From Sulfitobacter sp. (lineage in GTDB: Bacteria; Pseudomonadota; Alphaproteobacteria; Rhodobacterales; Rhodobacteraceae), in assembly GCA_017854855.1 (NCBI GenBank), contig JAFMGZ010000015.1, positions 1-64,000 on the forward strand: DNA of 64,000 nt, in the 5' to 3' direction. Each line of letters starts with the position of its first letter. The stretch's first letter is position 1. This document shows positions 1-64,000 of the stretch, piece by piece. The notes beneath the pieces were generated by a model. It made no database searches. It saw nothing but the letters and a program-made list of their open reading frames with translations, and had not been told where the DNA came from. The position numbers and the translations under genes were made by a program.

Positions 1-606
1 ATGCACGTGAACATGTCGATCTGGAAAGACGGCAAGCCGTTGTTTGCAGGCGACAAATACGCTGATCTGTCACAGGAAGCCCTGTGGTTCATCGGTGGTG
101 TCCTGGGCCACGCCAAAGCGCTGAACGCCTTCACCAACCCATCGACCAACAGCTACAAGCGTCTGATCCCAGGCTTCGAAGCCCCGGTTCTGCGTGCCTA
201 TTCCGCACGTAACCGTTCGGGCTGCGTGCGTATTCCATGGACAGAATCGCCAAAAGCCAAGCGCGTCGAGGCACGTTTCCCCGATCCAGCAGCGAACCCA
301 TATCTGGCCTTCGCGGCACTTCTGATGGCCGGCCTTGACGGCATCAAAAACAAGATCGATCCAGGCGAAGCCATGGACAAGAACCTCTATGACCTGCCCG
401 CAGAAGAGCTGGCCGGCATCCCAACAGTATGCGGCAGCCTGCGCGAAGCGCTCGAAGAGCTGCAGACAGATATGGACTTCCTGCTTGAAGGTGACGTGTT
501 CACCCGCGACCAGATCGAAGGCTATATCGAGCTGAAGATGGAAGAAGTTCACAAGTACGAGCACACACCTCACCCTGTTGAGTTTGGCATGTACTACAGC
601 TGCTGA
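1..606 (+). CDS. glnA: Glutamine synthetase type I, C-terminal part (5' end outside window)
   Basis: ATP-dependent ligation of ammonia to glutamate in the cytoplasm; the central ammonium-assimilation enzyme, a dodecamer. The open frame enters from the left edge, so the first Met here is internal: about 200 of roughly 470 residues are present. The visible part has the ATP/glutamate-binding stretch around residues 53-80 ([11 protein letters not shown], then NRSGC) and the adenylylation loop KNLYDLP with the target Tyr at residue 130 of the fragment, so GlnE-type control is expected. The gene closes with TGA and a strong terminator follows, making it the last gene of its transcript. glnB upstream would be usual but lies outside the window. 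Confidence 0.96.
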
Positions 607-631
607 TCAGCAGCCGGTTGTGACAAGATTT

Positions 632-659
632 GGGCGTCCCTTTGGGGACGCCCTTTTTT
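632..659 (+). terminator. Rho-independent terminator of glnA
   Basis: A perfect 9-bp GC-rich stem (GGGCGTCCC / GGGACGCCC) with a TTTG loop is followed at once by six T. It starts 26 bases after the glnA stop codon. Confidence 0.92.
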
Positions 660-773
660 GTTTCGGGCCATCATATTTGGGGGTTCCCGCCGTTCCGAAA
701 GATGCCACGCCCCTGCCTGAAAACCGCCCAAATAGTTGACCATAGGTTAAGCCGATCAATAAAGGAGCAGCCT

Positions 774-1001
774 GTGCCAATCACCAAAAAGACTTTTGAA
801 CAGCGTCTATCCGAAATCGCCAAGACCGACGCGGCCCTGCCGGGGACACCCGCAAGGCCAAAGAAGCGCCAGCGATCACTGGCCACGCTGGTGTTGACCT
901 TTCCCTTCGTTCTGGGGGTTGGGATCTTGCTGGGCGGCACGGCCTATGCCTGGGCGGCGGCGTCGTCTGACCTGACGTGGGTTCTGGCTTTTGCCGGTTG
1001 A
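774..1001 (+). CDS. Small single-span membrane protein, unknown function
   Basis: A 75-residue protein that I do not recognise by name. I chose the GTG start at 774 because AAAGGAG lies 7 bases upstream; the longer open frame from 630 has no ribosome site. Residues 1-35 are polar and basic (PKKRQR just before the membrane). Residues 36-62 form one hydrophobic helix with a Gly-rich face (VLGVGILLGG), and a short tail follows. The basic residues before the helix suggest a cytoplasmic N-terminus. It stands alone between the glnA terminator and the transglycosylase gene. The function cannot be inferred. Confidence 0.6.
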   Translation: MPITKKTFEQRLSEIAKTDAALPGTPARPKKRQRSLATLVLTFPFVLGVGILLGGTAYAWAAASSDLTWVLAFAG

Positions 1002-1134
1002 GGGCTGCGGCCTGCTGATATCGGGGGCGTGCTGACAAAGGGGTGAGCTGTCAAAAAGCGGCAGGTTCCCCTTTGACCCTTCTCCAAAGGCTTGTAAGCT
1101 GTGGCCGATTACAATCGCCAAGGAGCCAAAGCAC

Positions 1135-1953
1135 ATGGTCACAAAGACCCTTTTTGCAATCGCCCTGTCCATGAGCATGGCAGCGCCCGCCTGGGCCGCC
1201 CCCTGCATCACCAAGAAGGCCGATTTCGGTGCCTATAAGCAAACCCTTGCCAAGCAAGCGGCAGCAGCGGGTATTGGCCAGCGCGGCATGCAAGCGCTGA
1301 ACGCAGCCGAGCTGTCGGGCATCACCTGGCGGTTTGAATCCAACCCCGCAAGCCAGTCTGGCGTCTCTCAGGGGGATCCTGCACAGTTTCTGGCCAAACG
1401 CTCTGGCAGTTCCGCGCAGAATTTTGTCAAACAGACCCGGGCAAAGATCGCGCGCAATCCAAATACATTTGCCTCGATTGAACGGGCCTACGGCGTGCCG
1501 GCCAGTTTGCTGGCCACGATCTGGGGGCTTGAGACCAGTTGGGGCGGTTATCTGGGCAAAACCCCGATCGTCAGCGGTGCCGTGACGCTGTCCTCTTATT
1601 GTCGGCGCGCGCCCAAGTTTGAAAGCCATGCCATCGCGGCGCTGCAGATGGCAGACCGTGGGATCATCTCGTCCAACACGCTTGGGGGACCTTCCGGAGA
1701 GCTGGGGCATATGCAGTTCCTGGCCGGGAACTGGCTGCGCTACGGGGTGGACGGCAACGGCGATGGGCGTGCCGATCCCTATACAGCGGCCGATGCGCTG
1801 GCCAGTGCTGCGAATATGTTGCGTCAGAATGGCTGGAAGGCCGGACAGCCCTTTGGCAATGGGACCCGCAATTTCAAAGTTCTGTCCGTGTGGAATGACA
1901 GCGGAAACTATCAACGCGCCATCGCCTATGCGGCAGAGCTTGCGCAGAAATAA
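1135..1953 (+). CDS. Secreted lytic murein transglycosylase, MltB/Slt35-like
   Basis: Expected to cleave the MurNAc-GlcNAc bond of peptidoglycan in the periplasm with 1,6-anhydro product formation. The 272-residue protein starts with a signal peptide (residues 1-21, ending AWA-A) and has no lipobox. The MltB-family core is visible: IWGLETSWG at 129-137 with the likely catalytic Glu133, then GELGHMQFLAGNWLRYG and the acidic DGNGDGRAD loop that resembles the calcium-binding loop of Slt35. It is shorter than E. coli MltB and lacks a C-terminal peptidoglycan-binding domain. It appears to be monocistronic. Confidence 0.88.
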   Translation: MVTKTLFAIALSMSMAAPAWAAPCITKKADFGAYKQTLAKQAAAAGIGQRGMQALNAAELSGITWRFESNPASQSGVSQGDPAQFLAKRSGSSAQNFVKQTRAKIARNPNTFASIERAYGVPASLLATIWGLETSWGGYLGKTPIVSGAVTLSSYCRRAPKFESHAIAALQMADRGIISSNTLGGPSGELGHMQFLAGNWLRYGVDGNGDGRADPYTAADALASAANMLRQNGWKAGQPFGNGTRNFKVLSVWNDSGNYQRAIAYAAELAQK

Positions 1954-1974
1954 CATCGGCGTTTCGACAATTCG

Positions 1975-2001
1975 CACGCGCGTCCCACTTGGGCGCGCGT
2001 G
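1975..2001 (+). terminator. GC hairpin after the transglycosylase gene
   Basis: CACGCGCG (1975-1982) pairs with CGCGCGTG (1994-2001) 21 bases after the stop codon. No T-run follows, so this may be a weak or factor-assisted terminator or only an RNA 3' end stabiliser. Confidence 0.4.
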
Positions 2002-2222
2002 TTGCATTTGGGCGACGCCACAGCGGCAGGGCTGATCCCGTCGGGGGCCGGCACCGCGCCGCGACTTGCACGCGCGCCCTTGCCCCCCTATATGCCGCAT
2101 CAGGGTCAGGCCCCTGCCGTCCGCATTCCGGTGAAGTCCTGTTCAAACCATCAGACCTTCAATCTCGCTGATTGATGGGCAACGCGGACCCCCTTCTTAT
2201 GACGCGAGCAGGAGTGTTTGAT

Positions 2223-2654
2223 ATGACATCTATCCAAATTCCGTCCCGTGACGCACTCAAGGCGCAGGCAAAACGACTGCGCCACGATCTGGCGGGCAAA
2301 GGTCAGACCATGACCCATGCCGAGGCACTGGAAACCATCGCGCATCAATGGGGTGCGCGTGACTGGAACACATTGTCGGCCAAGGCCGCCAATGTGCATC
2401 CCGGCTGGGCACCCGGCCAAAGGGTTTCAGGCCGCTATCTGGGCCACCCCTTTGAGGCAGAGGTCAAGGGCGCGCATCAGGCCGCCAATGGCTTTTGGTC
2501 TTTGACGCTGCGCTTTGATCAGGCAATCGACGTGGTGACATCGGTCCATTTCAGTTCCTTTCGGCGGCAAGTGAACACCACCGTCACGCCCAAGGGGGTC
2601 TCTGTGGAAAAGACATCTGATGGGCAGCCGCATATGGTGCTCAAGGTGTCTTGA
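2223..2654 (+). CDS. Glyoxalase-related small protein (Glyoxalase_8-type domain)
   Basis: 143 residues from the ATG at 2223, which has CAGGAG 9 bases upstream; the in-frame ATG at 2172 has no such site. The N-terminal half carries the pattern DALKAQAKRLRHDLA...TMTHAEALETIAHQWGARDWNTL, which I know from proteins annotated as glyoxalase-superfamily or glyoxalase-related. It is a helical DNA- or protein-binding-looking segment often fused to glyoxalase domains. The C-terminal half (about 60-143) is a beta-rich stretch without the metal ligands of a true glyoxalase. Enzymatic activity is therefore doubtful. It converges with the following minus-strand gene. Confidence 0.65.
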   Translation: MTSIQIPSRDALKAQAKRLRHDLAGKGQTMTHAEALETIAHQWGARDWNTLSAKAANVHPGWAPGQRVSGRYLGHPFEAEVKGAHQAANGFWSLTLRFDQAIDVVTSVHFSSFRRQVNTTVTPKGVSVEKTSDGQPHMVLKVS

Positions 2655-2720
2655 ACGGTTTGGGGCCGCCGGTTGGCGGCGGCCTCACCACATTCTTGGC
2701 CCCCTCATTCTTTGTCGTGC

Positions 2721-3437
2721 CTACTCCTTGGCAACGACAAAGGTATGGATCGCGAAAACCACGGCCTGTGTCTGCGGCAGGCGGATAATGCATTGCCGCT
2801 CTGATCTGATCAACCGCTCCTGCTGCCCTTGTTGCTTGCGGGTGGGCTGATGCAGATCTGGGTCGACATAGGACAGGCGGTTGAACCGCCACAGGGGTTT
2901 GCCCGGCCTGACCCCATCAAACAATCGCTGCACCCGCCGGGCAAGATCGGCGTCATATTCCGCCACCGGCACATGGATGGCGGTCAGCGGGCGGCCCACT
3001 TTTTCTCGTAATCGCCAATTCGCGGGAAAGCACAGGACAGCGGCGGTCAATACATGTTCTTCTTCATCGCCACTTTTTTGCAGGATACAGATATCTTGCT
3101 GTACCAGGTGACCCAGGGTCAGCATCGGATTGCCCCAATCCAGATCCACCCGTCGCCCATCCGGGCACAGCACCTGTTGAGGGGACATCGTGAAACCCAA
3201 GCCCGGCAAAATCGCCAATACCTCGCGCAGCGCTTCGCGTGCGGCGGGCAAGGCATCCGGCTGGGACCAAAGCACCTTTGGCCGGATCCGGTCCAACATC
3301 TCTATCCGGTAGGCCATCTGCGCGGCATAGGCGTCATCCACCCGCAGCCAGTCATCCGGCCCGCAGGGGGCCACGCCCGGCAGCGCATGTGCGCCGCGCA
3401 TTTCAGCGGGCAAGGCGGATTGAAGGATAACGGTCAT
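2721..3437 (-). CDS. Heme-dependent oxidative N-demethylase family protein (DUF3445)
   Basis: 238 residues from ATG 3437. Characteristic DUF3445/HDOD features are RIRPKVLWSQPDALPAAREAL near residue 50, the LDWGNPMLTLGHLVQQDICILQK block near 100-120 and AVLCFPANWRLREKVGRPLTAIHVPV near 130-155. Described members bind heme and oxidatively remove methyl groups from secondary amines such as dimethylamine. A 92-residue upstream extension stays open but runs into the start of divergent dddP and is unlikely. The gene shares its promoter region with dddP, so it may serve methylated osmolyte breakdown. The substrate is inferred, not shown. Confidence 0.82.
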   Translation of the reverse strand: MTVILQSALPAEMRGAHALPGVAPCGPDDWLRVDDAYAAQMAYRIEMLDRIRPKVLWSQPDALPAAREALREVLAILPGLGFTMSPQQVLCPDGRRVDLDWGNPMLTLGHLVQQDICILQKSGDEEEHVLTAAVLCFPANWRLREKVGRPLTAIHVPVAEYDADLARRVQRLFDGVRPGKPLWRFNRLSYVDPDLHQPTRKQQGQQERLIRSERQCIIRLPQTQAVVFAIHTFVVAKE

Positions 3438-3471
3438 AGCCCAGTTTCTAGGAGGCCCGCCCCGGAAAGTC

Positions 3472-3554
3472 TTGCAAAAACGACATGCAAACAGGTCGGT
3501 GACAGCCATCCAAACGCCTGATTTTCCGTCAAGCTGGGGAAAGCGTTTTTGCAA
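3472..3554. promoter_or_regulatory. Divergent control region with an 11-bp element facing each gene
   Basis: TTGCAAAAACG (3472-3482) and its exact reverse complement CGTTTTTGCAA (3544-3554) lie 35 bases upstream of the demethylase-like gene and 56 bases upstream of dddP. Each gene thus has CGTTTTTGCAA on its own coding strand at a similar distance from the start. This fits a shared activator or repressor site or a common promoter element. Confidence 0.5.
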
Positions 3555-3610
3555 AGGACCCTGTATCAGGTACTTCGCGAAACGCCTTGGCAACCGGAAC
3601 GAGGCCCGCG

Positions 3611-4951
3611 ATGAACCAGCATTACCGCGACACCCGCAAGATTGACCCCAATCACGGCGACACCCTGCCCGATGGGTCGCCCAATGACGCGGACCGGGTT
3701 GAAATAGGGCCAACGCTGCTGGCCTTTCGCGAATGGGAGGCGGCGGGACTGACCCTGCCCAACCTTCAGGAGATGCGCCGCTACCGCTGGGACAGGTTGA
3801 CCCGTCATATCGTGGCGCGCGGCTATGGCGGGCTGCTGATGTTTGACCCGCTCAATATCCGCTATGCCACCGACAGCACCAATATGCAGCTGTGGAACAC
3901 CCACAACCCGTTCCGCGCCGTGCTGCTGTGTGCGGATGGATATATGGTGATCTGGGATTACAAGAACTCGCCCTTCCTGAGCGAATTCAACCCGCTGGTG
4001 CGCGAACAACGCTCTGGCGCGGATCTGTTCTATTTTGACCGTGGCGACAAGGTCGATGTGGCGGCGGATGTCTTTGCCAACGAGGTGCGGCTGTTGATTG
4101 ACGCGCATGGTGGCGGGCTGCGGCAGCTGGCCGTAGACAAGATCATGTTGCACGGCCTGCGTGCCCTGGAAGCCCAAGGGTTTTGCGTGATGGACGGCGA
4201 GGAAGTCACCGAAAAGAGCCGGTCGATCAAGGGCCCGGATGAAATCCTTGCCATGCGCTGCGCATCACATGCCTGCGAAACATCGGTGCGCAAGATGGAG
4301 GATTTTGCCCGCAGCCAAGTGCCCGCCGGGCAAACATCAGAAGATGACATCTGGGCCATCCTGCACGCAGAGAACATCAAGCGCGGCGGCGAATGGATCG
4401 AAACACGGCTTTTGACATCGGGCCCGCGCACCAACCCGTGGTTCCAGGAATGCGGGGCCCGCATCACCCGCCCAAATGAGATCATCGCCTTTGATACCGA
4501 TCTGATCGGCAGCTACGGCATCTGCGTCGATATTTCCCGCACCTGGTGGATCGGCGATCAAAAGCCGCGCGCGGACATGATCTATGCCATGCAGCATGGG
4601 GTGGAACATATTCAGACCAATATGCAGATGCTGAAACCCGGCGTGATGATCCCTGAACTCTCGGCCGGGACCCATGTGCTGGACGCGCAGTATCAGGCGG
4701 GCAAATACGGCTGCCTCATGCATGGGGTGGGCCTGTGCGATGAATGGCCCTTGGTAGCATATCCCGATCATGCGGTGCCGGGGGCCTATGATTATCCATT
4801 GGAGGCCGGCATGGTGCTCTGTGTCGAGGCATTGGTGCAGCCTGAGGGCGGCGATTTCTCAATCAAGCTGGAGGATCAGGTTCTGGTGACCGAAACCGGC
4901 TTTGAGAACCTGACCCAATATCCCTTCGATGCCGCCCTGATGGGGCAATAA
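3611..4951 (+). CDS. dddP: DMSP lyase DddP (M24 peptidase-fold family)
   Basis: Cleaves dimethylsulfoniopropionate to dimethyl sulfide and acrylate in the cytoplasm. 446 residues from ATG 3611 (GGAACGAGG upstream); an earlier ATG at 3587 is not preferred. It has the creatinase/M24 two-domain layout. All six metal ligands known for Roseobacter DddP fall at the same numbers: Asp295, Asp297, Asp307, His371, Glu406 and Glu421. Asp377, the proposed catalytic base, is also present. Whole blocks such as NIRYATDSTNMQLWNTHNPFR match what I know of DddP and distinguish it from ordinary aminopeptidase P or creatinase. It is a single gene divergent from the N-demethylase-like gene; no acrylate genes are adjacent. 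Confidence 0.95.
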   Translation: MNQHYRDTRKIDPNHGDTLPDGSPNDADRVEIGPTLLAFREWEAAGLTLPNLQEMRRYRWDRLTRHIVARGYGGLLMFDPLNIRYATDSTNMQLWNTHNPFRAVLLCADGYMVIWDYKNSPFLSEFNPLVREQRSGADLFYFDRGDKVDVAADVFANEVRLLIDAHGGGLRQLAVDKIMLHGLRALEAQGFCVMDGEEVTEKSRSIKGPDEILAMRCASHACETSVRKMEDFARSQVPAGQTSEDDIWAILHAENIKRGGEWIETRLLTSGPRTNPWFQECGARITRPNEIIAFDTDLIGSYGICVDISRTWWIGDQKPRADMIYAMQHGVEHIQTNMQMLKPGVMIPELSAGTHVLDAQYQAGKYGCLMHGVGLCDEWPLVAYPDHAVPGAYDYPLEAGMVLCVEALVQPEGGDFSIKLEDQVLVTETGFENLTQYPFDAALMGQ

Positions 4952-5063
4952 TGCGTTTATTGGACTACCTGATCCATTTCGCACAGCCTAACTTATTGAA
5001 TTTGTTACTTAAGGCAGCGCCACGGGGTATATGAGCATTCAAATCCACTCTTCCGCCCCGCCT

Positions 5064-6218
5064 TCACTGCCCCAGGGCCTGTTCCAGATCATCAATCAGA
5101 TCGCCTGCGTCCTCAATCCCGACCGACAGCCGCAGCAGCCCCTCCGGGATGCCGGTATGCGGCTCGATCGTGTGGCGATGCTCCACCAAGCTTTCAACGC
5201 CGCCCAGCGATGTCGCGCGCCCGAACAGCTGCAATCTTCCGACCGCACGCAAGGCCGCCGGCCCGCCCCCCTTGACCACAAAGGACATCAGCCCGCCAAA
5301 TCCACCCGCCATCTGCCGCGCCGCGATGGCGTGGCCGGGATGTGACGCCAGACCGGGGTACAGCACGGTTTCCACCTTTGGATGATCGCTCAGCTGCTCT
5401 GCCAGCGTCATGGCATTGCGCGACATCTCTCGCATGCGCAGCGGCAGGGTCCGCATGCCCCGGGTCAGCAACCAGGCCTCCATCGGTCCCAAAACCGCCC
5501 CCGCCATGTTCCGGTCATCGCGGATCATCTGCCAAATCGGCGCATCCGGCGCGCGGGTGGCCAGCGATCCGGCCAGCACATCGGAATGCCCGTTGATCCC
5601 CTTGGTCGCCGAATGCATCACGATATCTGCCCCCAGTGCCAAAGGCTGGCTGAGCACCGGAGTGGCCGCTGTGCTGTCAACCACCAGCTTTGCCCCGACG
5701 CCATGGGCCATCGCGGCGGCAGCCGCGATATCGGTGATCCGCAGCCAGGGATTTGACGGCGTCTCGATCCAGACCAAAGCAGGGCGATGGTCGGCGCAAA
5801 CCGCAGCCAATGCATCAGGGTCAGAGGCCTCCACTTCATGCAAGGCAATGCCGCGCCGGGCGCAAAAATCGCGGATCCAGGCGGTCGTGCCCCAGTAAAT
5901 CTGGCTCTGCACCACCACATGGGCCCCATTTGGCACCGTTCGGAAAACTGCCGCGACCGCAGCCATGCCTGACGGAAACAGCAGTGTCTCCTGCGCCCCT
6001 TCCAGACGGGACAACAGCCGTTCGGCCACGCGCACATTCTCATTATGTGACCTGAGATAGACGTTTTCAGGGTTCAGCAATGCATAATCAGCGTCCCGCG
6101 CAAAGGTCGTGGACATATGCACCGCAGGCACAACCCCGGCTGTCTGGGTGTCTGTTGCCCCGGCAGCATGGGCTGCGATCGTGGCGGGATGCAGGTCTTT
6201 TGGATGCTCATGGGCCAT
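5064..6218 (-). CDS. Trans-sulfuration family PLP-dependent enzyme (Cys/Met metabolism)
   Basis: 384 residues, the usual length for cystathionine gamma-synthase/beta-lyase-type enzymes. The PLP lysine is Lys206 in SATKGINGHSDVLAG. Other family marks are FPSGMAA at 81-87, the PLP-phosphate region around residues 50-60 (NVYLRSHNE), WIETPSNP at 150-157 and RATSLGGVESL near the C-terminus. The reaction (C-S lysis or gamma-replacement on cysteine, homocysteine or cystathionine) cannot be fixed from motifs alone; this subgroup is often named cystathionine gamma-synthase family. It converges on dddP and diverges from the hydrolase-OsmC gene. No SAM riboswitch was recognised upstream. Confidence 0.85.
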   Translation of the reverse strand: MAHEHPKDLHPATIAAHAAGATDTQTAGVVPAVHMSTTFARDADYALLNPENVYLRSHNENVRVAERLLSRLEGAQETLLFPSGMAAVAAVFRTVPNGAHVVVQSQIYWGTTAWIRDFCARRGIALHEVEASDPDALAAVCADHRPALVWIETPSNPWLRITDIAAAAAMAHGVGAKLVVDSTAATPVLSQPLALGADIVMHSATKGINGHSDVLAGSLATRAPDAPIWQMIRDDRNMAGAVLGPMEAWLLTRGMRTLPLRMREMSRNAMTLAEQLSDHPKVETVLYPGLASHPGHAIAARQMAGGFGGLMSFVVKGGGPAALRAVGRLQLFGRATSLGGVESLVEHRHTIEPHTGIPEGLLRLSVGIEDAGDLIDDLEQALGQ

Positions 6219-6382
6219 GAAATGCGCTCTTTTCGCTAAAGGGTTTGCGCCTTGCTACACCCCAGACCCGGTGCAGACAATTCCCGTCCCCCTCAAAGCA
6301 CCCAGCGTCACAGCCGCGTGAACAGACCTTGCGCGCATGCCCCACATCCCCCACCCTCACCCCACATCAATCGGAGACAGCC

Positions 6383-7597
6383 ATGACCACGAAACGCATC
6401 ACCTTTCCCGGCCATGGCGGCGGGATGCTGGCGGCCCGGCTGGACCTGCCCGAAGGCCCGCATCTGGCCACAGCCCTGTTTGCGCATTGCTTCACCTGCG
6501 GCAAGGATATTCCAGCAGCCCGCAGGATCGCCGCCCGCCTGGCGGGCATGGGCTTTGCGGTGCTGCGCTTTGACTTCACCGGGCTTGGCCATTCCGAGGG
6601 CGAATTTGCCAATACCTCTTTCACCTCAAACGTCGAGGACCTGCTGGCGGCCTGCGCATACCTGGACAGCCAGGGGCTGCCCCCCTCCTTGATGATCGGC
6701 CATTCGCTTGGCGGTGCCGCAGTGCTCAAGGCCGCAGCACAGCTGGAGCAGATCAAGGCCGCAGCCACCATCGGTGCCCCCTTTGACCCGGGCCATGTCA
6801 CCCATCATTTTGCTGCAGCCCTGCCCCAGATCAATGCCCATGGCGTGGCAGAGGTCTCGCTTGGGGGGCGGCCTTTCAAGATCGGGAAATCCTTTATCGA
6901 CGATGTGGCACAAAATGCATTGGAACCGGCCATCGGCGCACTCAAAGCAGCACTTCTCGTATTGCATGCCCCACAGGACGATGTCGTGGGCATCGAAAAC
7001 GCCAGCCAGATTTTCATGGCCGCAAAACACCCCAAAAGCTTTGTGACGCTAGACGGGGCGGACCATTTGATCACCCGCGCCGCAGATGCCGAATATGCGG
7101 CTGATGTCATCGCAACCTGGGCCAAACGCTACCTTCCCCTGACACGGCCCGCACCGCCCCCGGGGGCACCCGAAGGCATCGTGCGCGTGACCGAAGCCGA
7201 TGCCGAAGGATTTCTTCAGGACGTCCAATCCGGCCCCGACCACCACGCCCTCGCCGATGAACCACGGGCCTATGGCGGCACCAACAAAGGCATGTCGCCC
7301 TATGGCTTTTTATCTGCCGGACTGGGGGCCTGCACCTCGATGACAATCCGCATGTATGCGCGCCGAAAGGGATGGCCACTGACCCATATCAGCGTCGATG
7401 TCAGCCACGACAAGGTCCATGCACAAGACGCCGAAACCGGCAGTGGCGACAAGATCGATACCTGGTACAGGCGGATCAGGCTGACCGGTGATCTGACAGC
7501 GGCCCAACGCCAGCGCCTTCTGGAAATCGCCGACAAATGCCCCGTCCACCGAACCCTTGAGCGCGCCTCGCAGGTCGTGACGGAACTGCTGCCCTAA
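6383..7597 (+). CDS. Bifunctional alpha/beta hydrolase-OsmC family fusion protein
   Basis: 404 residues from ATG 6383 (CGGAGACAG upstream). Residues 1-250 are an alpha/beta hydrolase with nucleophile Ser108 in GHSLGG, Asp200 in APQDD and His228 in GADHLI as a plausible triad. Residues 265-404 are an OsmC/Ohr-type domain with the two redox cysteines Cys317 (GACTSM) and Cys386 (KCPVH), which in relatives reduce organic hydroperoxides. This fusion is a known architecture in proteobacteria. The pairing suggests that an acylated or esterified product and a peroxide are handled together, but the physiological substrate is unknown. Long open frames exist upstream of the start but without a ribosome site. 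Confidence 0.9.
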   Translation: MTTKRITFPGHGGGMLAARLDLPEGPHLATALFAHCFTCGKDIPAARRIAARLAGMGFAVLRFDFTGLGHSEGEFANTSFTSNVEDLLAACAYLDSQGLPPSLMIGHSLGGAAVLKAAAQLEQIKAAATIGAPFDPGHVTHHFAAALPQINAHGVAEVSLGGRPFKIGKSFIDDVAQNALEPAIGALKAALLVLHAPQDDVVGIENASQIFMAAKHPKSFVTLDGADHLITRAADAEYAADVIATWAKRYLPLTRPAPPPGAPEGIVRVTEADAEGFLQDVQSGPDHHALADEPRAYGGTNKGMSPYGFLSAGLGACTSMTIRMYARRKGWPLTHISVDVSHDKVHAQDAETGSGDKIDTWYRRIRLTGDLTAAQRQRLLEIADKCPVHRTLERASQVVTELLP

Positions 7598-7608
7598 TCT
7601 CCTGCCAG

Positions 7609-7631
7609 CTCTTTTTGGCCCAAAATACCTT
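7609..7631 (+). repeat. Dispersed intergenic repeat, copy 1 (start of a longer GC-rich element)
   Basis: These 23 bases match 45605-45627 in reverse orientation at 22 of 23 positions. Downstream, to about 7685, lie nested palindromic pieces (GGCCC..GGGCC, GGGGGCC..GGCCCCC type). A shorter remnant of the core, CCAAGGTATTT, sits at 9172-9182 on the other side of purB in inverted orientation. This resembles intergenic repeats common in Rhodobacteraceae genomes. Confidence 0.6.
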
Positions 7632-7796
7632 GGGGGAATCGGCCCCTCTGGGCCGATGGGGGCCAGCCCCCAAAGCCCCCCGCGCCGCAGAACCACAAGG
7701 CTTTTGGCAATTCCCCTGTCCAGACTTGTCCTTGACCGCCCATCGGGCTATGCCGCGCCTAAGCCTGAAACCAGTCACAACAAAGGTCTGCTGCCC

Positions 7797-9101
7797 ATGA
7801 TCCCCCGTTATTCCCGTCCCGAAATGGTCTCCATCTGGTCGCCCGAGACCAAGTTCCGCATCTGGTACGAGATCGAGGCATATGCCTGTGACGCCATGGC
7901 GGACCTCGGCGTGATCCCGCGCGAAAATGCACAGGCGGTCTGGAAGGCCAAGGACGTCCAGTTTGACGTGGCCCGCATCGACGAGATCGAGGCCGTGACC
8001 AAACATGACGTCATCGCCTTTCTGACCCATCTGGCCGAACATGTTGGCAGCGATGAGGCCCGCTTTGTGCACCAGGGCATGACCTCTTCGGATGTGCTGG
8101 ACACCTGTTTCAACGTGCAGCTGACCCGTGCCGCCGATATCCTGATCGCCGATGTGGAGGGCCTGCTGGCCGCGCTCAAGCGCCGCGCCTATGAGCACAA
8201 GGATACGATCCGCATCGGTCGGTCCCATGGCATTCACGCCGAACCCACCACGATGGGTCTGACCTTCGCGCGCTTTTACGCCGAAATGGACCGTAACCTG
8301 GCACGCTTGCGCGTGGCCCGCGACGAAATCGCAACCGGGGCCATTTCCGGGGCCGTGGGGACATTTGCCAATATCGATCCGCGTATCGAAGAGCATGTCT
8401 GCGAGAAACTGGGGCTCAAGCCCGAACCGATTTCGACCCAGGTCATCCCCCGCGACCGCCACGCAGCCTTCTTTGCCACCCTGGGCGTCGTCGGCAGCAG
8501 CATCGAAAATGTCGCCACCGAAATCCGTCACATGCAGCGCACCGAAGTGCTTGAGGCCGAAGAGTTCTTCTCAGCCGGTCAAAAGGGGTCTTCTGCGATG
8601 CCGCACAAGCGCAACCCGGTCCTGACCGAGAACCTGACAGGTCTGGCCCGGCTGGTGCGCATGGCCGTGGTGCCCGCGATGGAAAACGTAGCACTTTGGC
8701 ATGAGCGCGACATCTCGCACAGTTCGGTTGAGCGCAACATCGGGCCTGATACCACCATCACCCTTGATTTCGCGCTGTCGCGCCTGACCGGCGTGATCGA
8801 CAAACTGGTGATCTATCCAGACAATATGCTGGCCAATATGAACAAATTCCGTGGTCTGGTGATGTCTCAGCGCGTGCTTTTGGCCCTGACACAGGCCGGT
8901 GTCAGCCGCGAGGATTCCTATAAGCTGGTCCAGCGCAATGCGATGAAAGTCTGGGAAGAGGGCAAGGATTTCAAAACCGAACTTCTGGCCGATGCTGACG
9001 TACTCAAATCGCTGAGCGCCGAACAGATCGAAGAGAAATTCGATCTGGGATACCACACCAAACATGTCGACACGATCTTTGCCCGGGTCTTTGGGGACTG
9101 A
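7797..9101 (+). CDS. purB: Adenylosuccinate lyase
   Basis: Catalyses two fumarate-releasing steps of purine synthesis: SAICAR to AICAR and adenylosuccinate to AMP, in the cytoplasm as a homotetramer. 434 residues from ATG 7797 (MIPRYSRPEM is the usual family start), matching the short Bacillus-type length. The fumarase/aspartase-superfamily signature GSSAMPHKRNP lies near residue 265, the substrate-binding TSSDVLDT near 97-104 and the catalytic-His segment GRSHGIHAEPT near 141-151. No tight operon partner is present: it is preceded by about 200 bases holding the dispersed repeat and followed by a long hairpin. Confidence 0.95.
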   Translation: MIPRYSRPEMVSIWSPETKFRIWYEIEAYACDAMADLGVIPRENAQAVWKAKDVQFDVARIDEIEAVTKHDVIAFLTHLAEHVGSDEARFVHQGMTSSDVLDTCFNVQLTRAADILIADVEGLLAALKRRAYEHKDTIRIGRSHGIHAEPTTMGLTFARFYAEMDRNLARLRVARDEIATGAISGAVGTFANIDPRIEEHVCEKLGLKPEPISTQVIPRDRHAAFFATLGVVGSSIENVATEIRHMQRTEVLEAEEFFSAGQKGSSAMPHKRNPVLTENLTGLARLVRMAVVPAMENVALWHERDISHSSVERNIGPDTTITLDFALSRLTGVIDKLVIYPDNMLANMNKFRGLVMSQRVLLALTQAGVSREDSYKLVQRNAMKVWEEGKDFKTELLADADVLKSLSAEQIEEKFDLGYHTKHVDTIFARVFGD

Positions 9102-9116
9102 TTGCGATTTTTCATG

Positions 9117-9149
9117 CGTGGATTTGCCTTAGAAAAAGGCAAATCCACG
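9117..9149 (+). terminator. 14-bp hairpin after purB
   Basis: CGTGGATTTGCCTT (9117-9130) and AAGGCAAATCCACG (9136-9149) form a perfect 14-bp stem with a 5-base loop 15 bases after the purB stop. No T-tract follows, so termination may be incomplete, or the hairpin may protect the purB 3' end. Confidence 0.55.
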
Positions 9150-9234
9150 TGCAAAACGTCGCAGCTCCACCAAGGTATTTGAAATATTTCGCAATCGGTG
9201 TAATTTTGGAGTGTCAACCAAAAGGAGACCGACC

Positions 9235-9393
9235 ATGAAGATCAAGACCCTTGCGATTGCTGTTGCACTGACCACCCTGCCCACCCTGAGCCTGGCCATG
9301 GGATGCAGTTCGAAAGAAAAGCAGGCAATGTCCTGCGCAACCGGGACAACCTATGACAGCGCCTCACACAGTTGCTTACCCGTAAGCACCTAA
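9235..9393 (+). CDS. Small secreted cysteine-containing protein, unknown function
   Basis: A 52-residue product from ATG 9235 with an excellent ribosome site (AAGGAG, 8 bases upstream). Residues 1-21 are a signal peptide (cleavage probably after SLA). The LAMGC context is a poor lipobox, so I favour a soluble periplasmic peptide. The mature part has three cysteines (24, 34, 47). Cys34 to Cys47 follow the pattern C-x2-G-x2-Y-D-x4-S-C, found with identical spacing in the next gene product. A clean terminator follows, so it is its own transcript. The function is unknown. Confidence 0.72.
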   Translation: MKIKTLAIAVALTTLPTLSLAMGCSSKEKQAMSCATGTTYDSASHSCLPVST

Positions 9394-9412
9394 GGTGAAT
9401 TTTGCGTCCCTG

Positions 9413-9443
9413 CACAGACCTGAAAAGGTCTGTGTTTTCTTTT
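9413..9443 (+). terminator. Rho-independent terminator of the small secreted protein gene
   Basis: CACAGACCT, a GAAA tetraloop and AGGTCTGTG form a perfect 9-bp stem, followed by TTTTCTTTT. It begins 19 bases after the stop codon. Confidence 0.9.
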
Positions 9444-9559
9444 GAGCGGACTGCCTTTTCGGCCCATCCCGCTCACCTTGCCGTGTTAATGCGATAATCT
9501 TGTTGGCGCGATCAGTTTAAGAGCTATCTTTCTCCAAGAGTTTTTCATCTGGAGTCGAA

Positions 9560-10087
9560 ATGAAACATATCGCCCTTGTTACGGCAGTTTGCCTGCCTTT
9601 CTTTGCAACTTCTGCTCTTGCGGCTGGCGGTGGCGACGAAACCGCGCCGAAAAAGCCCAAATGTGAATCCGGTCAGGTTTACGACAAAAAGACCAAGTCA
9701 TGCGTTATCGCCAAAGAAGGTAACCTGGACGTGGACGGGTTGTATGAAAACGTCCGTGAACTGGCCTATGCTGGCCGCTTTGCCGATGCGCAATTGGTGT
9801 TGGCGCAGATGCCTGCCGATGACGACCGCACGTTGACCTACCTGGGTTTCACCAACCGCAAGTTGGGAAATATGGACGCGGCAATGGGCTATTACGCCCA
9901 GGCATTGCGGGCAAACCCGGCAAATGTTCTGGCCCGGTCCTACATGGGTCAGGCCTTTGTCGAACAGGGCGATATCGCCCAGGCCATGGTGCAGCTGCGT
10001 GCGATCCGTGACCATGGCGGTCAGGGCACATGGGCAGAGGCGTCTTTGCGCACGGCCATCGCGACCGGGCAGACCTTCAACTACTGA
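9560..10087 (+). CDS. Secreted TPR-repeat protein with N-terminal Cys motif
   Basis: 175 residues from ATG 9560 with TGGAG upstream. A signal peptide is present (1-21 or 1-22, ...SALA-AGGG). Residues 35-48 repeat the C-x2-G-x2-Y-D-x4-S-C motif of the preceding small protein. Residues 58-165 are helical TPR-like repeats (LAYAGRFADAQLVLAQM, YLGFTNRKLGNMDAAMGYYAQALRANPANVLARSYMG, then QGDIAQAMVQL), which usually mediate protein contacts. It is probably periplasmic. I know similar tetratricopeptide proteins from Rhodobacteraceae but no assigned role. A short AACCCC...GGGGTT hairpin (10118-10139) follows. Confidence 0.8.
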   Translation: MKHIALVTAVCLPFFATSALAAGGGDETAPKKPKCESGQVYDKKTKSCVIAKEGNLDVDGLYENVRELAYAGRFADAQLVLAQMPADDDRTLTYLGFTNRKLGNMDAAMGYYAQALRANPANVLARSYMGQAFVEQGDIAQAMVQLRAIRDHGGQGTWAEASLRTAIATGQTFNY

Positions 10088-10147
10088 CTTCAATATTTAT
10101 TCATCTTTCCGCTGCATAACCCCAATCAAAGCGGGGGTTTGCCAAAG

Positions 10148-11218
10148 ATGAACGAAATGGTGCCGATGCACGGTTTTGCGCCGCTTCCTGATGTTTCGGG
10201 GGGCGGCGTTTCTGCCTCTCTCAGCAGGCGGGCAAAGGCGGCTATCGTGGTGCGCCTGCTGCTGAATGAGGGGGCGGACCTGCCGCTTGAGGATCTGCCA
10301 GATGATTTGCAGATCGCCCTGACCCAGCAGATGGGCGCGATGCGTCTGGTGGACCGTGATACATTAAGTGCGGTCGTGGCGGAATTTGCCACTGAACTGG
10401 AACAGGTTGGCCTGTCCTTTCCGGCCGGTTTGGCCGGTGCGCTGGATGCTTTGGACGGCAAGATCGGCCATCAGACCGCCGCCCGCCTGCGCAAGCAAGC
10501 GGGCGTGCGCCAATTTGGTGACCCTTGGGCACGGCTGCGCGAACTGGGGCCAGAGGCGCTGTTGCCGGTCCTGCAAAACGAAAGTGTCGAGGTGGCCGCC
10601 GTCATGCTGTCAAAGCTGCCTGTGGCGCTGTCGGCCAATCTGCTGGGCCGGTTGCCGGGGCCACAGGCGCGCCGGATCACTTATGCCGTTTCGCTGACCT
10701 CCGGTGTCACGCCAGAGGCGGTGGACCGCATCGGCCTATCACTGGCCACGCAGCTGGATGCCCAGCCCAAGCGTGCCTTTGACACAGACCCTGTGGAACG
10801 CGTGGGGGCGATTCTCAATTCCTCCACCTCGCTTACGCGCGACGATGTGCTGACCGGACTGGATGAAACCGATCAGGGGTTTGCCAATGCGGTGCGCAAG
10901 GCCATCTTTACCTTTGGCAATATCCCGTCGCGTATCGCCCCGCGCGACATCCCCCGCATCCTGCGTGAAGTCGCCCAAGAGAAACTGGTGATCGCCCTCG
11001 CCGGTGCCGAGGCCGCAGGCTTTGCCGCCTCGCGCGATTTCATTCTGGAAAATATGTCCGGCCGCCTGGCCGATCAGCTGCGCGAGGACATGGAAGCCGC
11101 CGGCAAGATCAGGCCCGCAGATGCCGAGGAAGCCATGTCTGAAGTCGTTGATACGATCCGCCAGATGGAACAATCCGGTGACCTGCTTTTGATTGTGGAG
11201 GACGAAGACGAAGGGTGA
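10148..11218 (+). CDS. FliG-like protein (flagellar motor switch family), orphan
   Basis: 356 residues from ATG 10148; an in-frame TTG at 10139 overlaps a hairpin and is less likely. FliG marks are seen along its length. An N-terminal AAIVVRLLLNEGADLP segment resembles the start of FliG. The middle matches the armadillo-like helices (PVERVGAILNSS...). The C-terminal part has FGNIPSRIAPRDIPRILREVAQEKLVIALAGAEA followed by ENMSGRLADQLREDMEAAGKI and RQMEQSGDLLL, the charged rotor helix region of FliG-C. In the flagellum FliG couples the stator to the C-ring. No other flagellar gene is in the window, so this may be a dispersed fliG or a divergent paralogue. Confidence 0.75.
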   Translation: MNEMVPMHGFAPLPDVSGGGVSASLSRRAKAAIVVRLLLNEGADLPLEDLPDDLQIALTQQMGAMRLVDRDTLSAVVAEFATELEQVGLSFPAGLAGALDALDGKIGHQTAARLRKQAGVRQFGDPWARLRELGPEALLPVLQNESVEVAAVMLSKLPVALSANLLGRLPGPQARRITYAVSLTSGVTPEAVDRIGLSLATQLDAQPKRAFDTDPVERVGAILNSSTSLTRDDVLTGLDETDQGFANAVRKAIFTFGNIPSRIAPRDIPRILREVAQEKLVIALAGAEAAGFAASRDFILENMSGRLADQLREDMEAAGKIRPADAEEAMSEVVDTIRQMEQSGDLLLIVEDEDEG

Positions 11219-11299
11219 TTGACCGGTCACGCAAGCCGACTTGTTGCGCAGTCCCCTGCAGGTTATGTCAGGCGCAGTGATCCAAACTGACCGGACCCA

Positions 11300-12208
11300 A
11301 TGGCAGACCAACCCAAAGCAAGCAGCACGGATAAACAACCCCGGGGGAAACTGGGGGATTATCTGACCAATGCCCTGATCGTCGGCATCATTCGGCTGGC
11401 GCTGGCCCTGCCCTATGCGGCGCGCGTGCGGTTCGTGGGATGGCTGGTGCAACATGTGATTGGACCGCTTGCGGGATACCGCAGGCCCGTGATGCGCAAC
11501 CTTGATCTGATCTGGCCCGATTTGCCAAAATATCGCCGTGACGTGATTGCAGGGCAATGCCTGAACAATGTCGGTCGCAGCTTTATCGAAAACTACTCTG
11601 CCGATGATTTTCCCGCCCGCATGGCCGGGAACAACCTGCAGGGCCCTGGCATGGCCGCATTGCAAGATGCCAAGGCCAAGGGCCGCCCCGTCATCCTGGT
11701 GACCGGCCATTTCGGCAATTACGAGGCCACACGCGCGGCACTGGTCGCACAAGGCTATGACATCGGCGGTTTGTACCGCGATATGAAAAACCCCTATTTC
11801 AACGCCCATTACGTCAAGACCATGGAAGCCTTTGGCGGTCCGGTCTTTCCACAGGGGCGCAAGGGCACGTCAGGTTTCGTGCGCCATTTGAAGGACGGCG
11901 GTCAGTTGGTCTTGTTGTTTGATCAGCATGTCTTGCTGGCACCCATCCTCGATTTTCTGGGCCAACCGGCGCGCACGGCCCTGTCGGCGGCAGAACTGGC
12001 GCTGCGCTATGACGCGCTGTTGATCCCTTTTTACGGTATTCGCCAAAAGGACGGGCTCAGCTTTGAAACGGTACTTGAGGCACCGATCCCCCATTCTGAT
12101 CCGGTAACAATGACACAGGCGCTGAATGACAGCCTTGCCGCGCGGGTCCGCGAAAAGCCCGAACAATGGTTCTGGGTGCACCGACGCTGGCGCGCCGACG
12201 AGGTTTAG
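11300..12208 (+). CDS. LpxL/LpxM-type lysophospholipid/lipid A acyltransferase
   Basis: 302 residues. Family features are a hydrophobic N-terminal anchor around 23-60 and the H-x4-E catalytic motif with His137 and Glu142 (TGHFGNYE), then QGRKGTSGFVRHLKDGGQLVLLFDQHV and the C-terminal PEQWFWVHRRW signature. These enzymes transfer a secondary acyl chain to a lipid A precursor at the inner face of the cytoplasmic membrane, or act on related lysolipids. The exact acceptor is unresolved. It ends four bases inside the convergent DUF1223 gene. Confidence 0.88.
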   Translation: MADQPKASSTDKQPRGKLGDYLTNALIVGIIRLALALPYAARVRFVGWLVQHVIGPLAGYRRPVMRNLDLIWPDLPKYRRDVIAGQCLNNVGRSFIENYSADDFPARMAGNNLQGPGMAALQDAKAKGRPVILVTGHFGNYEATRAALVAQGYDIGGLYRDMKNPYFNAHYVKTMEAFGGPVFPQGRKGTSGFVRHLKDGGQLVLLFDQHVLLAPILDFLGQPARTALSAAELALRYDALLIPFYGIRQKDGLSFETVLEAPIPHSDPVTMTQALNDSLAARVREKPEQWFWVHRRWRADEV

Positions 12209-12903
12209 CGCAGCCGCGCCGCCGCCATGATTGGCCCTGCGTTTTGCTGCTGCAAGATCACAACGACGGGTTGGTCCCCCTCAATCGGTGCGGTCATCGA
12301 CAGCGGCGACTGCCCATCCCAATCCCCCAGCACTGCCCAGTTTTCCACGATATTGGCATAGACGAATGTCTTGCCGGCATTTTCGCCGCGTTTGATCTGG
12401 GTTTCCTTTTCAGGGATATAGCGCAGCATATGCACCGTCAGCGGTCCGTCCAGGGGCGCGGCGGAGCGGCCCGTTATTTGCAATGCACCGCCCTGCCTAC
12501 GAAGATCCAGGACCACGGCAGATGGCTTTGCGGCATGTTCGGAAATCGCCTTGGCCAATTTCATCGGCTTTGCGCCAACGATGTCCGTTGACCCATTCAC
12601 CAGGATCTCAGGGGTATAGACCGACCGACGGTTCCCCGCCGCCGCATAGGCGCGTTGCCGTTCGGCATGCGCGGGATTACCAAAGGGGTCTTTCCAGCCG
12701 ATGTAATCCCAGTAGTCCACATGCAGCGCCAGCGCGATCACGTCATCGCGCGCCGCCAGCTCATGCAGCATCGCATCTGCCGGCGGGCAGCTTGAACATC
12801 CCTGAGAGGTGAAAAGTTCAACCACCACAGGATTGTTCTGCGCTACAGTCTGAGAGGCAAAACCGAGACCGACGGCAAGCAAGGCGAAGAAGAGACGTTT
12901 CAT
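12205..12903 (-). CDS. DUF1223 family secreted thioredoxin-like protein
   Basis: 232 residues with a signal peptide (1-21, ...TVA-Q). The DUF1223 hallmark VVELFTSQGCSSCPPADAML carries a CxxC pair at Cys36 and Cys39. Then come LHVDYWDYIGWKDPF and YTPEILVNGSTDIVGA, a thioredoxin-fold half with the cis-Pro-like region. The C-terminal half is beta-rich. A periplasmic thiol-redox role is plausible, but no substrate is known for the family. Its 3' end overlaps the convergent acyltransferase gene by 4 bases, so transcripts from both sides would interfere. Confidence 0.85.
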   Translation of the reverse strand: MKRLFFALLAVGLGFASQTVAQNNPVVVELFTSQGCSSCPPADAMLHELAARDDVIALALHVDYWDYIGWKDPFGNPAHAERQRAYAAAGNRRSVYTPEILVNGSTDIVGAKPMKLAKAISEHAAKPSAVVLDLRRQGGALQITGRSAAPLDGPLTVHMLRYIPEKETQIKRGENAGKTFVYANIVENWAVLGDWDGQSPLSMTAPIEGDQPVVVILQQQNAGPIMAAARLR

Positions 12904-12976
12904 GTGATTCCATTGGCAGGGCGCGGTAATCCATCCGGTTTAACGGCACCATGTTGAAATAACCAATCAAGGTTTG

Positions 12977-13040
12977 TTGACAGCTTGTTGCAGACTGATC
13001 GAATTATCTACATTTTTGTACACCATGGTATACAAAAATG
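12977..13040 (+). promoter_or_regulatory. acnA promoter candidate with a 30-bp near-palindrome
   Basis: TTGACA at 12977-12982 is a good -35 box. AATTAT at 13002-13007 is a possible -10 box, though the 19-base spacer is long. Immediately downstream, 13011-13020 (CATTTTTGTA) and 13031-13040 (TACAAAAATG) are perfect 10-bp arms around CACCATGGTA. The whole 30 bp is self-complementary except for one mismatched pair, a typical dimeric-regulator operator at the transcription start. The next 94 bases to the acnA start hold no other feature. Confidence 0.5.
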
Positions 13041-13134
13041 CTGATATCCCATGAATAGTGGTTGATCCGATGGTCGGTCAATGGCATTGAAGCCTCAACA
13101 TGACAGATGCCAACAGACCCAGAGGGAGCCTCGC

Positions 13135-15837
<2,703 letters not shown>

Positions 15838-15862
15838 CCAGACACTCCAATGCCACAAAAAG

Positions 15863-15897
15863 GGCCCCCGGCGCATAACGCGGCGGGGGCCTTTTTT
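15863..15897 (+). terminator. Rho-independent terminator of acnA
   Basis: GGCCCCCG (15863-15870) pairs with CGGGGGCC (15884-15891), followed by six T; an A-run precedes the stem. It starts 26 bases after the stop. The next 150 bases, to 16051, show no gene or notable structure. Confidence 0.9.
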
Positions 15898-16051
15898 ACA
15901 CCACAGGGACAAGATCCCAAACCAACCTCAAAAACCCACGTCCCACAGCGGCACGCTCAAACAACCACCCGGCCCGGGTCCAACCCAGCCCCGGCTTCAT
16001 CTTGCCAATTAAACTCATGCACACCCTCGCCGCCACGCAGCAAGGCCCGTG

Positions 16052-16591
16052 TTACCCGCCCTGTGCCGCCTTCAACGCAGGCAAGAACCGCTGCTCATAG
16101 TCACTGCCCACCAGGGGCCCAGCAAAACGAAACAGCACCACGCCCTTCCCATCCAGAATGAATGTCTCGGGCGGGGCGGTCACGCCCCAGTCGATGGCAA
16201 CGCGGCCCTGGGGGTCAAACCCCACCCCGATAAAGGGATTGTCGTCCTCTGTCAGGTAGGTCGTTGCATTGGCTTCGGTATCTTTGAAATTCACGCCGAT
16301 GATCGGGATGCCCTCAGCGGCCATTTCCAGCAGCTTAGGGTGTTCCGCACGGCAGGGCGGGCACCAGCTGGCCCAGAAGTTCACCAGCGTCACCTCACCA
16401 GAGGCCAGCATTTCGGTTGTTGCGGCAGGGAATGCCTCAAGGCTTGCCTGCGGGATCCCCGGTGCCGGTTGCCCCACCAGGGTTGATGGCAGGCCCGTCG
16501 GGTCGTCACGGTACATCCCAAAGGCTGCCAACAGGACAAAGGCCGCGAAGACCAAAGGGGGTGCGAGCATCAAAGGGGAGACTTTAGCCAT
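16052..16591 (-). CDS. ccmG: Cytochrome c maturation thioredoxin CcmG/DsbE
   Basis: Periplasmic membrane-anchored thioredoxin that reduces the CXXCH haem-binding cysteines of apocytochrome c. 179 residues from ATG 16591, which overlaps the end of ccmD; the 16-residue longer version runs through ccmD coding sequence. An N-terminal anchor helix spans 8-26. The active site is WCPPC with Cys77 and Cys80. The CcmG-specific segments GVNFKDTEANATTYL and GVTAPPETFILDGKG (cis-Pro loop, acidic groove) are present. It is the last gene of the ccmA-B-C-D-G series. Confidence 0.95.
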   Translation of the reverse strand: MAKVSPLMLAPPLVFAAFVLLAAFGMYRDDPTGLPSTLVGQPAPGIPQASLEAFPAATTEMLASGEVTLVNFWASWCPPCRAEHPKLLEMAAEGIPIIGVNFKDTEANATTYLTEDDNPFIGVGFDPQGRVAIDWGVTAPPETFILDGKGVVLFRFAGPLVGSDYEQRFLPALKAAQGG

Positions 16592-16739
16592 TTGCCTTGG
16601 TCTCCGCCTCGATCTCGGCCAGGGCCCTGCGGGCGGCACGGCCCCGCCGCAACGTCAGATAGATCAGCGCCGCCAACAAAGTCAAAGAGGCGGCATAGGC
16701 CGACAGAACTTCAATCGCATATTTTCCAAGGTCAGGCAT
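16584..16739 (-). CDS. ccmD: Haem exporter small subunit CcmD
   Basis: A 51-residue protein (MPDLGKYAIEVLSAYAASL at the start, ...AEIEAETKANG at the end) with one membrane helix at about 8-30 and a basic cytoplasmic RRGRAARR segment, the standard CcmD make-up. CcmD stabilises the CcmABCD complex and helps release holo-CcmE. Its start codon overlaps the ccmC stop by one base (ATGA-type junction), and its end overlaps the ccmG start by eight bases, so the three genes are translationally coupled. Confidence 0.92.
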   Translation of the reverse strand: MPDLGKYAIEVLSAYAASLTLLAALIYLTLRRGRAARRALAEIEAETKANG

Positions 16740-17473
16740 CATAATTCACGCTCCAGACGGGCCCGCAGGGCTTGGGTACGGCGTAGCCTGATCTCCGTGC
16801 CGGTCCGGTACAGCACCAGCGCCAGAAACAGCAGGCCAAATCCGATCATGCTGATGACAAGCGGATAAAAGAACACGTCAGCCACGGTGCGGCCTCCGGT
16901 TGCCACGGGAATGGATGTTCCCTGATGCAGCCCCTGGTTCCAGAACTGCACCGCATAGCGTGACAGAACCGCAAAGACCGAGCCCACAAGGCACAGAATG
17001 GAGGTCAGATCGGCCGCGGTGTCGGGATCTTCGATCGCTTCCCACAGGGCAATGTAGCCCAAATAGAACAGGAACAGGATCAGAAACGACGTCAGCCGCG
17101 GATCCCAGGCCCACCAGGTGCCCCACATCGGTTGCCCCCAGATCGCCCCGGTGACAAGTGCGATCAAGGTCATGACCAGCCCGACGGGCGCGGCCGCCTT
17201 GGCGGCAAGGGCGCTGACGTGATGGCGGCGCACCAGCCAGATCAGCGAGGTGATCAGCATCATGAACCAAGCATTGATCGCCATCAGCGCTGCGGGCACA
17301 TGCAGATAGATGATCTTGACCGTGGATCCCTGGCGGAAATCATCCGGCGTCCCGAAAAATCCCCAGATCAGGCCCACGGCCACACAGCCTGCGGCCAGCG
17401 CCCATAGCACAGGCTGAACCCGCGACGACAGCGCGAGAAATTTAACCGGGTTTGCGTATTTCCAAATCGACAT
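16739..17473 (-). CDS. ccmC: Haem exporter subunit CcmC
   Basis: Integral membrane protein that presents haem to the chaperone CcmE. 244 residues from ATG 17473 (MSIWKYANP); 25 extra open codons upstream cross a palindrome and are not needed. The haem-handling tryptophan-rich motif WGTWWAWD is at 117-124, flanked by the periplasmic-loop histidine in YLHVPAA (His58) and a second His in the NQGLHQGTS loop. Six hydrophobic helices are apparent. It follows ccmB by 99 bases. Confidence 0.96.
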   Translation of the reverse strand: MSIWKYANPVKFLALSSRVQPVLWALAAGCVAVGLIWGFFGTPDDFRQGSTVKIIYLHVPAALMAINAWFMMLITSLIWLVRRHHVSALAAKAAAPVGLVMTLIALVTGAIWGQPMWGTWWAWDPRLTSFLILFLFYLGYIALWEAIEDPDTAADLTSILCLVGSVFAVLSRYAVQFWNQGLHQGTSIPVATGGRTVADVFFYPLVISMIGFGLLFLALVLYRTGTEIRLRRTQALRARLEREL

Positions 17474-17538
17474 GATGCGTATGTAATCCCCTCTGCCCGC
17501 CGCCTCAATGGTCAAAGCGCGCGGTCGCCCTTGCCTTG

Positions 17539-17559
17539 GGTCGGACAAATTGTCCGACC
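17539..17559. promoter_or_regulatory. 21-bp palindrome between ccmB and ccmC
   Basis: GGTCGGACAA, a single A and TTGTCCGACC form a perfect inverted repeat in the 99-base gap. In DNA it could be an operator for a secondary ccmC promoter. In RNA it would fold as a 9-bp hairpin with a 3-base loop. No T-run follows on the minus strand, so simple termination is unlikely. Confidence 0.5.
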
Positions 17560-17572
17560 TGCTGTCTGGCCC

Positions 17573-18229
17573 CTAGCGCAGCCCCATCCTTAGAACTGCC
17601 GCGCTGGCAAAAGGCATGCAGGCAATCGTGGCCAGCGTAATCCCTGCCAACATCAGCAGCGGCGTTGATACATCCGTTCCTGCAGCACCCCGCCGCGCGG
17701 CCTCGGCCCCGAAAATCAAGGTCGGCACATAAAGCGGCAGCACCAGCAAGGACAGCAGCAATCCCCCGCGTTTTATCCCCACGGTCAGGGCCGCGCCAAA
17801 GGTGCCGATCACCGACAGTGCCGGCGTCCCAAGCGCGAGCGAGACAACAAGCCAGCCATACCCCGCAACCGGCAGGTTCAACAACACCCCCAACACCGGG
17901 GCCGCCAGGACCAGCGGCAACCCGGTGGTCAGCCAATGGGCCAATGCCTTGACGCTCACGGCCGCTTCCAGTGGCAAGGGGGCGGTCAACAGCAGATCCA
18001 GCGTGCCGTCCTCAAAATCCAGTGCCAAAAGCCGGTCCAAGGACAACAGACAGGCCAGCAGGGCCCCCAGCCACAAGACCCCTGGTGCAATGGACGCCAG
18101 CAAGGCGGGCTCTGGACCGACACTGAACGGCACCAGGGTCGTCACGATCAGGAAAAACGCAAGCCCCAGGCCAAAACCACCCCCCGCACGAAGTGCGAGC
18201 CGCAAATCGCGTATCAACAGCGCGATCAC
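17573..18229 (-). CDS. ccmB: Haem exporter permease CcmB
   Basis: Membrane partner of the CcmA ATPase; the CcmAB complex drives release of holo-CcmE from CcmC. 218 residues, six hydrophobic segments, beginning [14 protein letters not shown] (the cytoplasmic helix that contacts CcmA). The family-typical [34 protein letters not shown] spans about 67-100. Its start overlaps the ccmA stop by four bases (ATGA), showing tight translational coupling. Confidence 0.95.
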
Positions 18230-18843
18230 AAGAAGGCCTCGTCGCTGGCACCGGCGCGCAAAGTTGTCTTGGCCCGGTACGGAGTGATGTCGAGAACCTC
18301 GGCTTCCACCCCCAGATCGATATGGGTCGCCATCAGGGCCGAACCACCCTGTGCCAAATGATGTTTCACGGCTGCGGCGAACATGGCAACCGCATCGGTA
18401 TCAAGCGACACGGTGGGTTCATCCAGCACCCAGATCGGACAGCCCGTCACCAGCAGACGCGACAATCCCAGCCGCCGTTTCTGCCCCGCTGACAAAGTGC
18501 CCGCCAGCCGGTCGGCCAATGGGTGCAGCGCATAGGCATCCAATGCGGCCGAAATATCGCTGTGGCCAAAGACCTGGGCCCAAAAGGCGAGGTTCTCGCG
18601 CACGCTCAGCATCGCTTTGAGCCCATCGGCATGGCCCGCATAGGCGATCTGATCTGCGGCACCGGTGATCTGACCGCGCAGCGCGGGCTGCAGCCCTGCG
18701 ATGGTTCGCAGCAGCGTCGTCTTGCCCGCACCATTGGGTCCGCGCAGGATCAAGGCATGCCCCGGCTCAAGGGTAAAGCTGAGGTCCGCCACCACGGGGA
18801 TGCCCCCGCGTGCAAGGGTCAGGTTTTGCGCGCTCAGGGTCAT
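18226..18843 (-). CDS. ccmA: Haem exporter ATP-binding protein CcmA
   Basis: Cytoplasmic ABC ATPase of cytochrome c maturation system I. 205 residues from ATG 18843; eleven further upstream codons lie inside the neighbouring gene. Walker A GPNGAGKT is at 35-42, the signature is LSAGQKRR (A in place of the second G of LSGGQ, usual in CcmA), Walker B is WVLDEP and the switch is ATHIDLG. It starts 7 bases after the Mth938-like gene, so they are probably cotranscribed. Confidence 0.95.
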
Positions 18844-18850
18844 GGATGCG

Positions 18851-19204
18851 CTAAACCGGCAGCATCGCCAGCGCAATGCGGCGGCCTTCGCTCAGCAGCA
18901 CGTTATAGGTTCTGCACGCCGCAGGAGAGGCCATCGCCTCCACTCCGACACCGGCGTTCTGCAGGGGCTCCAGCACTGTATCGGGCAGATGTGCCACATC
19001 AGCCCCTGTGCCGACAAACAGCACATCAATCTCACCGGCCAGCGCCATCAGTGGGGCAATGTCCGCCAGCCCTGCCCAGGTCTGCGTCCCCTTGGGCCCG
19101 GTAATGACCGCCCCTTGAATGACCTGCCCACCGATGCGGAAAAACCCCGGGCCATAGCCTTCGACGGGCTGGGCATCGTTAAACACAATCTCGTTCAGGC
19201 GCAT
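18851..19204 (-). CDS. Mth938-like domain protein (NDUFAF3/DUF498 family)
   Basis: 117 residues, a single compact domain with the family pattern [33 protein letters not shown] and [33 protein letters not shown]. Eukaryotic relatives (NDUFAF3) help assemble respiratory complex I. In alphaproteobacteria the gene usually sits beside secDF and ccm genes, as here. The biochemical role in bacteria is unknown. It is 128 bases downstream of secF and 7 bases upstream of ccmA. Confidence 0.88.
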
Positions 19205-19332
19205 GGTTCAACCTTTCGATAAGAGCGGACAGCCGTGATCCTAGGCGCAAATTCCAAAACAAACCACAGGGCGAAAAGGCGCATCTGTCTGGCGTGTCCC
19301 GCAAGCCAGGCCTGCGCCCCACTCCGCAAGGA

Positions 19333-20301
19333 TCAAGGATCGATGTTGGCGTATTGGTTGCCTGCATTGGCGTCAGGCTTGGACCAGTCGCGTTTCACAC
19401 CGAGGTACAGCAGGATCGCCGAGGCCACGAAGATTGACGAATAGGTCCCCACAATCACGCCCCAGATCATCGCAAAGACGAAGCCCCGGATCACATCCCC
19501 GCCCAGCACAAAAAGCGCGATCAACGCGATCAATGTCGTAAAGGAGGTCATGAAGGTACGGCTCATCGTTTCGTTGATCGACAGGTTCAACACGTCTTTC
19601 AGGTCACGTTTCTTGTATTTGCGCAGGTTTTCCCGCACGCGGTCAAAAACCACGACTGTATCGTTCAGCGAATAGCCGACAATGGTCAAAAGGGCCGCGA
19701 TAATCGCCAGATCAAAGCGAATTTGCAGTTCTGAAAACACCCCGATTGTCAGGATCACGTCATGGACAAGCGCCAGCACGGCACCGGCGGCAAACTGCCA
19801 TTCAAAGCGCAGCCAGATGTAGATCAGCACCGCCCCGATCGCCAGCACAACCGCGATTGCCGCCGTCTGGATCAATTCGCCAGAAACTTTCGGGCCCACG
19901 GATTCGACCGAGATGAACTTGATGTCGGGCCGCACCTCTTTCAATGCGGCCTCGACCGCCTCGATGGTATCGGTGGTCACCGCTTCCTGGCCGTCTTGTG
20001 CCTGAATACGGATCATCGCGACGTTCTGATCATCGCGGAACGAAGGATCAAACACTTCGGTGATCGAAATATCGCCAAGGTTCAGCGCATCCATCGCAGC
20101 GCGGTATTCGGCCACATCCACCACGCGCGGGCTTTCAGAGCGGATCGTGGTGCCGCCGCGGAAATCGATCCCGTAGTTCAGGCCCTGGATCATGAATGAG
20201 GCAAAAGCCACGATCATCATCAGCCCGGAAATACCCAGCCACAGCTTCCACCGTTGAAAGAAATCAAAGTTCGGTGCTTGCTTGAACAGACGCAGACGCA
20301 T
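19333..20301 (-). CDS. secF: Protein translocase accessory subunit SecF
   Basis: With SecD uses the proton gradient to pull preproteins out of the SecYEG channel. 322 residues from ATG 20301 (MRLRLF); the 12 extra codons run into secD. Features are TM1, a short periplasmic domain beginning FMIQGLNYGIDFRGGTTI (the conserved GIDFxGG motif), then five C-terminal helices containing the SLNDTVVVFDRVREN motif and RTFMTSFTTLIAL. It starts one base after the secD stop codon. Confidence 0.96.
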   Translation of the reverse strand: MRLRLFKQAPNFDFFQRWKLWLGISGLMMIVAFASFMIQGLNYGIDFRGGTTIRSESPRVVDVAEYRAAMDALNLGDISITEVFDPSFRDDQNVAMIRIQAQDGQEAVTTDTIEAVEAALKEVRPDIKFISVESVGPKVSGELIQTAAIAVVLAIGAVLIYIWLRFEWQFAAGAVLALVHDVILTIGVFSELQIRFDLAIIAALLTIVGYSLNDTVVVFDRVRENLRKYKKRDLKDVLNLSINETMSRTFMTSFTTLIALIALFVLGGDVIRGFVFAMIWGVIVGTYSSIFVASAILLYLGVKRDWSKPDANAGNQYANIDP

Positions 20302-20302
20302 G

Positions 20303-21952
20303 TCAGACCTCGATCGTTTTGGGGCGTGCCCGTTCAAACCACATCACCACCATCAATCGGGTGACGAAAATCGCGGTGAAAACAGATGTGATGATGCCAA
20401 ATCCCAGTGTGATCGCAAAGCCGCGCACAGGACCGGAACCCATGACAAAGAGGATCACAGCCGTGATCAATGTGGTCAGGTTGGCGTCGATAATGGCGGA
20501 AAGCGCCTTTTCGTACCCCAGCGCAATCGCGCGGGCGGGGCCTTTGGCCGTTTTCAGCTCTTCTCTGATGCGTTCGAAAATCAGCACGTTCGCGTCCACC
20601 GCCATGCCGACTGTCAGAACGATACCCGCAATCCCCGGAAGGGTCAGCGTGGCACCGACCAGGCTGAGCAGGCCAAAGATCATGGCAACGTTGATGATCA
20701 GGGCGATATTGGCAAACAGCCCGAACAGACCATAACTGACGAACATGAAGGCCAGCACCGCGACAAAGGCCACGATGGTCGCGACCTTGCCTGCGTCGAT
20801 GCTGTCTTGACCCAGTTCGGGACCGATTGTGCGTTCCTCAAGGAAATCAAGGCCCGCCGGCAGGGCACCGGCACGCAGCAGGATCGCCAGATTGGTGGAT
20901 TCCTCAACGTCGAAATTGCCGGTGATGATGCCGGAACCGCCCGGAATATGGCTTTGGATGGTGGGCGCGCTGATCACCTCGTTGTCCAGCACGATGGCAA
21001 AGGGGGACCCGATGTTTTCAGCTGTATAATCCCCGAATTTCCGCGCACCCGAGGTGTTGAAGCGGAAAGACACGGCAGGCCTGCCATTCTGGTCAAAGGC
21101 GGGCTGCGCATCGACCAGTTCCTCGCCGGTGACAACGGGGGCTGATTCGATGGTGTAGAATGCGCCTGGCTCATCCAGCGAGGGGACAATCATATTGCCG
21201 ATGCCGGGGTTGGCGTTTTCATTGCTGCCCCGGCTCACGACCGGGTTAAAGGTCAGCTGGGCGGTGGTGCCGATGATCGCCTTCAGCTCTGCGGCGGAAC
21301 CGATGCCGGGCACCTGGATCAGGATACGGTCGGCCCCTTGGCGCTGGATTGTGGGCTCTCTGGTGCCCACTTCGTCAATCCGGCGGCGGATGATCTCAAG
21401 CGATTGTTGCATCGTGCGTTCGTTGGTCGCCTGTTTTTCTGCATCCGACAGGTTGATGATCAACAGACCCGCATCGCCGCGCACGTCAATATCGGTGGCC
21501 CCCGCCCCGGTCAGGGTCTGCACCGGACGGGCCAGACCACGCACAATCTCAAGCGCTTCGGCCATTTTGTCGGGATCGTTCAGGCGCACGCGCAATTCGC
21601 CTTCGGGGGCTTGCTGACGGCGCACAGGTGTCAGGCTGCGCAGCGCATCGCGCACTTCGGGCCACTGCGCCTCCATGCGGCTGGCATAGACATCCTCGAC
21701 ACGGACTTCGGCCAGCAGATGCGCACCACCGCGCAGATCAAGACCCAGATTGACCAGACCAGAGGGCATCCATTCTGGCCAAAGCGCCAGTTGCGCCTCA
21801 AGTTCGGGCGTAGCCCCGGATTGCTCAATCGCCTTGGCCGCATCGTTATGCTGCTCAACCGGGCCGTAAAAAGCGTTTGGCATGGCCAACCACAGGCCCA
21901 TGGCACAGGTCAGCGCGATCGCAATCCGTTTCCACAGATCAATCTGAAGCAT
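20303..21952 (-). CDS. secD: Protein translocase accessory subunit SecD
   Basis: Partner of SecF in the inner membrane. 549 residues with TM1 at about 9-26, the P1 head and base periplasmic domains (LVNLGLDLRGGAHLLAEV, QQSLEIIRRRIDEVGTREPTIQRQGADRILIQVPG), then helices 2-6 with TVGMAVDANVLIFERIREEL and the conserved membrane Asp of proton-driven SecD. Gene order yajC-secD-secF is the classical one. It is 33 bases downstream of yajC. Confidence 0.97.
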   Translation of the reverse strand: MLQIDLWKRIAIALTCAMGLWLAMPNAFYGPVEQHNDAAKAIEQSGATPELEAQLALWPEWMPSGLVNLGLDLRGGAHLLAEVRVEDVYASRMEAQWPEVRDALRSLTPVRRQQAPEGELRVRLNDPDKMAEALEIVRGLARPVQTLTGAGATDIDVRGDAGLLIINLSDAEKQATNERTMQQSLEIIRRRIDEVGTREPTIQRQGADRILIQVPGIGSAAELKAIIGTTAQLTFNPVVSRGSNENANPGIGNMIVPSLDEPGAFYTIESAPVVTGEELVDAQPAFDQNGRPAVSFRFNTSGARKFGDYTAENIGSPFAIVLDNEVISAPTIQSHIPGGSGIITGNFDVEESTNLAILLRAGALPAGLDFLEERTIGPELGQDSIDAGKVATIVAFVAVLAFMFVSYGLFGLFANIALIINVAMIFGLLSLVGATLTLPGIAGIVLTVGMAVDANVLIFERIREELKTAKGPARAIALGYEKALSAIIDANLTTLITAVILFVMGSGPVRGFAITLGFGIITSVFTAIFVTRLMVVMWFERARPKTIEV

Positions 21953-21985
21953 GTCTCAGCCCTCTCTTAGGCCGCGGGTGGGCGG

Positions 21986-22267
21986 TTACTTGGTGGCCGG
22001 TTCGGTCTTGGACACGACGGTCGCGATGGTGGACTGGATCACACGGACCTTCACGCCATCGGCAATCTCTACCTCAAGCTCGCCATCGTCTTTGACCTTG
22101 ACCACTTTGCCGATCATCCCGCCCTGGGTGACCACCTGATCACCGCGACGCAGGGCCGCCACCATGGCCTGATGCTCTTTCACTTTTTTCTGCTGGGGAC
22201 GGATCAGCAGGAAATACATGATCGCGAAAATCAGAATGAGGGGGATAAACTGCTGAATACCTTGCAT
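21986..22267 (-). CDS. yajC: Preprotein translocase subunit YajC
   Basis: 93 residues from ATG 22267. One N-terminal helix (FIPLILIFAIMYFLLI) is followed by RPQQKKVKEHQAMVAALRRGDQVVTQGGMIGKVVKV, the invariant YajC signature. It associates with SecDF and with RND exporters such as AcrB. It is the first gene of the yajC-secD-secF-Mth938-ccm run. The 168 bases upstream, to 22435, hold a divergent promoter area with no clear boxes. Confidence 0.96.
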   Translation of the reverse strand: MQGIQQFIPLILIFAIMYFLLIRPQQKKVKEHQAMVAALRRGDQVVTQGGMIGKVVKVKDDGELEVEIADGVKVRVIQSTIATVVSKTEPATK

Positions 22268-22435
22268 CGGGATCGTCCTTTTGGATGGGCTTGGGGGCAA
22301 AAAATTGCCCGGTCGCTGAGTTGGGCAGAACCTATGCGCGGTATGGGGTGGGTGCAAGGTGCAAAGGGGGGATTTCGGTGGACAGCGTGACGCGGAAGGT
22401 TAATCTCGCTTAGGTTGAGAAGAGGGGAGCGTTAC

Positions 22436-23128
22436 ATGGGTGCCAGTAGCATTGAATTACCCCTCTTCTGGGTGTTGGTGATCGGGATTTTCCTGGCATC
22501 GGTCCTGTTCTCACAACTGCCGCTCAGTCGCTTCACAGGTCAGCGCCCGCCGCTCGAGGCCTTTCAGGCCAAGCTGGGCCTGTCCGGTTTGAACGCAGGC
22601 CTGTTTTTCCTGATTTTACTGTTATGGGGCGCATTGTTCCTGCTGCTCTCGCTTGGGCTGGTCTGGCTGATCTATTCAACCCTGACCGAAGGCCTGCCTG
22701 CGGGAAAAGACGCTGAGGCCGAATGGCGCTTTGCCCTGACCAAGCTGGTGGCCCTGACCGGTGTGCTGGGCGCGGTGGTCGCCCTGCCCTTCACCCTGGT
22801 GCGAATCGGACTGACCCGGCAGCAGGTGGACACCGCCAAAGAGGCGCTGCTGAATGACAAGATCAACATCGCCGTCAGTGATCTTTATGCCCAGCGGCAG
22901 ATCACGGTGAAAGAGGGTGAGGCATATCACGACATCTGGGAAGACGACATCATCCGCCGCAACGGGGCCATCGACCGGTTGGAAGGGCTGGTGGCCGAGG
23001 ACAATACACTGTCCCCCCGCGTCATAAGAATGCTGAGCGTCTATGTCCGCGAACTGTCGCGCACAGGGGCCAAGGCGCAAGAAGTACCGGAAGAGATGGA
23101 CGGGCACGCACTGCGTGACTGGGCCTAG
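22436..23128 (+). CDS. Membrane N-terminal half of a pentapeptide-repeat protein, cut by an in-frame TAG
   Basis: 230 residues from ATG 22436 (AGAGGGGAG upstream). Two membrane helices near 10-25 and 50-78 and a third near 100-125 are followed by TLVRIGLTRQQVDTAKEALLNDKINIAVSDLYAQRQITV and a helical region ending RVIRMLSVYVRELSR. I recognise this as the front of a Rhodobacteraceae family of membrane-anchored pentapeptide-repeat proteins. The frame is closed by TAG at 23126-23128, yet it continues without another stop into the next open frame, which carries the expected repeats. Either the gene is a recent nonsense pseudogene or the halves are made separately. Confidence 0.7.
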   Translation: MGASSIELPLFWVLVIGIFLASVLFSQLPLSRFTGQRPPLEAFQAKLGLSGLNAGLFFLILLLWGALFLLLSLGLVWLIYSTLTEGLPAGKDAEAEWRFALTKLVALTGVLGAVVALPFTLVRIGLTRQQVDTAKEALLNDKINIAVSDLYAQRQITVKEGEAYHDIWEDDIIRRNGAIDRLEGLVAEDNTLSPRVIRMLSVYVRELSRTGAKAQEVPEEMDGHALRDWA

Positions 23129-23152
23129 GGTCTGGAAGTACAGCGCTCTGAT

Positions 23153-23671
23153 ATGGAAAAAGCCGTACAGACGCTGGGCCGTTTACCAGTGTTCAAGGAC
23201 GATCAGGGCCGGACCACCCGCCCCGACCTAACCGACGCAAACCTGCAGGCGATGGACCTGTCGGGCTTGGATTTTGAAAAAGCGCGGTTGAGCGGGGCGC
23301 AGTTGCAGGGGGCGAACCTCACATGGGCGCAGTTGCAGGGGGCGAACCTCACATGGGCGCAGTTGCAGTGGGCGGACCTCTTCAGTGCGGAGCTGCAGGG
23401 GGCGAACCTCTCATGGGCGGAGTTTGACCCTGACACAGACCTACACGCTGCTGCTCTCCGAGGTGCAGCGTGTAGGTCTGTGGATTTTACAACCATACCA
23501 AAAATTGCGGATCATTTGGAGCATCTCTTCGGTGATGACACCGTCAAGCTGCCCCCCAACATCACGGCGCCGGCCCGTTTCTCACAAACCTATGAGGACT
23601 ACGAAGCCTTCCTCACCGCATGGCGCGCCTTCCAGCGCTCCATCGGGCAGGATCCGGAGAATCCGACCTAA
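23153..23671 (+). CDS. Pentapeptide-repeat C-terminal half, in frame with the preceding gene (possible pseudogene part)
   Basis: 172 residues if translation restarts at ATG 23153, in the same frame as the upstream half and 24 bases after its TAG. No ribosome site is obvious, which favours a broken gene over a real restart. Residues 25-100 are pentapeptide repeats of A(D/N)LxxA type that would fold as a right-handed beta-helix, partly as exact 10-residue units (AQLQGANLTW). The tail carries LRGAACRSVDFTTIPKIADHLEHLFGD and ends WRAFQRSIGQDP. The family function is unknown; pentapeptide proteins often mediate binding. Confidence 0.65.
   Translation: MEKAVQTLGRLPVFKDDQGRTTRPDLTDANLQAMDLSGLDFEKARLSGAQLQGANLTWAQLQGANLTWAQLQWADLFSAELQGANLSWAEFDPDTDLHAAALRGAACRSVDFTTIPKIADHLEHLFGDDTVKLPPNITAPARFSQTYEDYEAFLTAWRAFQRSIGQDPENPT
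23297..23416 (+). repeat. Four tandem 30-bp units coding pentapeptide repeats
   Basis: Units at 23297-23326, 23327-23356, 23357-23386 and 23387-23416. The first two are identical; the third and fourth differ at a few positions. Each unit codes two pentapeptides. Near-identity at the DNA level suggests recent slippage or unequal exchange. Confidence 0.9.
23434..23482. repeat. Perfect 18-bp inverted repeat inside the pentapeptide gene
   Basis: CACAGACCTACACGCTGC at 23434-23451 is exactly complementary to 23465-23482, with a 13-base spacer. It lies in coding sequence just after the tandem repeats. Confidence 0.9.
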
Positions 23672-23744
23672 CCTGCACTCTACCCCTCGCCATCACAATC
23701 CGGCATAAGACGGGCCAGGACGACTCAAACCAAGGACCCCCCCC

Positions 23745-25037
23745 ATGCATGACATCCGCGCCATCCGCGAAAATCCCGATGCTTTCGACGCCGCCCTCGC
23801 GCGGCGGGGCGATGCGCCGATGTCGTCTGAGGTGCTCAAGCTGGACGAGGCACGGCGCGGCAAGATTGCGGCAGCCGAAAACGCCCAGGCAGAGCAGAAC
23901 AAAGCATCCAAGGAAGTCGGGGCCGCCAAGGCCAAGGGCGATGAGGCTGAATTTGAACGGCTGCGCGCCCTGGTCAGCGACAAGAAGGCCGAAGTGGCCG
24001 CGATGCGCGCCGAGGCCAATGAGCTGGACGCGCAGCTGACCGATATGCTGGCACGCATCCCCAACAGCCCCGCCGATGACGTGCCGGCGGGCAAGGATGA
24101 GGCGGACAATGTCGAAGTGAACCGTTGGGGCGATATTCCCACCTTCGATTTCACCCCGAAAGAGCATTACGACATCACCGGCGTCGCCCCCAATATGGAC
24201 TTTGAGACAGCAGCCAAGACGTCTGGCGCGCGGTTTGTCATGCTGAAGGGCGCAGTGGCGCGTATTCACCGTGCGCTGGCGCAGTTCATGGTCGACACCC
24301 ATGTGGATGAAAACGGCCTGCTTGAGGTCAACTCTCCGGTTTTGGTGCGCGATGAGGCGATGTATGGCACCGACAAACTGCCCAAGTTCGGCGAAGACAG
24401 CTATCAGACCACCAATGGCTGGTGGTTGGTGCCCACCTCCGAGGTGCCGCTGACCTATACGGCCGCCGATGAGGTGATGGAGGAAGCCGACCTGCCCAAG
24501 CGCTACACCGCCCACACGCTTTGTTTTCGCTCAGAGGCGGGATCGGCGGGGCGCGACACCGCAGGCATGTTGCGCCAGCACCAGTTTGAAAAGGTAGAGA
24601 TGGTCAGCGTGACCCATCCAGATAACAGCGACACAGAACAAAAACGCATGCTGCGCTGTGCCGAAGGGATCCTAGAAAAGCTGGGTATCCCTTACCGCAC
24701 AGTGATTCTATGTACCGGCGACATGGGCTTTGGGGCGCGCCGGACCTTTGACATCGAGGCATGGGTGCCGGGCCAGAACACCTACCGCGAGATTTCATCG
24801 GTTTCGACCACCGGCGATTTTCAGGCGCGGCGGATGAATGCGCGGTTCAAGCCCAAGGACGGCGGCAAACCGCAGTTTGTGCATACTTTGAACGGATCAG
24901 GGCTGGCCGTCGGGCGCTGCCTGATCGCGGTGCTTGAGAATGGGCAGCAGGCCGATGGCTCTGTTACCCTGCCCGCCGTATTGGCCCCCTATCTGGGAGG
25001 CAAGACCACGCTGACATCAAAGGGTGCATTGGCCTGA
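23745..25037 (+). CDS. serS: Serine-tRNA ligase
   Basis: Class II aminoacyl-tRNA synthetase charging tRNA-Ser (and tRNA-Sec where present). 430 residues, the usual length. Residues 1-105 form the N-terminal tRNA-binding coiled coil ([21 protein letters not shown]-like heptads). The catalytic core has motif 2 ([31 protein letters not shown] near 250-280) and motif 3 ([18 protein letters not shown] near 385). It stands downstream of the broken pentapeptide gene and upstream of the TspO-related gene without tight coupling. Confidence 0.96.
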
Positions 25038-25060
25038 GCCAAAGGGTATCGTGACCAGAT

Positions 25061-25094
25061 ATCATGCCGGGCGGACAACATCTGCCGGCATGAT
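25061..25094 (+). promoter_or_regulatory. 10-bp inverted repeat between serS and the TspO-related gene
   Basis: ATCATGCCGG (25061-25070) and CCGGCATGAT (25085-25094) with a 14-base spacer, 38 bases upstream of the next start. It could be an operator for the following gene or a hairpin at the serS 3' end; there is no T-run. Confidence 0.4.
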
Positions 25095-25131
25095 GAGGGC
25101 CCCGCCTGCGGGTCCAGTTCAAGGAGCTTTC

Positions 25132-25845
25132 ATGCCTGCCACTCGCCCTCTTATCGCTGTTCTTTGCTTTTTGCTGAGCATCTGCTTTGCCGCATCCCCC
25201 TTTTTGGTGACCGATTTCGCGGGCTTTGATCCCGACCAGTTCCCAGTACCCCAAGACAACCCGCCGGTGCAGCCCGCGGGATATGCATTTGCCATCTGGG
25301 GCCTGATCTATCTGTGGCTAATCCTTGGTCTGGGATGGGGTTTGCTGAAGGCGCGGCAGGATGGCCAGTGGCATGATATGCGCAAGCCCTTGTCAGTCTC
25401 GCTTGCTGTTGGCACCCTGTGGCTGGCGGTGGCCGTGGCCAGCCCGATCTGGGCCAGCGTGTTGATCTGGGTCATGTTGCTGACAGCGCTGGCCGCGCTG
25501 TTTGTGGCACCTGTATCCGACCCTGTTTGGGCCGCTTGGCCCGTCGGGCTTTATGCCGGGTGGTTGTCCGCTGCGTCTTGCGTGTCGCTGGGGCTGCTGG
25601 CAGCAGGATATGGCCTGATGGATCAAACCACGGCGGCATTGGTCTGTGTGGGTCTGGCCATCGTGATCGGCGGCCTTGTGCAGACGGCACTGGGCCGGGT
25701 GCCCACCTATGGTATCGCTGTGATCTGGGCGCTGGTCGCTGTCGTGGTTCAAAACCAGGCAAGCACCCCCGTGGTTGCCTATCTGGCAGGCGGCGGGGCA
25801 CTGGTGGTGTTGCTGCCAACACTCATGGCCTTTCGCAAGACCTGA
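25132..25845 (+). CDS. TspO/MBR-related tryptophan-rich membrane protein
   Basis: 237 residues from ATG 25132 (AAGGAG, 6 bases upstream). Seven or so hydrophobic helices fill the chain. The segment PPVQPAGYAFAIWGLIYLWLILGLGWGLLKA (about 43-73) is typical of the tryptophan-rich/TspO-related family found in Rhodobacteraceae, which is longer than true five-helix TspO (about 160 residues). True TspO binds porphyrins and cholesterol-like ligands and affects photosynthesis gene expression. Whether this longer relative does so is unknown. It converges with der. Confidence 0.7.
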   Translation: MPATRPLIAVLCFLLSICFAASPFLVTDFAGFDPDQFPVPQDNPPVQPAGYAFAIWGLIYLWLILGLGWGLLKARQDGQWHDMRKPLSVSLAVGTLWLAVAVASPIWASVLIWVMLLTALAALFVAPVSDPVWAAWPVGLYAGWLSAASCVSLGLLAAGYGLMDQTTAALVCVGLAIVIGGLVQTALGRVPTYGIAVIWALVAVVVQNQASTPVVAYLAGGGALVVLLPTLMAFRKT

Positions 25846-25905
25846 GGTGATCGGCGCATCGCCAGCCTGATGAAAGACCCGCTTTGAACCGACTGCCTTG
25901 AAGCT

Positions 25906-25931
25906 GTCCGGCCATGCGGGCATGGCCGGAC
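25906..25931. terminator. 11-bp hairpin between convergent genes
   Basis: GTCCGGCCATG (25906-25916) pairs perfectly with CATGGCCGGAC (25921-25931) around a CGGG loop, 60 bases after the TspO-related gene and 4 bases from the end of der. It lacks a T-run on either strand but could act for both transcripts. Confidence 0.5.
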
Positions 25932-25935
25932 GCGA

Positions 25936-27399
25936 TCAATCCTTGCGACGTCCTGCAGTATGTTTGCGCAGCTTTGATGGCGGTGCCTTCTTGCGGCCTT
26001 TGTAGGGGTTGGCGTCGTTCTGACCCCGCATCCACAGGCGGATCGGCGTACCCGGCATGTCAAAATCCACCCGAAGGTTGTTGACCAGATAGCGGCTGTA
26101 GCTCTCTGGCACCTTGTCGGGATGGCTGCACATCACCACGAAACCCGGCGGGCGGGTCTTGGCCTGTGTCATATAGCGCAGCTTGATCCGCTTGCCCTGT
26201 GGTGCGGGCGGTGGATGTGCCTCCATCATGCCCGACAGCCAGCGGTTCAGCTGTGCCGTGGTCACGCGGCGGTTCCAGACATCATAGGCGCGCATGATCG
26301 CCTCATGCAGCCGGTCCATGCCCCTGCCCGTCTTGGCGCTGACAGTGATCAGCGGCGCACCGCGCAGCTGTGGCAAAAGCCGCTCAAAGCTTTCCTTGAG
26401 GTCTTTCAGTTTGGCCTGACGGTCCTCTTCGATGTCCCATTTGTTCACCGCGATGATGACGGCGCGCCCTTCGCGTTCTGCCAGATCGGCAATGCGCAGA
26501 TCCTGTTGTTCAAAGGGGATTTCAGCATCCAGCAAGACAACCACGACTTCCGCGAACTTGACCGCGCGCAGACCGTCAGAAACGCTGAGTTTCTCCAGCT
26601 TTTCCTGGATCTTGGCCTTTTTGCGCATGCCTGCCGTGTCAAATATCCGCATCGGCACGCCGTTCCAGTCGGTGCGCAGGGAAATGGCGTCGCGGGTGAT
26701 CCCGGCCTCTGGACCAGTCAGCAGCCGGTCCTCTCCGACAATCTGGTTGATCAGCGTTGATTTACCGGCATTCGGACGCCCAACCACTGCAACCTGAAGG
26801 GGTTTGGCGTTGGTTGGGATCGGGACGGCATCAGTTTCTTCGGCCTCTTCTTCGCTCAGGTCCACATCGGTCTCTGGTGCGTCTTCATCGGCGCGGAGGG
26901 CGAATTGATCGGCCAGCGGCACCAACATCGTATAAAGATCATTCAGACCCTCACCATGCTCTGCTGACAGGCTGATCGGTTCGCCCAGACCAAGCGAATA
27001 GGCCTCAAGAACCCCTGCTTCGCCTGCTTTTCCCTCGGCCTTGTTGGCGGCAAGGATGACGTTGGCGGCACGTTTGCGCAGGATCTCGGCAAAGACCAGA
27101 TCAGATGGGGTGATCCCCACACGGGCATCCACCATGAACAGGCAGATGTCGGCCATGTCGACCGCCCGTTCCGTCAGGCGGCGCATACGGCCTTGCAGGC
27201 TGTCGTCGGTGACTTCCTCCAATCCGGCGGTGTCAATCACGGTAAAGCGAAGGTCCGCCAGCCGGGCGGCCCCTTCGCGCAGATCGCGTGTGACACCGGG
27301 CTGGTCGTCGACCAGCGCCAGACGTTTGCCGACAAGACGGTTGAACAGCGTGGATTTCCCAACATTGGGGCGGCCCACGATGGCGAGGGTAAAAGACAT
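25936..27399 (-). CDS. der: Ribosome biogenesis GTPase Der (EngA)
   Basis: Essential GTPase for 50S subunit assembly with two tandem G domains. 487 residues from ATG 27399. The first G domain has GRPNVGKS at 9-16 and a DxxG switch (DTAGLEE). An acidic linker ([15 protein letters not shown]) follows. The second G domain has [17 protein letters not shown] and NKWD. The C-terminal KH-like domain ends in a basic tail ([21 protein letters not shown]). It is the distal gene of the yfgM-bamB-der operon, an order also seen in gammaproteobacteria. Confidence 0.97.
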
Positions 27400-27458
27400 T
27401 TCAGGCTCCAAAGCCCAATGAGGGCCAAATCAGACCCGGCACTTAGACCATTTCGCGC

Positions 27459-28814
27459 TCAACGGAAAGCGAGCAATTTGCCCTTGCGCGAAACGACGTA
27501 AAGCGTGCCCCCTGCAACAACCGGTGCTGTGGTGGCCCCGCCGGGTATTTCCGTGGTTGCGGTCAATGCCCCGCTGGTGGGGTCAAAGCTGCGCAACATG
27601 CCATCGCTGGACGCCACCAGAACGCGCCCACCGGCGATCACGGGGCCATGGTGGCCAAAGACCTCTGACTGCTTGCGCGGCTTGTCCTTGACAAAGTTTG
27701 GCAAAGGCGCACCCCAGATGCGGCTGCCGTCCGATGCGTCCAGACGCAAAAGCTCGTTCAGATCGCTGATGACAAAGATTGAGCCCCCTGCAGGCCAAAC
27801 CGGCGTGATTGCCCCTTCTGATGCTGTCCAGATCCGCTCGCCACTGCCAAGGCTCAGCGCGGCCAGTCTGCCCGATTGATTGCCGACAAAGACCTTGTCG
27901 CCCGAAATCACCGGTGGGCTGGTCACGTCAGAGATGGAGGACAAGGCCCGTCCGGGCCGCTTGCCCACAACGGTGGCGGTCCAGCGCTGCAGGCCGCCCT
28001 GCCGGAACACCGCCTGCACTTCGCCAGAGCCATAGGCATAGATTGCCAACTGGGCGTTCAACGCCGGCGCTGGCGCGCCAAGTACGTTGTTGATACTGGT
28101 GCTGCCGCCGGTTTGCCATGCCACCCGCCCGCTTGATTTATCGAGGGCCCAACCCGTGTCGTCGCCCGCCGTAAGGTAGACCAAATCGCCATAGACCGTT
28201 GGCGTTCCAGAACCGGTGGCCTCCAGCTTTTGGGACCAGCGCGGGCTGCCGGTGGTCACATCCAGCGCGGCCAGAACGCCGTACCCTATTGAAACATAAA
28301 GCGTGTCGCCTTCAACAGCCAGGCCACCGCCCGATCCCTGCCCCTGTCTGTCGCTGTCAGGGGTCAGATCGCGGGTCCACAGCGTGGTCCCTTCGGTTGA
28401 GGTCGCCGTGACCCTTGCACCGGCATCAAGGGTAAAGATGCGCCCGTCTGATACCACAGGGTCCGCCGTGATCCGGTAGCGTCGGCTGTCGCCATCCCCG
28501 ATATCGGCCGACCAGGCAAGCAGCACCCCGTCGCGCAGCGCCGGATGCTGGACCCGGTAGCTGGGCGTGCCGATCGTATGGGTCCAGTTTGCATTGCTCT
28601 GGACTGCCCCCAGCGAGATCGGCGCGCTTGTGTTTTCAGTGGACGCCGCGTTTATCGTCAGATCGTCGGTCCCCGGATTTTGCAAGACCGAGCGAATGTC
28701 TTCTCTCTGCCCCGGCAGATAGACTTCTTTTTCCTGGCAGGCACCAAGCAAGAGAACCGCGGACAAAAGCCCTGCTGACCAAACCTTTTGCCCAATATTC
28801 GCCGAATAGATCAT
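27459..28814 (-). CDS. BamB-like PQQ-repeat outer-membrane assembly lipoprotein
   Basis: 451 residues from ATG 28814 (GAGCAGGG upstream; an in-frame GTG at 28826 is the alternative). The lipoprotein signal ends LLLGAC with lipidated Cys26. The mature part is a chain of PQQ-like beta-propeller blades, each with a LYV/VYAL-type strand and AldxxtGxxxW motif (for example LAALDVTTGSPRWSQKL, GWALDKSSGRVAWQTGG, LAALSLGSGERIWTAS). This matches BamB, the scaffold of the BAM complex, and the position next to der and a YfgM-like gene supports it. It is longer than E. coli BamB (392). Confidence 0.85.
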   Translation of the reverse strand: MIYSANIGQKVWSAGLLSAVLLLGACQEKEVYLPGQREDIRSVLQNPGTDDLTINAASTENTSAPISLGAVQSNANWTHTIGTPSYRVQHPALRDGVLLAWSADIGDGDSRRYRITADPVVSDGRIFTLDAGARVTATSTEGTTLWTRDLTPDSDRQGQGSGGGLAVEGDTLYVSIGYGVLAALDVTTGSPRWSQKLEATGSGTPTVYGDLVYLTAGDDTGWALDKSSGRVAWQTGGSTSINNVLGAPAPALNAQLAIYAYGSGEVQAVFRQGGLQRWTATVVGKRPGRALSSISDVTSPPVISGDKVFVGNQSGRLAALSLGSGERIWTASEGAITPVWPAGGSIFVISDLNELLRLDASDGSRIWGAPLPNFVKDKPRKQSEVFGHHGPVIAGGRVLVASSDGMLRSFDPTSGALTATTEIPGGATTAPVVAGGTLYVVSRKGKLLAFR

Positions 28815-28865
28815 GGCCCTGCTCACTTCTTGTTCATCGCTGTCCTGGCCCGCATGGGACGTGGA

Positions 28866-29567
28866 TCAATTGCTTTGTACAGCCCCGCCGTCACCATCCA
28901 GACCGCTCACGCCTGACAGCTCAGGCTCGCCGCCCAAGGCCACAATCACCTGTAGTGCGCGTTGTTGCAAGTCCGAGCTGACCTCGGCATCCACAAGGAT
29001 GGTCTGATAGCGCGTGATCGCCGCCTCAGAATCACCTGTCTCAATGTCGATCAATGCCATTTGCTCGCTCGCCAGCAGCCGCAGAGGGTTGCCGGGCTGT
29101 GCCATTGCCTCCAGCGCCTGACGGCGGTCTGCGACGGGGGTATCTGCCCCTTGCAGGGTGATGGATTTGAAACGCGCCAACTGCTGGTAGATGGAAGGGA
29201 TGTCACTGTTGACGGCCAGCGCATCGAGTTTCTCTATCGCTGTCGCAGTATCCCCAGCATCGGTGTATTCAGCGGCGGTCATCAGCCCAAGGACGGCTGC
29301 TGCGGTGGGCGTATCTGCGGTGACCGCCGCCAGCGCCTGTGCCCTTTCAACCGTGTCGTTGACGCCAAGCGCGGCCAGCATCGCATCTCCCAGCGCCTCG
29401 GCCTGTGCACGTTCCTGCGCCTTGCGGTATTCAGAAAACGCGGCACCCCCAACGATCACCAGGATCGCAAGAACGGCGATCCATCCATACCGGCGCAGCA
29501 GCGCATAAAGGCGGTCCCGGCGGACCTCTTCGTTCACTTCTTCGACAAAACTGTCTGTATTGCTCAT
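28866..29567 (-). CDS. YfgM-like membrane-anchored TPR protein
   Basis: 233 residues: a short cytoplasmic N-terminus, a membrane helix at 28-44 (YGWIAVLAILVIVGGAAF) and a periplasmic helical TPR_21-type domain. The N-terminal SFVEEVNEEVRRDRLYALLRRYGW is the usual start of alphaproteobacterial YfgM-like proteins. In E. coli YfgM works with PpiD at the Sec translocon on periplasmic chaperone traffic. It is the first gene of the operon with bamB and der, 51 bases from the bamB start. Confidence 0.85.
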   Translation of the reverse strand: MSNTDSFVEEVNEEVRRDRLYALLRRYGWIAVLAILVIVGGAAFSEYRKAQERAQAEALGDAMLAALGVNDTVERAQALAAVTADTPTAAAVLGLMTAAEYTDAGDTATAIEKLDALAVNSDIPSIYQQLARFKSITLQGADTPVADRRQALEAMAQPGNPLRLLASEQMALIDIETGDSEAAITRYQTILVDAEVSSDLQQRALQVIVALGGEPELSGVSGLDGDGGAVQSN

Positions 29568-29686
29568 CTGATGCGCCCTTGGCCTGCGGTTTTGACCCTC
29601 TTACCGCGCACAAGGAAGCAAGCCAAGACCCGTTACCGCAGCATCAAGCACAGCAATTACGCAACCCACAGGATTTTGACAAAAAA

Positions 29687-29720
29687 CATCACAACTAAAC
29701 TGGTCAGTTCAGTTGTGATG
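29687..29720 (+). promoter_or_regulatory. 34-bp near-perfect palindrome, likely repressor operator of the RND operon
   Basis: Outer arms CATCACAACT (29687-29696) and AGTTGTGATG (29711-29720) and inner arms AACTG (29698-29702) and CAGTT (29705-29709) share one dyad centre at 29703/29704. Only the centre pair and one arm pair fail to match. A TTGACA box lies at 29676-29681 just upstream. TetR-type repressors of RND pumps commonly bind such nested palindromes, but no regulator gene is adjacent. Confidence 0.6.
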
Positions 29721-29781
29721 TACTAGATACGGCATAAGTTAACGACGAAACTGAATGCTTCTCACCGCGCGAGGTATCGCA

Positions 29782-31029
29782 ATGCGCATTTTCTCTATCC
29801 TGGCTGCAATTGCAGTGACCGTCTTGTTGGCCATGTCGATCTTGGCACGCCCGCAGCTGGCTGCCCTTTTTGGTGCGCAGGGCGCTGAAACGACTGACGC
29901 GCAATCCACCGTGGCACCCGGGTCTGTCCCGGAAACATCGCCTGCCACTGACCGACTGGTCAAGGTGCAGGTGCGCAAGATCACCGGCCAGCAAGTCGAC
30001 AGCGCCGTGATCCTGCGCGGCGAGACACAGGCCGCGCGTCAGGTCGATGTCCGGGCCGAGACCTCAGCGGTTGTCACATCAGAACCTTTGCGCAAGGGCG
30101 CGCAGATCGCCAAGGGGGACGCACTATGTGTTCTGGACCCCGGCACAAGGCAGGCCGCCCTGCAAGAAGCCCGCGCACGACTGGCCGAGGCAGAATCCCG
30201 CGTTCCAGAGGCAGAAGCGCGCGTTTCCGAAGCGCAGGCCCGTCTTGAAGAGGCCAAGATCAATCAAAACGCAGCCGCCCGACTGAGCGAAGACGGCTTT
30301 GCCTCGCAGAGCCGTCTGGCCGCCACCGATGCGGCTGTGGCTGCGGCAAAAGCCGGTGTGACATCCGCCACTTCGGGGCTGCGCGCCGCGCGCTCCGGTA
30401 TCGAGGCGGCGACAGCGGCTGTGGCGGGTGCGGAAAAAGAGATTGAACGCCTGACCATCCTGGCCCCGTTCAGCGGCATGCTGGAAAGCGATACAGCCGA
30501 ACTGGGCAGCCTGCTGCAGCCCGGTGCCCTTTGCGCCACGATCATCCAGCTTGACCCGATCAAACTGGTGGCCTTTGTTCCTGAAACCGAAGTGAACCGC
30601 GTCACCCTTGGCGCGATGGCCGGGGCCCGGCTGGCGGCTGGCGGCGAACAGGTGACGGGGGCCGTGACGTTCCTGTCCCGCTCTGCCGATCCAGAGACGC
30701 GGACCTTTCGGGTCGAGATTGAAGTCAATAACTCAGACCTGCGCATCCGCGACGGCCAAACCGCCGAGATCGCCATCGCCTCTGCCGGGGTAAAGGCGCA
30801 TTTGCTGCCGCAGTCGTCCCTGACACTGAATGACGACGGCGCGCTGGGTGTGCGTTTGGTGGACCAGAATGCGGTCGTGGCCTTTGCGCCCGTAAACATC
30901 ATGCGTGACACCAGTTCAGGCGTCTGGGTCACCGGCCTGCCCGAAGTCGCCGATGTGATTGTGGTGGGTCAGGAATATGTCACTGCCGGCGTCACTGTAG
31001 CGCCCAGCTGGCAGGAGGCCACACAATGA
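29782..31029 (+). CDS. RND efflux periplasmic adaptor (membrane fusion protein)
   Basis: 415 residues from ATG 29782 (GCGAGG upstream); the ATG at 29755 has no site. An N-terminal anchor helix spans residues 4-22. Then come the lipoyl half (QVDVRAETSAVVTSEPLRKGAQIAKGDALCVLDP), a long alanine/glutamate-rich coiled-coil hairpin (about 125-205, AEAESRVPEAEARVSEAQARLEEAK), the second lipoyl half (LTILAPFSGMLESDTAELGSLLQPGALCATI) and a beta-barrel with DPETRTFRVEIEVNN. It links the inner-membrane pump to an outer-membrane channel. The stop codon overlaps the pump start (ATGA). Confidence 0.93.
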   Translation: MRIFSILAAIAVTVLLAMSILARPQLAALFGAQGAETTDAQSTVAPGSVPETSPATDRLVKVQVRKITGQQVDSAVILRGETQAARQVDVRAETSAVVTSEPLRKGAQIAKGDALCVLDPGTRQAALQEARARLAEAESRVPEAEARVSEAQARLEEAKINQNAAARLSEDGFASQSRLAATDAAVAAAKAGVTSATSGLRAARSGIEAATAAVAGAEKEIERLTILAPFSGMLESDTAELGSLLQPGALCATIIQLDPIKLVAFVPETEVNRVTLGAMAGARLAAGGEQVTGAVTFLSRSADPETRTFRVEIEVNNSDLRIRDGQTAEIAIASAGVKAHLLPQSSLTLNDDGALGVRLVDQNAVVAFAPVNIMRDTSSGVWVTGLPEVADVIVVGQEYVTAGVTVAPSWQEATQ

Positions 31030-34000
31030 CCGGCGTCGTCGATTGGGCGGCCGGCCGTGCGCGCATGGTGCTGGCCTTTATCCTGCTGAGCCTTGTGGTC
31101 GGCGGGTATTCCTATTCCACCCTGCCCAAAGAGGGCGAGCCGGATATCGAAATTCCGGCGCTTTTCGTGTCGGTCCAGTTTCCGGGCATTTCCGCAGCCG
31201 ACAGTGAGACGCTGCTGGTCAAACCCATGGAGACAGAGCTGGCCGATCTGGACGGCCTGAAAAAGATGAACGGTACGGCGGCTGAAAACTATGCCGGTGT
31301 GGCGCTGGAATTCGAATTCGGCTGGGACAAGACCAAGATCATGGCCGATGTCCGCGATGCGATGTCCAGCGCCGAGGCAAAGTTTCCCGAAGGCTATGAC
31401 AAATATTCCATCAACGAGATCAACTTCTCTGAATTTCCCATCATCATCGTCAACCTGACAGGCCCGGTGCCGGAACGCACCATGGCCCGGGTGGCACGCG
31501 ACCTGCAGGATGAACTGGAAGGACTGGATGCCGTGCTTGAGGCGGGGCTTGCGGGTGACCGCGACGAGATGCTTGAGGTGCTGATCGATCCCTTGCGGCT
31601 GGAGGCCTATAACGTCACCGCAGGCGAGCTGATCAATGTGGTTCAGAACAACAACCAACTGATTGCCGCAGGCGAAATTGAAAGTTCTCAGGGCACTTTC
31701 GCGGTCAAGATCCCGTCTTCCTTCAACGATCCGCGCGATGTCTATTCCCTGCCCGTCAAGACCAATGGCGACCGCGTGGTCACCTTGGGCGATTTAGCAC
31801 AGATCAATCTGACCTTCGAAGACCGTCAGGGCACGGCGCGTTTCAACAGTGAGAAAACGCTGGCGCTGCAGGTCGTCAAGCGCAAGGGATACAACCTGAT
31901 CGACACTTCGCGTCAGGTACAAGAGATCGTGACCGCCCGCGCGGCGGCCTGGCCGGACGGTTTGCAGGCTGCGGTCACCGTGGGCACGTCAAATGACCAG
32001 AGCCGGATTGTGGATTCGATGGTCCAGCAGCTCTTGGGGTCCGTCTTTACCGCGATTGCGCTGGTGATGATCGTGGTTCTGGCCGCATTGGGCATCCGTG
32101 CCGCATTGCTGGTGGGTTTTGCCATTCCGACATCATTCCTGCTGTGTTTTGCCTTTCTGGCGCTGATGGGCATTTCGGTGTCCAATATCGTGATGTTCGG
32201 GTTGATCCTGGCCGTGGGCATGCTGGTGGACGGGGCGATCGTGGTCGTTGAATATGCCGATGCGCGCCAGCAACAGGGCGACGGGCCGATGCAGGCCTAT
32301 GTTGAGGCCGCCAAGCGGATGTTCTGGCCCATCATTTCATCCACGGCGACGACACTATGTGCCTTTTTGCCCATGCTGTTCTGGCCCGGTGTGCCCGGCC
32401 AGTTCATGGGCATGCTGCCCGTCACACTGATCTTTGTTTTGTCGGCATCCTTGGTTGTGGCGCTGATCTATCTGCCGGTTATGGGCGGCGTGACCGGACG
32501 GCTTGAGCGTTGGATGGCAGACAATATGGAAGCCATCGCGGGGCTGCGCTGGTATCTGCACCTGATCCTGTTTCCCTTGGCGCTGGCCATGATATTTGTT
32601 CCCATGTCGGTGATGCAGCCGCTGTTTGGCGTGATTTCCGCCCAATTTGCAGGGATGGACGGGCTGAATGTGCTGGGCTCGGTGATCCCGACCTTTGTGA
32701 CGGTCTTCTTTTGTGTGCTGGCACTTTGTGCAGCTTTGTCCGTCGGGCTTTCGGGGGGGATGATGGCGCTGCTGGCGTTCTTTGCGGTCTTTACGCGTGC
32801 GGGCCGCGGTGGGCGCTGGATCACCTCCAAGCTGTTCCGCAAGACCCCCGACAGGATCAACGCCGGATACCGGCGCAATGGATTTGGCAGGGTTATCGCC
32901 TTTATCGTGGGCAACCCAGTCATGCCATTGGTCATGGCGGGCATCGTCTTTGTCTTTGTCGGCACCGTCATGATCTTTTTCGGGAACAACTCCAAAGGGG
33001 TTGAATTCTTTGTTGAATCGGAACCCGAACAGGCCATCGTCTATGTGCTGGCGCGGGGCAACCTGTCGCTGAATGAAAAGGACGATCTGCTGCAAAGGGC
33101 AGAGGAAATCGTGCTGCGCCATCCCGGTGTGCAAACCGCCTTTTCCTTTGCGGGCGAAGGGGGATTGGACAGCAACACCGGCGGGGCGCAGGCCCCCAAG
33201 GACAGTATCGGGCAAATTCAGCTGGAAACCATTCCATGGGAAGATCGACCCAACAAGACCACAAATTGGTTCACCATTCCGATTATCGGCTACCAGGTCA
33301 CGCGCCAGACGCAGGACCCCGCCTTTGACGGTGACGTCATCTTGGCCGAACTGACAGAGCAATTGTCCGAAATACCGGGAATACGGATCGAAATTCTGGC
33401 GCAGGCCCGTGGGCCCGCTTCTGGCAAACCTGTGCATCTGCGGCTCAAGTCCGAAAGTTTTCCGGACCTGCTGGCCGCCACTGCCGCCGTGCGCGCGCAA
33501 TACGAAGCGACGGCGGGCCTGACCTTGATCGAAGACACACGCCCCCTGCCCGGCATCGACTGGCAGATCGACGTTGATGTGGAAAAGGCCGGGCGCTACG
33601 GCGCGGATGTGCTGACCGTCGGGGCGATGGTGCAATTGGTCACACGCGGCCTTTTGCTGGACACGATGCGCGTCGACAGTTCTGACGAAGAGATCGAAAT
33701 TCGCGTGCGCCTGCCAGAAAAAGACCGTGTGCTCAGCACGCTGGACACGCTCAAGGTGCGCACGGCGGATGGTCTCATTCCGCTGAGCAACTTTATCACC
33801 CGCACCCCTGTGCCAAAGCTGGCAGAGATCAACAGGGTCGATCAGAAACGCTATCTGGATGTAAAGGCAGACGTCGCACCGGGATTGATGAAAGTCGTGG
33901 AAACACATCGCGAAAACGGTGTGGAGGTCAGCACCACCCTGGCCACGCTTCGCCCGGCGGGCAATGATGCGGACCTCACCAGTCTGGATGGTACCGGCTA

Positions 34001-34904
34001 CAAGATCACGCAGCGGACCGAAGCCGCGCGCGACATAGACCTGCAGGCGGGTATTGCACGGGGCGGTGCCTTGCGGCTGGTGCCAATCAATGCCAACGAA
34101 CGCATTGCTGAGATCACCAAGTGGCTGGACGAAAAACCTCTGCCTCTGGGGGTCAGCACCGAATGGACCGGCGACCAGGAAGATCAGGCCGAAAGCCAGG
34201 CTTTCCTCAGCTCGGCCTTTACGGCGGCGCTGGGGTTGATGTTCATCATTCTGCTTGCGCAATTCAACTCCTTTTACAATGCCACACTGGTGCTGCTGGC
34301 GGTGATCTTGTCGACAACGGGTGTGTTGATTGGCATGTTGGTGATGGATCAGACCTTCTCAATCATCATGACGGGGACGGGGATCGTCGCCTTGGCCGGG
34401 ATCGTGGTGAACAACAACATCATCCTGATCGACACCTATCAGGAATATGAACGCTACATGCCCCGGATCGAGGCGATTATCCGCACCGCTCAGGCGCGCA
34501 TTCGGCCGGTGTTGTTGACAACGATCACCACAATGGCGGGACTTGCGCCGATGATGTTCGGCCTCAGCCTGAATTTTGCCGATGGTGGCTATACGATCGA
34601 CAGCCCGACGGCGCTGTGGTGGAAACAGCTGGCAACAGCGGTGGTGTTCGGTTTGGGGATTGCGACTGTGCTGACGCTGATCGTGACGCCGTCCATGTTG
34701 GCCATTCGCATCTGGGCCACGACCTATATCCGCTGGATCGCGCGGCTGCTGGCCAAGATGTCACTGGGCAGGGCCAGCCGTGCTGCCCGCGACTGGGCGT
34801 TGCAGCGTGATGCAGGCCGGATGCAGGCGCAGGAAATCCTGTGGGATCCTGATTTTGGGGTCACACCGCCGGTGCAAAAACCGCAGCTGTCCGCCGCCGA
34901 ATAA
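31026..34904 (+). CDS. RND-family efflux pump permease with an enlarged central membrane region
   Basis: 1292 residues, against about 1030-1050 for AcrB-type pumps. It has TM1 at about 14-33, a first periplasmic domain, then TM2-6 including GLILAVGMLVDGAIVVVE, where only one of the two AcrB proton-relay aspartates is kept (VDG for VDD). The second half repeats the layout and ends with FADGGYTIDS... and a final membrane bundle. The extra length sits mainly at about 485-625 between TM6 and TM7: a hydrophobic insert with roughly three helices plus a basic RAGRGGRWITSKLFRKTP segment. It is coupled to the adaptor gene; no outer-membrane channel gene is nearby. The substrate is unknown. Confidence 0.93.
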   Translation: MTGVVDWAAGRARMVLAFILLSLVVGGYSYSTLPKEGEPDIEIPALFVSVQFPGISAADSETLLVKPMETELADLDGLKKMNGTAAENYAGVALEFEFGWDKTKIMADVRDAMSSAEAKFPEGYDKYSINEINFSEFPIIIVNLTGPVPERTMARVARDLQDELEGLDAVLEAGLAGDRDEMLEVLIDPLRLEAYNVTAGELINVVQNNNQLIAAGEIESSQGTFAVKIPSSFNDPRDVYSLPVKTNGDRVVTLGDLAQINLTFEDRQGTARFNSEKTLALQVVKRKGYNLIDTSRQVQEIVTARAAAWPDGLQAAVTVGTSNDQSRIVDSMVQQLLGSVFTAIALVMIVVLAALGIRAALLVGFAIPTSFLLCFAFLALMGISVSNIVMFGLILAVGMLVDGAIVVVEYADARQQQGDGPMQAYVEAAKRMFWPIISSTATTLCAFLPMLFWPGVPGQFMGMLPVTLIFVLSASLVVALIYLPVMGGVTGRLERWMADNMEAIAGLRWYLHLILFPLALAMIFVPMSVMQPLFGVISAQFAGMDGLNVLGSVIPTFVTVFFCVLALCAALSVGLSGGMMALLAFFAVFTRAGRGGRWITSKLFRKTPDRINAGYRRNGFGRVIAFIVGNPVMPLVMAGIVFVFVGTVMIFFGNNSKGVEFFVESEPEQAIVYVLARGNLSLNEKDDLLQRAEEIVLRHPGVQTAFSFAGEGGLDSNTGGAQAPKDSIGQIQLETIPWEDRPNKTTNWFTIPIIGYQVTRQTQDPAFDGDVILAELTEQLSEIPGIRIEILAQARGPASGKPVHLRLKSESFPDLLAATAAVRAQYEATAGLTLIEDTRPLPGIDWQIDVDVEKAGRYGADVLTVGAMVQLVTRGLLLDTMRVDSSDEEIEIRVRLPEKDRVLSTLDTLKVRTADGLIPLSNFITRTPVPKLAEINRVDQKRYLDVKADVAPGLMKVVETHRENGVEVSTTLATLRPAGNDADLTSLDGTGYKITQRTEAARDIDLQAGIARGGALRLVPINANERIAEITKWLDEKPLPLGVSTEWTGDQEDQAESQAFLSSAFTAALGLMFIILLAQFNSFYNATLVLLAVILSTTGVLIGMLVMDQTFSIIMTGTGIVALAGIVVNNNIILIDTYQEYERYMPRIEAIIRTAQARIRPVLLTTITTMAGLAPMMFGLSLNFADGGYTIDSPTALWWKQLATAVVFGLGIATVLTLIVTPSMLAIRIWATTYIRWIARLLAKMSLGRASRAARDWALQRDAGRMQAQEILWDPDFGVTPPVQKPQLSAAE

Positions 34905-34920
34905 ATCTGCTGCTAGATAC

Positions 34921-34945
34921 CAAGGTGGGCCACAGGCCCACCTTG
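34921..34945. terminator. 11-bp hairpin between convergent RND and Atm1-type genes
   Basis: CAAGGTGGGCC and GGCCCACCTTG form a perfect stem around ACA, 16 bases after the RND stop and 9 bases from the end of the ABC exporter gene. It lacks a T-tract on both strands but is placed as a shared bidirectional terminator. Confidence 0.6.
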
Positions 34946-34954
34946 CGTGTTCTA

Positions 34955-36817
34955 TCAGGATTTCGCTTCTTCGGACTGCTGGCGATGCCACAGCTGTGCA
35001 TAGCGGCCTTCAAGCGCCAAAAGCTCGTCATGGCGGCCCTGCTCCATGATCTCGCCCTTTTCCAGAACAACAATCCGGTCCGCATCTGCGATGGTGCTGA
35101 GCCGGTGAGCGATGGTCAGCACTGTGCGGCCCTCGCCCGCGCGCATCAGCGCGTCCTGAATCTCATGCTCTGTCTCACTGTCCAGCGCCGATGTCGCCTC
35201 GTCCAGCAGCAGAATGGGAGGGTTCTTGAGCAGGGTGCGCGCAATGCCAACGCGCTGCTTTTCACCGCCAGACAGTTTCAGGCCGCGCTCTCCTACGGTG
35301 GTGTCATACCGGTCGGGCAGGCTCATGATGAAATCATGGATCTGCGCATCTTTTGCCGCCGCCTCCACATCCGCCTGCGTGGCCCCGTCGCGGCCATAGG
35401 CGATGTTGTAGCCGATGGTGTCGTTGAACAGGACCGTGTCCTGCGGCACGACGCCAATGGCCCGGTGCAGGCTGTCTTGGGTCACGGTGCGGATGTCCTG
35501 ACCATCAATTTTCAGCGCACCTTGGCTGACGTCGTAAAAGCGGAACAAAAGCCGCCCGATGGTGGATTTCCCCGACCCCGTCGACCCGACGATCGCCACG
35601 GTTTCACCCGGCTGGGCCTCTATCGTCACACCCCTGAGGATGGTCCGGTCAGGGTCATAGCCAAAGTGCACATTCTCAAGCGTCACCTTGCCCCCCGTCA
35701 CCTTCAGATCCGGCGCGCCCGGAGCGTCTGAAATCTCGGCGGGTTGGTCCAGAAGATTGAACATCTGGCCCATATCGACCAGGGCCTGCCTGATCTCGCG
35801 GTAAACAGTACCCAAAAAGTTCAGCGGCACGGTGATCTGAACCATATAGGCGTTCACCATGACAAAATCACCAACGGTCAGCGTGCCGTTCTGCACGCCA
35901 ATCGCCGCCATGATCATGACCGCGACAAGCCCTGCCGTGATCAGCACCGACTGGCCAAAGTTCAGAAAGGCCAGCGAATAGCTGGTCTTGATGGCTGCCT
36001 CTTCATAGCCTGCCATCGCGTTGTCATAGCGCCTTGCCTCGCGGCCCTCAGCGCCAAAGTATTTCACTGTCTCATAGTTCAGCAGGCTGTCGATGGCCTT
36101 TTGGTTGGCGTCGGTATCTGCCGCATTCATCTGGCGGCGCTGGCGCACCCGCCATTCCGTGACCGCAAAGGTGAACCACACATAAAGCCCGATGGTGACC
36201 GCGACGACCACCAGATAGGTCCAATCGAACAGAATCGTCAGGATGACACCGATCATCAACAGCTCAAGGATCAAGGGGCCGATGTTGAACAGCAAGAAGC
36301 GCAAAAGGAATTCCACCCCCTTGACGCCACGTTCGATGATCCGGCTTAGCCCGCCGGTCTTGCGCGTGATGTGATAGCGCATGGACAGACGGTGAATATG
36401 CTCAAAGGTCTCAAGCGCCAGCATGCGAAGGGCCCGCTGGCCCACCCGTGCAAAAATCGCATCGCGCAACTGCTGAAAGCCGACCGTCATCAGCCGCGCC
36501 ATGCCGTAAGCGATGGTCAGACCGATGGCCCCCAAAGCCACCAAAGGCACGCCTTCGCCCGCAAGTGCATCAACCGCATCGCGGTAAAACAACGGCGTGG
36601 CGACAGAGACCAGTTTCGCCACAAACAGCACCACCATGGCCCATACGACGCGTTTCTTGACCCAAGGCATGTTGTGCGGCCACAGATAGGGCGCGACCTT
36701 GCGCAGCACCAGAAAACCCGAATGGCGTTCCTCTTGGGCGAGGATGTCTTCTTCGCTCAGGGGTTTTGCCTGTCCGTTTGAAGGTGCAGTGGTGGTTCCA
36801 GTGGTATCAGCAGCCAT
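34955..36817 (-). CDS. Atm1/HMT1-type ABC half-transporter (ATPase-permease)
   Basis: 620 residues from ATG 36817 (GGAACGA upstream). An N-terminal membrane domain of six helices (about 55-330) is followed by an ATPase domain with Walker A GSTGSGKST near 415, Q-loop VPQDTVLF, signature LSGGEKQRVGIARTLL, Walker B ILLLDEATSALD and the H-loop AHRLST. The start of the membrane domain (KVAPYLWPHNMPWVKKRVVWAM) and the RYDTTVGERGLKLSGGEKQR stretch are those of the Atm1/ABCB7 group. That group exports glutathione-linked sulfur or metal species and confers metal tolerance. It acts as a homodimer. Confidence 0.93.
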   Translation of the reverse strand: MAADTTGTTTAPSNGQAKPLSEEDILAQEERHSGFLVLRKVAPYLWPHNMPWVKKRVVWAMVVLFVAKLVSVATPLFYRDAVDALAGEGVPLVALGAIGLTIAYGMARLMTVGFQQLRDAIFARVGQRALRMLALETFEHIHRLSMRYHITRKTGGLSRIIERGVKGVEFLLRFLLFNIGPLILELLMIGVILTILFDWTYLVVVAVTIGLYVWFTFAVTEWRVRQRRQMNAADTDANQKAIDSLLNYETVKYFGAEGREARRYDNAMAGYEEAAIKTSYSLAFLNFGQSVLITAGLVAVMIMAAIGVQNGTLTVGDFVMVNAYMVQITVPLNFLGTVYREIRQALVDMGQMFNLLDQPAEISDAPGAPDLKVTGGKVTLENVHFGYDPDRTILRGVTIEAQPGETVAIVGSTGSGKSTIGRLLFRFYDVSQGALKIDGQDIRTVTQDSLHRAIGVVPQDTVLFNDTIGYNIAYGRDGATQADVEAAAKDAQIHDFIMSLPDRYDTTVGERGLKLSGGEKQRVGIARTLLKNPPILLLDEATSALDSETEHEIQDALMRAGEGRTVLTIAHRLSTIADADRIVVLEKGEIMEQGRHDELLALEGRYAQLWHRQQSEEAKS

Positions 36818-36909
36818 GTTCGTTCCAGTCTATTTGACTGCTACATAGCCCTGCCGCACGGGGGTTGCCACCCACCGAGATGATTTAGATATCGCATCCC
36901 TGGCCCGGA

Positions 36910-38223
36910 TTAATCAGGCAAGTCGAAAATCTGACCGGGGTAAATCAGGTCCGGATTCCTGATCGCGTCCTTGTTGGCCTCAAAGACACGCACATAGAGC
37001 GCGCCATCACCGTATCTGTCCCGCGCAATGGCCCAAAGGGTGCTGCCTTGTTGTACCGTGATCGCCTTGACGGGGCCACCCTGTGCCGCCGCAGCTGCCA
37101 GCAGCGATGCAGGCTCTCGTTTGAACGGGGTCTCGACCCGGCTGGTGACCTGACCATCGGCGGCCACCTCGTCGACACGCAGGGTATAGATGCCTTCGTC
37201 TACGTTTGGCAGGTTGCCGCGCCAGCGGCCCCGTTCATCCACCGGCAGGTTCGCGATTGCCGCGTTGTCCAGGTAGACACGTACCGCCGATGTATCGGCC
37301 TGCGCGCGGCCAGACAGCTGCACATCGCCAAGATTGGAATAGCTGATTGTGTCAATCGCTACATTATCCATGACCTCTGGGCTTTGGGTATTGAGCAGTT
37401 CCACCCCGTCCGCAGTGGAGCGTAGCACGGCCACGGCCTCTGGTGCTGGCTGTTCTGCCTCGGCAGTGGTTGTTTCGGCGGTTTCCACAGGCTGGGTCAC
37501 TGGCTGGGTCACAGGCGCTGTAACTGGCGCTGTAAATGGCGCTGTCACTGGCGCGGCCGGCTGACTTTCGGTCGCAGGGACAGTTTGGGCGGTTTGTTGC
37601 GTTGGTTCAGACGCTGCCTCGTCCGAGGGTGAGGCTGGTGGCTGTGCTGCAGCCTGAGCCGTCACCGCAGGCTCTGCGGGTGCGGGGGCCTCTTGTTGTG
37701 GCTGTGGCTCTTCTGTGACTTCTGCAGGGGCCTGTGCAATTACAACCGGTGCCGCGAGCGGGGCCAGAATAATCTCATCCTCCGAAGTCATTTCGGTACC
37801 TTCGACCACCTGTAAAAGGGTCAGGACATGCGCCTGGCCGTCTGGCGGGATCATCGCGATCGTGGCAAATTTGCCGGCGCGGTCCGACGTCGCGCTGCCG
37901 ATGGGGGTCCCGTCTTGCAACAAGGTGATCTCTGTCTCCGGCGCACCCCGCCCTGCGATGACCGTCATGCCGTCGGGCTCGCGCCGCACTTCATCAAATG
38001 TTGGGCGCGGGACGGGCAACGCTTTGGGCTCTGACGGTGGGACACTCGCCACCTCTGCCGCAGGAGGCTGCGACAAAGCAGCGGGCTGAATCGCAGTCTC
38101 TGACACCGGTTCGGCATTGCGTTTGGACTGAACGAAAAAACCCGCTGCAATCAACACAGCGCAAAGGATGCCAAACATAACGGCACCCGAGCTTCCATTT
38201 AACCTGGCAAACAAATCACGCAT
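36910..38223 (-). CDS. LysM domain protein with low-complexity linker
   Basis: 437 residues: a short cytoplasmic N-terminus, an anchor helix at about 13-31 (GAVMFGILCAVLIAAGFFV), an Ig-like segment around 80-150 (GMTVIAGRGAPETEITLLQDGTPIGSATSDRAGKFA), a Pro/Ala/Glu/Thr-rich linker (about 160-260), a second Ig-like segment (QLSGRAQADTSAVRVYLDN) and a C-terminal LysM module at about 391-435 (ITVQQGSTLWAIARDRYGDG...NPDLIYPGQIFDLP). LysM binds peptidoglycan, so it probably spans the periplasm from membrane to wall. This architecture is common in Rhodobacteraceae; the function is not established. Confidence 0.88.
   Translation of the reverse strand: MRDLFARLNGSSGAVMFGILCAVLIAAGFFVQSKRNAEPVSETAIQPAALSQPPAAEVASVPPSEPKALPVPRPTFDEVRREPDGMTVIAGRGAPETEITLLQDGTPIGSATSDRAGKFATIAMIPPDGQAHVLTLLQVVEGTEMTSEDEIILAPLAAPVVIAQAPAEVTEEPQPQQEAPAPAEPAVTAQAAAQPPASPSDEAASEPTQQTAQTVPATESQPAAPVTAPFTAPVTAPVTQPVTQPVETAETTTAEAEQPAPEAVAVLRSTADGVELLNTQSPEVMDNVAIDTISYSNLGDVQLSGRAQADTSAVRVYLDNAAIANLPVDERGRWRGNLPNVDEGIYTLRVDEVAADGQVTSRVETPFKREPASLLAAAAAQGGPVKAITVQQGSTLWAIARDRYGDGALYVRVFEANKDAIRNPDLIYPGQIFDLPD
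37490..37549 (-). repeat. Five tandem 12-bp units coding (A/Q)PVT-type tetrapeptides
   Basis: Units start at 37490, 37502, 37514, 37526 and 37538, differing by a few bases. They code the TAPVTAPVTQPVTQPV part of the LysM protein linker. The tract is prone to slippage, so linker length may vary between strains. Confidence 0.85.
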
Positions 38224-38326
38224 GTCGCATCATCCCACTTGGTTGAGCCTTATTAGCAAGCAGGCTAACAGGGGTCAAAACACGGCATCTCACAGCGCTG
38301 AAATTTTGCAAGGAAAAGGCGACGTT

Positions 38327-38878
38327 ATGGCTCCGAAATCTGTCTGCGTATACTGCGGTTCCCGTCCGGGAAATGATCCGGCCTATATGGCTGACGCCGA
38401 AAGGCTCGGGACCGGGCTGGCCCTTGCCGGTGTGCGGTTGGTCTATGGGGCGGGCGATGTGGGGCTGATGGGGGCTGTCGCGCGTGCAGCACAGACAGCG
38501 GGCGGCGACACCTTTGGGGTGATCCCCAAACACCTTGTGGAGTGGGAGGTGGGCAAGACCGACCTGACCACCTATGTCGTGACAGAGACCATGCATGAGC
38601 GCAAAAAGGTGATGTTCATGAACTGCGATGCCGTCGTTGTCCTGCCGGGCGGTGCCGGATCGCTGGATGAGCTGTTCGAAGTGCTGACCTGGCGGCAATT
38701 GGGACTGCATGAAAAGCCGGTTTTTCTAGTGAATACAAAAGGCTACTGGGATCCTTTGCTGGCGCTTCTGGACCATGTCGTCAGCAGTGGTTTTGCCGAT
38801 GCAACGCTCTTGCGATATGTCGAGGCGGTGGATGACGCGGCAGCGGCCTTGGCCGGGCTGGCCAAGCTGGATCATTGA
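38327..38878 (+). CDS. LOG-family (TIGR00730) nucleotide hydrolase, lysine-decarboxylase-like fold
   Basis: 183 residues from ATG 38327 with AAGGAAAAGG upstream. Rossmann-type N-terminus MAPKSVCVYCGSRPG, then VYGAGDVGLMGAVARAA, MHERKKVMF at 89-97 and PGGAGSLDE at 107-115, which fits the GGxG(T/S)xxE signature. Family members hydrolyse cytokinin riboside 5'-monophosphate, AMP or related nucleotides to free base and ribose 5-phosphate. The old lysine-decarboxylase label is not supported for this family. It is divergent from the LysM gene. Confidence 0.9.
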   Translation: MAPKSVCVYCGSRPGNDPAYMADAERLGTGLALAGVRLVYGAGDVGLMGAVARAAQTAGGDTFGVIPKHLVEWEVGKTDLTTYVVTETMHERKKVMFMNCDAVVVLPGGAGSLDELFEVLTWRQLGLHEKPVFLVNTKGYWDPLLALLDHVVSSGFADATLLRYVEAVDDAAAALAGLAKLDH

Positions 38879-39167
38879 TGACCCATGATCGCATCCGGAC
38901 GGCCCAGCGGTTCATGTGCAGTTTCTGACGAGGAGCCTGACGCAGGCATGACCGGACCTTGCGGTCATGCGGTGATGCGCGGCGCGTATTGACCCGCTGG
39001 GCTACTGGCCTGCCCACCCGGTCCGCTGCACTGGTTGCGGATCAGGGCTTTGGCACATGGTCAAGTCGCCCCTGCCGCCGCCCCTCGCATCTCCAGCGGC
39101 GGCGTTAGAGGCCGCTGATGGCTGTGGCCTGTTTGCCACAAATCCCCCTTTGACCTGATGCAGGTTT
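38879..39167. other. 289-base gene-free stretch with two hairpins
   Basis: No convincing gene on either strand. Two perfect inverted repeats are present: GCATGACCG/CGGTCATGC (38946-38954 and 38962-38970) and GCCGCCGC/GCGGCGGC (39074-39081 and 39096-39103). The region separates the convergent LOG and histidine kinase genes. It could hold 3' ends or a small RNA, for which I have no direct support. Confidence 0.5.
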
Positions 39168-40577
39168 TCAAGAGGCCACCCAGGACGGGCCAGATATCAC
39201 GCTGGAACGTGGTTGCGGAAAGGTCAGTCGAAAGATTGATCCGCGCGGGGTCGCCCGATCCACGGTGATCTGTCCACCCCATGCAGCCACACTGTTTCGC
39301 ACAAAGGAAAGGCCAAGCCCGCTGCTGTCCGATTTCGACAGTTTCGTGAAGGGTTCAAAAACGGTGGCCACGCAATTTTCGGGAATTCCCGGCCCATCGT
39401 CTTCGACTTCGATCACGGTTTCATCCCCTTTGGCATAGCCCCGGATCAAGACGTTGCCATTGTTTTTGTCGTGATGTTTGATCGCGTTGGAAATAAGGTT
39501 TCGCATCACCATGTCGAATACCGTGGGGTTCGCCCAGACATGGGGGATGACCCCCAGAACCTGTACCGAAAACCCGTTTCTGAAAGACGCCAAGGGCGCG
39601 ATGTCCTTGATCCGCTGGTCCGGCAATACGATCTGCGGGTCACAAGATGCGCCTTCGGCCCGCGCAAAATTCAGCAGATCAGTGATCAATGTCGACATGT
39701 CCCTTGTCAGATCGCCAAGCAGCGCAAGGTGTTTGATTGTCTCTTGGGGCAGCGTGATCCCTGCCTCTCTCATGTCCTCGACAATGAAATCCAGCAGCGC
39801 CTTTTGCTTTAACAGGGGCCCGCGCAGATCATGGGCCGCGATGCTGGAAAACGACAGAAGATCGCTGTTTTTCTGCTTTAGGTCAGACTGTTGCGCAGCA
39901 ACCCTTGTCTGGTCCTCAAAGGCTTTGGTCGTCTCTGCCTGAAGCGATGCAAAGTGGCCCTGCCCAATCGGAAATAGCCGCAGATCGAACACTTTGCCGT
40001 CGCCATGGTGCACCAGCTGATGCAGGCTGTGCCCAGAGCGCAGACGCTCTTTGATCCGCTGGGCCAGGGCTTCGGTGTCGCCCTGTGCGATCCCTTGCAT
40101 CAGGTTTTCCACCGGGCTGTCACCCATGTGGAACTGCGTCACCTCTGCGCTTTTGGCGATATGGTTCACCAGGGTTCGAAAGCCGCCCTTGTCACCATTA
40201 TTGCCCTGCACCAATTCAAGCTGTTGGTCGAAAATGGCGATTGTCGTCTGCGCCCCTTCCAAGGTTTCAACCAGCATTCGGTTGGCCGTGATTGCGTCTG
40301 AAAGATCCGCAAGGCGTCTGCGCAGCAAGATGGAAAGAGAGGCCAGAAGCAAGCCGGCGGTTGACGCGGCGACGGTCACAGGGACGAACAGCGGATGGTC
40401 AAGCAGCCCTGCATCCGGCGGAGGGCAAGAAACGCATGATGCCTGCCCTTGCGCGATATCGGAACGGGGCTGGGCGGGTATGTCAGCACGCCCCTGCTGC
40501 GCCCCGGCAGGAAGCGCCGCCAGCGCAATGATGAAGACCAGCAAAACCATCTGAAAACTGCGCAGAAATGCGTTCAT
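39168..40577 (-). CDS. Orphan membrane sensor histidine kinase
   Basis: 469 residues from ATG 40577, which gives a clean signal-like N-terminus (MNAFLRSFQMVLLVFIIALAALPAGAQQ); ATG 40598 adds seven residues. A short periplasmic part contains CVSCPPP. A membrane helix lies at about 68-87, then a PAS-like region (AQTTIAIFDQQLELVQGN, then FDLRLFPIGQGHF). The HisKA H-box is SSIAAHDLRGPL. The ATPase domain shows the N-box RNLISNAIKHH, G1 EVEDDGPGIPE and G2 SSGLGLSFVRN. No response regulator gene is next to it. The signal is unknown; the N-terminal cysteine pair might sense redox or metal. Confidence 0.88.
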   Translation of the reverse strand: MNAFLRSFQMVLLVFIIALAALPAGAQQGRADIPAQPRSDIAQGQASCVSCPPPDAGLLDHPLFVPVTVAASTAGLLLASLSILLRRRLADLSDAITANRMLVETLEGAQTTIAIFDQQLELVQGNNGDKGGFRTLVNHIAKSAEVTQFHMGDSPVENLMQGIAQGDTEALAQRIKERLRSGHSLHQLVHHGDGKVFDLRLFPIGQGHFASLQAETTKAFEDQTRVAAQQSDLKQKNSDLLSFSSIAAHDLRGPLLKQKALLDFIVEDMREAGITLPQETIKHLALLGDLTRDMSTLITDLLNFARAEGASCDPQIVLPDQRIKDIAPLASFRNGFSVQVLGVIPHVWANPTVFDMVMRNLISNAIKHHDKNNGNVLIRGYAKGDETVIEVEDDGPGIPENCVATVFEPFTKLSKSDSSGLGLSFVRNSVAAWGGQITVDRATPRGSIFRLTFPQPRSSVISGPSWVAS

Positions 40578-40681
40578 GACCCTGACCCCGACCCTCATTT
40601 AGGATCAGACTATTCGGAGCATGTTAATTTGCAGTTTAGAGTGCCTTTCCCGCATCACCAGGATGGCCAACATACTGCAAT

Positions 40682-40715
40682 AAAAGAAAAACCCCCGCAG
40701 TCCATGCTGCGGGGG
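40682..40715 (-). terminator. Rho-independent terminator of sodB
   Basis: On the minus strand a 9-bp stem (CCCCCGCAG / CTGCGGGGG, loop CATGGA) is followed by a run of T with one C (complement of 40682-40691). It begins 70 bases after the sodB stop codon. Confidence 0.88.
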
Positions 40716-40784
40716 CCCATCATCTGACATTATAAATCCGCGCGTTCCGGCCAGTCAAATGGCGGAACGTCAGGACTGGTGTCA

Positions 40785-41384
40785 TCACATGCGAGAGGCG
40801 ACGTTTTCCCAGTTCACCAGGTTGTCGAGGAAGTTCGACAGGTAGTCAGGGCGCGCATTGCGGAAGTCGATGTAATAGGAATGCTCCCAGACGTCACACC
40901 CCAGCAAGGCTGTCTGACCAAAGCACAGCGGGTTCACGCCGTTCTCGGTCTTGGTCACTTTCAGACCACCGTCGGTGTCCTTGACCAGCCAGGCCCAACC
41001 AGAACCGAACTGACCGGCACCTGCCGCTTTGAATTCGGTCATCATCTTGTCGACGGAGCCAAAGCTGTCGATGATCGCTTTTTCAAGCTCACCTGGCATC
41101 TTGCTGTCGCCGGGGCCCATCATTTCCCAGAACTGGTTGTGGTTCCACAGCTGGCTGATGTTGTTAAAGATGCCGTTCTGCGCAACCGCAGAGGCATTAT
41201 AGGTGCCCTTGATGATCTCTTCGAGGGATTTGCCGGCCCATTCGGTGCCTTCAATCGCTTTGTTCCCATTCACGACATAGGCATTGTGGTGCTTGTCATG
41301 GTGAAACTCCAGCGTCTCTGCGCTCATGCCTTTGGATGCAAGGGCGTCGTGGGCATAGGGAAGATCGGGAAGTTCAAAAGCCAT
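40785..41384 (-). CDS. sodB: Superoxide dismutase, iron type
   Basis: Converts superoxide to oxygen and peroxide in the cytoplasm. 199 residues from the start preceded by AAGGAGG. Metal ligands by alignment to E. coli SodB are His28 (LEFHHDKHHNAYV), His82 (LWNHNQFW), Asp164 and His168 (DVWEHSYY). Gln78 in SQLWNH replaces the Gly seen in Mn enzymes, pointing to Fe or cambialistic use. It is monocistronic, with a 16-bp palindrome in the promoter area and a strong terminator, suggesting dedicated metal or redox control. Confidence 0.95.
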   Translation of the reverse strand: MAFELPDLPYAHDALASKGMSAETLEFHHDKHHNAYVVNGNKAIEGTEWAGKSLEEIIKGTYNASAVAQNGIFNNISQLWNHNQFWEMMGPGDSKMPGELEKAIIDSFGSVDKMMTEFKAAGAGQFGSGWAWLVKDTDGGLKVTKTENGVNPLCFGQTALLGCDVWEHSYYIDFRNARPDYLSNFLDNLVNWENVASRM

Positions 41385-41426
41385 GTGCTGGGCCTCCTTG
41401 GTGTTTCATTACTCTTAGATCAAATG

Positions 41427-41442
41427 GAGTGCATATGCACTC
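41427..41442 (-). promoter_or_regulatory. 16-bp perfect palindrome in the sodB promoter
   Basis: GAGTGCATATGCACTC lies 43-58 bases upstream of the sodB start. On the minus strand TTGACG (complement of 41445-41450) precedes it and could be the -35 box, so a bound protein would sit in the promoter spacer. The regulator is not identifiable from the site. Confidence 0.55.
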
Positions 41443-41482
41443 TTCGTCAAGGTCCGCCGGGGGGAAAGGTGAGCCTTTTGTG

Positions 41483-41914
41483 CTATTCGGACCGTTTCCG
41501 GCAAAGTCCGGTGCCGCGCAGGCCTGTATCAAAGCTGCGCGGGCCTGCCGTCAGCTCCATTCTGCCGGTGGCCTTTGCGATAGAGGCACGGTAGTCGAAA
41601 TAGGCAAAGCTGCGGCCATTGTCGGCGCGCACATTTTGCAGGCTCCATTTTAGGGTCAGGCGTTTTGCATCGTCGCGCAATATGGTGGCAATCACAGGCG
41701 TGGGTGAAAACGCCAAAGTCAGCGCATCCACCACCTGCACCTCGCCCTGCGCTGGCAGAACGATTGCAATCTTGGGTGAGATCCATCCCTGCCCCCGCTC
41801 AGGTTCAGCGATGTCGCACTCATACAGAAACCCTGCCGCAACATTGGCTTGCGCTGAAGTGCACAACATTGCGGCCCCAAAGCTGGCGGCAATTAACACG
41901 AGGCGAGGCGACAT
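41483..41914 (-). CDS. Secreted hypothetical protein
   Basis: 143 residues from ATG 41914 (AAAGGA upstream). A signal peptide is evident (MSPRLVLIAASFGAAMLCTSAQA-N). The mature part begins VAAGFLYECDIAEPERGQGWISPKIAIVLPAQGEVQVVD, then RLTLKWSLQNVRADNGRSFAYFDYRASIAKATGRMELTA and a C-terminal GLCRKRSE. It has two cysteines, likely a disulfide. The repeated beta-strand pattern suggests a small beta-barrel periplasmic protein. I know similar unnamed proteins in Rhodobacteraceae but no function. Confidence 0.75.
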   Translation of the reverse strand: MSPRLVLIAASFGAAMLCTSAQANVAAGFLYECDIAEPERGQGWISPKIAIVLPAQGEVQVVDALTLAFSPTPVIATILRDDAKRLTLKWSLQNVRADNGRSFAYFDYRASIAKATGRMELTAGPRSFDTGLRGTGLCRKRSE

Positions 41915-41991
41915 GCGCGTCCTTTCTGCTGTAATTTCACCGTACCTACAGCAGCAGGGCCGCGCGACAACCTGCAAACGTGACAGGGGCC

Positions 41992-42561
41992 TTAGAAGTG
42001 GCCCACTTCGGACCCCGTTTTGGCGGCATTGTTGAGGATATCGAACATATATTGCGCAACAGAGCGGAAACACACGACCTGAATGACATCTGCTTCGGGC
42101 ATCCAGAAGGCCGCCGGAACCTGCGCAAAACGGGTGCGGCGGAACATACCAATGGTGAACGCCGCCTCATCCATGTCAACAGGGGCCAGTTTGGCGACTA
42201 CTTCGCGAACCTTGGGGCTGCGGACGCGGAAAACCGCTCTGGCGTCAGAGACGTTGACAGCCAGGGCGTGATGCTTGGCCAGTGCTGTTTGCAGGTTTTC
42301 CAGGCGGTCATGCACTTCGGCGTAGGGGCACATGATCAGGACTTCGTCGGGGGACATCCATGCCATGCCCTGATCGCCCTGCGTGGCGCAGCGGCGCTGT
42401 TCGGGAAATGTCATGCCACTGGCCGCGACGGCTGCCTTGACGACCGCCTTGTTGGCGAAATCGCCGCGCAGGGTGATCATGCCCACCGGGCCGATCTCAG
42501 TCACCGTTGCAAAGCCTGCGGTGCCTTTTGCGCCTTTGAGCGCTGTAACCGGATCAGACAT
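41992..42561 (-). CDS. soxG: Sarcosine oxidase gamma subunit
   Basis: 189 residues from ATG 42561, which overlaps the end of soxA by eight bases. Marks of the family are VTEIGPVGMITLRGDFA, WMSPDEVLIMCPYAEV, VNVSDARAVFRVRSPKVREVVAKLAPVDM and FRRTRFAQVPAAFWM, a GcvT/TrmE-like fold. The gamma chain completes the heterotetramer that oxidises sarcosine to glycine, passing the one-carbon unit to tetrahydrofolate. It is the last gene of soxBDAG. Confidence 0.93.
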   Translation of the reverse strand: MSDPVTALKGAKGTAGFATVTEIGPVGMITLRGDFANKAVVKAAVAASGMTFPEQRRCATQGDQGMAWMSPDEVLIMCPYAEVHDRLENLQTALAKHHALAVNVSDARAVFRVRSPKVREVVAKLAPVDMDEAAFTIGMFRRTRFAQVPAAFWMPEADVIQVVCFRSVAQYMFDILNNAAKTGSEVGHF

Positions 42562-45500
42562 TCTGCTTCTCCCCTTCCTTGTCATAGAACACGGGGTCTA
42601 CGATCTTGGCTTCATAGGTCTTGCCGTCCGTTCCCGGAAAGCTCAGGACTTCGCCCATCCGGTCAGGGCCATTGTGGACCAGACCCATTGCAATCCCTCT
42701 GCCCAAGGTGGGCGAATGATAGGTCGAGGTCACACGGCCGATCATGTTGCGCTGACCGTTCTCATTGGTGCCTTCGCCAACCGCATAGGCCCCGTCCGGC
42801 AAGGTCGATCCATCAAGGGTTTCAAGCCCGACCAGTTTCCAGCGGTTCGGGTCGGTCATGTGACTACGCTCTTGCGCGCGTTTGCCGATGAAATCGTCTT
42901 TCTTTTTGGAAATCGCCCAGTTCAGCCCCAGATCCTGCGGGATCACGGTCCCGTCGGTTTCATCGCCGATCATGATAAAGCCTTTTTCCGCGCGCAGAAT
43001 GTGCAGACATTCAGTCCCGTAAGGCATGGCACCCAGATCAGCCCCCACAGCCATCAGCGCATCCCAGAAGGCCTGTCCATGGCTGGCATCCACAGCAATC
43101 TCATAGCTCAGCTCGCCCGAGAAGGAGATCCGGTAGACGCGGCAGTTGAACCCGCCCAGCGTGCCATCCGCCCAATCCATAAAGCCCAGCGCCTCTTTGG
43201 ACACATCCATTCCGCCCAGCCGCTCCAGTGCCTGTCGGGCGTTGGGGCCTACCACGGCTATCTGGGCATATTGTTCGGTGACATTGGCGACATAGACCTG
43301 CCAGTCCCACCATTCGGTCTGCAGCCATTCTTCCATATGGGCATGGATCCGCTCCGCGCCGCCTGTTGTGGTGTGGCACAGCCATGTGTCCTCGTCGATC
43401 CGGGCGACAACCCCGTCATCAATCAAGAATCCGTTTTCAGAGCACATCAAACCGTAGCGGCATTTGCCCGGCTTCAGCGTGGACATCATGTTGGTGTACA
43501 TCATGTCCAGGAACTTGCCCGCATCCGGCCCTTTGACGATGATCTTGCCCAGGGTGGAGGCATCCAGCAGCCCGAGCTTTTCACGGGTGTTCGTGACCTC
43601 GCGCATGACCGCGTCATGGGTGCTTTCGGAGCCGCGCGTAAAGGCATAGGGCCTGCGCCATTGGCCAACCGGTTCAAAGACGGCACCATTGGCCTCGTGC
43701 CAGTCGTGTAACGGCGTGCGGCGCAGGGGCTGGAAAATCTCTGCCCGCGCCTCGCCGCCGATCGCACCCAGCGAAATCGGGTGATAGGGCGGGCGGAACG
43801 TGGTGGTGCCGACGGATGGAATGTCTTGATCCAATGCACCGGCAAGCGTTGCCAGGCCGTTGATATTGCTCAGCTTGCCCTGGTCCGTCGCCATGCCAAG
43901 CGTGGTATAGCGCTTGGCGTGTTCAACCGATACGAACCCTTCCTGGGCTGCCAGCCGCACGTCGGAAACCTTGACGTCGTTTTGATAGTCCAGCCATGAT
44001 TTCGCCCGCAGTTTCGCGCTGGCACCATGGGGCATCATCCAGACCGGTGCCATGGGGGATTCCTCACGACGTTCAGCAACCGGCGAGGTCACCTCTTTGG
44101 GCAGTTTCATGTCCAGGCAGGTGATCACACCTTCGGCCGCCGCATGTGCGTCATGCAACACGTCATCCAGAGCAAACATGCCAGAAGCCGCGCCCGCCGG
44201 TGTGACAAAGCCCATGCCGTCGGCCCCCTTGGGAGGATTATCCACATCGGGGCTGAAACAGGCATGGGTGGTGTCCCAACGCAATTTGCCGCCACAATGG
44301 GACCAAAGATGCACCACCGGGGACCATCCCCCCGACATCGCAACCGCATCGCATGCGATTTCCTCCAGCACAGCCCCTTCGCCCGCCTGCGAACAGATGG
44401 CCACACCGGTCACGCGCTTGCCGCCTTTGACCGATGACACCCCATGTCCCATCATGACGCGAATGCCCAGCGCCTTGGCCTGGGCCACCAAGCCCCGATC
44501 ATCGGGCAGCACCCGTGCATCAAGAATCACAGGCACGCTAAGGCCTGAATTTTTAAGCGCAATTGCGGTAAGATAGGCATTGTCATTGTTGGTGACGACC
44601 ACCGTGCGATCGCCGACGGAGACCCCGTAGTTGACCACATAGTCACGCACCGCCGACGCCAGCATGACACCGGGAATATCATTTCCCGCAAAGCTAAGCG
44701 GGCGTTCTATCGCGCCGGTCGCAGTGATGATCTGGGCTGCGCGGATCCGCCACAAACGATGGCGCGGGCCCGCAGAGCCCGGCGCATGATCGGTCAACCG
44801 TTCATAGCCCAGCGCATAGCCATGGTCATAAACCCCTGCCCCCATTGTGCGCAGACGCAACTGGACATTATCCATTGATTGTAGGGCCTTGAGAGTTTCA
44901 TCCACAAAGTTGTCCACAGATGCACCGTCGACAACACCGCCGTCCACCGGCGCACGGCCACCCCAATGGTCCGTCTGTTCCAACAAGATCACCCGCGCGC
45001 CCGCCTTGCCCGCAGTCAGTGCGGCCTGCAACCCCGCGACACCACCGCCCACGACAAGCACGTCGCAAAAGGCATGGAAATGCTCATAGGTGTCGACATC
45101 GCGTTCCTTGGGCGCTTTGCCCAGACCCGCAGAGTGGCGGATGATCGGCTCGTAGACATGTTTCCAGAAGCTGCGCGGATACATGAACATCTTGTAATAG
45201 AAACCCGCAGGCAAAAACCGGCTGAGACGCGCATTGATGGCCCCCACATCGAACTCGAGGCTGGGCCAGTGGTTCTGGCTTGTGGCCTCAAGACCGTCAA
45301 AGAGTTCCGTGGTTGTCACCCGCTGGTTCGGTTCAAACCGCCCCTCACGGCCCAGATTGACAAGCGCATTGGGTTCCTCTGCCCCGGATGCCACGACGCC
45401 GCGTGGGCGGTGGTATTTGAAGGATCGGCCCATCAGCATCTGGTCATTGGCCAGCAGAGCGGAAGCCAGCGTATCCCCACGGTACCCACGCAGTTTCTTG

Positions 45501-45571
45501 CCGTTGAAGGAAAACGACATCGGTTGGGACGTGTCGATCAGGCGGCCGGGTGTGGCAAGACGTGTGCTCAT
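42554..45571 (-). CDS. soxA: Sarcosine oxidase alpha subunit
   Basis: 1005 residues. The N-terminus has a ferredoxin-like SoxA_A3 part (FNGKKLRGYRGDTLASALLAND). Next is an NAD+-binding pyridine-nucleotide-disulfide domain starting DVLVVGGGVAGLQAALTAGKAGARVILLEQ near 165-195, and a second dinucleotide fold. From about 600 a GcvT-like tetrahydrofolate domain runs to the end (TLGKIIVKGPDAGKFLDMMYTN, VGPNARQALERLG, GYTLxRAEKGFIMIGDETDGTV-type signature). It forms 5,10-methylene-THF from the sarcosine methyl group. It is separated from soxD by 64 bases carrying the dispersed repeat. Confidence 0.95.
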   Translation of the reverse strand: MSTRLATPGRLIDTSQPMSFSFNGKKLRGYRGDTLASALLANDQMLMGRSFKYHRPRGVVASGAEEPNALVNLGREGRFEPNQRVTTTELFDGLEATSQNHWPSLEFDVGAINARLSRFLPAGFYYKMFMYPRSFWKHVYEPIIRHSAGLGKAPKERDVDTYEHFHAFCDVLVVGGGVAGLQAALTAGKAGARVILLEQTDHWGGRAPVDGGVVDGASVDNFVDETLKALQSMDNVQLRLRTMGAGVYDHGYALGYERLTDHAPGSAGPRHRLWRIRAAQIITATGAIERPLSFAGNDIPGVMLASAVRDYVVNYGVSVGDRTVVVTNNDNAYLTAIALKNSGLSVPVILDARVLPDDRGLVAQAKALGIRVMMGHGVSSVKGGKRVTGVAICSQAGEGAVLEEIACDAVAMSGGWSPVVHLWSHCGGKLRWDTTHACFSPDVDNPPKGADGMGFVTPAGAASGMFALDDVLHDAHAAAEGVITCLDMKLPKEVTSPVAERREESPMAPVWMMPHGASAKLRAKSWLDYQNDVKVSDVRLAAQEGFVSVEHAKRYTTLGMATDQGKLSNINGLATLAGALDQDIPSVGTTTFRPPYHPISLGAIGGEARAEIFQPLRRTPLHDWHEANGAVFEPVGQWRRPYAFTRGSESTHDAVMREVTNTREKLGLLDASTLGKIIVKGPDAGKFLDMMYTNMMSTLKPGKCRYGLMCSENGFLIDDGVVARIDEDTWLCHTTTGGAERIHAHMEEWLQTEWWDWQVYVANVTEQYAQIAVVGPNARQALERLGGMDVSKEALGFMDWADGTLGGFNCRVYRISFSGELSYEIAVDASHGQAFWDALMAVGADLGAMPYGTECLHILRAEKGFIMIGDETDGTVIPQDLGLNWAISKKKDDFIGKRAQERSHMTDPNRWKLVGLETLDGSTLPDGAYAVGEGTNENGQRNMIGRVTSTYHSPTLGRGIAMGLVHNGPDRMGEVLSFPGTDGKTYEAKIVDPVFYDKEGEKQNV

Positions 45572-45604
45572 GACTGAAACCTTTGGTACGGGCGGAGAGT
45601 GCGG

Positions 45605-45627
45605 AAGGTATTTAGGGCCAAAAAGAG
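45605..45627 (-). repeat. Dispersed intergenic repeat, copy 2
   Basis: Matches the reverse complement of 7609-7631 at 22 of 23 bases. It lies in the 64-base gap between soxD and soxA. The palindromic flank seen at copy 1 is absent, but a small GGCAGGTCATGCC dyad (45630-45642) adjoins. Confidence 0.65.
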
Positions 45628-45635
45628 GAGGCAGG

Positions 45636-45968
45636 TCATGCCTGGTCTTGTGCTGGGACCCAATCGGGGCGGCGGTCCTGGATCGTGTCGATGATCTGTT
45701 GCGGAGGGACAGATGTCTGGCCCGTATAGCTGCCGAAGACTTCCAATGTCATTGTGCAGCGCGCCACATGGAACCACTTGCCGCAGCCGTAGCGATGGTG
45801 CCAGCGCTCAAAATGCACGCCTTTGGGGTTTTTGCGCATGAACAGGTAGCTCTCAAAGTCATCCTCGGAGGAACCGGGGCCGAAGCGTTTCAGATGCGCT
45901 TCGCCATGGGCGTGGAATTCGGTTTCTTCTGCAGTGACGCCGCAGTTGGGGCAGTGGATGGTCAGCAT
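45636..45968 (-). CDS. soxD: Sarcosine oxidase delta subunit
   Basis: 110 residues from ATG 45968; longer frames extend into soxB and are discarded. Zinc-ribbon features are CPNCG at 6-10 and, in the second half, HRYGCGKWFHVARCTMT, with a conserved His in FHAHGEAHLKR. The sequence MLTIHCPNCG...FRKNPKGVHFERW-like core (here LFMRKNPKGVHFERWHH) is diagnostic of SoxD, which binds Zn and stabilises the heterotetramer. It is 43 bases downstream of soxB. Confidence 0.94.
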   Translation of the reverse strand: MLTIHCPNCGVTAEETEFHAHGEAHLKRFGPGSSEDDFESYLFMRKNPKGVHFERWHHRYGCGKWFHVARCTMTLEVFGSYTGQTSVPPQQIIDTIQDRRPDWVPAQDQA

Positions 45969-46011
45969 GTCTCTACTCCTTGAACCCGGGTGTCTTTGAA
46001 AATCGCATGCA

Positions 46012-47256
46012 TCAATGGGCCACCCCTGCTGCGACGCTTTCATCGATGAAGCGGCCTTCGGTGAAACGCTCAAGACCGAAAGCATCGGTGAGCGGTGAGC
46101 GGCCCTTGGCCATCAGTTCGGCCATGGCCCAGCCAGAGCCGGGGATGGCCTTGAAGCCGCCCGTGCCCCAACCGCAGTTGATGAAGATGCCGTCTACGGG
46201 TGTTTTACTGAGGATCGGGGAGCGGTCCCCCGTGACATCCACGATACCGCCCCATTGGCGCAGCATCTTGAGACGTGACAGCATTGGGAAGGTTTCGATC
46301 AGGGCGCGAACGGTTTCCTCAATATGGTGGAAAGAGCCGCGCTGGGTGTAGTTGTTATAGCCATCGGTGCCACCGCCGATGACCATCTCGCCCTTGTCGG
46401 ATTGCGACAGATAGCCGTGGACGGTGTTGGCCATGACAACCACATCCATGCAAGGTTTGATCGGTTCGGACACCAGCGCCTGAAGCGCCACGGATTCGAT
46501 GGGCAGACGGAAGCCGGCCATATCCGCCAGATGGCCGGAATGGCCCGCGACCACCATCCCCAGTTTATCGCAGCCAATGTCGCCGCGGTTGGTGGTCACG
46601 CCGGTGACCTTGCCGTTTTCCTGACGGATGCCGGTGACCTCGCAGCGTTGGATCACGTCCATGCCCATGTCTGAGCAGGCGCGCGCATAGCCCCAGGCCA
46701 CCGCATCATGGCGTGCCGTGCCGCCGCGGGCCTGCCACAGCCCACCCAGAACCGGATAGCGCGGACCGTCAATATCCATGATCGGGCACAGTTCCTTGAC
46801 GCGCTGTGCGTCGATGAATTCGGTCTTGACCCCTTGCAGCGCATTGGCGTGGGCCGTGCGCTTGTATCCACGCACCTCATGTTCGGTCTGTGCAAGCATG
46901 ATGACCCCGCGTGGGGAGAACATGACGTTATAGTTCAGATCCTGGCTCATCGTTTCGTAGAGTGAGCGGGACTTTTCATAGATCGCGGCGGAGGGATCCT
47001 GCAGATAGTTGGAACGGATGATCGTCGTGTTGCGGCCTGTATTGCCGCCGCCCAGCCAGCCTTTTTCCAGGATGGCGACATTGGTGATCCCGAAATTCTT
47101 GCCAAGGTAATAGGCTGTGGCCAGACCGTGCCCCCCTGCCCCGATGATAATCACATCATATTTCGCCTTTGGCTGCGCGTCGCGCCAGGCACGGTCCCAG
47201 CCGCTGTGCTGACGCATGGCCTCTCGGGCCACGGCAAAGACGGAATATTTCTTCAT
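46012..47256 (-). CDS. soxB: Sarcosine oxidase beta subunit
   Basis: 414 residues. The FAD-binding N-terminus is DVIIIGAGGHGLATAYYLGKNFGITNVAILEKGWLGGGNTGRNTTIIRSNY. The middle holds the covalent-flavin region and substrate pocket (VALQALVSEPIKPCMDVVVM). The C-terminus shows FINCGWGTGGFKAIPGSGWAMAELMA. It oxidises sarcosine, reducing oxygen to peroxide through the FAD/FMN pair. It is the first gene of soxBDAG; the 230-base gap to ccmI holds the divergent promoters. The sarcosine would come from glycine betaine, dimethylglycine or creatine. Confidence 0.95.
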   Translation of the reverse strand: MKKYSVFAVAREAMRQHSGWDRAWRDAQPKAKYDVIIIGAGGHGLATAYYLGKNFGITNVAILEKGWLGGGNTGRNTTIIRSNYLQDPSAAIYEKSRSLYETMSQDLNYNVMFSPRGVIMLAQTEHEVRGYKRTAHANALQGVKTEFIDAQRVKELCPIMDIDGPRYPVLGGLWQARGGTARHDAVAWGYARACSDMGMDVIQRCEVTGIRQENGKVTGVTTNRGDIGCDKLGMVVAGHSGHLADMAGFRLPIESVALQALVSEPIKPCMDVVVMANTVHGYLSQSDKGEMVIGGGTDGYNNYTQRGSFHHIEETVRALIETFPMLSRLKMLRQWGGIVDVTGDRSPILSKTPVDGIFINCGWGTGGFKAIPGSGWAMAELMAKGRSPLTDAFGLERFTEGRFIDESVAAGVAH

Positions 47257-47486
47257 ATCTCAAGTCCCTAGATCGGAGGATGGCACGCAGAATCGCGGAC
47301 CGCCGGCTTGTGCCCCTGTTCTGGCCGGACGCCGGAAAAAGAGGATACTGGCCACGGCATTTGGTATCAATTTTGCGACATGAGACGCAATAGCGCTGTG
47401 GTGTCGCAGGTTTGATCGGGATTGCACCCTTTTGTCCGGCAGGCTTTACCCCTAGATAACGTGCGAAGCTGAAAAATGGGCACCTC

Positions 47487-48710
47487 ATGACTTTCTGGAT
47501 CATTTCCGCCGCGATGGCCTTGCTTGTAGCCCTGATGTTGGGGCGCAGCCTGCTGCGCGCGCAGGGCGGTGATATTCCCGATGCGTCGGAATACGATCTA
47601 AAGGTGTACCGCGATCAACTGGCCGAGGTGGAACGTGATGTCGCCCGTGGCGTGATCCCCCATGAGGATGCGGAGCGGGCCAGGACAGAGATTTCGCGCC
47701 GCATCCTTGCCGCCGATGCCAGCCGAAGCAGCGCCGCGCCGCAAAACGCCCCGAATAGGGTTTTGATTGGCGCGCTGGCCATATTGCTGGGTGCAGGCAG
47801 CGTGGCGCTATATCTGTGGATCGGACAGCCGGGTTATGGGGATCTGGCACTGAAGGACCGGATCGCCTTTGCCGAACAGATGCGGGAGAACCGGCCCAGC
47901 CAGCAGGCAGCCGTCGACAGCCTGCCGCCTTTTGTACCCCAAGAAAACCTGAGTGATGATTTCGTCACCCTTATGGAGCGGTTGAGGGAAACCGTTGCCG
48001 GGCGGCCAGATGACTTGCAGGGGTATATGCTGCTGGCGCAGAACGAGGCGCGGATGGGCAACTTTGCAGCCGCAGCCGCAGCGCAGGAGAACCTGTTGCG
48101 GATCAAGGCCGAAAGCGTCACCGCAGAGGATATCGCAGATTATGGTGAGCTGTTGGTGATGGCTGCTGGCGGCTATGTCTCTCCTGAGGCAGAGACCGCT
48201 TTTCGGGCGGCGCTGGCGCGGGACGAAACCGATGGGCGGTCGCGCTATTACATCGGGCTGATGATGATCCAGACCGGTCGGCCTGACATTACCTTTCGGC
48301 TGTGGGATGGTTTGCTGCGGCGCGGCCCTGCGGATGCCGATTGGATAGAGCCGATCCTGGCGCAGATCGAGACGGTCGCGCAATTGGCTGGTGTGAACTA
48401 TACCGTGCCTGCGATCGGGACAGGTGATGCGCGCGGGCCTTCGGCCGAAGACATTGAGAATGCGGGGCAGATGACCCCTGCAGAACGTATGGAAATGATC
48501 GGCGGCATGGTGGAGGGCCTGTCAAACCGGCTGGCCACAGAAGGCGGTCCGCCGCAGGATTGGGCCCGGTTGATCACTTCTTTGGCGATCATGGGCAATC
48601 CGGATCAGGCATTGGCAGTCTACACCAACGCGATGGAGGTCTTTGCCGGCGATCCAGGGGCCGAAGACATCATCCGCGCGGCCGGCAGCCAGGCCGGAGT
48701 AGCCGAATGA
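47487..48710 (+). CDS. ccmI: Cytochrome c maturation factor CcmI (CycH)
   Basis: 407 residues: helix 1 at 3-22, a cytoplasmic loop with a coiled-coil pattern (EYDLKVYRDQLAEVERDVARGVIPHEDAERARTEISRRIL), helix 2 at about 92-112, then a periplasmic TPR domain (DLQGYMLLAQNEARMGNFAAAAAAQENLL). This two-part layout is CcmI, the chaperone that delivers apocytochrome c to CcmFH. It lies some 29 kb from ccmABCDG, so the ccm system is split; ccmE, ccmF and ccmH are not in the window. The stop overlaps the ruvX start. Confidence 0.94.
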   Translation: MTFWIISAAMALLVALMLGRSLLRAQGGDIPDASEYDLKVYRDQLAEVERDVARGVIPHEDAERARTEISRRILAADASRSSAAPQNAPNRVLIGALAILLGAGSVALYLWIGQPGYGDLALKDRIAFAEQMRENRPSQQAAVDSLPPFVPQENLSDDFVTLMERLRETVAGRPDDLQGYMLLAQNEARMGNFAAAAAAQENLLRIKAESVTAEDIADYGELLVMAAGGYVSPEAETAFRAALARDETDGRSRYYIGLMMIQTGRPDITFRLWDGLLRRGPADADWIEPILAQIETVAQLAGVNYTVPAIGTGDARGPSAEDIENAGQMTPAERMEMIGGMVEGLSNRLATEGGPPQDWARLITSLAIMGNPDQALAVYTNAMEVFAGDPGAEDIIRAAGSQAGVAE

Positions 48711-49192
48711 TCCTGGAGGACATGGCCGAATTTGCCCGGGCGATCCCCCCGATGCGGGCCTTGATCGGGCTTGATCTGGGGGAAAAGACGATTGGGGTCG
48801 CGGTCACCGATAACTATCTCAGTGTGGCCACCCCGTTGGAAACGGTCAGGCGCAAGAAATTTGGTCTGGATGCGGCACGGCTGAATGAAATCATGCAAGA
48901 GCGCAGCATTGGCGGTCTGGTGCTGGGATTGCCGCGCAATATGGACGGATCAGAGGGTGCGCGATGCCAGTCCACCCGCGCCTTTGCCCGCAATTTTGAC
49001 CGCCTTTACCCCATCCCCATAACCTTCTGGGATGAGCGTCTGTCGACGGTGGCCGCTGAAAGAGCATTGCTGGAGGCGGATACGACACGCAAACGTCGCG
49101 CAGAGGTGATTGATCATGTGGCAGCAGGCTATATTCTGCAAGGCGTGCTGGACCGGTTGGCGGTCATGCGCAGGCAAGGAGCGATGGAATGA
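48707..49192 (+). CDS. ruvX: Holliday junction resolvase-like RuvX (YqgF)
   Basis: 161 residues from ATG 48707 overlapping the ccmI stop (ATGA). An ATG at 48722 with GGAGG two bases away is possible but poorly spaced. RNase H-like fold: MRALIGLDLGEKTIGVAV with Asp23, then GLVLGLPRNMDGSEGARC and the TFWDERLSTVAAERALLEAD block. YqgF proteins act in 16S rRNA 5'-end processing; the resolvase role is by family name. The stop overlaps the DUF1289 start. Confidence 0.93.
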   Translation: MILEDMAEFARAIPPMRALIGLDLGEKTIGVAVTDNYLSVATPLETVRRKKFGLDAARLNEIMQERSIGGLVLGLPRNMDGSEGARCQSTRAFARNFDRLYPIPITFWDERLSTVAAERALLEADTTRKRRAEVIDHVAAGYILQGVLDRLAVMRRQGAME

Positions 49193-49431
49193 GTGATGAG
49201 GTCTGGGTGCGCAAAGAGGTCGAAAGCCCCTGCGTCAAGATTTGCGTCGTCCATCCAGAGGCGCGGTTATGCACAGGCTGCCTGCGGACGATTGACGAGA
49301 TTGGACGGTGGTCCCGGATGCATCCGGATGAGCGGCGCGAGATCATGCAGGACCTGCCGTCGCGGACGGGACAGATCACCAAGCGTCGCGGGGGCCGTGC
49401 GGCCCGTCTGTCACGGGGAAGTTCCGCTTAG
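49189..49431 (+). CDS. DUF1289 small zinc-binding-type protein
   Basis: 80 residues. Four cysteines, Cys15, Cys19, Cys28 and Cys31, in SPCVKICVVHPEARLCTGCLRTIDEIGRW define DUF1289. They probably bind Zn or an iron-sulfur cluster. The C-terminus is basic (KRRGGRAARLSRG). It starts inside the ruvX stop codon, so ccmI-ruvX-DUF1289 are one translationally coupled unit. The role is unknown. Confidence 0.9.
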   Translation: MSDEVWVRKEVESPCVKICVVHPEARLCTGCLRTIDEIGRWSRMHPDERREIMQDLPSRTGQITKRRGGRAARLSRGSSA

Positions 49432-49664
49432 CGGCGGCCTGCGATCCGGAACAGCAGATCCATACCTGCATTGCTGGTCACTGCGCCGTCGATATGGCTG
49501 GGGCCGTGATTGCCATTGGCCGCAAACACGCTGAGGCCTGCAAAAGCGCAAAGATGCTTTTTGTGAAAAGTGCCGTTGAAGCCGAATGCACGCCCCTGTT
49601 TTGGTGCCGCACGCGGGGCCCAATATGCCACCGTGCCGTTTGAACCTGTGATGATAGCTGCCAT
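49428..49664 (-). CDS. Hypothetical 78-residue protein
   Basis: A possible gene convergent with DUF1289, overlapping its stop by four bases. The product begins MAAIITGSNGTVAYWAPRAAPKQGRAFGFNGTFHKK and has no signal peptide or membrane helix. A CAGGG-type site precedes the ATG. The sequence is not strongly biased in composition and looks protein-like, with many Gly/Asn/Ala and aromatic residues, but I recognise no family. It could be an unexpressed open frame. Confidence 0.4.
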   Translation of the reverse strand: MAAIITGSNGTVAYWAPRAAPKQGRAFGFNGTFHKKHLCAFAGLSVFAANGNHGPSHIDGAVTSNAGMDLLFRIAGRR

Positions 49665-49870
49665 TGCCCTGAATCCCGTTTTGCCGGTTTTTACAATTCT
49701 TAATATCGTGTCAGAAATGGCAACAATGTGGCGGTTGGGGGGTCTTTATATGAAAATTTGCGATTTTTTTGAGAGCTTTTTTGAATGCCCCGCGTCACAA
49801 ATTTCAACTTAAGTAAATATTATCAACACTTTAACTTTCTCATGGACTGTCGGACATTCCGATCACCGCT

Positions 49871-50614
49871 TTAGCCAGCAGCCAACCATTCGGCCGCTGT
49901 GAACTGGGGCCGGAAATACGCGATCATGCGGCCTTCTGCGGGGCCATCCAAGGCGGCATCCCAGGGGGCCACACCGTGCAAAAGATGGCGGTGCAGCAAA
50001 ATAGATTGTCCCGGCCCTGCCTGCACCCGCAAAGGCGCGATTGTGTCATATACGGCTCTGCGCGCGGCCTGATAGGCCTCTGTCAGGTCAATGTCTTGTG
50101 GGTTGCGGCCTGCGATCTCTGCGCGAAAGGCATCGCCCATGACGGTATGACTGCCGGGCCAGACGACCAGGGGCGCGGCCTCTGCCATGTTCAATGGCAG
50201 GCCCAGAACGAATGCGTGTGGTTCGCGCAAGAACCTGCGCCTTTGGGGCCCCAGCGGCAACAATCCATCTACATGGGCCGCAAAACGTTTTATTCTGTAG
50301 CGGTGGTTGGCGTCGCTTTCGCCTGCGTCCTGTCCGGGGTAGCCGGGATAGACGACAGACAATTGCGCGCGGTGCCACCGGGGCGGAGCGGCAAGATGTG
50401 GCCCCCATGGCCCTTTGAGGGGCACATCGCCGATTGACCCATCCTCAGCATTTGGCAAGGCATCGACGCCCACGAACCATGTCTGCGCATGTCTGAGGTT
50501 GTGCGCGCGGGCGTCAGGATCGGCGGTTATGTCCAGGGCTGCCGCATATGCGGCCTGCGCCCAGCCCAGAACCGCGCTGTCGCTGTCAAAAACAACAAAG
50601 CCGTCTTTTACCAC
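49871..50614 (-). CDS. Phytanoyl-CoA dioxygenase-like Fe(II)/2-oxoglutarate oxygenase
   Basis: 247 residues from GTG 50614, overlapping the stop of the TauE/SafE gene by seven bases. The double-stranded beta-helix iron triad appears as His114-x-Asp116 (FAAHVDG) and His213 (LLHGVAPW), with Arg235 (YFRP) as the likely 2-oxoglutarate carboxylate ligand. Spacing between the HxD and the distal His is about 97 residues, normal for the PhyH group. The substrate is unknown; relatives hydroxylate lipids or small metabolites. It is cotranscribed with the permease. Confidence 0.68.
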   Translation of the reverse strand: MVKDGFVVFDSDSAVLGWAQAAYAAALDITADPDARAHNLRHAQTWFVGVDALPNAEDGSIGDVPLKGPWGPHLAAPPRWHRAQLSVVYPGYPGQDAGESDANHRYRIKRFAAHVDGLLPLGPQRRRFLREPHAFVLGLPLNMAEAAPLVVWPGSHTVMGDAFRAEIAGRNPQDIDLTEAYQAARRAVYDTIAPLRVQAGPGQSILLHRHLLHGVAPWDAALDGPAEGRMIAYFRPQFTAAEWLAAG

Positions 50615-51429
50615 CCAAGCGCCTTGCGCAGCATATTCACCGCCACCACGACAAGGAACACGGCAAACACCCGTTTCAGCGGTTTGGGATCCATCGCATG
50701 GGCCAGCTTGACCCCCCAGGGGGCGGTGATCAGCGTCATCGCGATGATGATGCCGAAAGCGACCAGATTGACCGTGCCGATGGTTAAGGGCGGCTTGCCC
50801 GTCTGCATATCGACAAAAACGAACCCGATGACGGCAGGCACGGCGATCAGCACCCCAAAGCCTGCGGCCGTGGCCACAGCGCGGTGAATGGGCGTGTTAT
50901 ACAGGCTCATCAGTGGCACGCCGAAACTGCCGCCGCCGATGCCCATCAGCACCGACATGAACCCCACCAGCGGCGACAGGATCGCCCGCATGATGCCCCG
51001 TGGCATGGCCTGCCCAAGCCGCCATTCCGCGCGGCCAAACCCCATGTAAAGCCCCACGATCAGGGCCAAAATGCCAAAGATGGCCTGCAATGTATTGGAC
51101 CGCAGCTGTGCCACGACCAACATCCCGACAACCGCACCAATCACGATACCGGGTGCCCAGCTGCGCAGGATGTCCCAATCTACCGCACCCTTTTTGTTGT
51201 GGCTCAGTACAGATCGGACAGAGGTCACGATAATCGTCGCCAATGAGGTGGCCAGACACATCTGCATCAATTGTGGCCCCTCGTATCCAAGGGTCTGGAA
51301 TGCATAGAAAAACGCAGGCACCAGCACGATGCCACCGCCGACACCTAAAAGGCCGGCAAGCACGCCTGCGACGGCACCAATGGCCATCAGCATAGCGCCC
51401 ATTTGTATCAAGATCATCGTATCGGGCAT
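50608..51429 (-). CDS. TauE/SafE family sulfite/organosulfonate exporter
   Basis: 273 residues with eight predicted helices in two repeated halves. Family motifs are GVLAGLLGVGGGIVLVPAFFY at about 20-40 and its counterpart GFMSVLMGIGGGSFGVPLMSLYN near 155-178. Members move sulfite, sulfoacetate, taurine-derived anions or other small anions across the cytoplasmic membrane. Nothing in the context fixes the substrate; DMSP or taurine sulfur metabolism would be natural in this group. It is the first gene of a two-gene unit with the dioxygenase. Confidence 0.9.
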   Translation of the reverse strand: MPDTMILIQMGAMLMAIGAVAGVLAGLLGVGGGIVLVPAFFYAFQTLGYEGPQLMQMCLATSLATIIVTSVRSVLSHNKKGAVDWDILRSWAPGIVIGAVVGMLVVAQLRSNTLQAIFGILALIVGLYMGFGRAEWRLGQAMPRGIMRAILSPLVGFMSVLMGIGGGSFGVPLMSLYNTPIHRAVATAAGFGVLIAVPAVIGFVFVDMQTGKPPLTIGTVNLVAFGIIIAMTLITAPWGVKLAHAMDPKPLKRVFAVFLVVVAVNMLRKALGW

Positions 51430-51455
51430 TTGGTTCTCCGGATGTTTGGCCTGTG

Positions 51456-52466
51456 CTACACCGCTTCTTGCGCCTGGGCCAGTGCATTGACTTGGTCAAG
51501 TGCCTGTAAAACCAGCTCGGGGCCCGCATTTTCACGATGTGCGCCCTCTGACAGCATGCGCCGCCAGACCCGCGCGCCGGGCCGGCCGGCAAACAGGCCC
51601 AGCATATGGCGGGTGATCTGGTTCAGTTTTCCACCCGCGATCAGATGCGCCTCAATATAGGGCAGCATGCCCATTACGGCCTCTTGCGCCGTGGTGTCGT
51701 GGCCGCGGCCAAAGATGCGCCGATCTGCGGCGCACAGGATGTCTGCGGGCTGATGATAGGCGCTTCGCCCGATCATGACCCCGTCCAGTCCACCATCCAG
51801 AAACGCCTCTGCCTGATCCAATGAGGTGATCCCGCCATTGATGGAAATATGCAGGTTGGGAAAATATTCCTTCATCAAATGCACCAGTGGGTAGTCAAGC
51901 GGCGGAATATCGCGGTTCTCCTTGGGGCTCAGCCCTTGCAACCATGCTTTGCGCGCATGGATGGACACACGAATGCAGCCTGCGGCAACGATGCGCGACA
52001 GAAACTCTGGCAAGACCTCATGCGGTTCCTGATCATCCACCCCGATGCGGCATTTGACGGTCACATCCACATCAACCGCCGCGATCATTTCAGCCACGCA
52101 TTCAGCCACCAGCGCGGGCTGTTCCATCAAGACGGCACCGAAACATCCCGATTGCACGCGGTCAGACGGGCAGCCTACGTTCAGGTTAATCTCATCATAT
52201 CCTGCATCCGCCCCCAGTTTCGCAGCCAGGGCCAGCTCCTTTGGGTCTGATCCGCCTAACTGCAATGCGACCGGGTGTTCGGCCACATCATGGTCCAGCA
52301 AATGCACCGCCCCCCCGCGCACCAGCGCAGGCGCTGTCACCATTTCCGTATAAAGCAAGGTCTCACAACTGAGCAGCCGGTGCAGATAGCGACAATGGCG
52401 GTCGGTCCAGTCCATCATGGGTGCGACGGATAATCTCGCTGCGGCGGCGGCTGCGGTGTTGGGCAT
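51456..52466 (-). CDS. dusA: tRNA-dihydrouridine(20/20a) synthase DusA
   Basis: 336 residues. FMN enzyme reducing U20/U20a in the tRNA D-loop. N-terminal SVAPMMDWTDRHCRYLHRLLS, catalytic Cys99 in NLNVGCPSDRVQSGCFGAVLM, FMN-phosphate region INGGITSLDQAEAFLDGGLDGVMIGRSAY and the DusA-specific C-terminus ITRHMLGLFAGRPGARVWRRMLSE. It is 26 bases upstream of the TauE gene on the same strand and may be its own transcript. It marks the end of the core region before the accessory island. Confidence 0.95.
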   Translation of the reverse strand: MPNTAAAAAARLSVAPMMDWTDRHCRYLHRLLSCETLLYTEMVTAPALVRGGAVHLLDHDVAEHPVALQLGGSDPKELALAAKLGADAGYDEINLNVGCPSDRVQSGCFGAVLMEQPALVAECVAEMIAAVDVDVTVKCRIGVDDQEPHEVLPEFLSRIVAAGCIRVSIHARKAWLQGLSPKENRDIPPLDYPLVHLMKEYFPNLHISINGGITSLDQAEAFLDGGLDGVMIGRSAYHQPADILCAADRRIFGRGHDTTAQEAVMGMLPYIEAHLIAGGKLNQITRHMLGLFAGRPGARVWRRMLSEGAHRENAGPELVLQALDQVNALAQAQEAV

Positions 52467-52840
52467 CGCTCATTCTCCTATGGTCCGCGATCTTGGTTTC
52501 GGGGCCGTCGTGCACCCATACTGCACACGGATTGGGCTGGTCTAGCCCCCCAAAGATCAAAGACAGGCGGACGGCAGTGGTGGGGGGCAGCTGTGCGCGG
52601 GACCCACAGGTGTATTTTGCGCCCTAGTGGGGGATAGGATTTGGAAAGTTGCCGGTACATGCTCTTGCCCGCGTGCACCTCGGGTATATGACAGGCTCTC
52701 ACCCATTGATGACGTTTCAGTAATTGTTCAACACATTTGAAACGACCCATGTGGGAAGCCCCGTCAACCAGGGCTGCGTTTTTGCGTTGCTTGGGAAACT
52801 CTTCACCGTAGCCGCTGCTGACCAAAGGGGCGAAAATACT
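52467..52840. other. 374-base gene-free stretch at the island border
   Basis: No gene I would defend. A 115-codon minus-strand frame (52478-52825) contains MGRFKCVEQLLKRHQWVRACHIPEVHAGKSM, which has a coding look, but I cannot place it. It might be a relic of a mobile or accessory gene. The region should hold the dusA promoter and the 3' end of the molybdopterin enzyme operon; no terminator with a T-run was seen. Confidence 0.5.
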
Positions 52841-54895
52841 TTATAGATTTGCTTCACCAGCATTTCGCAACGATCGCACCTCAATGCGTGCGTGATAGCT
52901 GCTTTGACCAACCGAAAACGCGAAGGCATCAAGGGCTGCCAAGGGCAAGACTGATGTGGCGTCTGTCAGCGTATTCAGACCTGGCCAGCCGTCTCGGATC
53001 CAGACGGTTCCCTTTGGAATGCGCGGGGTCACTTTTGCCCTTGCGTTGAATGACCCGCGTGCATTCGAAAGTTCGATGGGGTCCGCATCCAAGATGCCCC
53101 TGTACGCGGCGTCTTGTGGGGCAATCCAAAGATCCGCTTGATCCTCGCGGGCGGCCAATGTTGGCAGCGCCTGCGCGTGATCATAAAATGAGTGGAAATG
53201 CCCGAATGTTCGGCCATGCGCCAATATGAGACCGTCTTTTGTGCCCCCAAAATCAACCGGCATCGGCAGCGCGGGAATGCCCATATCGGCAGCCCGGCTA
53301 GACGAAAATTCGATCTTTCCTGTGGGTGTCGCAAAATCATATGTCGGATAGGCGACATGCGATACCTTCAACGCCACCCTGCCCCCGTTTGCACGCAATG
53401 CCTCCACCGATGTGTGACCCGTCGCAGGATGATCAAGCGCGGCGTCCATTGCCTCGGCCTGATCCGCCCACGGATAGACGTCGTCAACAGCCAGGCGTTT
53501 GGCCAGGCCTTTGTAAAGATCATATACAGGCCGCGCGTCACCAGCCGCAGGCAAGGCCTGATCGGTCAGGTGGATATATGTGTTGGTCGATTTCGCACCG
53601 ATTTCTTCCAGCCAGATTGTTCCCGGCAGCACGATGTCCGCAGCCTCGCGTATGTATTGATTGGCAAAAATATCATAGGCGACCACCAATTCCGCCTTCT
53701 CAAGGGCGGCACGCATCCGATTGGTATCTGGGAAGGATGATGACACATTCGATCCAAGTGAAACGAATACTTTGACCGTACCGGTTTCCAGTGCCGTCAG
53801 GATCGCTTCCATCTGGTTTGGGATGTAGTGTCCGGGTTTGCGCCGATCCGCAGCAGATAGATCGACAAACCCGGCACCATGGCTGCGGCCACCATGACGC
53901 GGGCCCATACCGCCACCAGGCCGTCCGTAGTCGCCTGTCAATGCGGGCAAACAGGTGATTGCGCGTGCTGCTTGCCATGTGTTGTCGCCTTTGTGCAGTG
54001 ACGAACCGCCCATCACGATCATTGCGGGCCGCGTCGCGGCATAGGCGCGGGCCAAAGCCACAACCCGGCTTGCTGGAACACCGGTCAGGGTTTCTGCCCA
54101 ATCTGGCGTCATTGCCGCGACATGGGCCTTCAAGGCTGCGAAACCGGTTGTGTGGGCGTCAACAAAAGATGCGCTCCAACTTTGATCAGCGATGATCACG
54201 TGCATCATCGCGAGGGCCAAGGCGGCATCAGAGCCCGGTTTGACGATGATGACATCATCAGCCAGCGCCGAAGCCTCAGTCCGGCGCACATCAATCACCA
54301 CAATGCGCGCGCCGCGCCGCTTGGCCATTTCGACGTGACGCAGGGTATTGGCCTGACTGACAGTGTTTGCCCCCCAGAGGATTACCATCTGGGAATTCTC
54401 ACCCAAGTCCTCTTTGGTTGAGGTCTCAATCGCACCGGTGATGCCGGCACCAAATCCCCCCAGCCCCCAGCAAATCATCGCGGGGTTCCAGTACTGACAT
54501 CCATAAAGGTTGGCGAAACGGTCCATTTGCGCGCGTTTCAAACCAAAGGCATAATCGTTGGCCCAATTGCCGTGGCCTTGCCAGAGTCCAACGGCTTCGC
54601 GACCGACGGACTGCATCTTGTTGGCTATTTGATCAAGCGCGGCGTCCCAACTGGTTTCAGACCACTGATCGGACCCGCGCCTCGAGCGCACCAGCGGCTT
54701 TAGCAAACGGCGATCATTACCAAGAATTTCATGGGCTGCCCTACCGCGCATACACAAGAAACCCTGACTGTCGGGGTTCGTAACATCACCCGCTATCGAC
54801 GCCAATTGTCCATCCTGGACGGTGACGGTCATCCCGCAAAGCGTGGGATGGCAATTCATCGGACACATCGACTGAAAGCTGCGGGTCTTTGCCAT
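52841..54895 (-). CDS. Molybdopterin (bis-MGD) oxidoreductase with N-terminal 4Fe-4S site
   Basis: 684 residues from ATG 54895 (GAGGA upstream); 22 further open codons are dropped. The cluster ligands are Cys11, Cys15, Cys20 and Cys48 (CPMNCHPTLC ... GFLCMRG), the FdhF/NarB-like Fe4S4 pattern with unusual spacing C-x3-C-x4-C. Then come YWNPAMICWGLGGFG, VILWGANTVSQANTLRHVEMAKRRGARIVVIDVRRTEA and a C-terminal molybdopterin-binding domain (about 560-680). There is no twin-arginine leader, so it is cytoplasmic. The electron partner is not encoded nearby. The substrate is unknown; as the last gene of the importer operon it probably oxidises or reduces the imported compound. Confidence 0.85.
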   Translation of the reverse strand: MAKTRSFQSMCPMNCHPTLCGMTVTVQDGQLASIAGDVTNPDSQGFLCMRGRAAHEILGNDRRLLKPLVRSRRGSDQWSETSWDAALDQIANKMQSVGREAVGLWQGHGNWANDYAFGLKRAQMDRFANLYGCQYWNPAMICWGLGGFGAGITGAIETSTKEDLGENSQMVILWGANTVSQANTLRHVEMAKRRGARIVVIDVRRTEASALADDVIIVKPGSDAALALAMMHVIIADQSWSASFVDAHTTGFAALKAHVAAMTPDWAETLTGVPASRVVALARAYAATRPAMIVMGGSSLHKGDNTWQAARAITCLPALTGDYGRPGGGMGPRHGGRSHGAGFVDLSAADRRKPGHYIPNQMEAILTALETGTVKVFVSLGSNVSSSFPDTNRMRAALEKAELVVAYDIFANQYIREAADIVLPGTIWLEEIGAKSTNTYIHLTDQALPAAGDARPVYDLYKGLAKRLAVDDVYPWADQAEAMDAALDHPATGHTSVEALRANGGRVALKVSHVAYPTYDFATPTGKIEFSSSRAADMGIPALPMPVDFGGTKDGLILAHGRTFGHFHSFYDHAQALPTLAAREDQADLWIAPQDAAYRGILDADPIELSNARGSFNARAKVTPRIPKGTVWIRDGWPGLNTLTDATSVLPLAALDAFAFSVGQSSYHARIEVRSLRNAGEANL

Positions 54896-54920
54896 TGTGT
54901 TCCTCGCAGATGCGGATTGG

Positions 54921-55805
54921 TCAAGTGATGAGGTCTGGTATCTCATCACGGCAGTAATCAAAGATCGCCCCGCTGCGGGTCAGCCAAATGTCATCACGGT
55001 GGCTTGCAATGTGATCTAATGCGCGGCGCAGATGGCGCAAACGGTAGGGCTGGCCAACAAGGTAGGGATGCAAGGCAATCCCCATGACCAGTGGTTGTTC
55101 GGCGGATTGGTCCAGCATTTCGTCAAAATTATCAATGATCATGTTGGCAAAATCCGCAGCGCCGTCCTTGCGCGCGACGATAGAGGGAATATCGTTTACC
55201 TCTTGCGGATACGGGATCGCCAAGAGCCGCCCGGCAGAGGTTTGCATCCAGACCGGCTGATCATCCATGCACCAGTTCAGCGTATATCCATAGCCCGCTT
55301 CGGCCAAAAGATCAGGGGTTTGCAGGCTTTCGGCGATCCAGGGCGACAACCACCCCTTTGGCGCGACGCGCTCGGCCTGCGTCAGGATGCGCGTCGCCTC
55401 GGCAATCAGTTCCGCCTCTTGCCTTCGGTCAAGAACGCTTTGGCGTTCGGAATTTGTCCGGCCATGCCCGACAATTTCATCACCACGGTCACGAAATGCT
55501 GACATGAGTTCAGGCGCATAACCATACATCGCACTGTTGGCGATCACACTGACCGGCATGTCCAAGGCGTCAAACATGTCACGCATCCGCCAGGCACCAA
55601 CACGGTTGCCGTAGTCACGCCAGGCGTAATTCAAAATGTCGGGCTGCGGGCCGCCGGGGGCCAGTTCCGCACCCAGGCCCTCACCAAATGCGAAATGTTC
55701 AAGGTTAAGCCCGATATAGACCGCAAGGCGTTTGCCACCGGGCCATGTGTAATCTGCACGCTGGGTTATGGGCCTATAGGCATATCGCCCGTGATCGTTC
55801 AGCAC
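54921..55805 (-). CDS. Polysaccharide-deacetylase-fold hydrolase, PuuE (allantoinase)-like
   Basis: 294 residues from GTG 55805 (GGAG eight bases upstream). The start YTWPGGKRLAVYIGLNLEHFAFGEG, the DYGNRVGAWRMRDMFDALDMPVSVIANSAMYGYAPELM segment and the end LVMGIALHPYLVGQPYRLRHLRRALDHIASHRDDIWLTR follow the PuuE/NodB-like pattern. The classical Asp plus HxxxH metal site of chitin deacetylases is degenerate (GHGRTNSER), as in PuuE-type enzymes that attack cyclic ureides rather than sugars. A C-N hydrolase role is therefore favoured. It follows the NTF2-like gene by 3 bases. Confidence 0.75.
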   Translation of the reverse strand: MLNDHGRYAYRPITQRADYTWPGGKRLAVYIGLNLEHFAFGEGLGAELAPGGPQPDILNYAWRDYGNRVGAWRMRDMFDALDMPVSVIANSAMYGYAPELMSAFRDRGDEIVGHGRTNSERQSVLDRRQEAELIAEATRILTQAERVAPKGWLSPWIAESLQTPDLLAEAGYGYTLNWCMDDQPVWMQTSAGRLLAIPYPQEVNDIPSIVARKDGAADFANMIIDNFDEMLDQSAEQPLVMGIALHPYLVGQPYRLRHLRRALDHIASHRDDIWLTRSGAIFDYCRDEIPDLIT

Positions 55806-55808
55806 GGC

Positions 55809-56234
55809 CTAAAGCTCCGCTTCCGCAAGTCCCGCTTTGTGCAGGATGATCTCGGCGCTGTCATTCCAAACATCTGTTCCGATAATTTTTCCGTCCCGGA
55901 CCACAAATTTGTCCATGTAACGGTTGGTTTCGAAAGTGGTGCCGTCTTTCCACTCACCATAGAGGTAGCCCGTGTTGTAAACATGCACGTCACCTGTTTC
56001 CGCATCCAAAGCCGCGTCCGTGCGCAGAAACCGTTTCTTGACCCATGCATAGCGTTTCGCATTGAACGCCGACGCATCCGACGGTCGTGAAAAGCGGCGA
56101 CCGCCTGTAAACACAAGCTGGAAATCATCTCCAACATAGGCAGCGGCACCTTCCGGGTCTGGCACCATGGAACGTTCAAGGTATGCTTCAACGATGGCTT
56201 TTGCGGCAACAACTGGGTCGGTCATACGGTCCAT
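55809..56234 (-). CDS. NTF2/SnoaL-like small protein
   Basis: 141 residues from ATG 56234 (GAGGA five bases upstream). Cone-shaped NTF2-fold pattern: an N-terminal helix (VVAAKAIVEAYLERSM), AAYVGDDFQLVFTGGRRF, then strands GDVHVYNTGYLYGEWKDGTTFETNRYMDKFVVRDGKIIGTDVWNDSAEIIL. Such proteins act as small hydrolases, isomerases or binding partners. Within this operon it probably serves a step of the same pathway. It is separated from the binding-protein gene by a strong 12-bp hairpin. Confidence 0.78.
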   Translation of the reverse strand: MDRMTDPVVAAKAIVEAYLERSMVPDPEGAAAYVGDDFQLVFTGGRRFSRPSDASAFNAKRYAWVKKRFLRTDAALDAETGDVHVYNTGYLYGEWKDGTTFETNRYMDKFVVRDGKIIGTDVWNDSAEIILHKAGLAEAEL

Positions 56235-56267
56235 GCAATCCTCGTGCTAATCTTGTTGAATGACGAA

Positions 56268-56297
56268 CATGCGCCTTGGCGTGAACCAAGGCGCATG
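56268..56297 (-). promoter_or_regulatory. 12-bp intercistronic hairpin after the ABC binding-protein gene
   Basis: CATGCGCCTTGG and CCAAGGCGCATG form a perfect stem around TTCACG (minus-strand sense), 17 bases after the binding-protein stop. No T-run follows. Such hairpins commonly protect the upstream mRNA so that binding protein is made in excess over downstream enzymes. Confidence 0.6.
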
Positions 56298-56314
56298 CCG
56301 ACTTATAGCTTTGT

Positions 56315-57340
56315 TTAGTTGATCTTTACCTCGAAAGTCCGTTCTTCCAAGGGCGGCAAGAATGACCGGTCAAAGATATCCGACGCTTCTGGCAACACTT
56401 CAAGTCCGTAGCCTTCCGCAATGATGGCGATAGACCGCGTCAGCCGGTCGTCGACCAGATCACCGATACCGGTTTCAGAGGTCTCGGGCGCATTCATCAG
56501 CTTGGTCAGAGCAAATTCGAGGCGGGCGCGCTCAAGCTCTGGATCGACAAGGTTGTCAAAAGCCATGATTGCTTTGACTGCGATATCCTGATCCTTGGTA
56601 ATTTCCATCGTAGCCCGCGTCACAGCACGTACCAGACCGGCGACAGCCTCGGGGTTTTCTGAGAGCAGTGCACGCGACACCATCATCCCGTTTGAGTACA
56701 AATCCATGCCATAGTCTTCATATTGCAACCAATCGAAATCGGCCTCGGGATCCTTGCGATTGGCGATCAGATTAAACCAGCTGCTGACCGTAAACGTAAA
56801 CGCACCGTCAATGTCGCCACGGATCAGCATCGGCTCTTGCAGGTTTGGCGCAAGGCTTTCGTATTTGATCGTATCCGGGTCGATCCCGTTCAGGCGTGCA
56901 AACACCGGGAAAAGACGGGTGGTTGGTGTGCCTTGCGCCCCACCAAGGGTCTTGCCTTCGAGGTCTTTGGGCGTCTTGATTCCCAGCTCCTTTGGGACAG
57001 CAATCGCAAATGGCGGACGGTTCCACATTTGAAATACCATCACTGGCGCTTCGCCGGGGCGTGCGGATGCGTTTTGAATAATCGCGTTGATGTCGCCAAA
57101 ACCAGCGTCGTATGCACCGCTCATGATGCGGGTGATGGTTGCTGCCGATCCTTCGCCCTGGTCGATGGTCACGTTCAGACCTTCTTCTTCAAAATAGCCC
57201 TCGTTTAGCGCCACCAAGAAGGGCGCATCGCTGCCTTGGGTTTTCCAGCCAAGCGTGAACTTGATGTCGGTTGTTTGTGCCATGGCCGGGCTGATGCCCG
57301 CCAATACCGCAAATGCGGCGCCGAAAAGAGTATGTTTCAT
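56315..57340 (-). CDS. NMT1/SsuA-type ABC transporter substrate-binding protein
   Basis: 341 residues from ATG 57340 (AAGGA at optimal distance; ATG 57346 is too close to it). A signal peptide runs to Ala21 (ISPAMA-Q). The mature start TDIKFTLGWKTQGSDAPFLVALNEGYFEEEGLNVTIDQGEGSAATITRIMSGAYDAGFGDI is typical of the NMT1/THI5/SsuA group that binds pyrimidine thiamine precursors, sulfonates, nitrate, riboflavin or other N-heterocycles. The ligand is not determinable. With the adjoining permease and ATPase it forms a complete importer. Confidence 0.88.
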   Translation of the reverse strand: MKHTLFGAAFAVLAGISPAMAQTTDIKFTLGWKTQGSDAPFLVALNEGYFEEEGLNVTIDQGEGSAATITRIMSGAYDAGFGDINAIIQNASARPGEAPVMVFQMWNRPPFAIAVPKELGIKTPKDLEGKTLGGAQGTPTTRLFPVFARLNGIDPDTIKYESLAPNLQEPMLIRGDIDGAFTFTVSSWFNLIANRKDPEADFDWLQYEDYGMDLYSNGMMVSRALLSENPEAVAGLVRAVTRATMEITKDQDIAVKAIMAFDNLVDPELERARLEFALTKLMNAPETSETGIGDLVDDRLTRSIAIIAEGYGLEVLPEASDIFDRSFLPPLEERTFEVKIN

Positions 57341-57375
57341 ATCCATGTTCCTTGGGTTGAGAGAGCAGAGATTGT

Positions 57376-58149
57376 TCAGGTAATTGCGATATCAGTGTCG
57401 CGTGTGGCCCAGCCGGTCACGCGCCGTTCCAAAAAGGAGAAGAAAGAGTAGAGGACGACGCCCAGCACCGCGAGAATGATGAGCCCCGCAAAGACAAGTG
57501 AGACTTGAAAATTGGAAGATGCTGTCATCATCACGTTTCCAATACCGCGATTGGACGCCACGGTTTCGGACAAGACCGCGCCAACGAAGGACAGCGTGAT
57601 CGCGACTTTCAGGGATGCAAAGAAGTACGGCATCGTGCGCGGCAGACCGACATTCCAAAGGATTTCACTCTTGGACGCCCCCAGCGTCTTAAGAACGTCT
57701 TCGAGGTCTGGCTCCGTGGTCGCAAGCCCTGTGGCAATGTTCACGACGATGGGGAATACACAGATCACCATCGCCGTCAGGATGGCAGGTGTCGTGCCAG
57801 AGCCGAACCAAAGCACGAAGATCGGCACAACCGCGACCTTGGGAATAGATGAAAACCCGACCAGCAACGGATAGGCCACGGCATAGGCGACACGCGACGT
57901 ACCGACCAACACGCCCAAGGTCACCCCAATTCCAACCCCCAGTACAAATCCAATGAGGGTGGAATAAAGCGTCTGTAAAATATGTGGCCACAAGATCGGA
58001 AACTTGACCCAAAGCGTGGCAATGATTTCCGTCGGGCGCGGCAAAACGAGGTCAGATACATTCAACACAATGCACAAGACTTCCCACATCAGAAAAAATC
58101 CGAAGATCAACGAAAATGACATGAACTTGATGCGTCTGGCTTCGGTCAT
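57376..58149 (-). CDS. SsuC/TauC-type ABC transporter permease
   Basis: 257 residues with six helices. The EAA loop is visible as KTLGASKSEILWNVGLPRTMPYFFASLKVAI (about 173-203), contacting the ATPase. N-terminal WEVLCIVLNVSDLVLPRPTEIIATLWVKFPILWPHILQTLYSTLIGFVLGVGIG is the usual start of this family. It lies between ATPase and binding-protein genes, 10 bases after the former. Confidence 0.92.
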   Translation of the reverse strand: MTEARRIKFMSFSLIFGFFLMWEVLCIVLNVSDLVLPRPTEIIATLWVKFPILWPHILQTLYSTLIGFVLGVGIGVTLGVLVGTSRVAYAVAYPLLVGFSSIPKVAVVPIFVLWFGSGTTPAILTAMVICVFPIVVNIATGLATTEPDLEDVLKTLGASKSEILWNVGLPRTMPYFFASLKVAITLSFVGAVLSETVASNRGIGNVMMTASSNFQVSLVFAGLIILAVLGVVLYSFFSFLERRVTGWATRDTDIAIT

Positions 58150-58159
58150 GAAAACGGTC

Positions 58160-59011
58160 CTATTTGCGGACTTGCGCGATAAGCTCGCGAAGACCTTGGG
58201 TCATTTCAACGAATTCGGGGCTGTAAATCATACCAATGTCGCGCGGCTGGGGGATATTCACCGCCTCATCAGATATGATACGTCCGGGGCGCGCGCTCAT
58301 TACGCAGATCCGCTTGGCAAGGAAGCCCGCTTCGCGCAGGTCATGGGTCACCAAAAGAACGGTCGGCTTGCGATCAAGATAGAGATCCTGCAAGATTTGC
58401 CACAGCTCTTCGCGGGTAAACTGATCCAGCGCACCAAATGGTTCATCCAAAAGCAACAAGTCGGGCTCGTGGATCAGCGCGCGGCACAGGTTTGAGCGTT
58501 GCAGCATCCCGCCTGACAATTGCCACGGAAAATGGTTTGCAAAACCAGCCAGCCCCACTTGGGCCAATAGCGCATGCACCCGGTCACGAAACGCACCCTT
58601 ACGATCTTGGCGAAAGCTATGCTTGAACGGCGGTACAATCTTTAGCGGCATCATGACGTTCTGCTCAATCGTCAACCACGGCAGCATCGTGGGGTTCTGA
58701 AACGCCATCCCGATCCGCAAAGCCTTGACCTTTGCTTCGCGTCCGCCAACAAGGACGACACCTGAAGACGGGGCGATCAAATTACTGACCAACCTGAGAA
58801 TCGTAGACTTGCCACAGCCAGACGGGCCTACAAGCGCAACAAAGTCGCCAGCATCCAGCCTAAGCGTCGTCGGCGAAAGCGCGGTAACGGCCTTCTCGCC
58901 GCTGCCGAACACAACAGATGCAGCTTGCAGGTCAACTGCTGAGCGCCGCGGCAAGGTGGTCGGTTTTCTGACAGCGTCAGGTTCCGCGATGATGTTATTT
59001 TTCATGTCCAT
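58160..59011 (-). CDS. SsuB/TauB-type ABC transporter ATP-binding protein
   Basis: 283 residues from ATG 59011; ATG 59005 is equally possible, and a TTG at 59050 is unlikely. Walker A GPSGCGKST at 62-70, Q-loop FQNPTMLPWLT, signature LSGGMLQRSNLCRAL (M and L in place of the usual Q and R of LSGGQRQR), Walker B LLLLDEPFGALD, H-loop VTHDLREA. It is the first importer gene, behind a low-GC region with a plausible promoter. Confidence 0.93.
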   Translation of the reverse strand: MDMKNNIIAEPDAVRKPTTLPRRSAVDLQAASVVFGSGEKAVTALSPTTLRLDAGDFVALVGPSGCGKSTILRLVSNLIAPSSGVVLVGGREAKVKALRIGMAFQNPTMLPWLTIEQNVMMPLKIVPPFKHSFRQDRKGAFRDRVHALLAQVGLAGFANHFPWQLSGGMLQRSNLCRALIHEPDLLLLDEPFGALDQFTREELWQILQDLYLDRKPTVLLVTHDLREAGFLAKRICVMSARPGRIISDEAVNIPQPRDIGMIYSPEFVEMTQGLRELIAQVRK

Positions 59012-59054
59012 GATGTGACTAGAGATCAAAGCATCTGCGGCAGAAAGCAATCTA

Positions 59055-59090
59055 AGTAAAAATTTGTAGAATTAATTTGTCACGCACAAA
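59055..59090 (-). promoter_or_regulatory. Candidate promoter and operator of the importer operon
   Basis: On the minus strand GTGACA (complement of 59078-59083) and TTTACT (complement of 59055-59060) are spaced by 17 bases in AT-rich DNA. TTTGT-CACGC-ACAAA (59076-59090) is a small dyad overlapping the -35 box. The site lies between the TetR gene and the ATPase gene and may be where that regulator acts. Confidence 0.4.
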
Positions 59091-59144
59091 AATGTTGCGC
59101 GTTGCAGCGCCATGCGCAAAAAAAAGCGGCTGTTGAAAATTTGA

Positions 59145-59807
59145 TTAGCGGTCTTTCATACCCAAAAGACTTGAAATTGTGTCCACGGCATGAACGCGGC
59201 GCTCCGCTTGCCACTCAGGATTATTCAGGTCCTGACCAACAACAAGCCCGAGCGTCGCGGCATTGTTCAAATGGTGCGCCGACAGGGCCACGATGCTGAG
59301 GTAAAGCTGCACAGGGTCGGGTTTGCGCGTAAAGGCACCACATTCAAAACCACGATCAAGCAGCTTGCCAAGCGCCACGATCAATGGCTGGGACATGTCG
59401 CGGATCGCCTCCGACTGCTTGATGTATTTTCCGTTCAAAAGGTTCTCGTTGCGGGTCAGTTTCCGAAACTGACCATTGGTCATGAAATAGTCATAGGTGA
59501 AGGTGACCAACTCATTCATCTTTTCCGCAGGATCACCTTCATCAAACTTCAAATCCGCTTCTTGTTTGCGAATGTCTTCGAAAACCCGATCTAGAACAGC
59601 AACGTAAAGCCCCTCTTTACTGCCGAAATAGTGATAAATCATGCGCGAATTGCAATTCGCTGCCTGCGTGATCCGCCCGATGCGCGCTCCATGAAAGCCG
59701 TGTTCTGCAAATTCGCCGATGGCAACAAGCAGGATCTCGGCCTGGGTCCGCACCGGATCACGACTTCTGAAATTCGATGACTTCGTTTCGTCATCTATTT
59801 TCGCCAT
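59145..59807 (-). CDS. TetR/AcrR family transcriptional regulator
   Basis: 220 residues. The N-terminal helix-turn-helix spans about 20-65 (QAEILLVAIGEFAEHGFHGARIGRITQAANCNSRMIYHYFGSKEGLY), with the canonical YHYFGSKEGLY recognition end. The C-terminal ligand domain has the TetR_C-like pattern found in RutR-type regulators (FRKLTRNENLLNGKYI..., then LYLSIVALSAHHLNNAATLGLV). RutR responds to uracil; the similarity is only suggestive. It lies between the HpxW-like gene and the importer operon, on the same strand, so it is probably the island's local regulator. Confidence 0.92.
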   Translation of the reverse strand: MAKIDDETKSSNFRSRDPVRTQAEILLVAIGEFAEHGFHGARIGRITQAANCNSRMIYHYFGSKEGLYVAVLDRVFEDIRKQEADLKFDEGDPAEKMNELVTFTYDYFMTNGQFRKLTRNENLLNGKYIKQSEAIRDMSQPLIVALGKLLDRGFECGAFTRKPDPVQLYLSIVALSAHHLNNAATLGLVVGQDLNNPEWQAERRVHAVDTISSLLGMKDR

Positions 59808-59938
59808 GACATTCTCCGTCTGCTGTCTTTATCGCAAGTGCTCACGACACTAGCCGGTAAATACCGAAGTGGCCATGTTTTGGGTGCCCCCCAGAAACAG
59901 AGACGCGCGCATGGGGCATATGAAAATTCTGACTGGCC

Positions 59939-61561
59939 TCAAAAGCTTAGCGCAGCGCCGTCAGCACGTGGATCGGTTGCGGTTTCGACTAAGCCATTGG
60001 GATGCAAAACCACCGCACCAGCATGGCCCACAAGGCTACTGAATTCCGGCAAAAATTCAACTTCATGCCCTGCGTCTATCAGTTCCTGCACAAGCCCAGT
60101 GTCAAACCGATTTTCCAGTTTCAACGACGTGGTGTCAGCGCCCCAAGTCTTTCCCAACAGCCAGCGTGGGGCTGTGATTGCAGCTTGTAGGTCCGTCCCG
60201 AATTGTGCGTATCTTGTGAAAATAGCCGACTGCGTTTGCGGCTGACCTTCCCCGCCCATCGTTCCGTAAGCCATAACGCGCCCGTCCTCCAGAATGGCCA
60301 TCGCGGGGTTCAGTGTATGGAACGGTCTGCGACCGGGGCCGACCTGATTGGGTCCCGGTGTCAACGAAAACCCGGCCCCTCTGTTCTGGAAAAACACACC
60401 CGTTTCAGGGCAAGTCAATCCAGACCCGAATTCCCAAAAAACGCTTTGGATAAAGCTGACGACAGTGCCTTCGCTATCTGATGCGCCCATCCAAATGGTG
60501 TCACCCAATGCTGGCTCGTAGGGCCATTGCAGGGCTCTTTTACCGTTGATACGGGCCGCCATTGCGTCCAATTGGCTGGCCTCAAGCCAATCTTGTGCAG
60601 GCACCGCCATATGATCAGGATCGCCCAATTCCGCATTGCGACGGATGAATGCCTGTTTGGTTGCTTCAACAAGTCCGTGCACATGATCGAAACCCTCGCC
60701 ACTGGTCACGCCAAGTCGATCGAACAGGCCCAGTATCGCAAGGGATGCAACACCCTGAGTTGGTGCTATCATATTGAACAGCTGACCATATGACGTCGTC
60801 AGTGTCAGCGGTGTAACAATCTGCGCATCATAGTTGGCAAAATCAGACGCACGCAGCGGGCTTGCCTGCGCTTCAAGATATGCGGCATGCGTATCAGCCA
60901 AAGCGCCTTCATAAAAACTACGCAGCCCATTTTCTGCAAGCATCTCCAGTGTCTTACCGAGATTTTTCTGGACGAGTCTTTGGCCCGCGCAAGGCACTGC
61001 CCCGTCAATCAGATATGTCTCAGCGAACCCGGGCACGTCACGCAAAGTATCAAGTTTTTCGGCCGTGCAATCCGCTTGGTTCCCTGTAACCGCGATACCA
61101 CCCTTTGCATGTCCGATAGCATCCTCAAGCAAACGGGCCAAAGGCATCCGCCGTTCTTGCGGCACCAATGATAAAGCTTTGTGCCAACCGCTGATTGTTC
61201 CCGGAACAGTAAGGGCCGCCAGACCACCTCTTGTCGGAATACTGTCGCTATAGCCTTTGTCCGTATAGAACTCCGGCGTCGCGAGCGCCGCCGCTGTGCC
61301 GCATCCAGAGATGCCAATCGGTGCTTCACCGCGCCGTTTGATGATCCAGAACCCGTCGCCACCGATCCCGTTCATATGCGGATAGACCACCGCAATGGTC
61401 GCAGCGGCTGCAACCATCGCCTCTATCGCGGTGCCACCCGCAGCAAGGATATCGCGCCCCGCAAGAGATGCTGCGCGGTGCGGGGCGGTCATACCGCCGT
61501 TCAGGCCAAGAGAAGATTTCAGCACGTCATATTCCGATTTTCTGGTTAGCGATTTCGTCAC
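59939..61561 (-). CDS. Gamma-glutamyltransferase-family amidohydrolase, HpxW (oxamate amidohydrolase)-like
   Basis: 540 residues from GTG 61561, chosen because SLTRKSEYDVLKSSLGLNGGMTAPHRAAS is the usual family start. ATG 61492 would begin exactly at MTAPH, and an upstream TTG is unlikely. Large-subunit part: IEAMVAAAATIAVVYPHMNGIGGDGFWII. The expected autocleavage/nucleophile Thr is Thr355 in GDTIWMGASDSEGTVVSFIQSVFWEFGSG, aligned seven residues before the conserved Asp. The lack of a signal peptide separates it from periplasmic GGT and fits HpxW, which hydrolyses oxamate to oxalate and ammonia in oxalurate breakdown. It is divergent from the HpxZ-like gene. Confidence 0.8.
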   Translation of the reverse strand: MTKSLTRKSEYDVLKSSLGLNGGMTAPHRAASLAGRDILAAGGTAIEAMVAAAATIAVVYPHMNGIGGDGFWIIKRRGEAPIGISGCGTAAALATPEFYTDKGYSDSIPTRGGLAALTVPGTISGWHKALSLVPQERRMPLARLLEDAIGHAKGGIAVTGNQADCTAEKLDTLRDVPGFAETYLIDGAVPCAGQRLVQKNLGKTLEMLAENGLRSFYEGALADTHAAYLEAQASPLRASDFANYDAQIVTPLTLTTSYGQLFNMIAPTQGVASLAILGLFDRLGVTSGEGFDHVHGLVEATKQAFIRRNAELGDPDHMAVPAQDWLEASQLDAMAARINGKRALQWPYEPALGDTIWMGASDSEGTVVSFIQSVFWEFGSGLTCPETGVFFQNRGAGFSLTPGPNQVGPGRRPFHTLNPAMAILEDGRVMAYGTMGGEGQPQTQSAIFTRYAQFGTDLQAAITAPRWLLGKTWGADTTSLKLENRFDTGLVQELIDAGHEVEFLPEFSSLVGHAGAVVLHPNGLVETATDPRADGAALSF

Positions 61562-61599
61562 GACAGGTTGCAGTCGTCGCACAGATGCAAATGCCCGCC

Positions 61600-61609
61600 T
61601 ATACGTATA
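61600..61609. promoter_or_regulatory. 10-bp palindrome in the HpxW/HpxZ divergent region
   Basis: TATACGTATA is perfectly self-complementary and lies 39 bases upstream of the HpxW-like start and 108 bases upstream of the HpxZ-like start. It may be an operator half or a -10 element; the signal is short. Confidence 0.3.
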
Positions 61610-61716
61610 TCCATGGCCTGCGTAGGAAATGCCACCAACATATCCTCGCAATGCCCATCATTTACGCACGCAGAACCATATCGCCCGAAAATACATCGAA
61701 CAAGGGGCACCACAGG

Positions 61717-62187
61717 ATGCAAACTCTGGAGAAATTGAAAAGTGCATACGAAACTCCGGGCGGTTTCGCACAGGTTGCTCAAATCGCACTTAACAAGAGT
61801 TTTCCCCGAATGGACATCAATATACCAACAATTGTTGCCGAGGTTACGGAGGCGTTCAATCGTTATGAACAAGCGCTTGTCAGCAATGACGTCACGACCC
61901 TCGACAGATTGTTTTGGACCAGTGAACATGTCATTCGCTACGGTCAAACCGAGAACCTTCACGGCCATGAAGAGATATTGGCTTTTCGCCGGTCGCGGCC
62001 TTCTCAAGGACTAAAGCGTGGCTTGCGCAAGACTGTCATCACCACATTCGGCCATGACTTTGCGACCGCCAATACAGAATTCACAAAGCCTGCCCAACAC
62101 CGGGTTGGACGCCAAAGCCATAGTTGGGCGCGCCTTGAAGATGGATGGCGCATCGTTGCTGCGCATGTCTCATGGATGGACGAATAG
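61717..62187 (+). CDS. HpxZ/AtzH-like NTF2-fold protein (DUF3225)
   Basis: 156 residues from ATG 61717 (AAGGGG upstream) or 125 residues from ATG 61810, where the conserved domain begins (MDINIPTIVAEVTEAFNRYEQALVSND). The domain continues TLDRLFWTSEHVIRYGQTENLHGHEEILAFRRSRP, TVITTFGHDFATANTEF and SHSWARLEDGWRIVAAHVSWMDE, which is the HpxZ/AtzH pattern of oxalurate and cyanuric-acid gene clusters. It is probably an accessory or small hydrolytic partner of the neighbouring amidase. The 31-residue N-terminal extension is unusual. It is followed 62 bases later by the amidase gene. Confidence 0.82.
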   Translation: MQTLEKLKSAYETPGGFAQVAQIALNKSFPRMDINIPTIVAEVTEAFNRYEQALVSNDVTTLDRLFWTSEHVIRYGQTENLHGHEEILAFRRSRPSQGLKRGLRKTVITTFGHDFATANTEFTKPAQHRVGRQSHSWARLEDGWRIVAAHVSWMDE

Positions 62188-62249
62188 GGACAAAACCGCC
62201 GCTGCTAGATCGTCAGCGACGGCTGGAACCCAGTAGGATGGAAATTGCG

Positions 62250-63419
62250 ATGGATGATACGGTCAATGCATTTACGGACATTTTCACGCTGCAAGGACAG
62301 GCAACTGGCCCGCTTCACGGGCTGTCTTTTGCGGTCAAGGATATCTTTGACGTGGCGGGACATGTGGCAGGTTGCGGCAATCCCGAATGGGGACGAAGCC
62401 ATTCAGCCGCCAAACAACATGCCCCTGCAATAACCACGCTTCTTGACGCGGGCGGCCGGTTTGTCGGAAAGACCCATACCGATGAACTGGCCTACAGCCT
62501 CATGGGGGTGAATGCGCATTACGGGATCCCTGTGAATACTGCCGATCCGCGCCGCATTCCGGGCGGCTCTTCGTCAGGATCTGCCGCAGCGGTCGCGGCG
62601 GGCCTCGTCGATTTTGGACTGGGCAGCGATACCGGTGGATCAGTACGCTTGCCCGCTTCATTCTGCGGAATATGGGGTATCCGAACAACCTTTGGCCAAA
62701 TCACCCTCGATGGCGCGATGCCGTTTACCCACTCATTTGACACGGTTGGATGGTTTGCAAGGTCGGCCACGATAATGGACAGGGTCGCCCGGTCATTTGA
62801 CTGTCCACAAGGCCCCTCCCCCACGCGGCTATTGCTGCCCGTGGATATTTGGGCACGGGCCGGTGCGGATGCAATTGCAGCAGTGGCACCCAGGCTGGCC
62901 CAACTCGAAGCCTTGATGGGCCCCGCCACACCGATCTTGCTCTCGCAGGATGGCTTGGAAAACTGGCGCGAAACCTTTCGGATTTGTCAGGCGTTCGAAA
63001 TATGGGATGTCCACAAGGACTGGGTTACGTCAAACACGCCAGATTTTGGCCCAGGCATCCGTGAACGCTTTGAAATTGCCTCGCAGATTGATCGCGAAAC
63101 ATTCCAAGTCGCTGATGCGCACAAGGCAGTTATTCAATCGCACATTCGCGAAACCATCACCCCCAACAGTATTCTCGTGCTGCCAACCAGCCCTGCACCC
63201 GCACCTTTTACAACGACGCCTGAGAGCGCTCTGAATGACTTTCGCATGCGCGCCTTCGAGGTGCTTTGCCCCGCCGGCTTGAGCGGATTACCACAGTTAT
63301 CCATGCCAGCAGGTTTTGTTGACAAAGGCCCTGTTGGACTAAGCATCATTGGGGCCAAAGATCAGGATCGACAGCTTATCTCAATCGGAGTGGCGCTAGA
63401 GGAAATGTCAAAAGCGTGA
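62250..63419 (+). CDS. Amidase signature family enzyme (AMI1/GatA-like)
   Basis: 389 residues from ATG 62250 (AGGATGGA upstream; ATG 62238 is an alternative). The Ser-cisSer-Lys triad is Lys30 (SFAVKDIFDVAG), the cis-Ser in GGSSSGSA at 105-112 and nucleophile Ser131 in GSDTGGSVRLPA. It is short for the family and resembles AMI1-type amidases. The AtzG/HpxX small subunit that accompanies AtzE/HpxY amidases is not encoded nearby. It would hydrolyse a primary or substituted amide to acid and ammonia, fitting the C-N bond-breaking theme of the island. The exact substrate is unknown. Confidence 0.88.
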   Translation: MDDTVNAFTDIFTLQGQATGPLHGLSFAVKDIFDVAGHVAGCGNPEWGRSHSAAKQHAPAITTLLDAGGRFVGKTHTDELAYSLMGVNAHYGIPVNTADPRRIPGGSSSGSAAAVAAGLVDFGLGSDTGGSVRLPASFCGIWGIRTTFGQITLDGAMPFTHSFDTVGWFARSATIMDRVARSFDCPQGPSPTRLLLPVDIWARAGADAIAAVAPRLAQLEALMGPATPILLSQDGLENWRETFRICQAFEIWDVHKDWVTSNTPDFGPGIRERFEIASQIDRETFQVADAHKAVIQSHIRETITPNSILVLPTSPAPAPFTTTPESALNDFRMRAFEVLCPAGLSGLPQLSMPAGFVDKGPVGLSIIGAKDQDRQLISIGVALEEMSKA

Positions 63420-63639
63420 AGGCGCAGCGGCAAGCTGGCTCATGAATTTCACTCTGAGCAAGTCGAAGACCAGCACGTCATAATGCGCAAGGTGGCCGCC
63501 GCCAATGGTCCCAACGCGCCCGGCCCTACTGAGGCCACGGCCCCCCCCTTTAACTTTGGCCAGAATGTTCAAAACACGGCCCCGCAATCGACAGCCAGAT
63601 CACCGCATTGGCAGCAGCGCGGGTGTTGTGCATCGTCTC
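63420..63639. other. 220-base stretch of degenerate-looking sequence at the island edge
   Basis: No intact gene. On the minus strand, downstream of copC, fragments such as AAANAVIWLSIAGP and VGTIGGGHLAHYDVLVFDLLRVKF read like protein in different frames, interrupted by stops and by a run of eight C at about 63541-63548. This may be the decayed remains of a gene that once followed copC, or of a mobile element. I could not identify it. Confidence 0.4.
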
Positions 63640-63999
63640 TTACTTCGAGATTTCAAAGCTGAATGCCCCTTGCATCGGGTGACCATCTGCCGCCAGCCCC
63701 CGCCATTGGACGGTGTACTGCCCTGTCGGCAGCTCGGGCGGTGTGGCACTGAATTCACTGACGGGCTGCATATTGTCGGTACGCGTCAAATCATGTGCCG
63801 TGCCATCCTGATCAGTGAGAGAGATCAGCGTGACACGCATCGGCATATCAAACCGCAGCGCGATTGCAGAAGGCGATATTTCTAGAACTGCACCATCCGC
63901 TGGCTGAGTTGCCTCTTTCTTGGCGTGCGCCTCCGCGCTTGGCGTGCCGAGTAACAGTGAAATGGCAAGGATCGCCGCAGACATGAGAGTTGGTTTCAT
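63640..63999 (-). CDS. CopC-domain copper-binding periplasmic protein
   Basis: 119 residues with a signal peptide (…GTPSAEA-HAKKE). The mature N-terminal His starts the CopC pattern (HAxxxxxxPADGAVLEISPSAIALRFDMPMRVTLISLTD), and the C-terminus has GQYTVQWRGLAADGHPMQGAFSFEI, where the GHPMxG His completes the Cu(II) site. CopC-like proteins carry copper in the periplasm, usually with CopD. Here no copD follows; only degenerate sequence lies downstream, so any partner is lost or elsewhere. The start lies one base from the window edge. Confidence 0.85.
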   Translation of the reverse strand: MKPTLMSAAILAISLLLGTPSAEAHAKKEATQPADGAVLEISPSAIALRFDMPMRVTLISLTDQDGTAHDLTRTDNMQPVSEFSATPPELPTGQYTVQWRGLAADGHPMQGAFSFEISK

Positions 64000-64000
64000 C

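Follow-up and report, generated by a model that had tools for sequence, protein, structure and literature searches.

An accessory island of Sulfitobacter sp. as a candidate for uptake and degradation of an N-heterocycle

What unites ten genes that lie side by side between dusA (51456-52466, minus strand) and a copC-like gene (63640-63999, minus strand) in a 64,000-nucleotide stretch of Sulfitobacter sp. DNA (hereafter, the window), and on what class of compound could their products act? The open reading frame (ORF) map contains all ten ORFs at the place where the initial annotation had put them. Eight, from a gene of the gamma-glutamyltransferase (GGT) family to that of a molybdenum enzyme, are on the minus strand, and a pair encoding an HpxZ-like protein and an amidase is divergent from these. 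The island is accessory, as had been proposed: its GC content is 0.550 compared with 0.586-0.610 in 85 segments of equal size, and all eight genus mates examined retain most of the dusA flank on the left but differ from the window on the opposite side. We considered an integrative element targeted to dusA, but the ten genes include no integrase-like product, so that the locus was retained as a variable site only. A repeat search of a 20-kb stretch detected four short families, none of which pairs the dusA end with the far end of the island, and a promoter and terminator scan gave no signal above that of shuffled sequences. The reading that we prefer, and consider quite possible if short of probable, is that this accessory island takes up and degrades an N-heterocycle that is, or becomes, a cyclic ureide or imide.

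Domains were assigned using Pfam and NCBIfam models with their cut-offs. The periplasmic binding protein (SBP; 56315-57346, minus strand), which matches PF09084 with 106.2 bits (cut-off 20.5) and whose AF2 model has a pLDDT of 32.5, forms an NMT1/THI5-type importer with an ABC permease (57376-58149, minus strand; PF00528, BPD_transp_1) and an ABC ATPase (58160-59050, minus strand; PF00005, ABC_tran). The TetR-family regulator (59145-59807, minus strand; TetR_N and TetR_C_29) is far under the cut-off of the RutR model (42 bits of the 368 needed). SBPs at least 64% identical to that of the window are present in 13 of 390 genomes of the order, the window's own included, and addition of G020 and G083 brings the sample to 15 genomes. 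In neighborhood maps made with a codon-usage gene caller, the genes for the TetR regulator, ATPase, permease, SBP, NTF2-like protein, and PuuE-like enzyme (hereafter, the core) occur together in 12 of the 15, namely, those with SBP identity of about 76% or more, and permease identity across the other intact core operons is 84-94%. One of the 12, G222, has a decayed core, with the TetR and ATPase genes each split over two frames and a permease match of 41 residues; elsewhere, G083 has ATPase-permease-SBP-NTF2 only, and G286 and G330 display another gene arrangement around the SBP. The core genes are, thus, more than chance neighbors. Seven of the island genes recur as a group in a second genus, and eight do so in a third; Roseibacterium sp. 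SDUM158017, in which the amidase has no match, combines the core with the molybdenum enzyme, and G219 combines it with the HpxZ-amidase pair (65 and 63% identity, respectively). No second case of all ten genes at one locus was found among the loci examined. Hence, the co-occurrence that the initial annotation proposed to check holds for most of the genes, and the notion of ten genes as one fixed unit is not supported, given the separate occurrence of the molybdenum enzyme and GGT described below.

The last core gene encodes a PuuE-like ring amidohydrolase of 294 amino acids (PUUE; 54921-55805, minus strand) that belongs to the polysaccharide-deacetylase fold family. PuuE structures are among its best PDB matches, and relatives with 47-83% identity occur in 18 other genomes of the 198 of the family. 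PUUE was rejected as a true PuuE: its score against TIGR03212 is 124.6 bits (127.3 and 125.9 for the orthologs in L171 and L124), the cut-off being 424.6, and a separate, true PuuE-UraD fusion elsewhere in the same genome scores 514.7. The relatives of PUUE carry the annotation ‘polysaccharide deacetylase’. Directly before PUUE, and paired with it in relatives too, lies the gene for an NTF2-like protein (141 amino acids, 55809-56234, minus strand) with a weak DUF4440 match, below the gathering score; many of its charged and aromatic residues are invariant (alignment A5, 13 sequences).

The neighborhoods of relatives point to a class of substrates. Relatives of PUUE, the importer, and GGT adjoin genes for hydantoinase, carbamoylase, hydantoin-type racemase, and hyuAB, as well as AtzD, AllB, cytosine deaminase, and 8-oxoguanine deaminase. 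The hydantoinase that adjoins PUUE relatives, together with carbamoylase, racemase, and hyuAB, scores 584.7 bits (cut-off 393), and in Skermanella, a related importer (SBP identity 52-55%) adjoins AtzD (549.6, cut-off 360) and AllB (375.5, cut-off 357.85). A GGT (59%) adjoins PUUE in G112, and an XDH-type Mo enzyme is found with PUUE and an amidase in Alicycliphilus. The initial annotation saw one theme in an uncommon gene combination and suggested a cyclic ureide or N-heterocycle as the substrate; the former is supported, and the neighbors of the relatives argue for the latter.

We infer the following route, including its substrate class, regulation, individual reactions, and order of steps. 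A TetR-controlled NMT1-type ABC system would import the N-heterocycle, and the molybdenum enzyme (MO) would convert a ring carbon beside a nitrogen into a carbonyl, via hydroxylation or hydration, which is the least certain step. In the sister operons, the equivalent step would fall to a TRZ/ATZ-type aminohydrolase that replaces -NH2; in clusters farther removed, the counterpart would be a Mo hydroxylase of the xanthine-dehydrogenase type. Next, the PuuE-like enzyme, together with the NTF2-like protein, would open the ring. Nitrogen would be stripped as ammonia by three further proteins (the amidase, the HpxW-like hydrolase, and the AtzH/HpxZ-like protein), yielding a small carboxylic acid, oxalate if the last step resembles that of HpxW. 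No oxalyl-CoA decarboxylase was detected above the cut-off in the same genome, so that any oxalate formed would either go no further or be exported.

MO, a bis-MGD molybdoenzyme, is encoded by a 706-codon ORF (52841-54961, minus strand) and contains Molybdopterin, Molydop_binding, and Fe4S4 domains above the gathering score. Several ORFs of the island exceed the likely genes, with probable starts at 54895 (ATG) for MO, 61807 for HpxZ, and about 62238 for the amidase. The N-terminal 4Fe-4S motif of MO is CPMNCHPTLCGM, and the putative Mo-ligand Cys lies within NPAMICWGLG. The AF2 model (pLDDT 88.9) predicts a fold about equally close to formate dehydrogenase, nitrate reductase, and acetylene hydratase, and no NCBIfam cut-off is reached among the matches listed (25 of 27); MO appears to belong to a subfamily without a name in the curated models used. 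A formate dehydrogenase assignment was dropped: the active-site pair of these enzymes, which we take to be His141, following the Mo-ligand Cys/Sec, and the second-sphere Arg333 of FdhH, is absent, with Trp143 and His334 present instead. In the register of a profile alignment, set partly by eye, Cys142-Trp143 and Arg333-His334 are invariant in 45 of 45 MO sequences (alignment A4, comprising the window and 44 of the 80 loci considered below). MO is a widespread enzyme, with orthologs of 66-75% identity in six other genomes of the 390; a plasmid search at 1e-60 gave no match.

The specific conjecture that this stand-alone enzyme installs the ring carbonyl, replacing the TRZ/ATZ-type hydrolytic deaminase in an importer-NTF2-PuuE-like operon that is conserved in other respects, strikes us as rather unlikely, and it draws on the distribution of the two enzymes. 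The aminohydrolase, which meets no NCBIfam cut-off, is carried by the sister operons, and MO is present in four of the five core genomes without aminohydrolase and in none of the seven with it (p = 0.010; 12 core genomes that share ancestry, with the partial G083 excluded). The absence of MO in G074, G222, G248, G260, G464, and G488 comes from a 390-genome search taken as the sample of the SBP search (same size and handles). In recounts, the proportions are 3/4 and 0/7 without the window's own genome (p = 0.024), 4/5 and 1/8 with the MAG L121, which has both enzymes, as a variant (p = 0.032), 3/4 and 1/8 with L121 added and the own genome removed (p = 0.067), and 4/6 and 0/6 if aminohydrolase is scored as absent from G219, where what is present is only a 44% relative encoded outside the operon (p = 0.061). 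G310 has neither enzyme. Complementarity in this small sample is, therefore, partial and becomes weaker in the recounts.

The genomic company of MO bears on a different account, under which the island consists of independent neighbors: the importer, NTF2-like protein, and PUUE would act on an N-heterocycle, MO would be a hitch-hiker that serves some unrelated purpose, such as acting on a small organic acid, and GGT, HpxZ, and the amidase would form a separate oxalurate or amide route. Among 80 named MO loci, the best 80 of 144 relatives (11 of them under 8 kb), the neighbors are mixed, including TRAP transporters, lactate permease, and GST, and other island genes occur at three. No Pfam family appears more than three times among 83 of the 95 neighbor genes; the 12 omitted are five island genes of Roseibacterium and seven short genes, so that this tally does not count island genes. 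Because the neighbors are mostly others, MO may not be ureide-specific. Furthermore, MO is missing from the fetched locus (18-20 kb) in 10 of the 12 core genomes, MO and the core are on different contigs in G020 and G491, and the same holds for the window-type GGT and the core in G074, G248, and G464. Nevertheless, we deem independence possible but on the whole unlikely, given that MO is enriched in genomes with the SBP (3/13 compared with 4/377 without it, Fisher p = 9e-4; 2/12 when the own genome is excluded, p = 0.012) and is partly complementary to the aminohydrolase, that it lies in the same run as the core in Roseibacterium (L171/L095), and that the HpxZ-amidase pair adjoins the core in G219 and PUUE in G125. 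MO is also divergent from the core in MAG 34-62-10 (L121), and in Jannaschia seohaensis (L124), its neighbors are PUUE and a TRAP transporter.

GGT (59939-61651, minus strand; G_glu_transpept) is an HpxW-like Ntn hydrolase with predicted autocleavage before Thr385; in its best PDB match, 5hft, presumably the Klebsiella HpxW, the small chain starts at the aligned Thr. It is 51.6% identical to the product of an hpxW-annotated Paraburkholderia gene that is followed by an oxalate/formate antiporter gene. The HpxZ/AtzH-like NTF2-fold protein (126 amino acids, 61807-62187, plus strand) scores 191 bits against NF033625 (cut-off 135), so the HpxW-like and HpxZ-like labels of the initial annotation hold; the HpxZ ORF extends upstream to 61468. 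Counted by hand in an alignment, seven of the nine AtzH pocket residues are identical (Y22, R46, R63, R66, R73, F94, and Q106), with R96 replaced by Lys and Q108 by His. The amidase (62145-63419, plus strand) is of the PRK08310 type (481 bits, cut-off 391) and was rejected as HpxY/AtzE, scoring 218.8 of 461 bits against PRK09201 and 211.2 of 425.75 against TIGR02715. No Pfam match relevant to HpxX/AtzG was found in nine small ORFs of the 26 (at least 45 amino acids) at 61640-63640. The comparison with hpx genes thus stands for the HpxW-like and HpxZ-like proteins, and the canonical hpxWXYZ set, in which HpxX and an amidase of the HpxY/AtzE family are expected, was rejected.

A narrower form of our preferred reading, overlapping with it, would have an s-triazine- or barbiturate-like six-membered ring degraded by an atz-related route. 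The AtzH-like protein, the aminohydrolase of the sister operons, and AtzD next to the related NMT1 importer are consistent with such a ring, but no AtzD or AtzF match above the cut-off exists among the ten island proteins, AtzG was not found, and the aminohydrolase is under every NCBIfam cut-off, which renders this form improbable. Very improbable is the canonical purine/oxalurate route, in which the PuuE-like enzyme would open an allantoin-type ureide and the HpxW-, HpxZ-, and amidase-type proteins would split oxalurate: the HpxZ score, the AtzH pocket, and the proximity of GGT to HpxW favor it, but PUUE is far under the PuuE cut-off in a genome with a true PuuE-UraD fusion, HpxX is not found, the amidase is not AtzE/HpxY, and Pfam and NCBIfam detect no ureidoglycolate enzyme among the ten proteins.

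Under the preferred reading, that of an N-heterocycle uptake and degradation island, this type of operon, which recurs in the family of the window and whose key enzyme is annotated as a deacetylase in relatives, suggests that organic nitrogen recycling has uncharted parts. Similarity alone is no ground for calling such a protein PuuE, HpxY, or a polysaccharide deacetylase. The contrast between operons with MO and those with the deaminase makes the role of the MO subfamily genetically testable; if MO does install ring carbonyls, the DMSO reductase family, not the xanthine oxidase family, would oxygenate rings in nitrogen scavenging. A search of open-access articles with the combined terms gave no paper.

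Compared with known systems, PUUE shares a fold family, by sequence, with PuuE allantoinase (3cl6/3cl7/3cl8), and the common positions include the Glu of NYE/NLE, YG-R-G, HG, DD, ND, and LH; after the conserved HG, however, the allantoinase has HGYRW and PUUE HGRTN, and PUUE lacks the UraD fusion of the true PuuE in its own genome. MO is about 20-25% identical to bis-MGD formate dehydrogenases and acetylene hydratase, and it has no partner subunit in the island. The hpxWXYZ genes are the oxalurate cluster of Klebsiella. There, as in the island, an HpxW-like GGT is encoded close to a GatA-type amidase and an HpxZ/AtzH-like protein; the island differs in the divergent HpxZ-amidase pair, the PRK08310 amidase, the lack of a detected HpxX/AtzG, and the additional importer, PuuE-like enzyme, and Mo enzyme. 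PMC6219798 describes a ggt-atzG-atzE-atzH arrangement, along with atzDGEHF, the operon for cyanuric acid in Pseudomonas sp. ADP. The island differs from atzDGEHF in its other ring opener and NMT1 importer and in that AtzD, AtzG, and AtzF were not found, and resembles it in the AtzH-like protein with conserved Tyr22 and Arg46 and the GatA-type amidase. The Azospirillum plasmid cluster (L059, L189; GGT-BCAA ABC-XDH-SRPBCC-amidase-HpxZ-MarR-DUF1116) has an XDH-family Mo enzyme, a branched-chain importer, and no PuuE-like gene in the stretch, but like the island, it brings GGT, an importer, a Mo enzyme, an amidase, and HpxZ together in one place.

All ten genes that the initial annotation placed in a catabolic island between dusA and a copC-like gene (52841..63419) are present, and domain scans upheld their families. 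On the minus strand, the order is an HpxW-like gamma-glutamyltransferase-family hydrolase (GGT), a TetR regulator, an ABC ATPase, a permease, an NMT1-type binding protein (SBP), an NTF2-like protein, a PuuE-like amidohydrolase and a bis-MGD molybdoenzyme (Mo enzyme), and the plus strand carries an HpxZ-like gene and then an amidase gene. The intergenic gaps are short by ORF coordinates, with 29 bp between permease and SBP and 3 bp between NTF2 and the PuuE-like gene; the Mo enzyme gene probably starts at 54895, about 25 bp past the PuuE-like gene. The proposed accessory status is borne out by low GC (0.550 for the island vs 0.586 to 0.610 across 85 same-size windows elsewhere in the 64 kb) and by genus mates without island genes beside dusA. 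The latter gene is present in 39 of 40 genus genomes, this one among them. To its left, eight fetched genus mates keep the gene order of the window, with small local gains and losses; on its far side, their genes differ from those of the window, some mates being partly alike there, and no island or copper-block gene was detected beyond ABC-ATPase-level similarity (23-30%). Neither the Mo enzyme (1e-100) nor the SBP (1e-120) was found in the 16 other same-genus genomes of the order sample. To the right of the island lies what looks like a copper-resistance block (G000:C42:63640-70283, in L051, extending past the window end at 64000), where a copC-like gene, two genes for small periplasmic-type proteins, and CusA- and CusB-like efflux genes were recognized by eye from translations. 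A TauE/SafE-like gene adjoining dusA (50608-51429, named by eye) is kept in genus mates and, for that reason, is probably unrelated to the island; on several plasmids, HpxW-like GGT genes coincide with or adjoin a gene annotated as a TauE/SafE exporter (L191; Azospirillum matches H93-H99).

Conserved co-occurrence, as the initial annotation envisaged, holds for a core but not for the full set: no second locus with all ten genes was found among those examined. An SBP with at least 64% identity is encoded in 13 of the 390 order genomes, our own included, and also in G020 and G083, 15 genomes in total. The genes for TetR, ATPase, permease, SBP, NTF2 and PuuE-like enzyme occur together in 12 of these, all with SBP identity of about 76% or more. 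TetR precedes the ATPase in 11 of the 12 and follows the Mo gene in Roseibacterium (G234); Roseibacterium sp. SDUM158017 has a single run (ATPase 82, permease 88, SBP 85, NTF2 87, PuuE-like 84, Mo enzyme 71 and TetR 57%). G083 has only ATPase-permease-SBP-NTF2, and G286 and G330 carry an Agrobacterium-like variant. This sister system, GGT-SBP-permease-ATPase with a GntR regulator, a different NTF2-like protein and an amidohydrolase (L058, L223, L224), comes from one Agrobacterium plasmid and two family genomes. A thirteenth core locus, with TetR split between frames, lies in MAG Rhodobacterales 34-62-10 (L121). The core of G222 (L219) is decayed, with TetR and ATPase each in two frames and 41 residues of the permease matching; its SBP, aminohydrolase, NTF2 and PuuE-like frames are still open. 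Four loci (L060, L098, L099, L101) combine an NMT1 importer (SBP about 50-55%) with a ring-opening amidohydrolase, most also with AllB-like, SDR or formamidase genes and L060 with a protein scoring above the AtzD model cut-off; these systems possibly represent a barbiturate- or cyanurate-like route.

A TRZ/ATZ/8-oxoguanine-deaminase-type aminohydrolase is encoded between SBP and NTF2 in seven core loci out of 13, those of six genomes plus the MAG, and G219 has a 44% relative nearby. Searched genome-wide at 1e-60 in the 12 core genomes, the aminohydrolase was found in G074, G219, G222, G248, G260, G464 and G488 and not in G000 (our own), G020, G234, G310 and G491; the Mo enzyme was found in G000, G020, G234 and G491 and, genome-wide, not in the other eight. 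The Mo enzyme is therefore present in 4/5 core genomes without the aminohydrolase vs 0/7 with it (Fisher p=0.010, shared ancestry uncorrected here and in all variants that follow), 4/5 vs 1/8 when the MAG, which has both, is added (p=0.032), 3/4 vs 0/7 with our own genome left out (p=0.024; plus the MAG, p=0.067) and 4/6 vs 0/6 with G219 counted as lacking the aminohydrolase (p=0.061). Two genomes of one genus differ in the same way: G464 has the aminohydrolase without the Mo enzyme, and G491 the reverse. Likewise uncorrected for shared ancestry, the Mo enzyme occurs in 3/13 SBP genomes vs 4/377 others (p=9e-4), or in 2/12 with our own left out (p=0.012). L111 and L177 each contain two neighbouring Mo-enzyme matches (two copies or two halves).

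The aminohydrolase, the Mo enzyme and, in other bacteria, xanthine-dehydrogenase-type (XDH) enzymes seem to swap places before the PuuE-like ring opener. Given general family chemistry and distribution, carbonyl placement would be their simplest common role: each could put a carbonyl on a ring carbon beside nitrogen, and the PuuE-like enzyme would act next, opening the ring. That the island scavenges nitrogen from N-heterocycles or ureides in general appears rather likely; the complete scheme, Mo enzyme reaction included, is a tentative proposal, at best a little more doubtful than credible.

Among the remaining hydrolases, the GGT aligns with 5hft over most of its length, and the small chain of 5hft begins at the aligned Thr385. 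The HpxZ-like protein shares 7 of the 9 residues of the AtzH pocket, among them the Tyr22-Arg46 pair that PMC6219798 reports. The amidase belongs to the PRK08310 type. Amidase-HpxZ pairing is itself recurrent, being seen also in G125, G219, Roseomonas and Azospirillum. In G219, which has all six core genes, the pair (HpxZ 65%, amidase 63%) lies tail to tail with the PuuE-like gene; in G125, PuuE-like (65%), amidase (62%) and HpxZ (74%) genes adjoin a TRAP transporter, and G112 has PuuE-like (60%) and GGT (59%) genes plus a TRAP transporter. No oxalyl-CoA decarboxylase meets the cut-off in our genome.

Relatives of the PuuE-like enzyme adjoin at least five kinds of importer and neighbour genes for hydantoinase, carbamoylase, racemase, hyuAB, ring-opening amidohydrolase, ureidoglycolate lyase, XDH and amidases; some (Sphingomonas; G034-type loci such as L034) are without such neighbours. 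In the publication of one plasmid with such neighbours, the PuuE-like relative is called a putative polysaccharide deacetylase; the racemase, one cyanuric acid hydrolase and one polyamine transporter are listed apart from it (PMC6015842). Our genome also encodes a separate, true PuuE-UraD fusion of 514 aa, with a cupin-like gene after it, and, close to ABC genes of the spermidine/putrescine type, a second PuuE-like paralogue (35%); the entries for fusion and paralogue are L003 (G000:C36:26367-27194) and L002/L052 (G000:C23:4947-5795). Against TIGR03212 (cut-off 424.6), the fusion scores 514.7 bits and the island enzyme 124.6 bits. In a profile alignment with PuuE structures, the island enzyme has the Glu, YG-R-G, HG, DD, ND and LH positions in common with them but differs in the stretch after HG.
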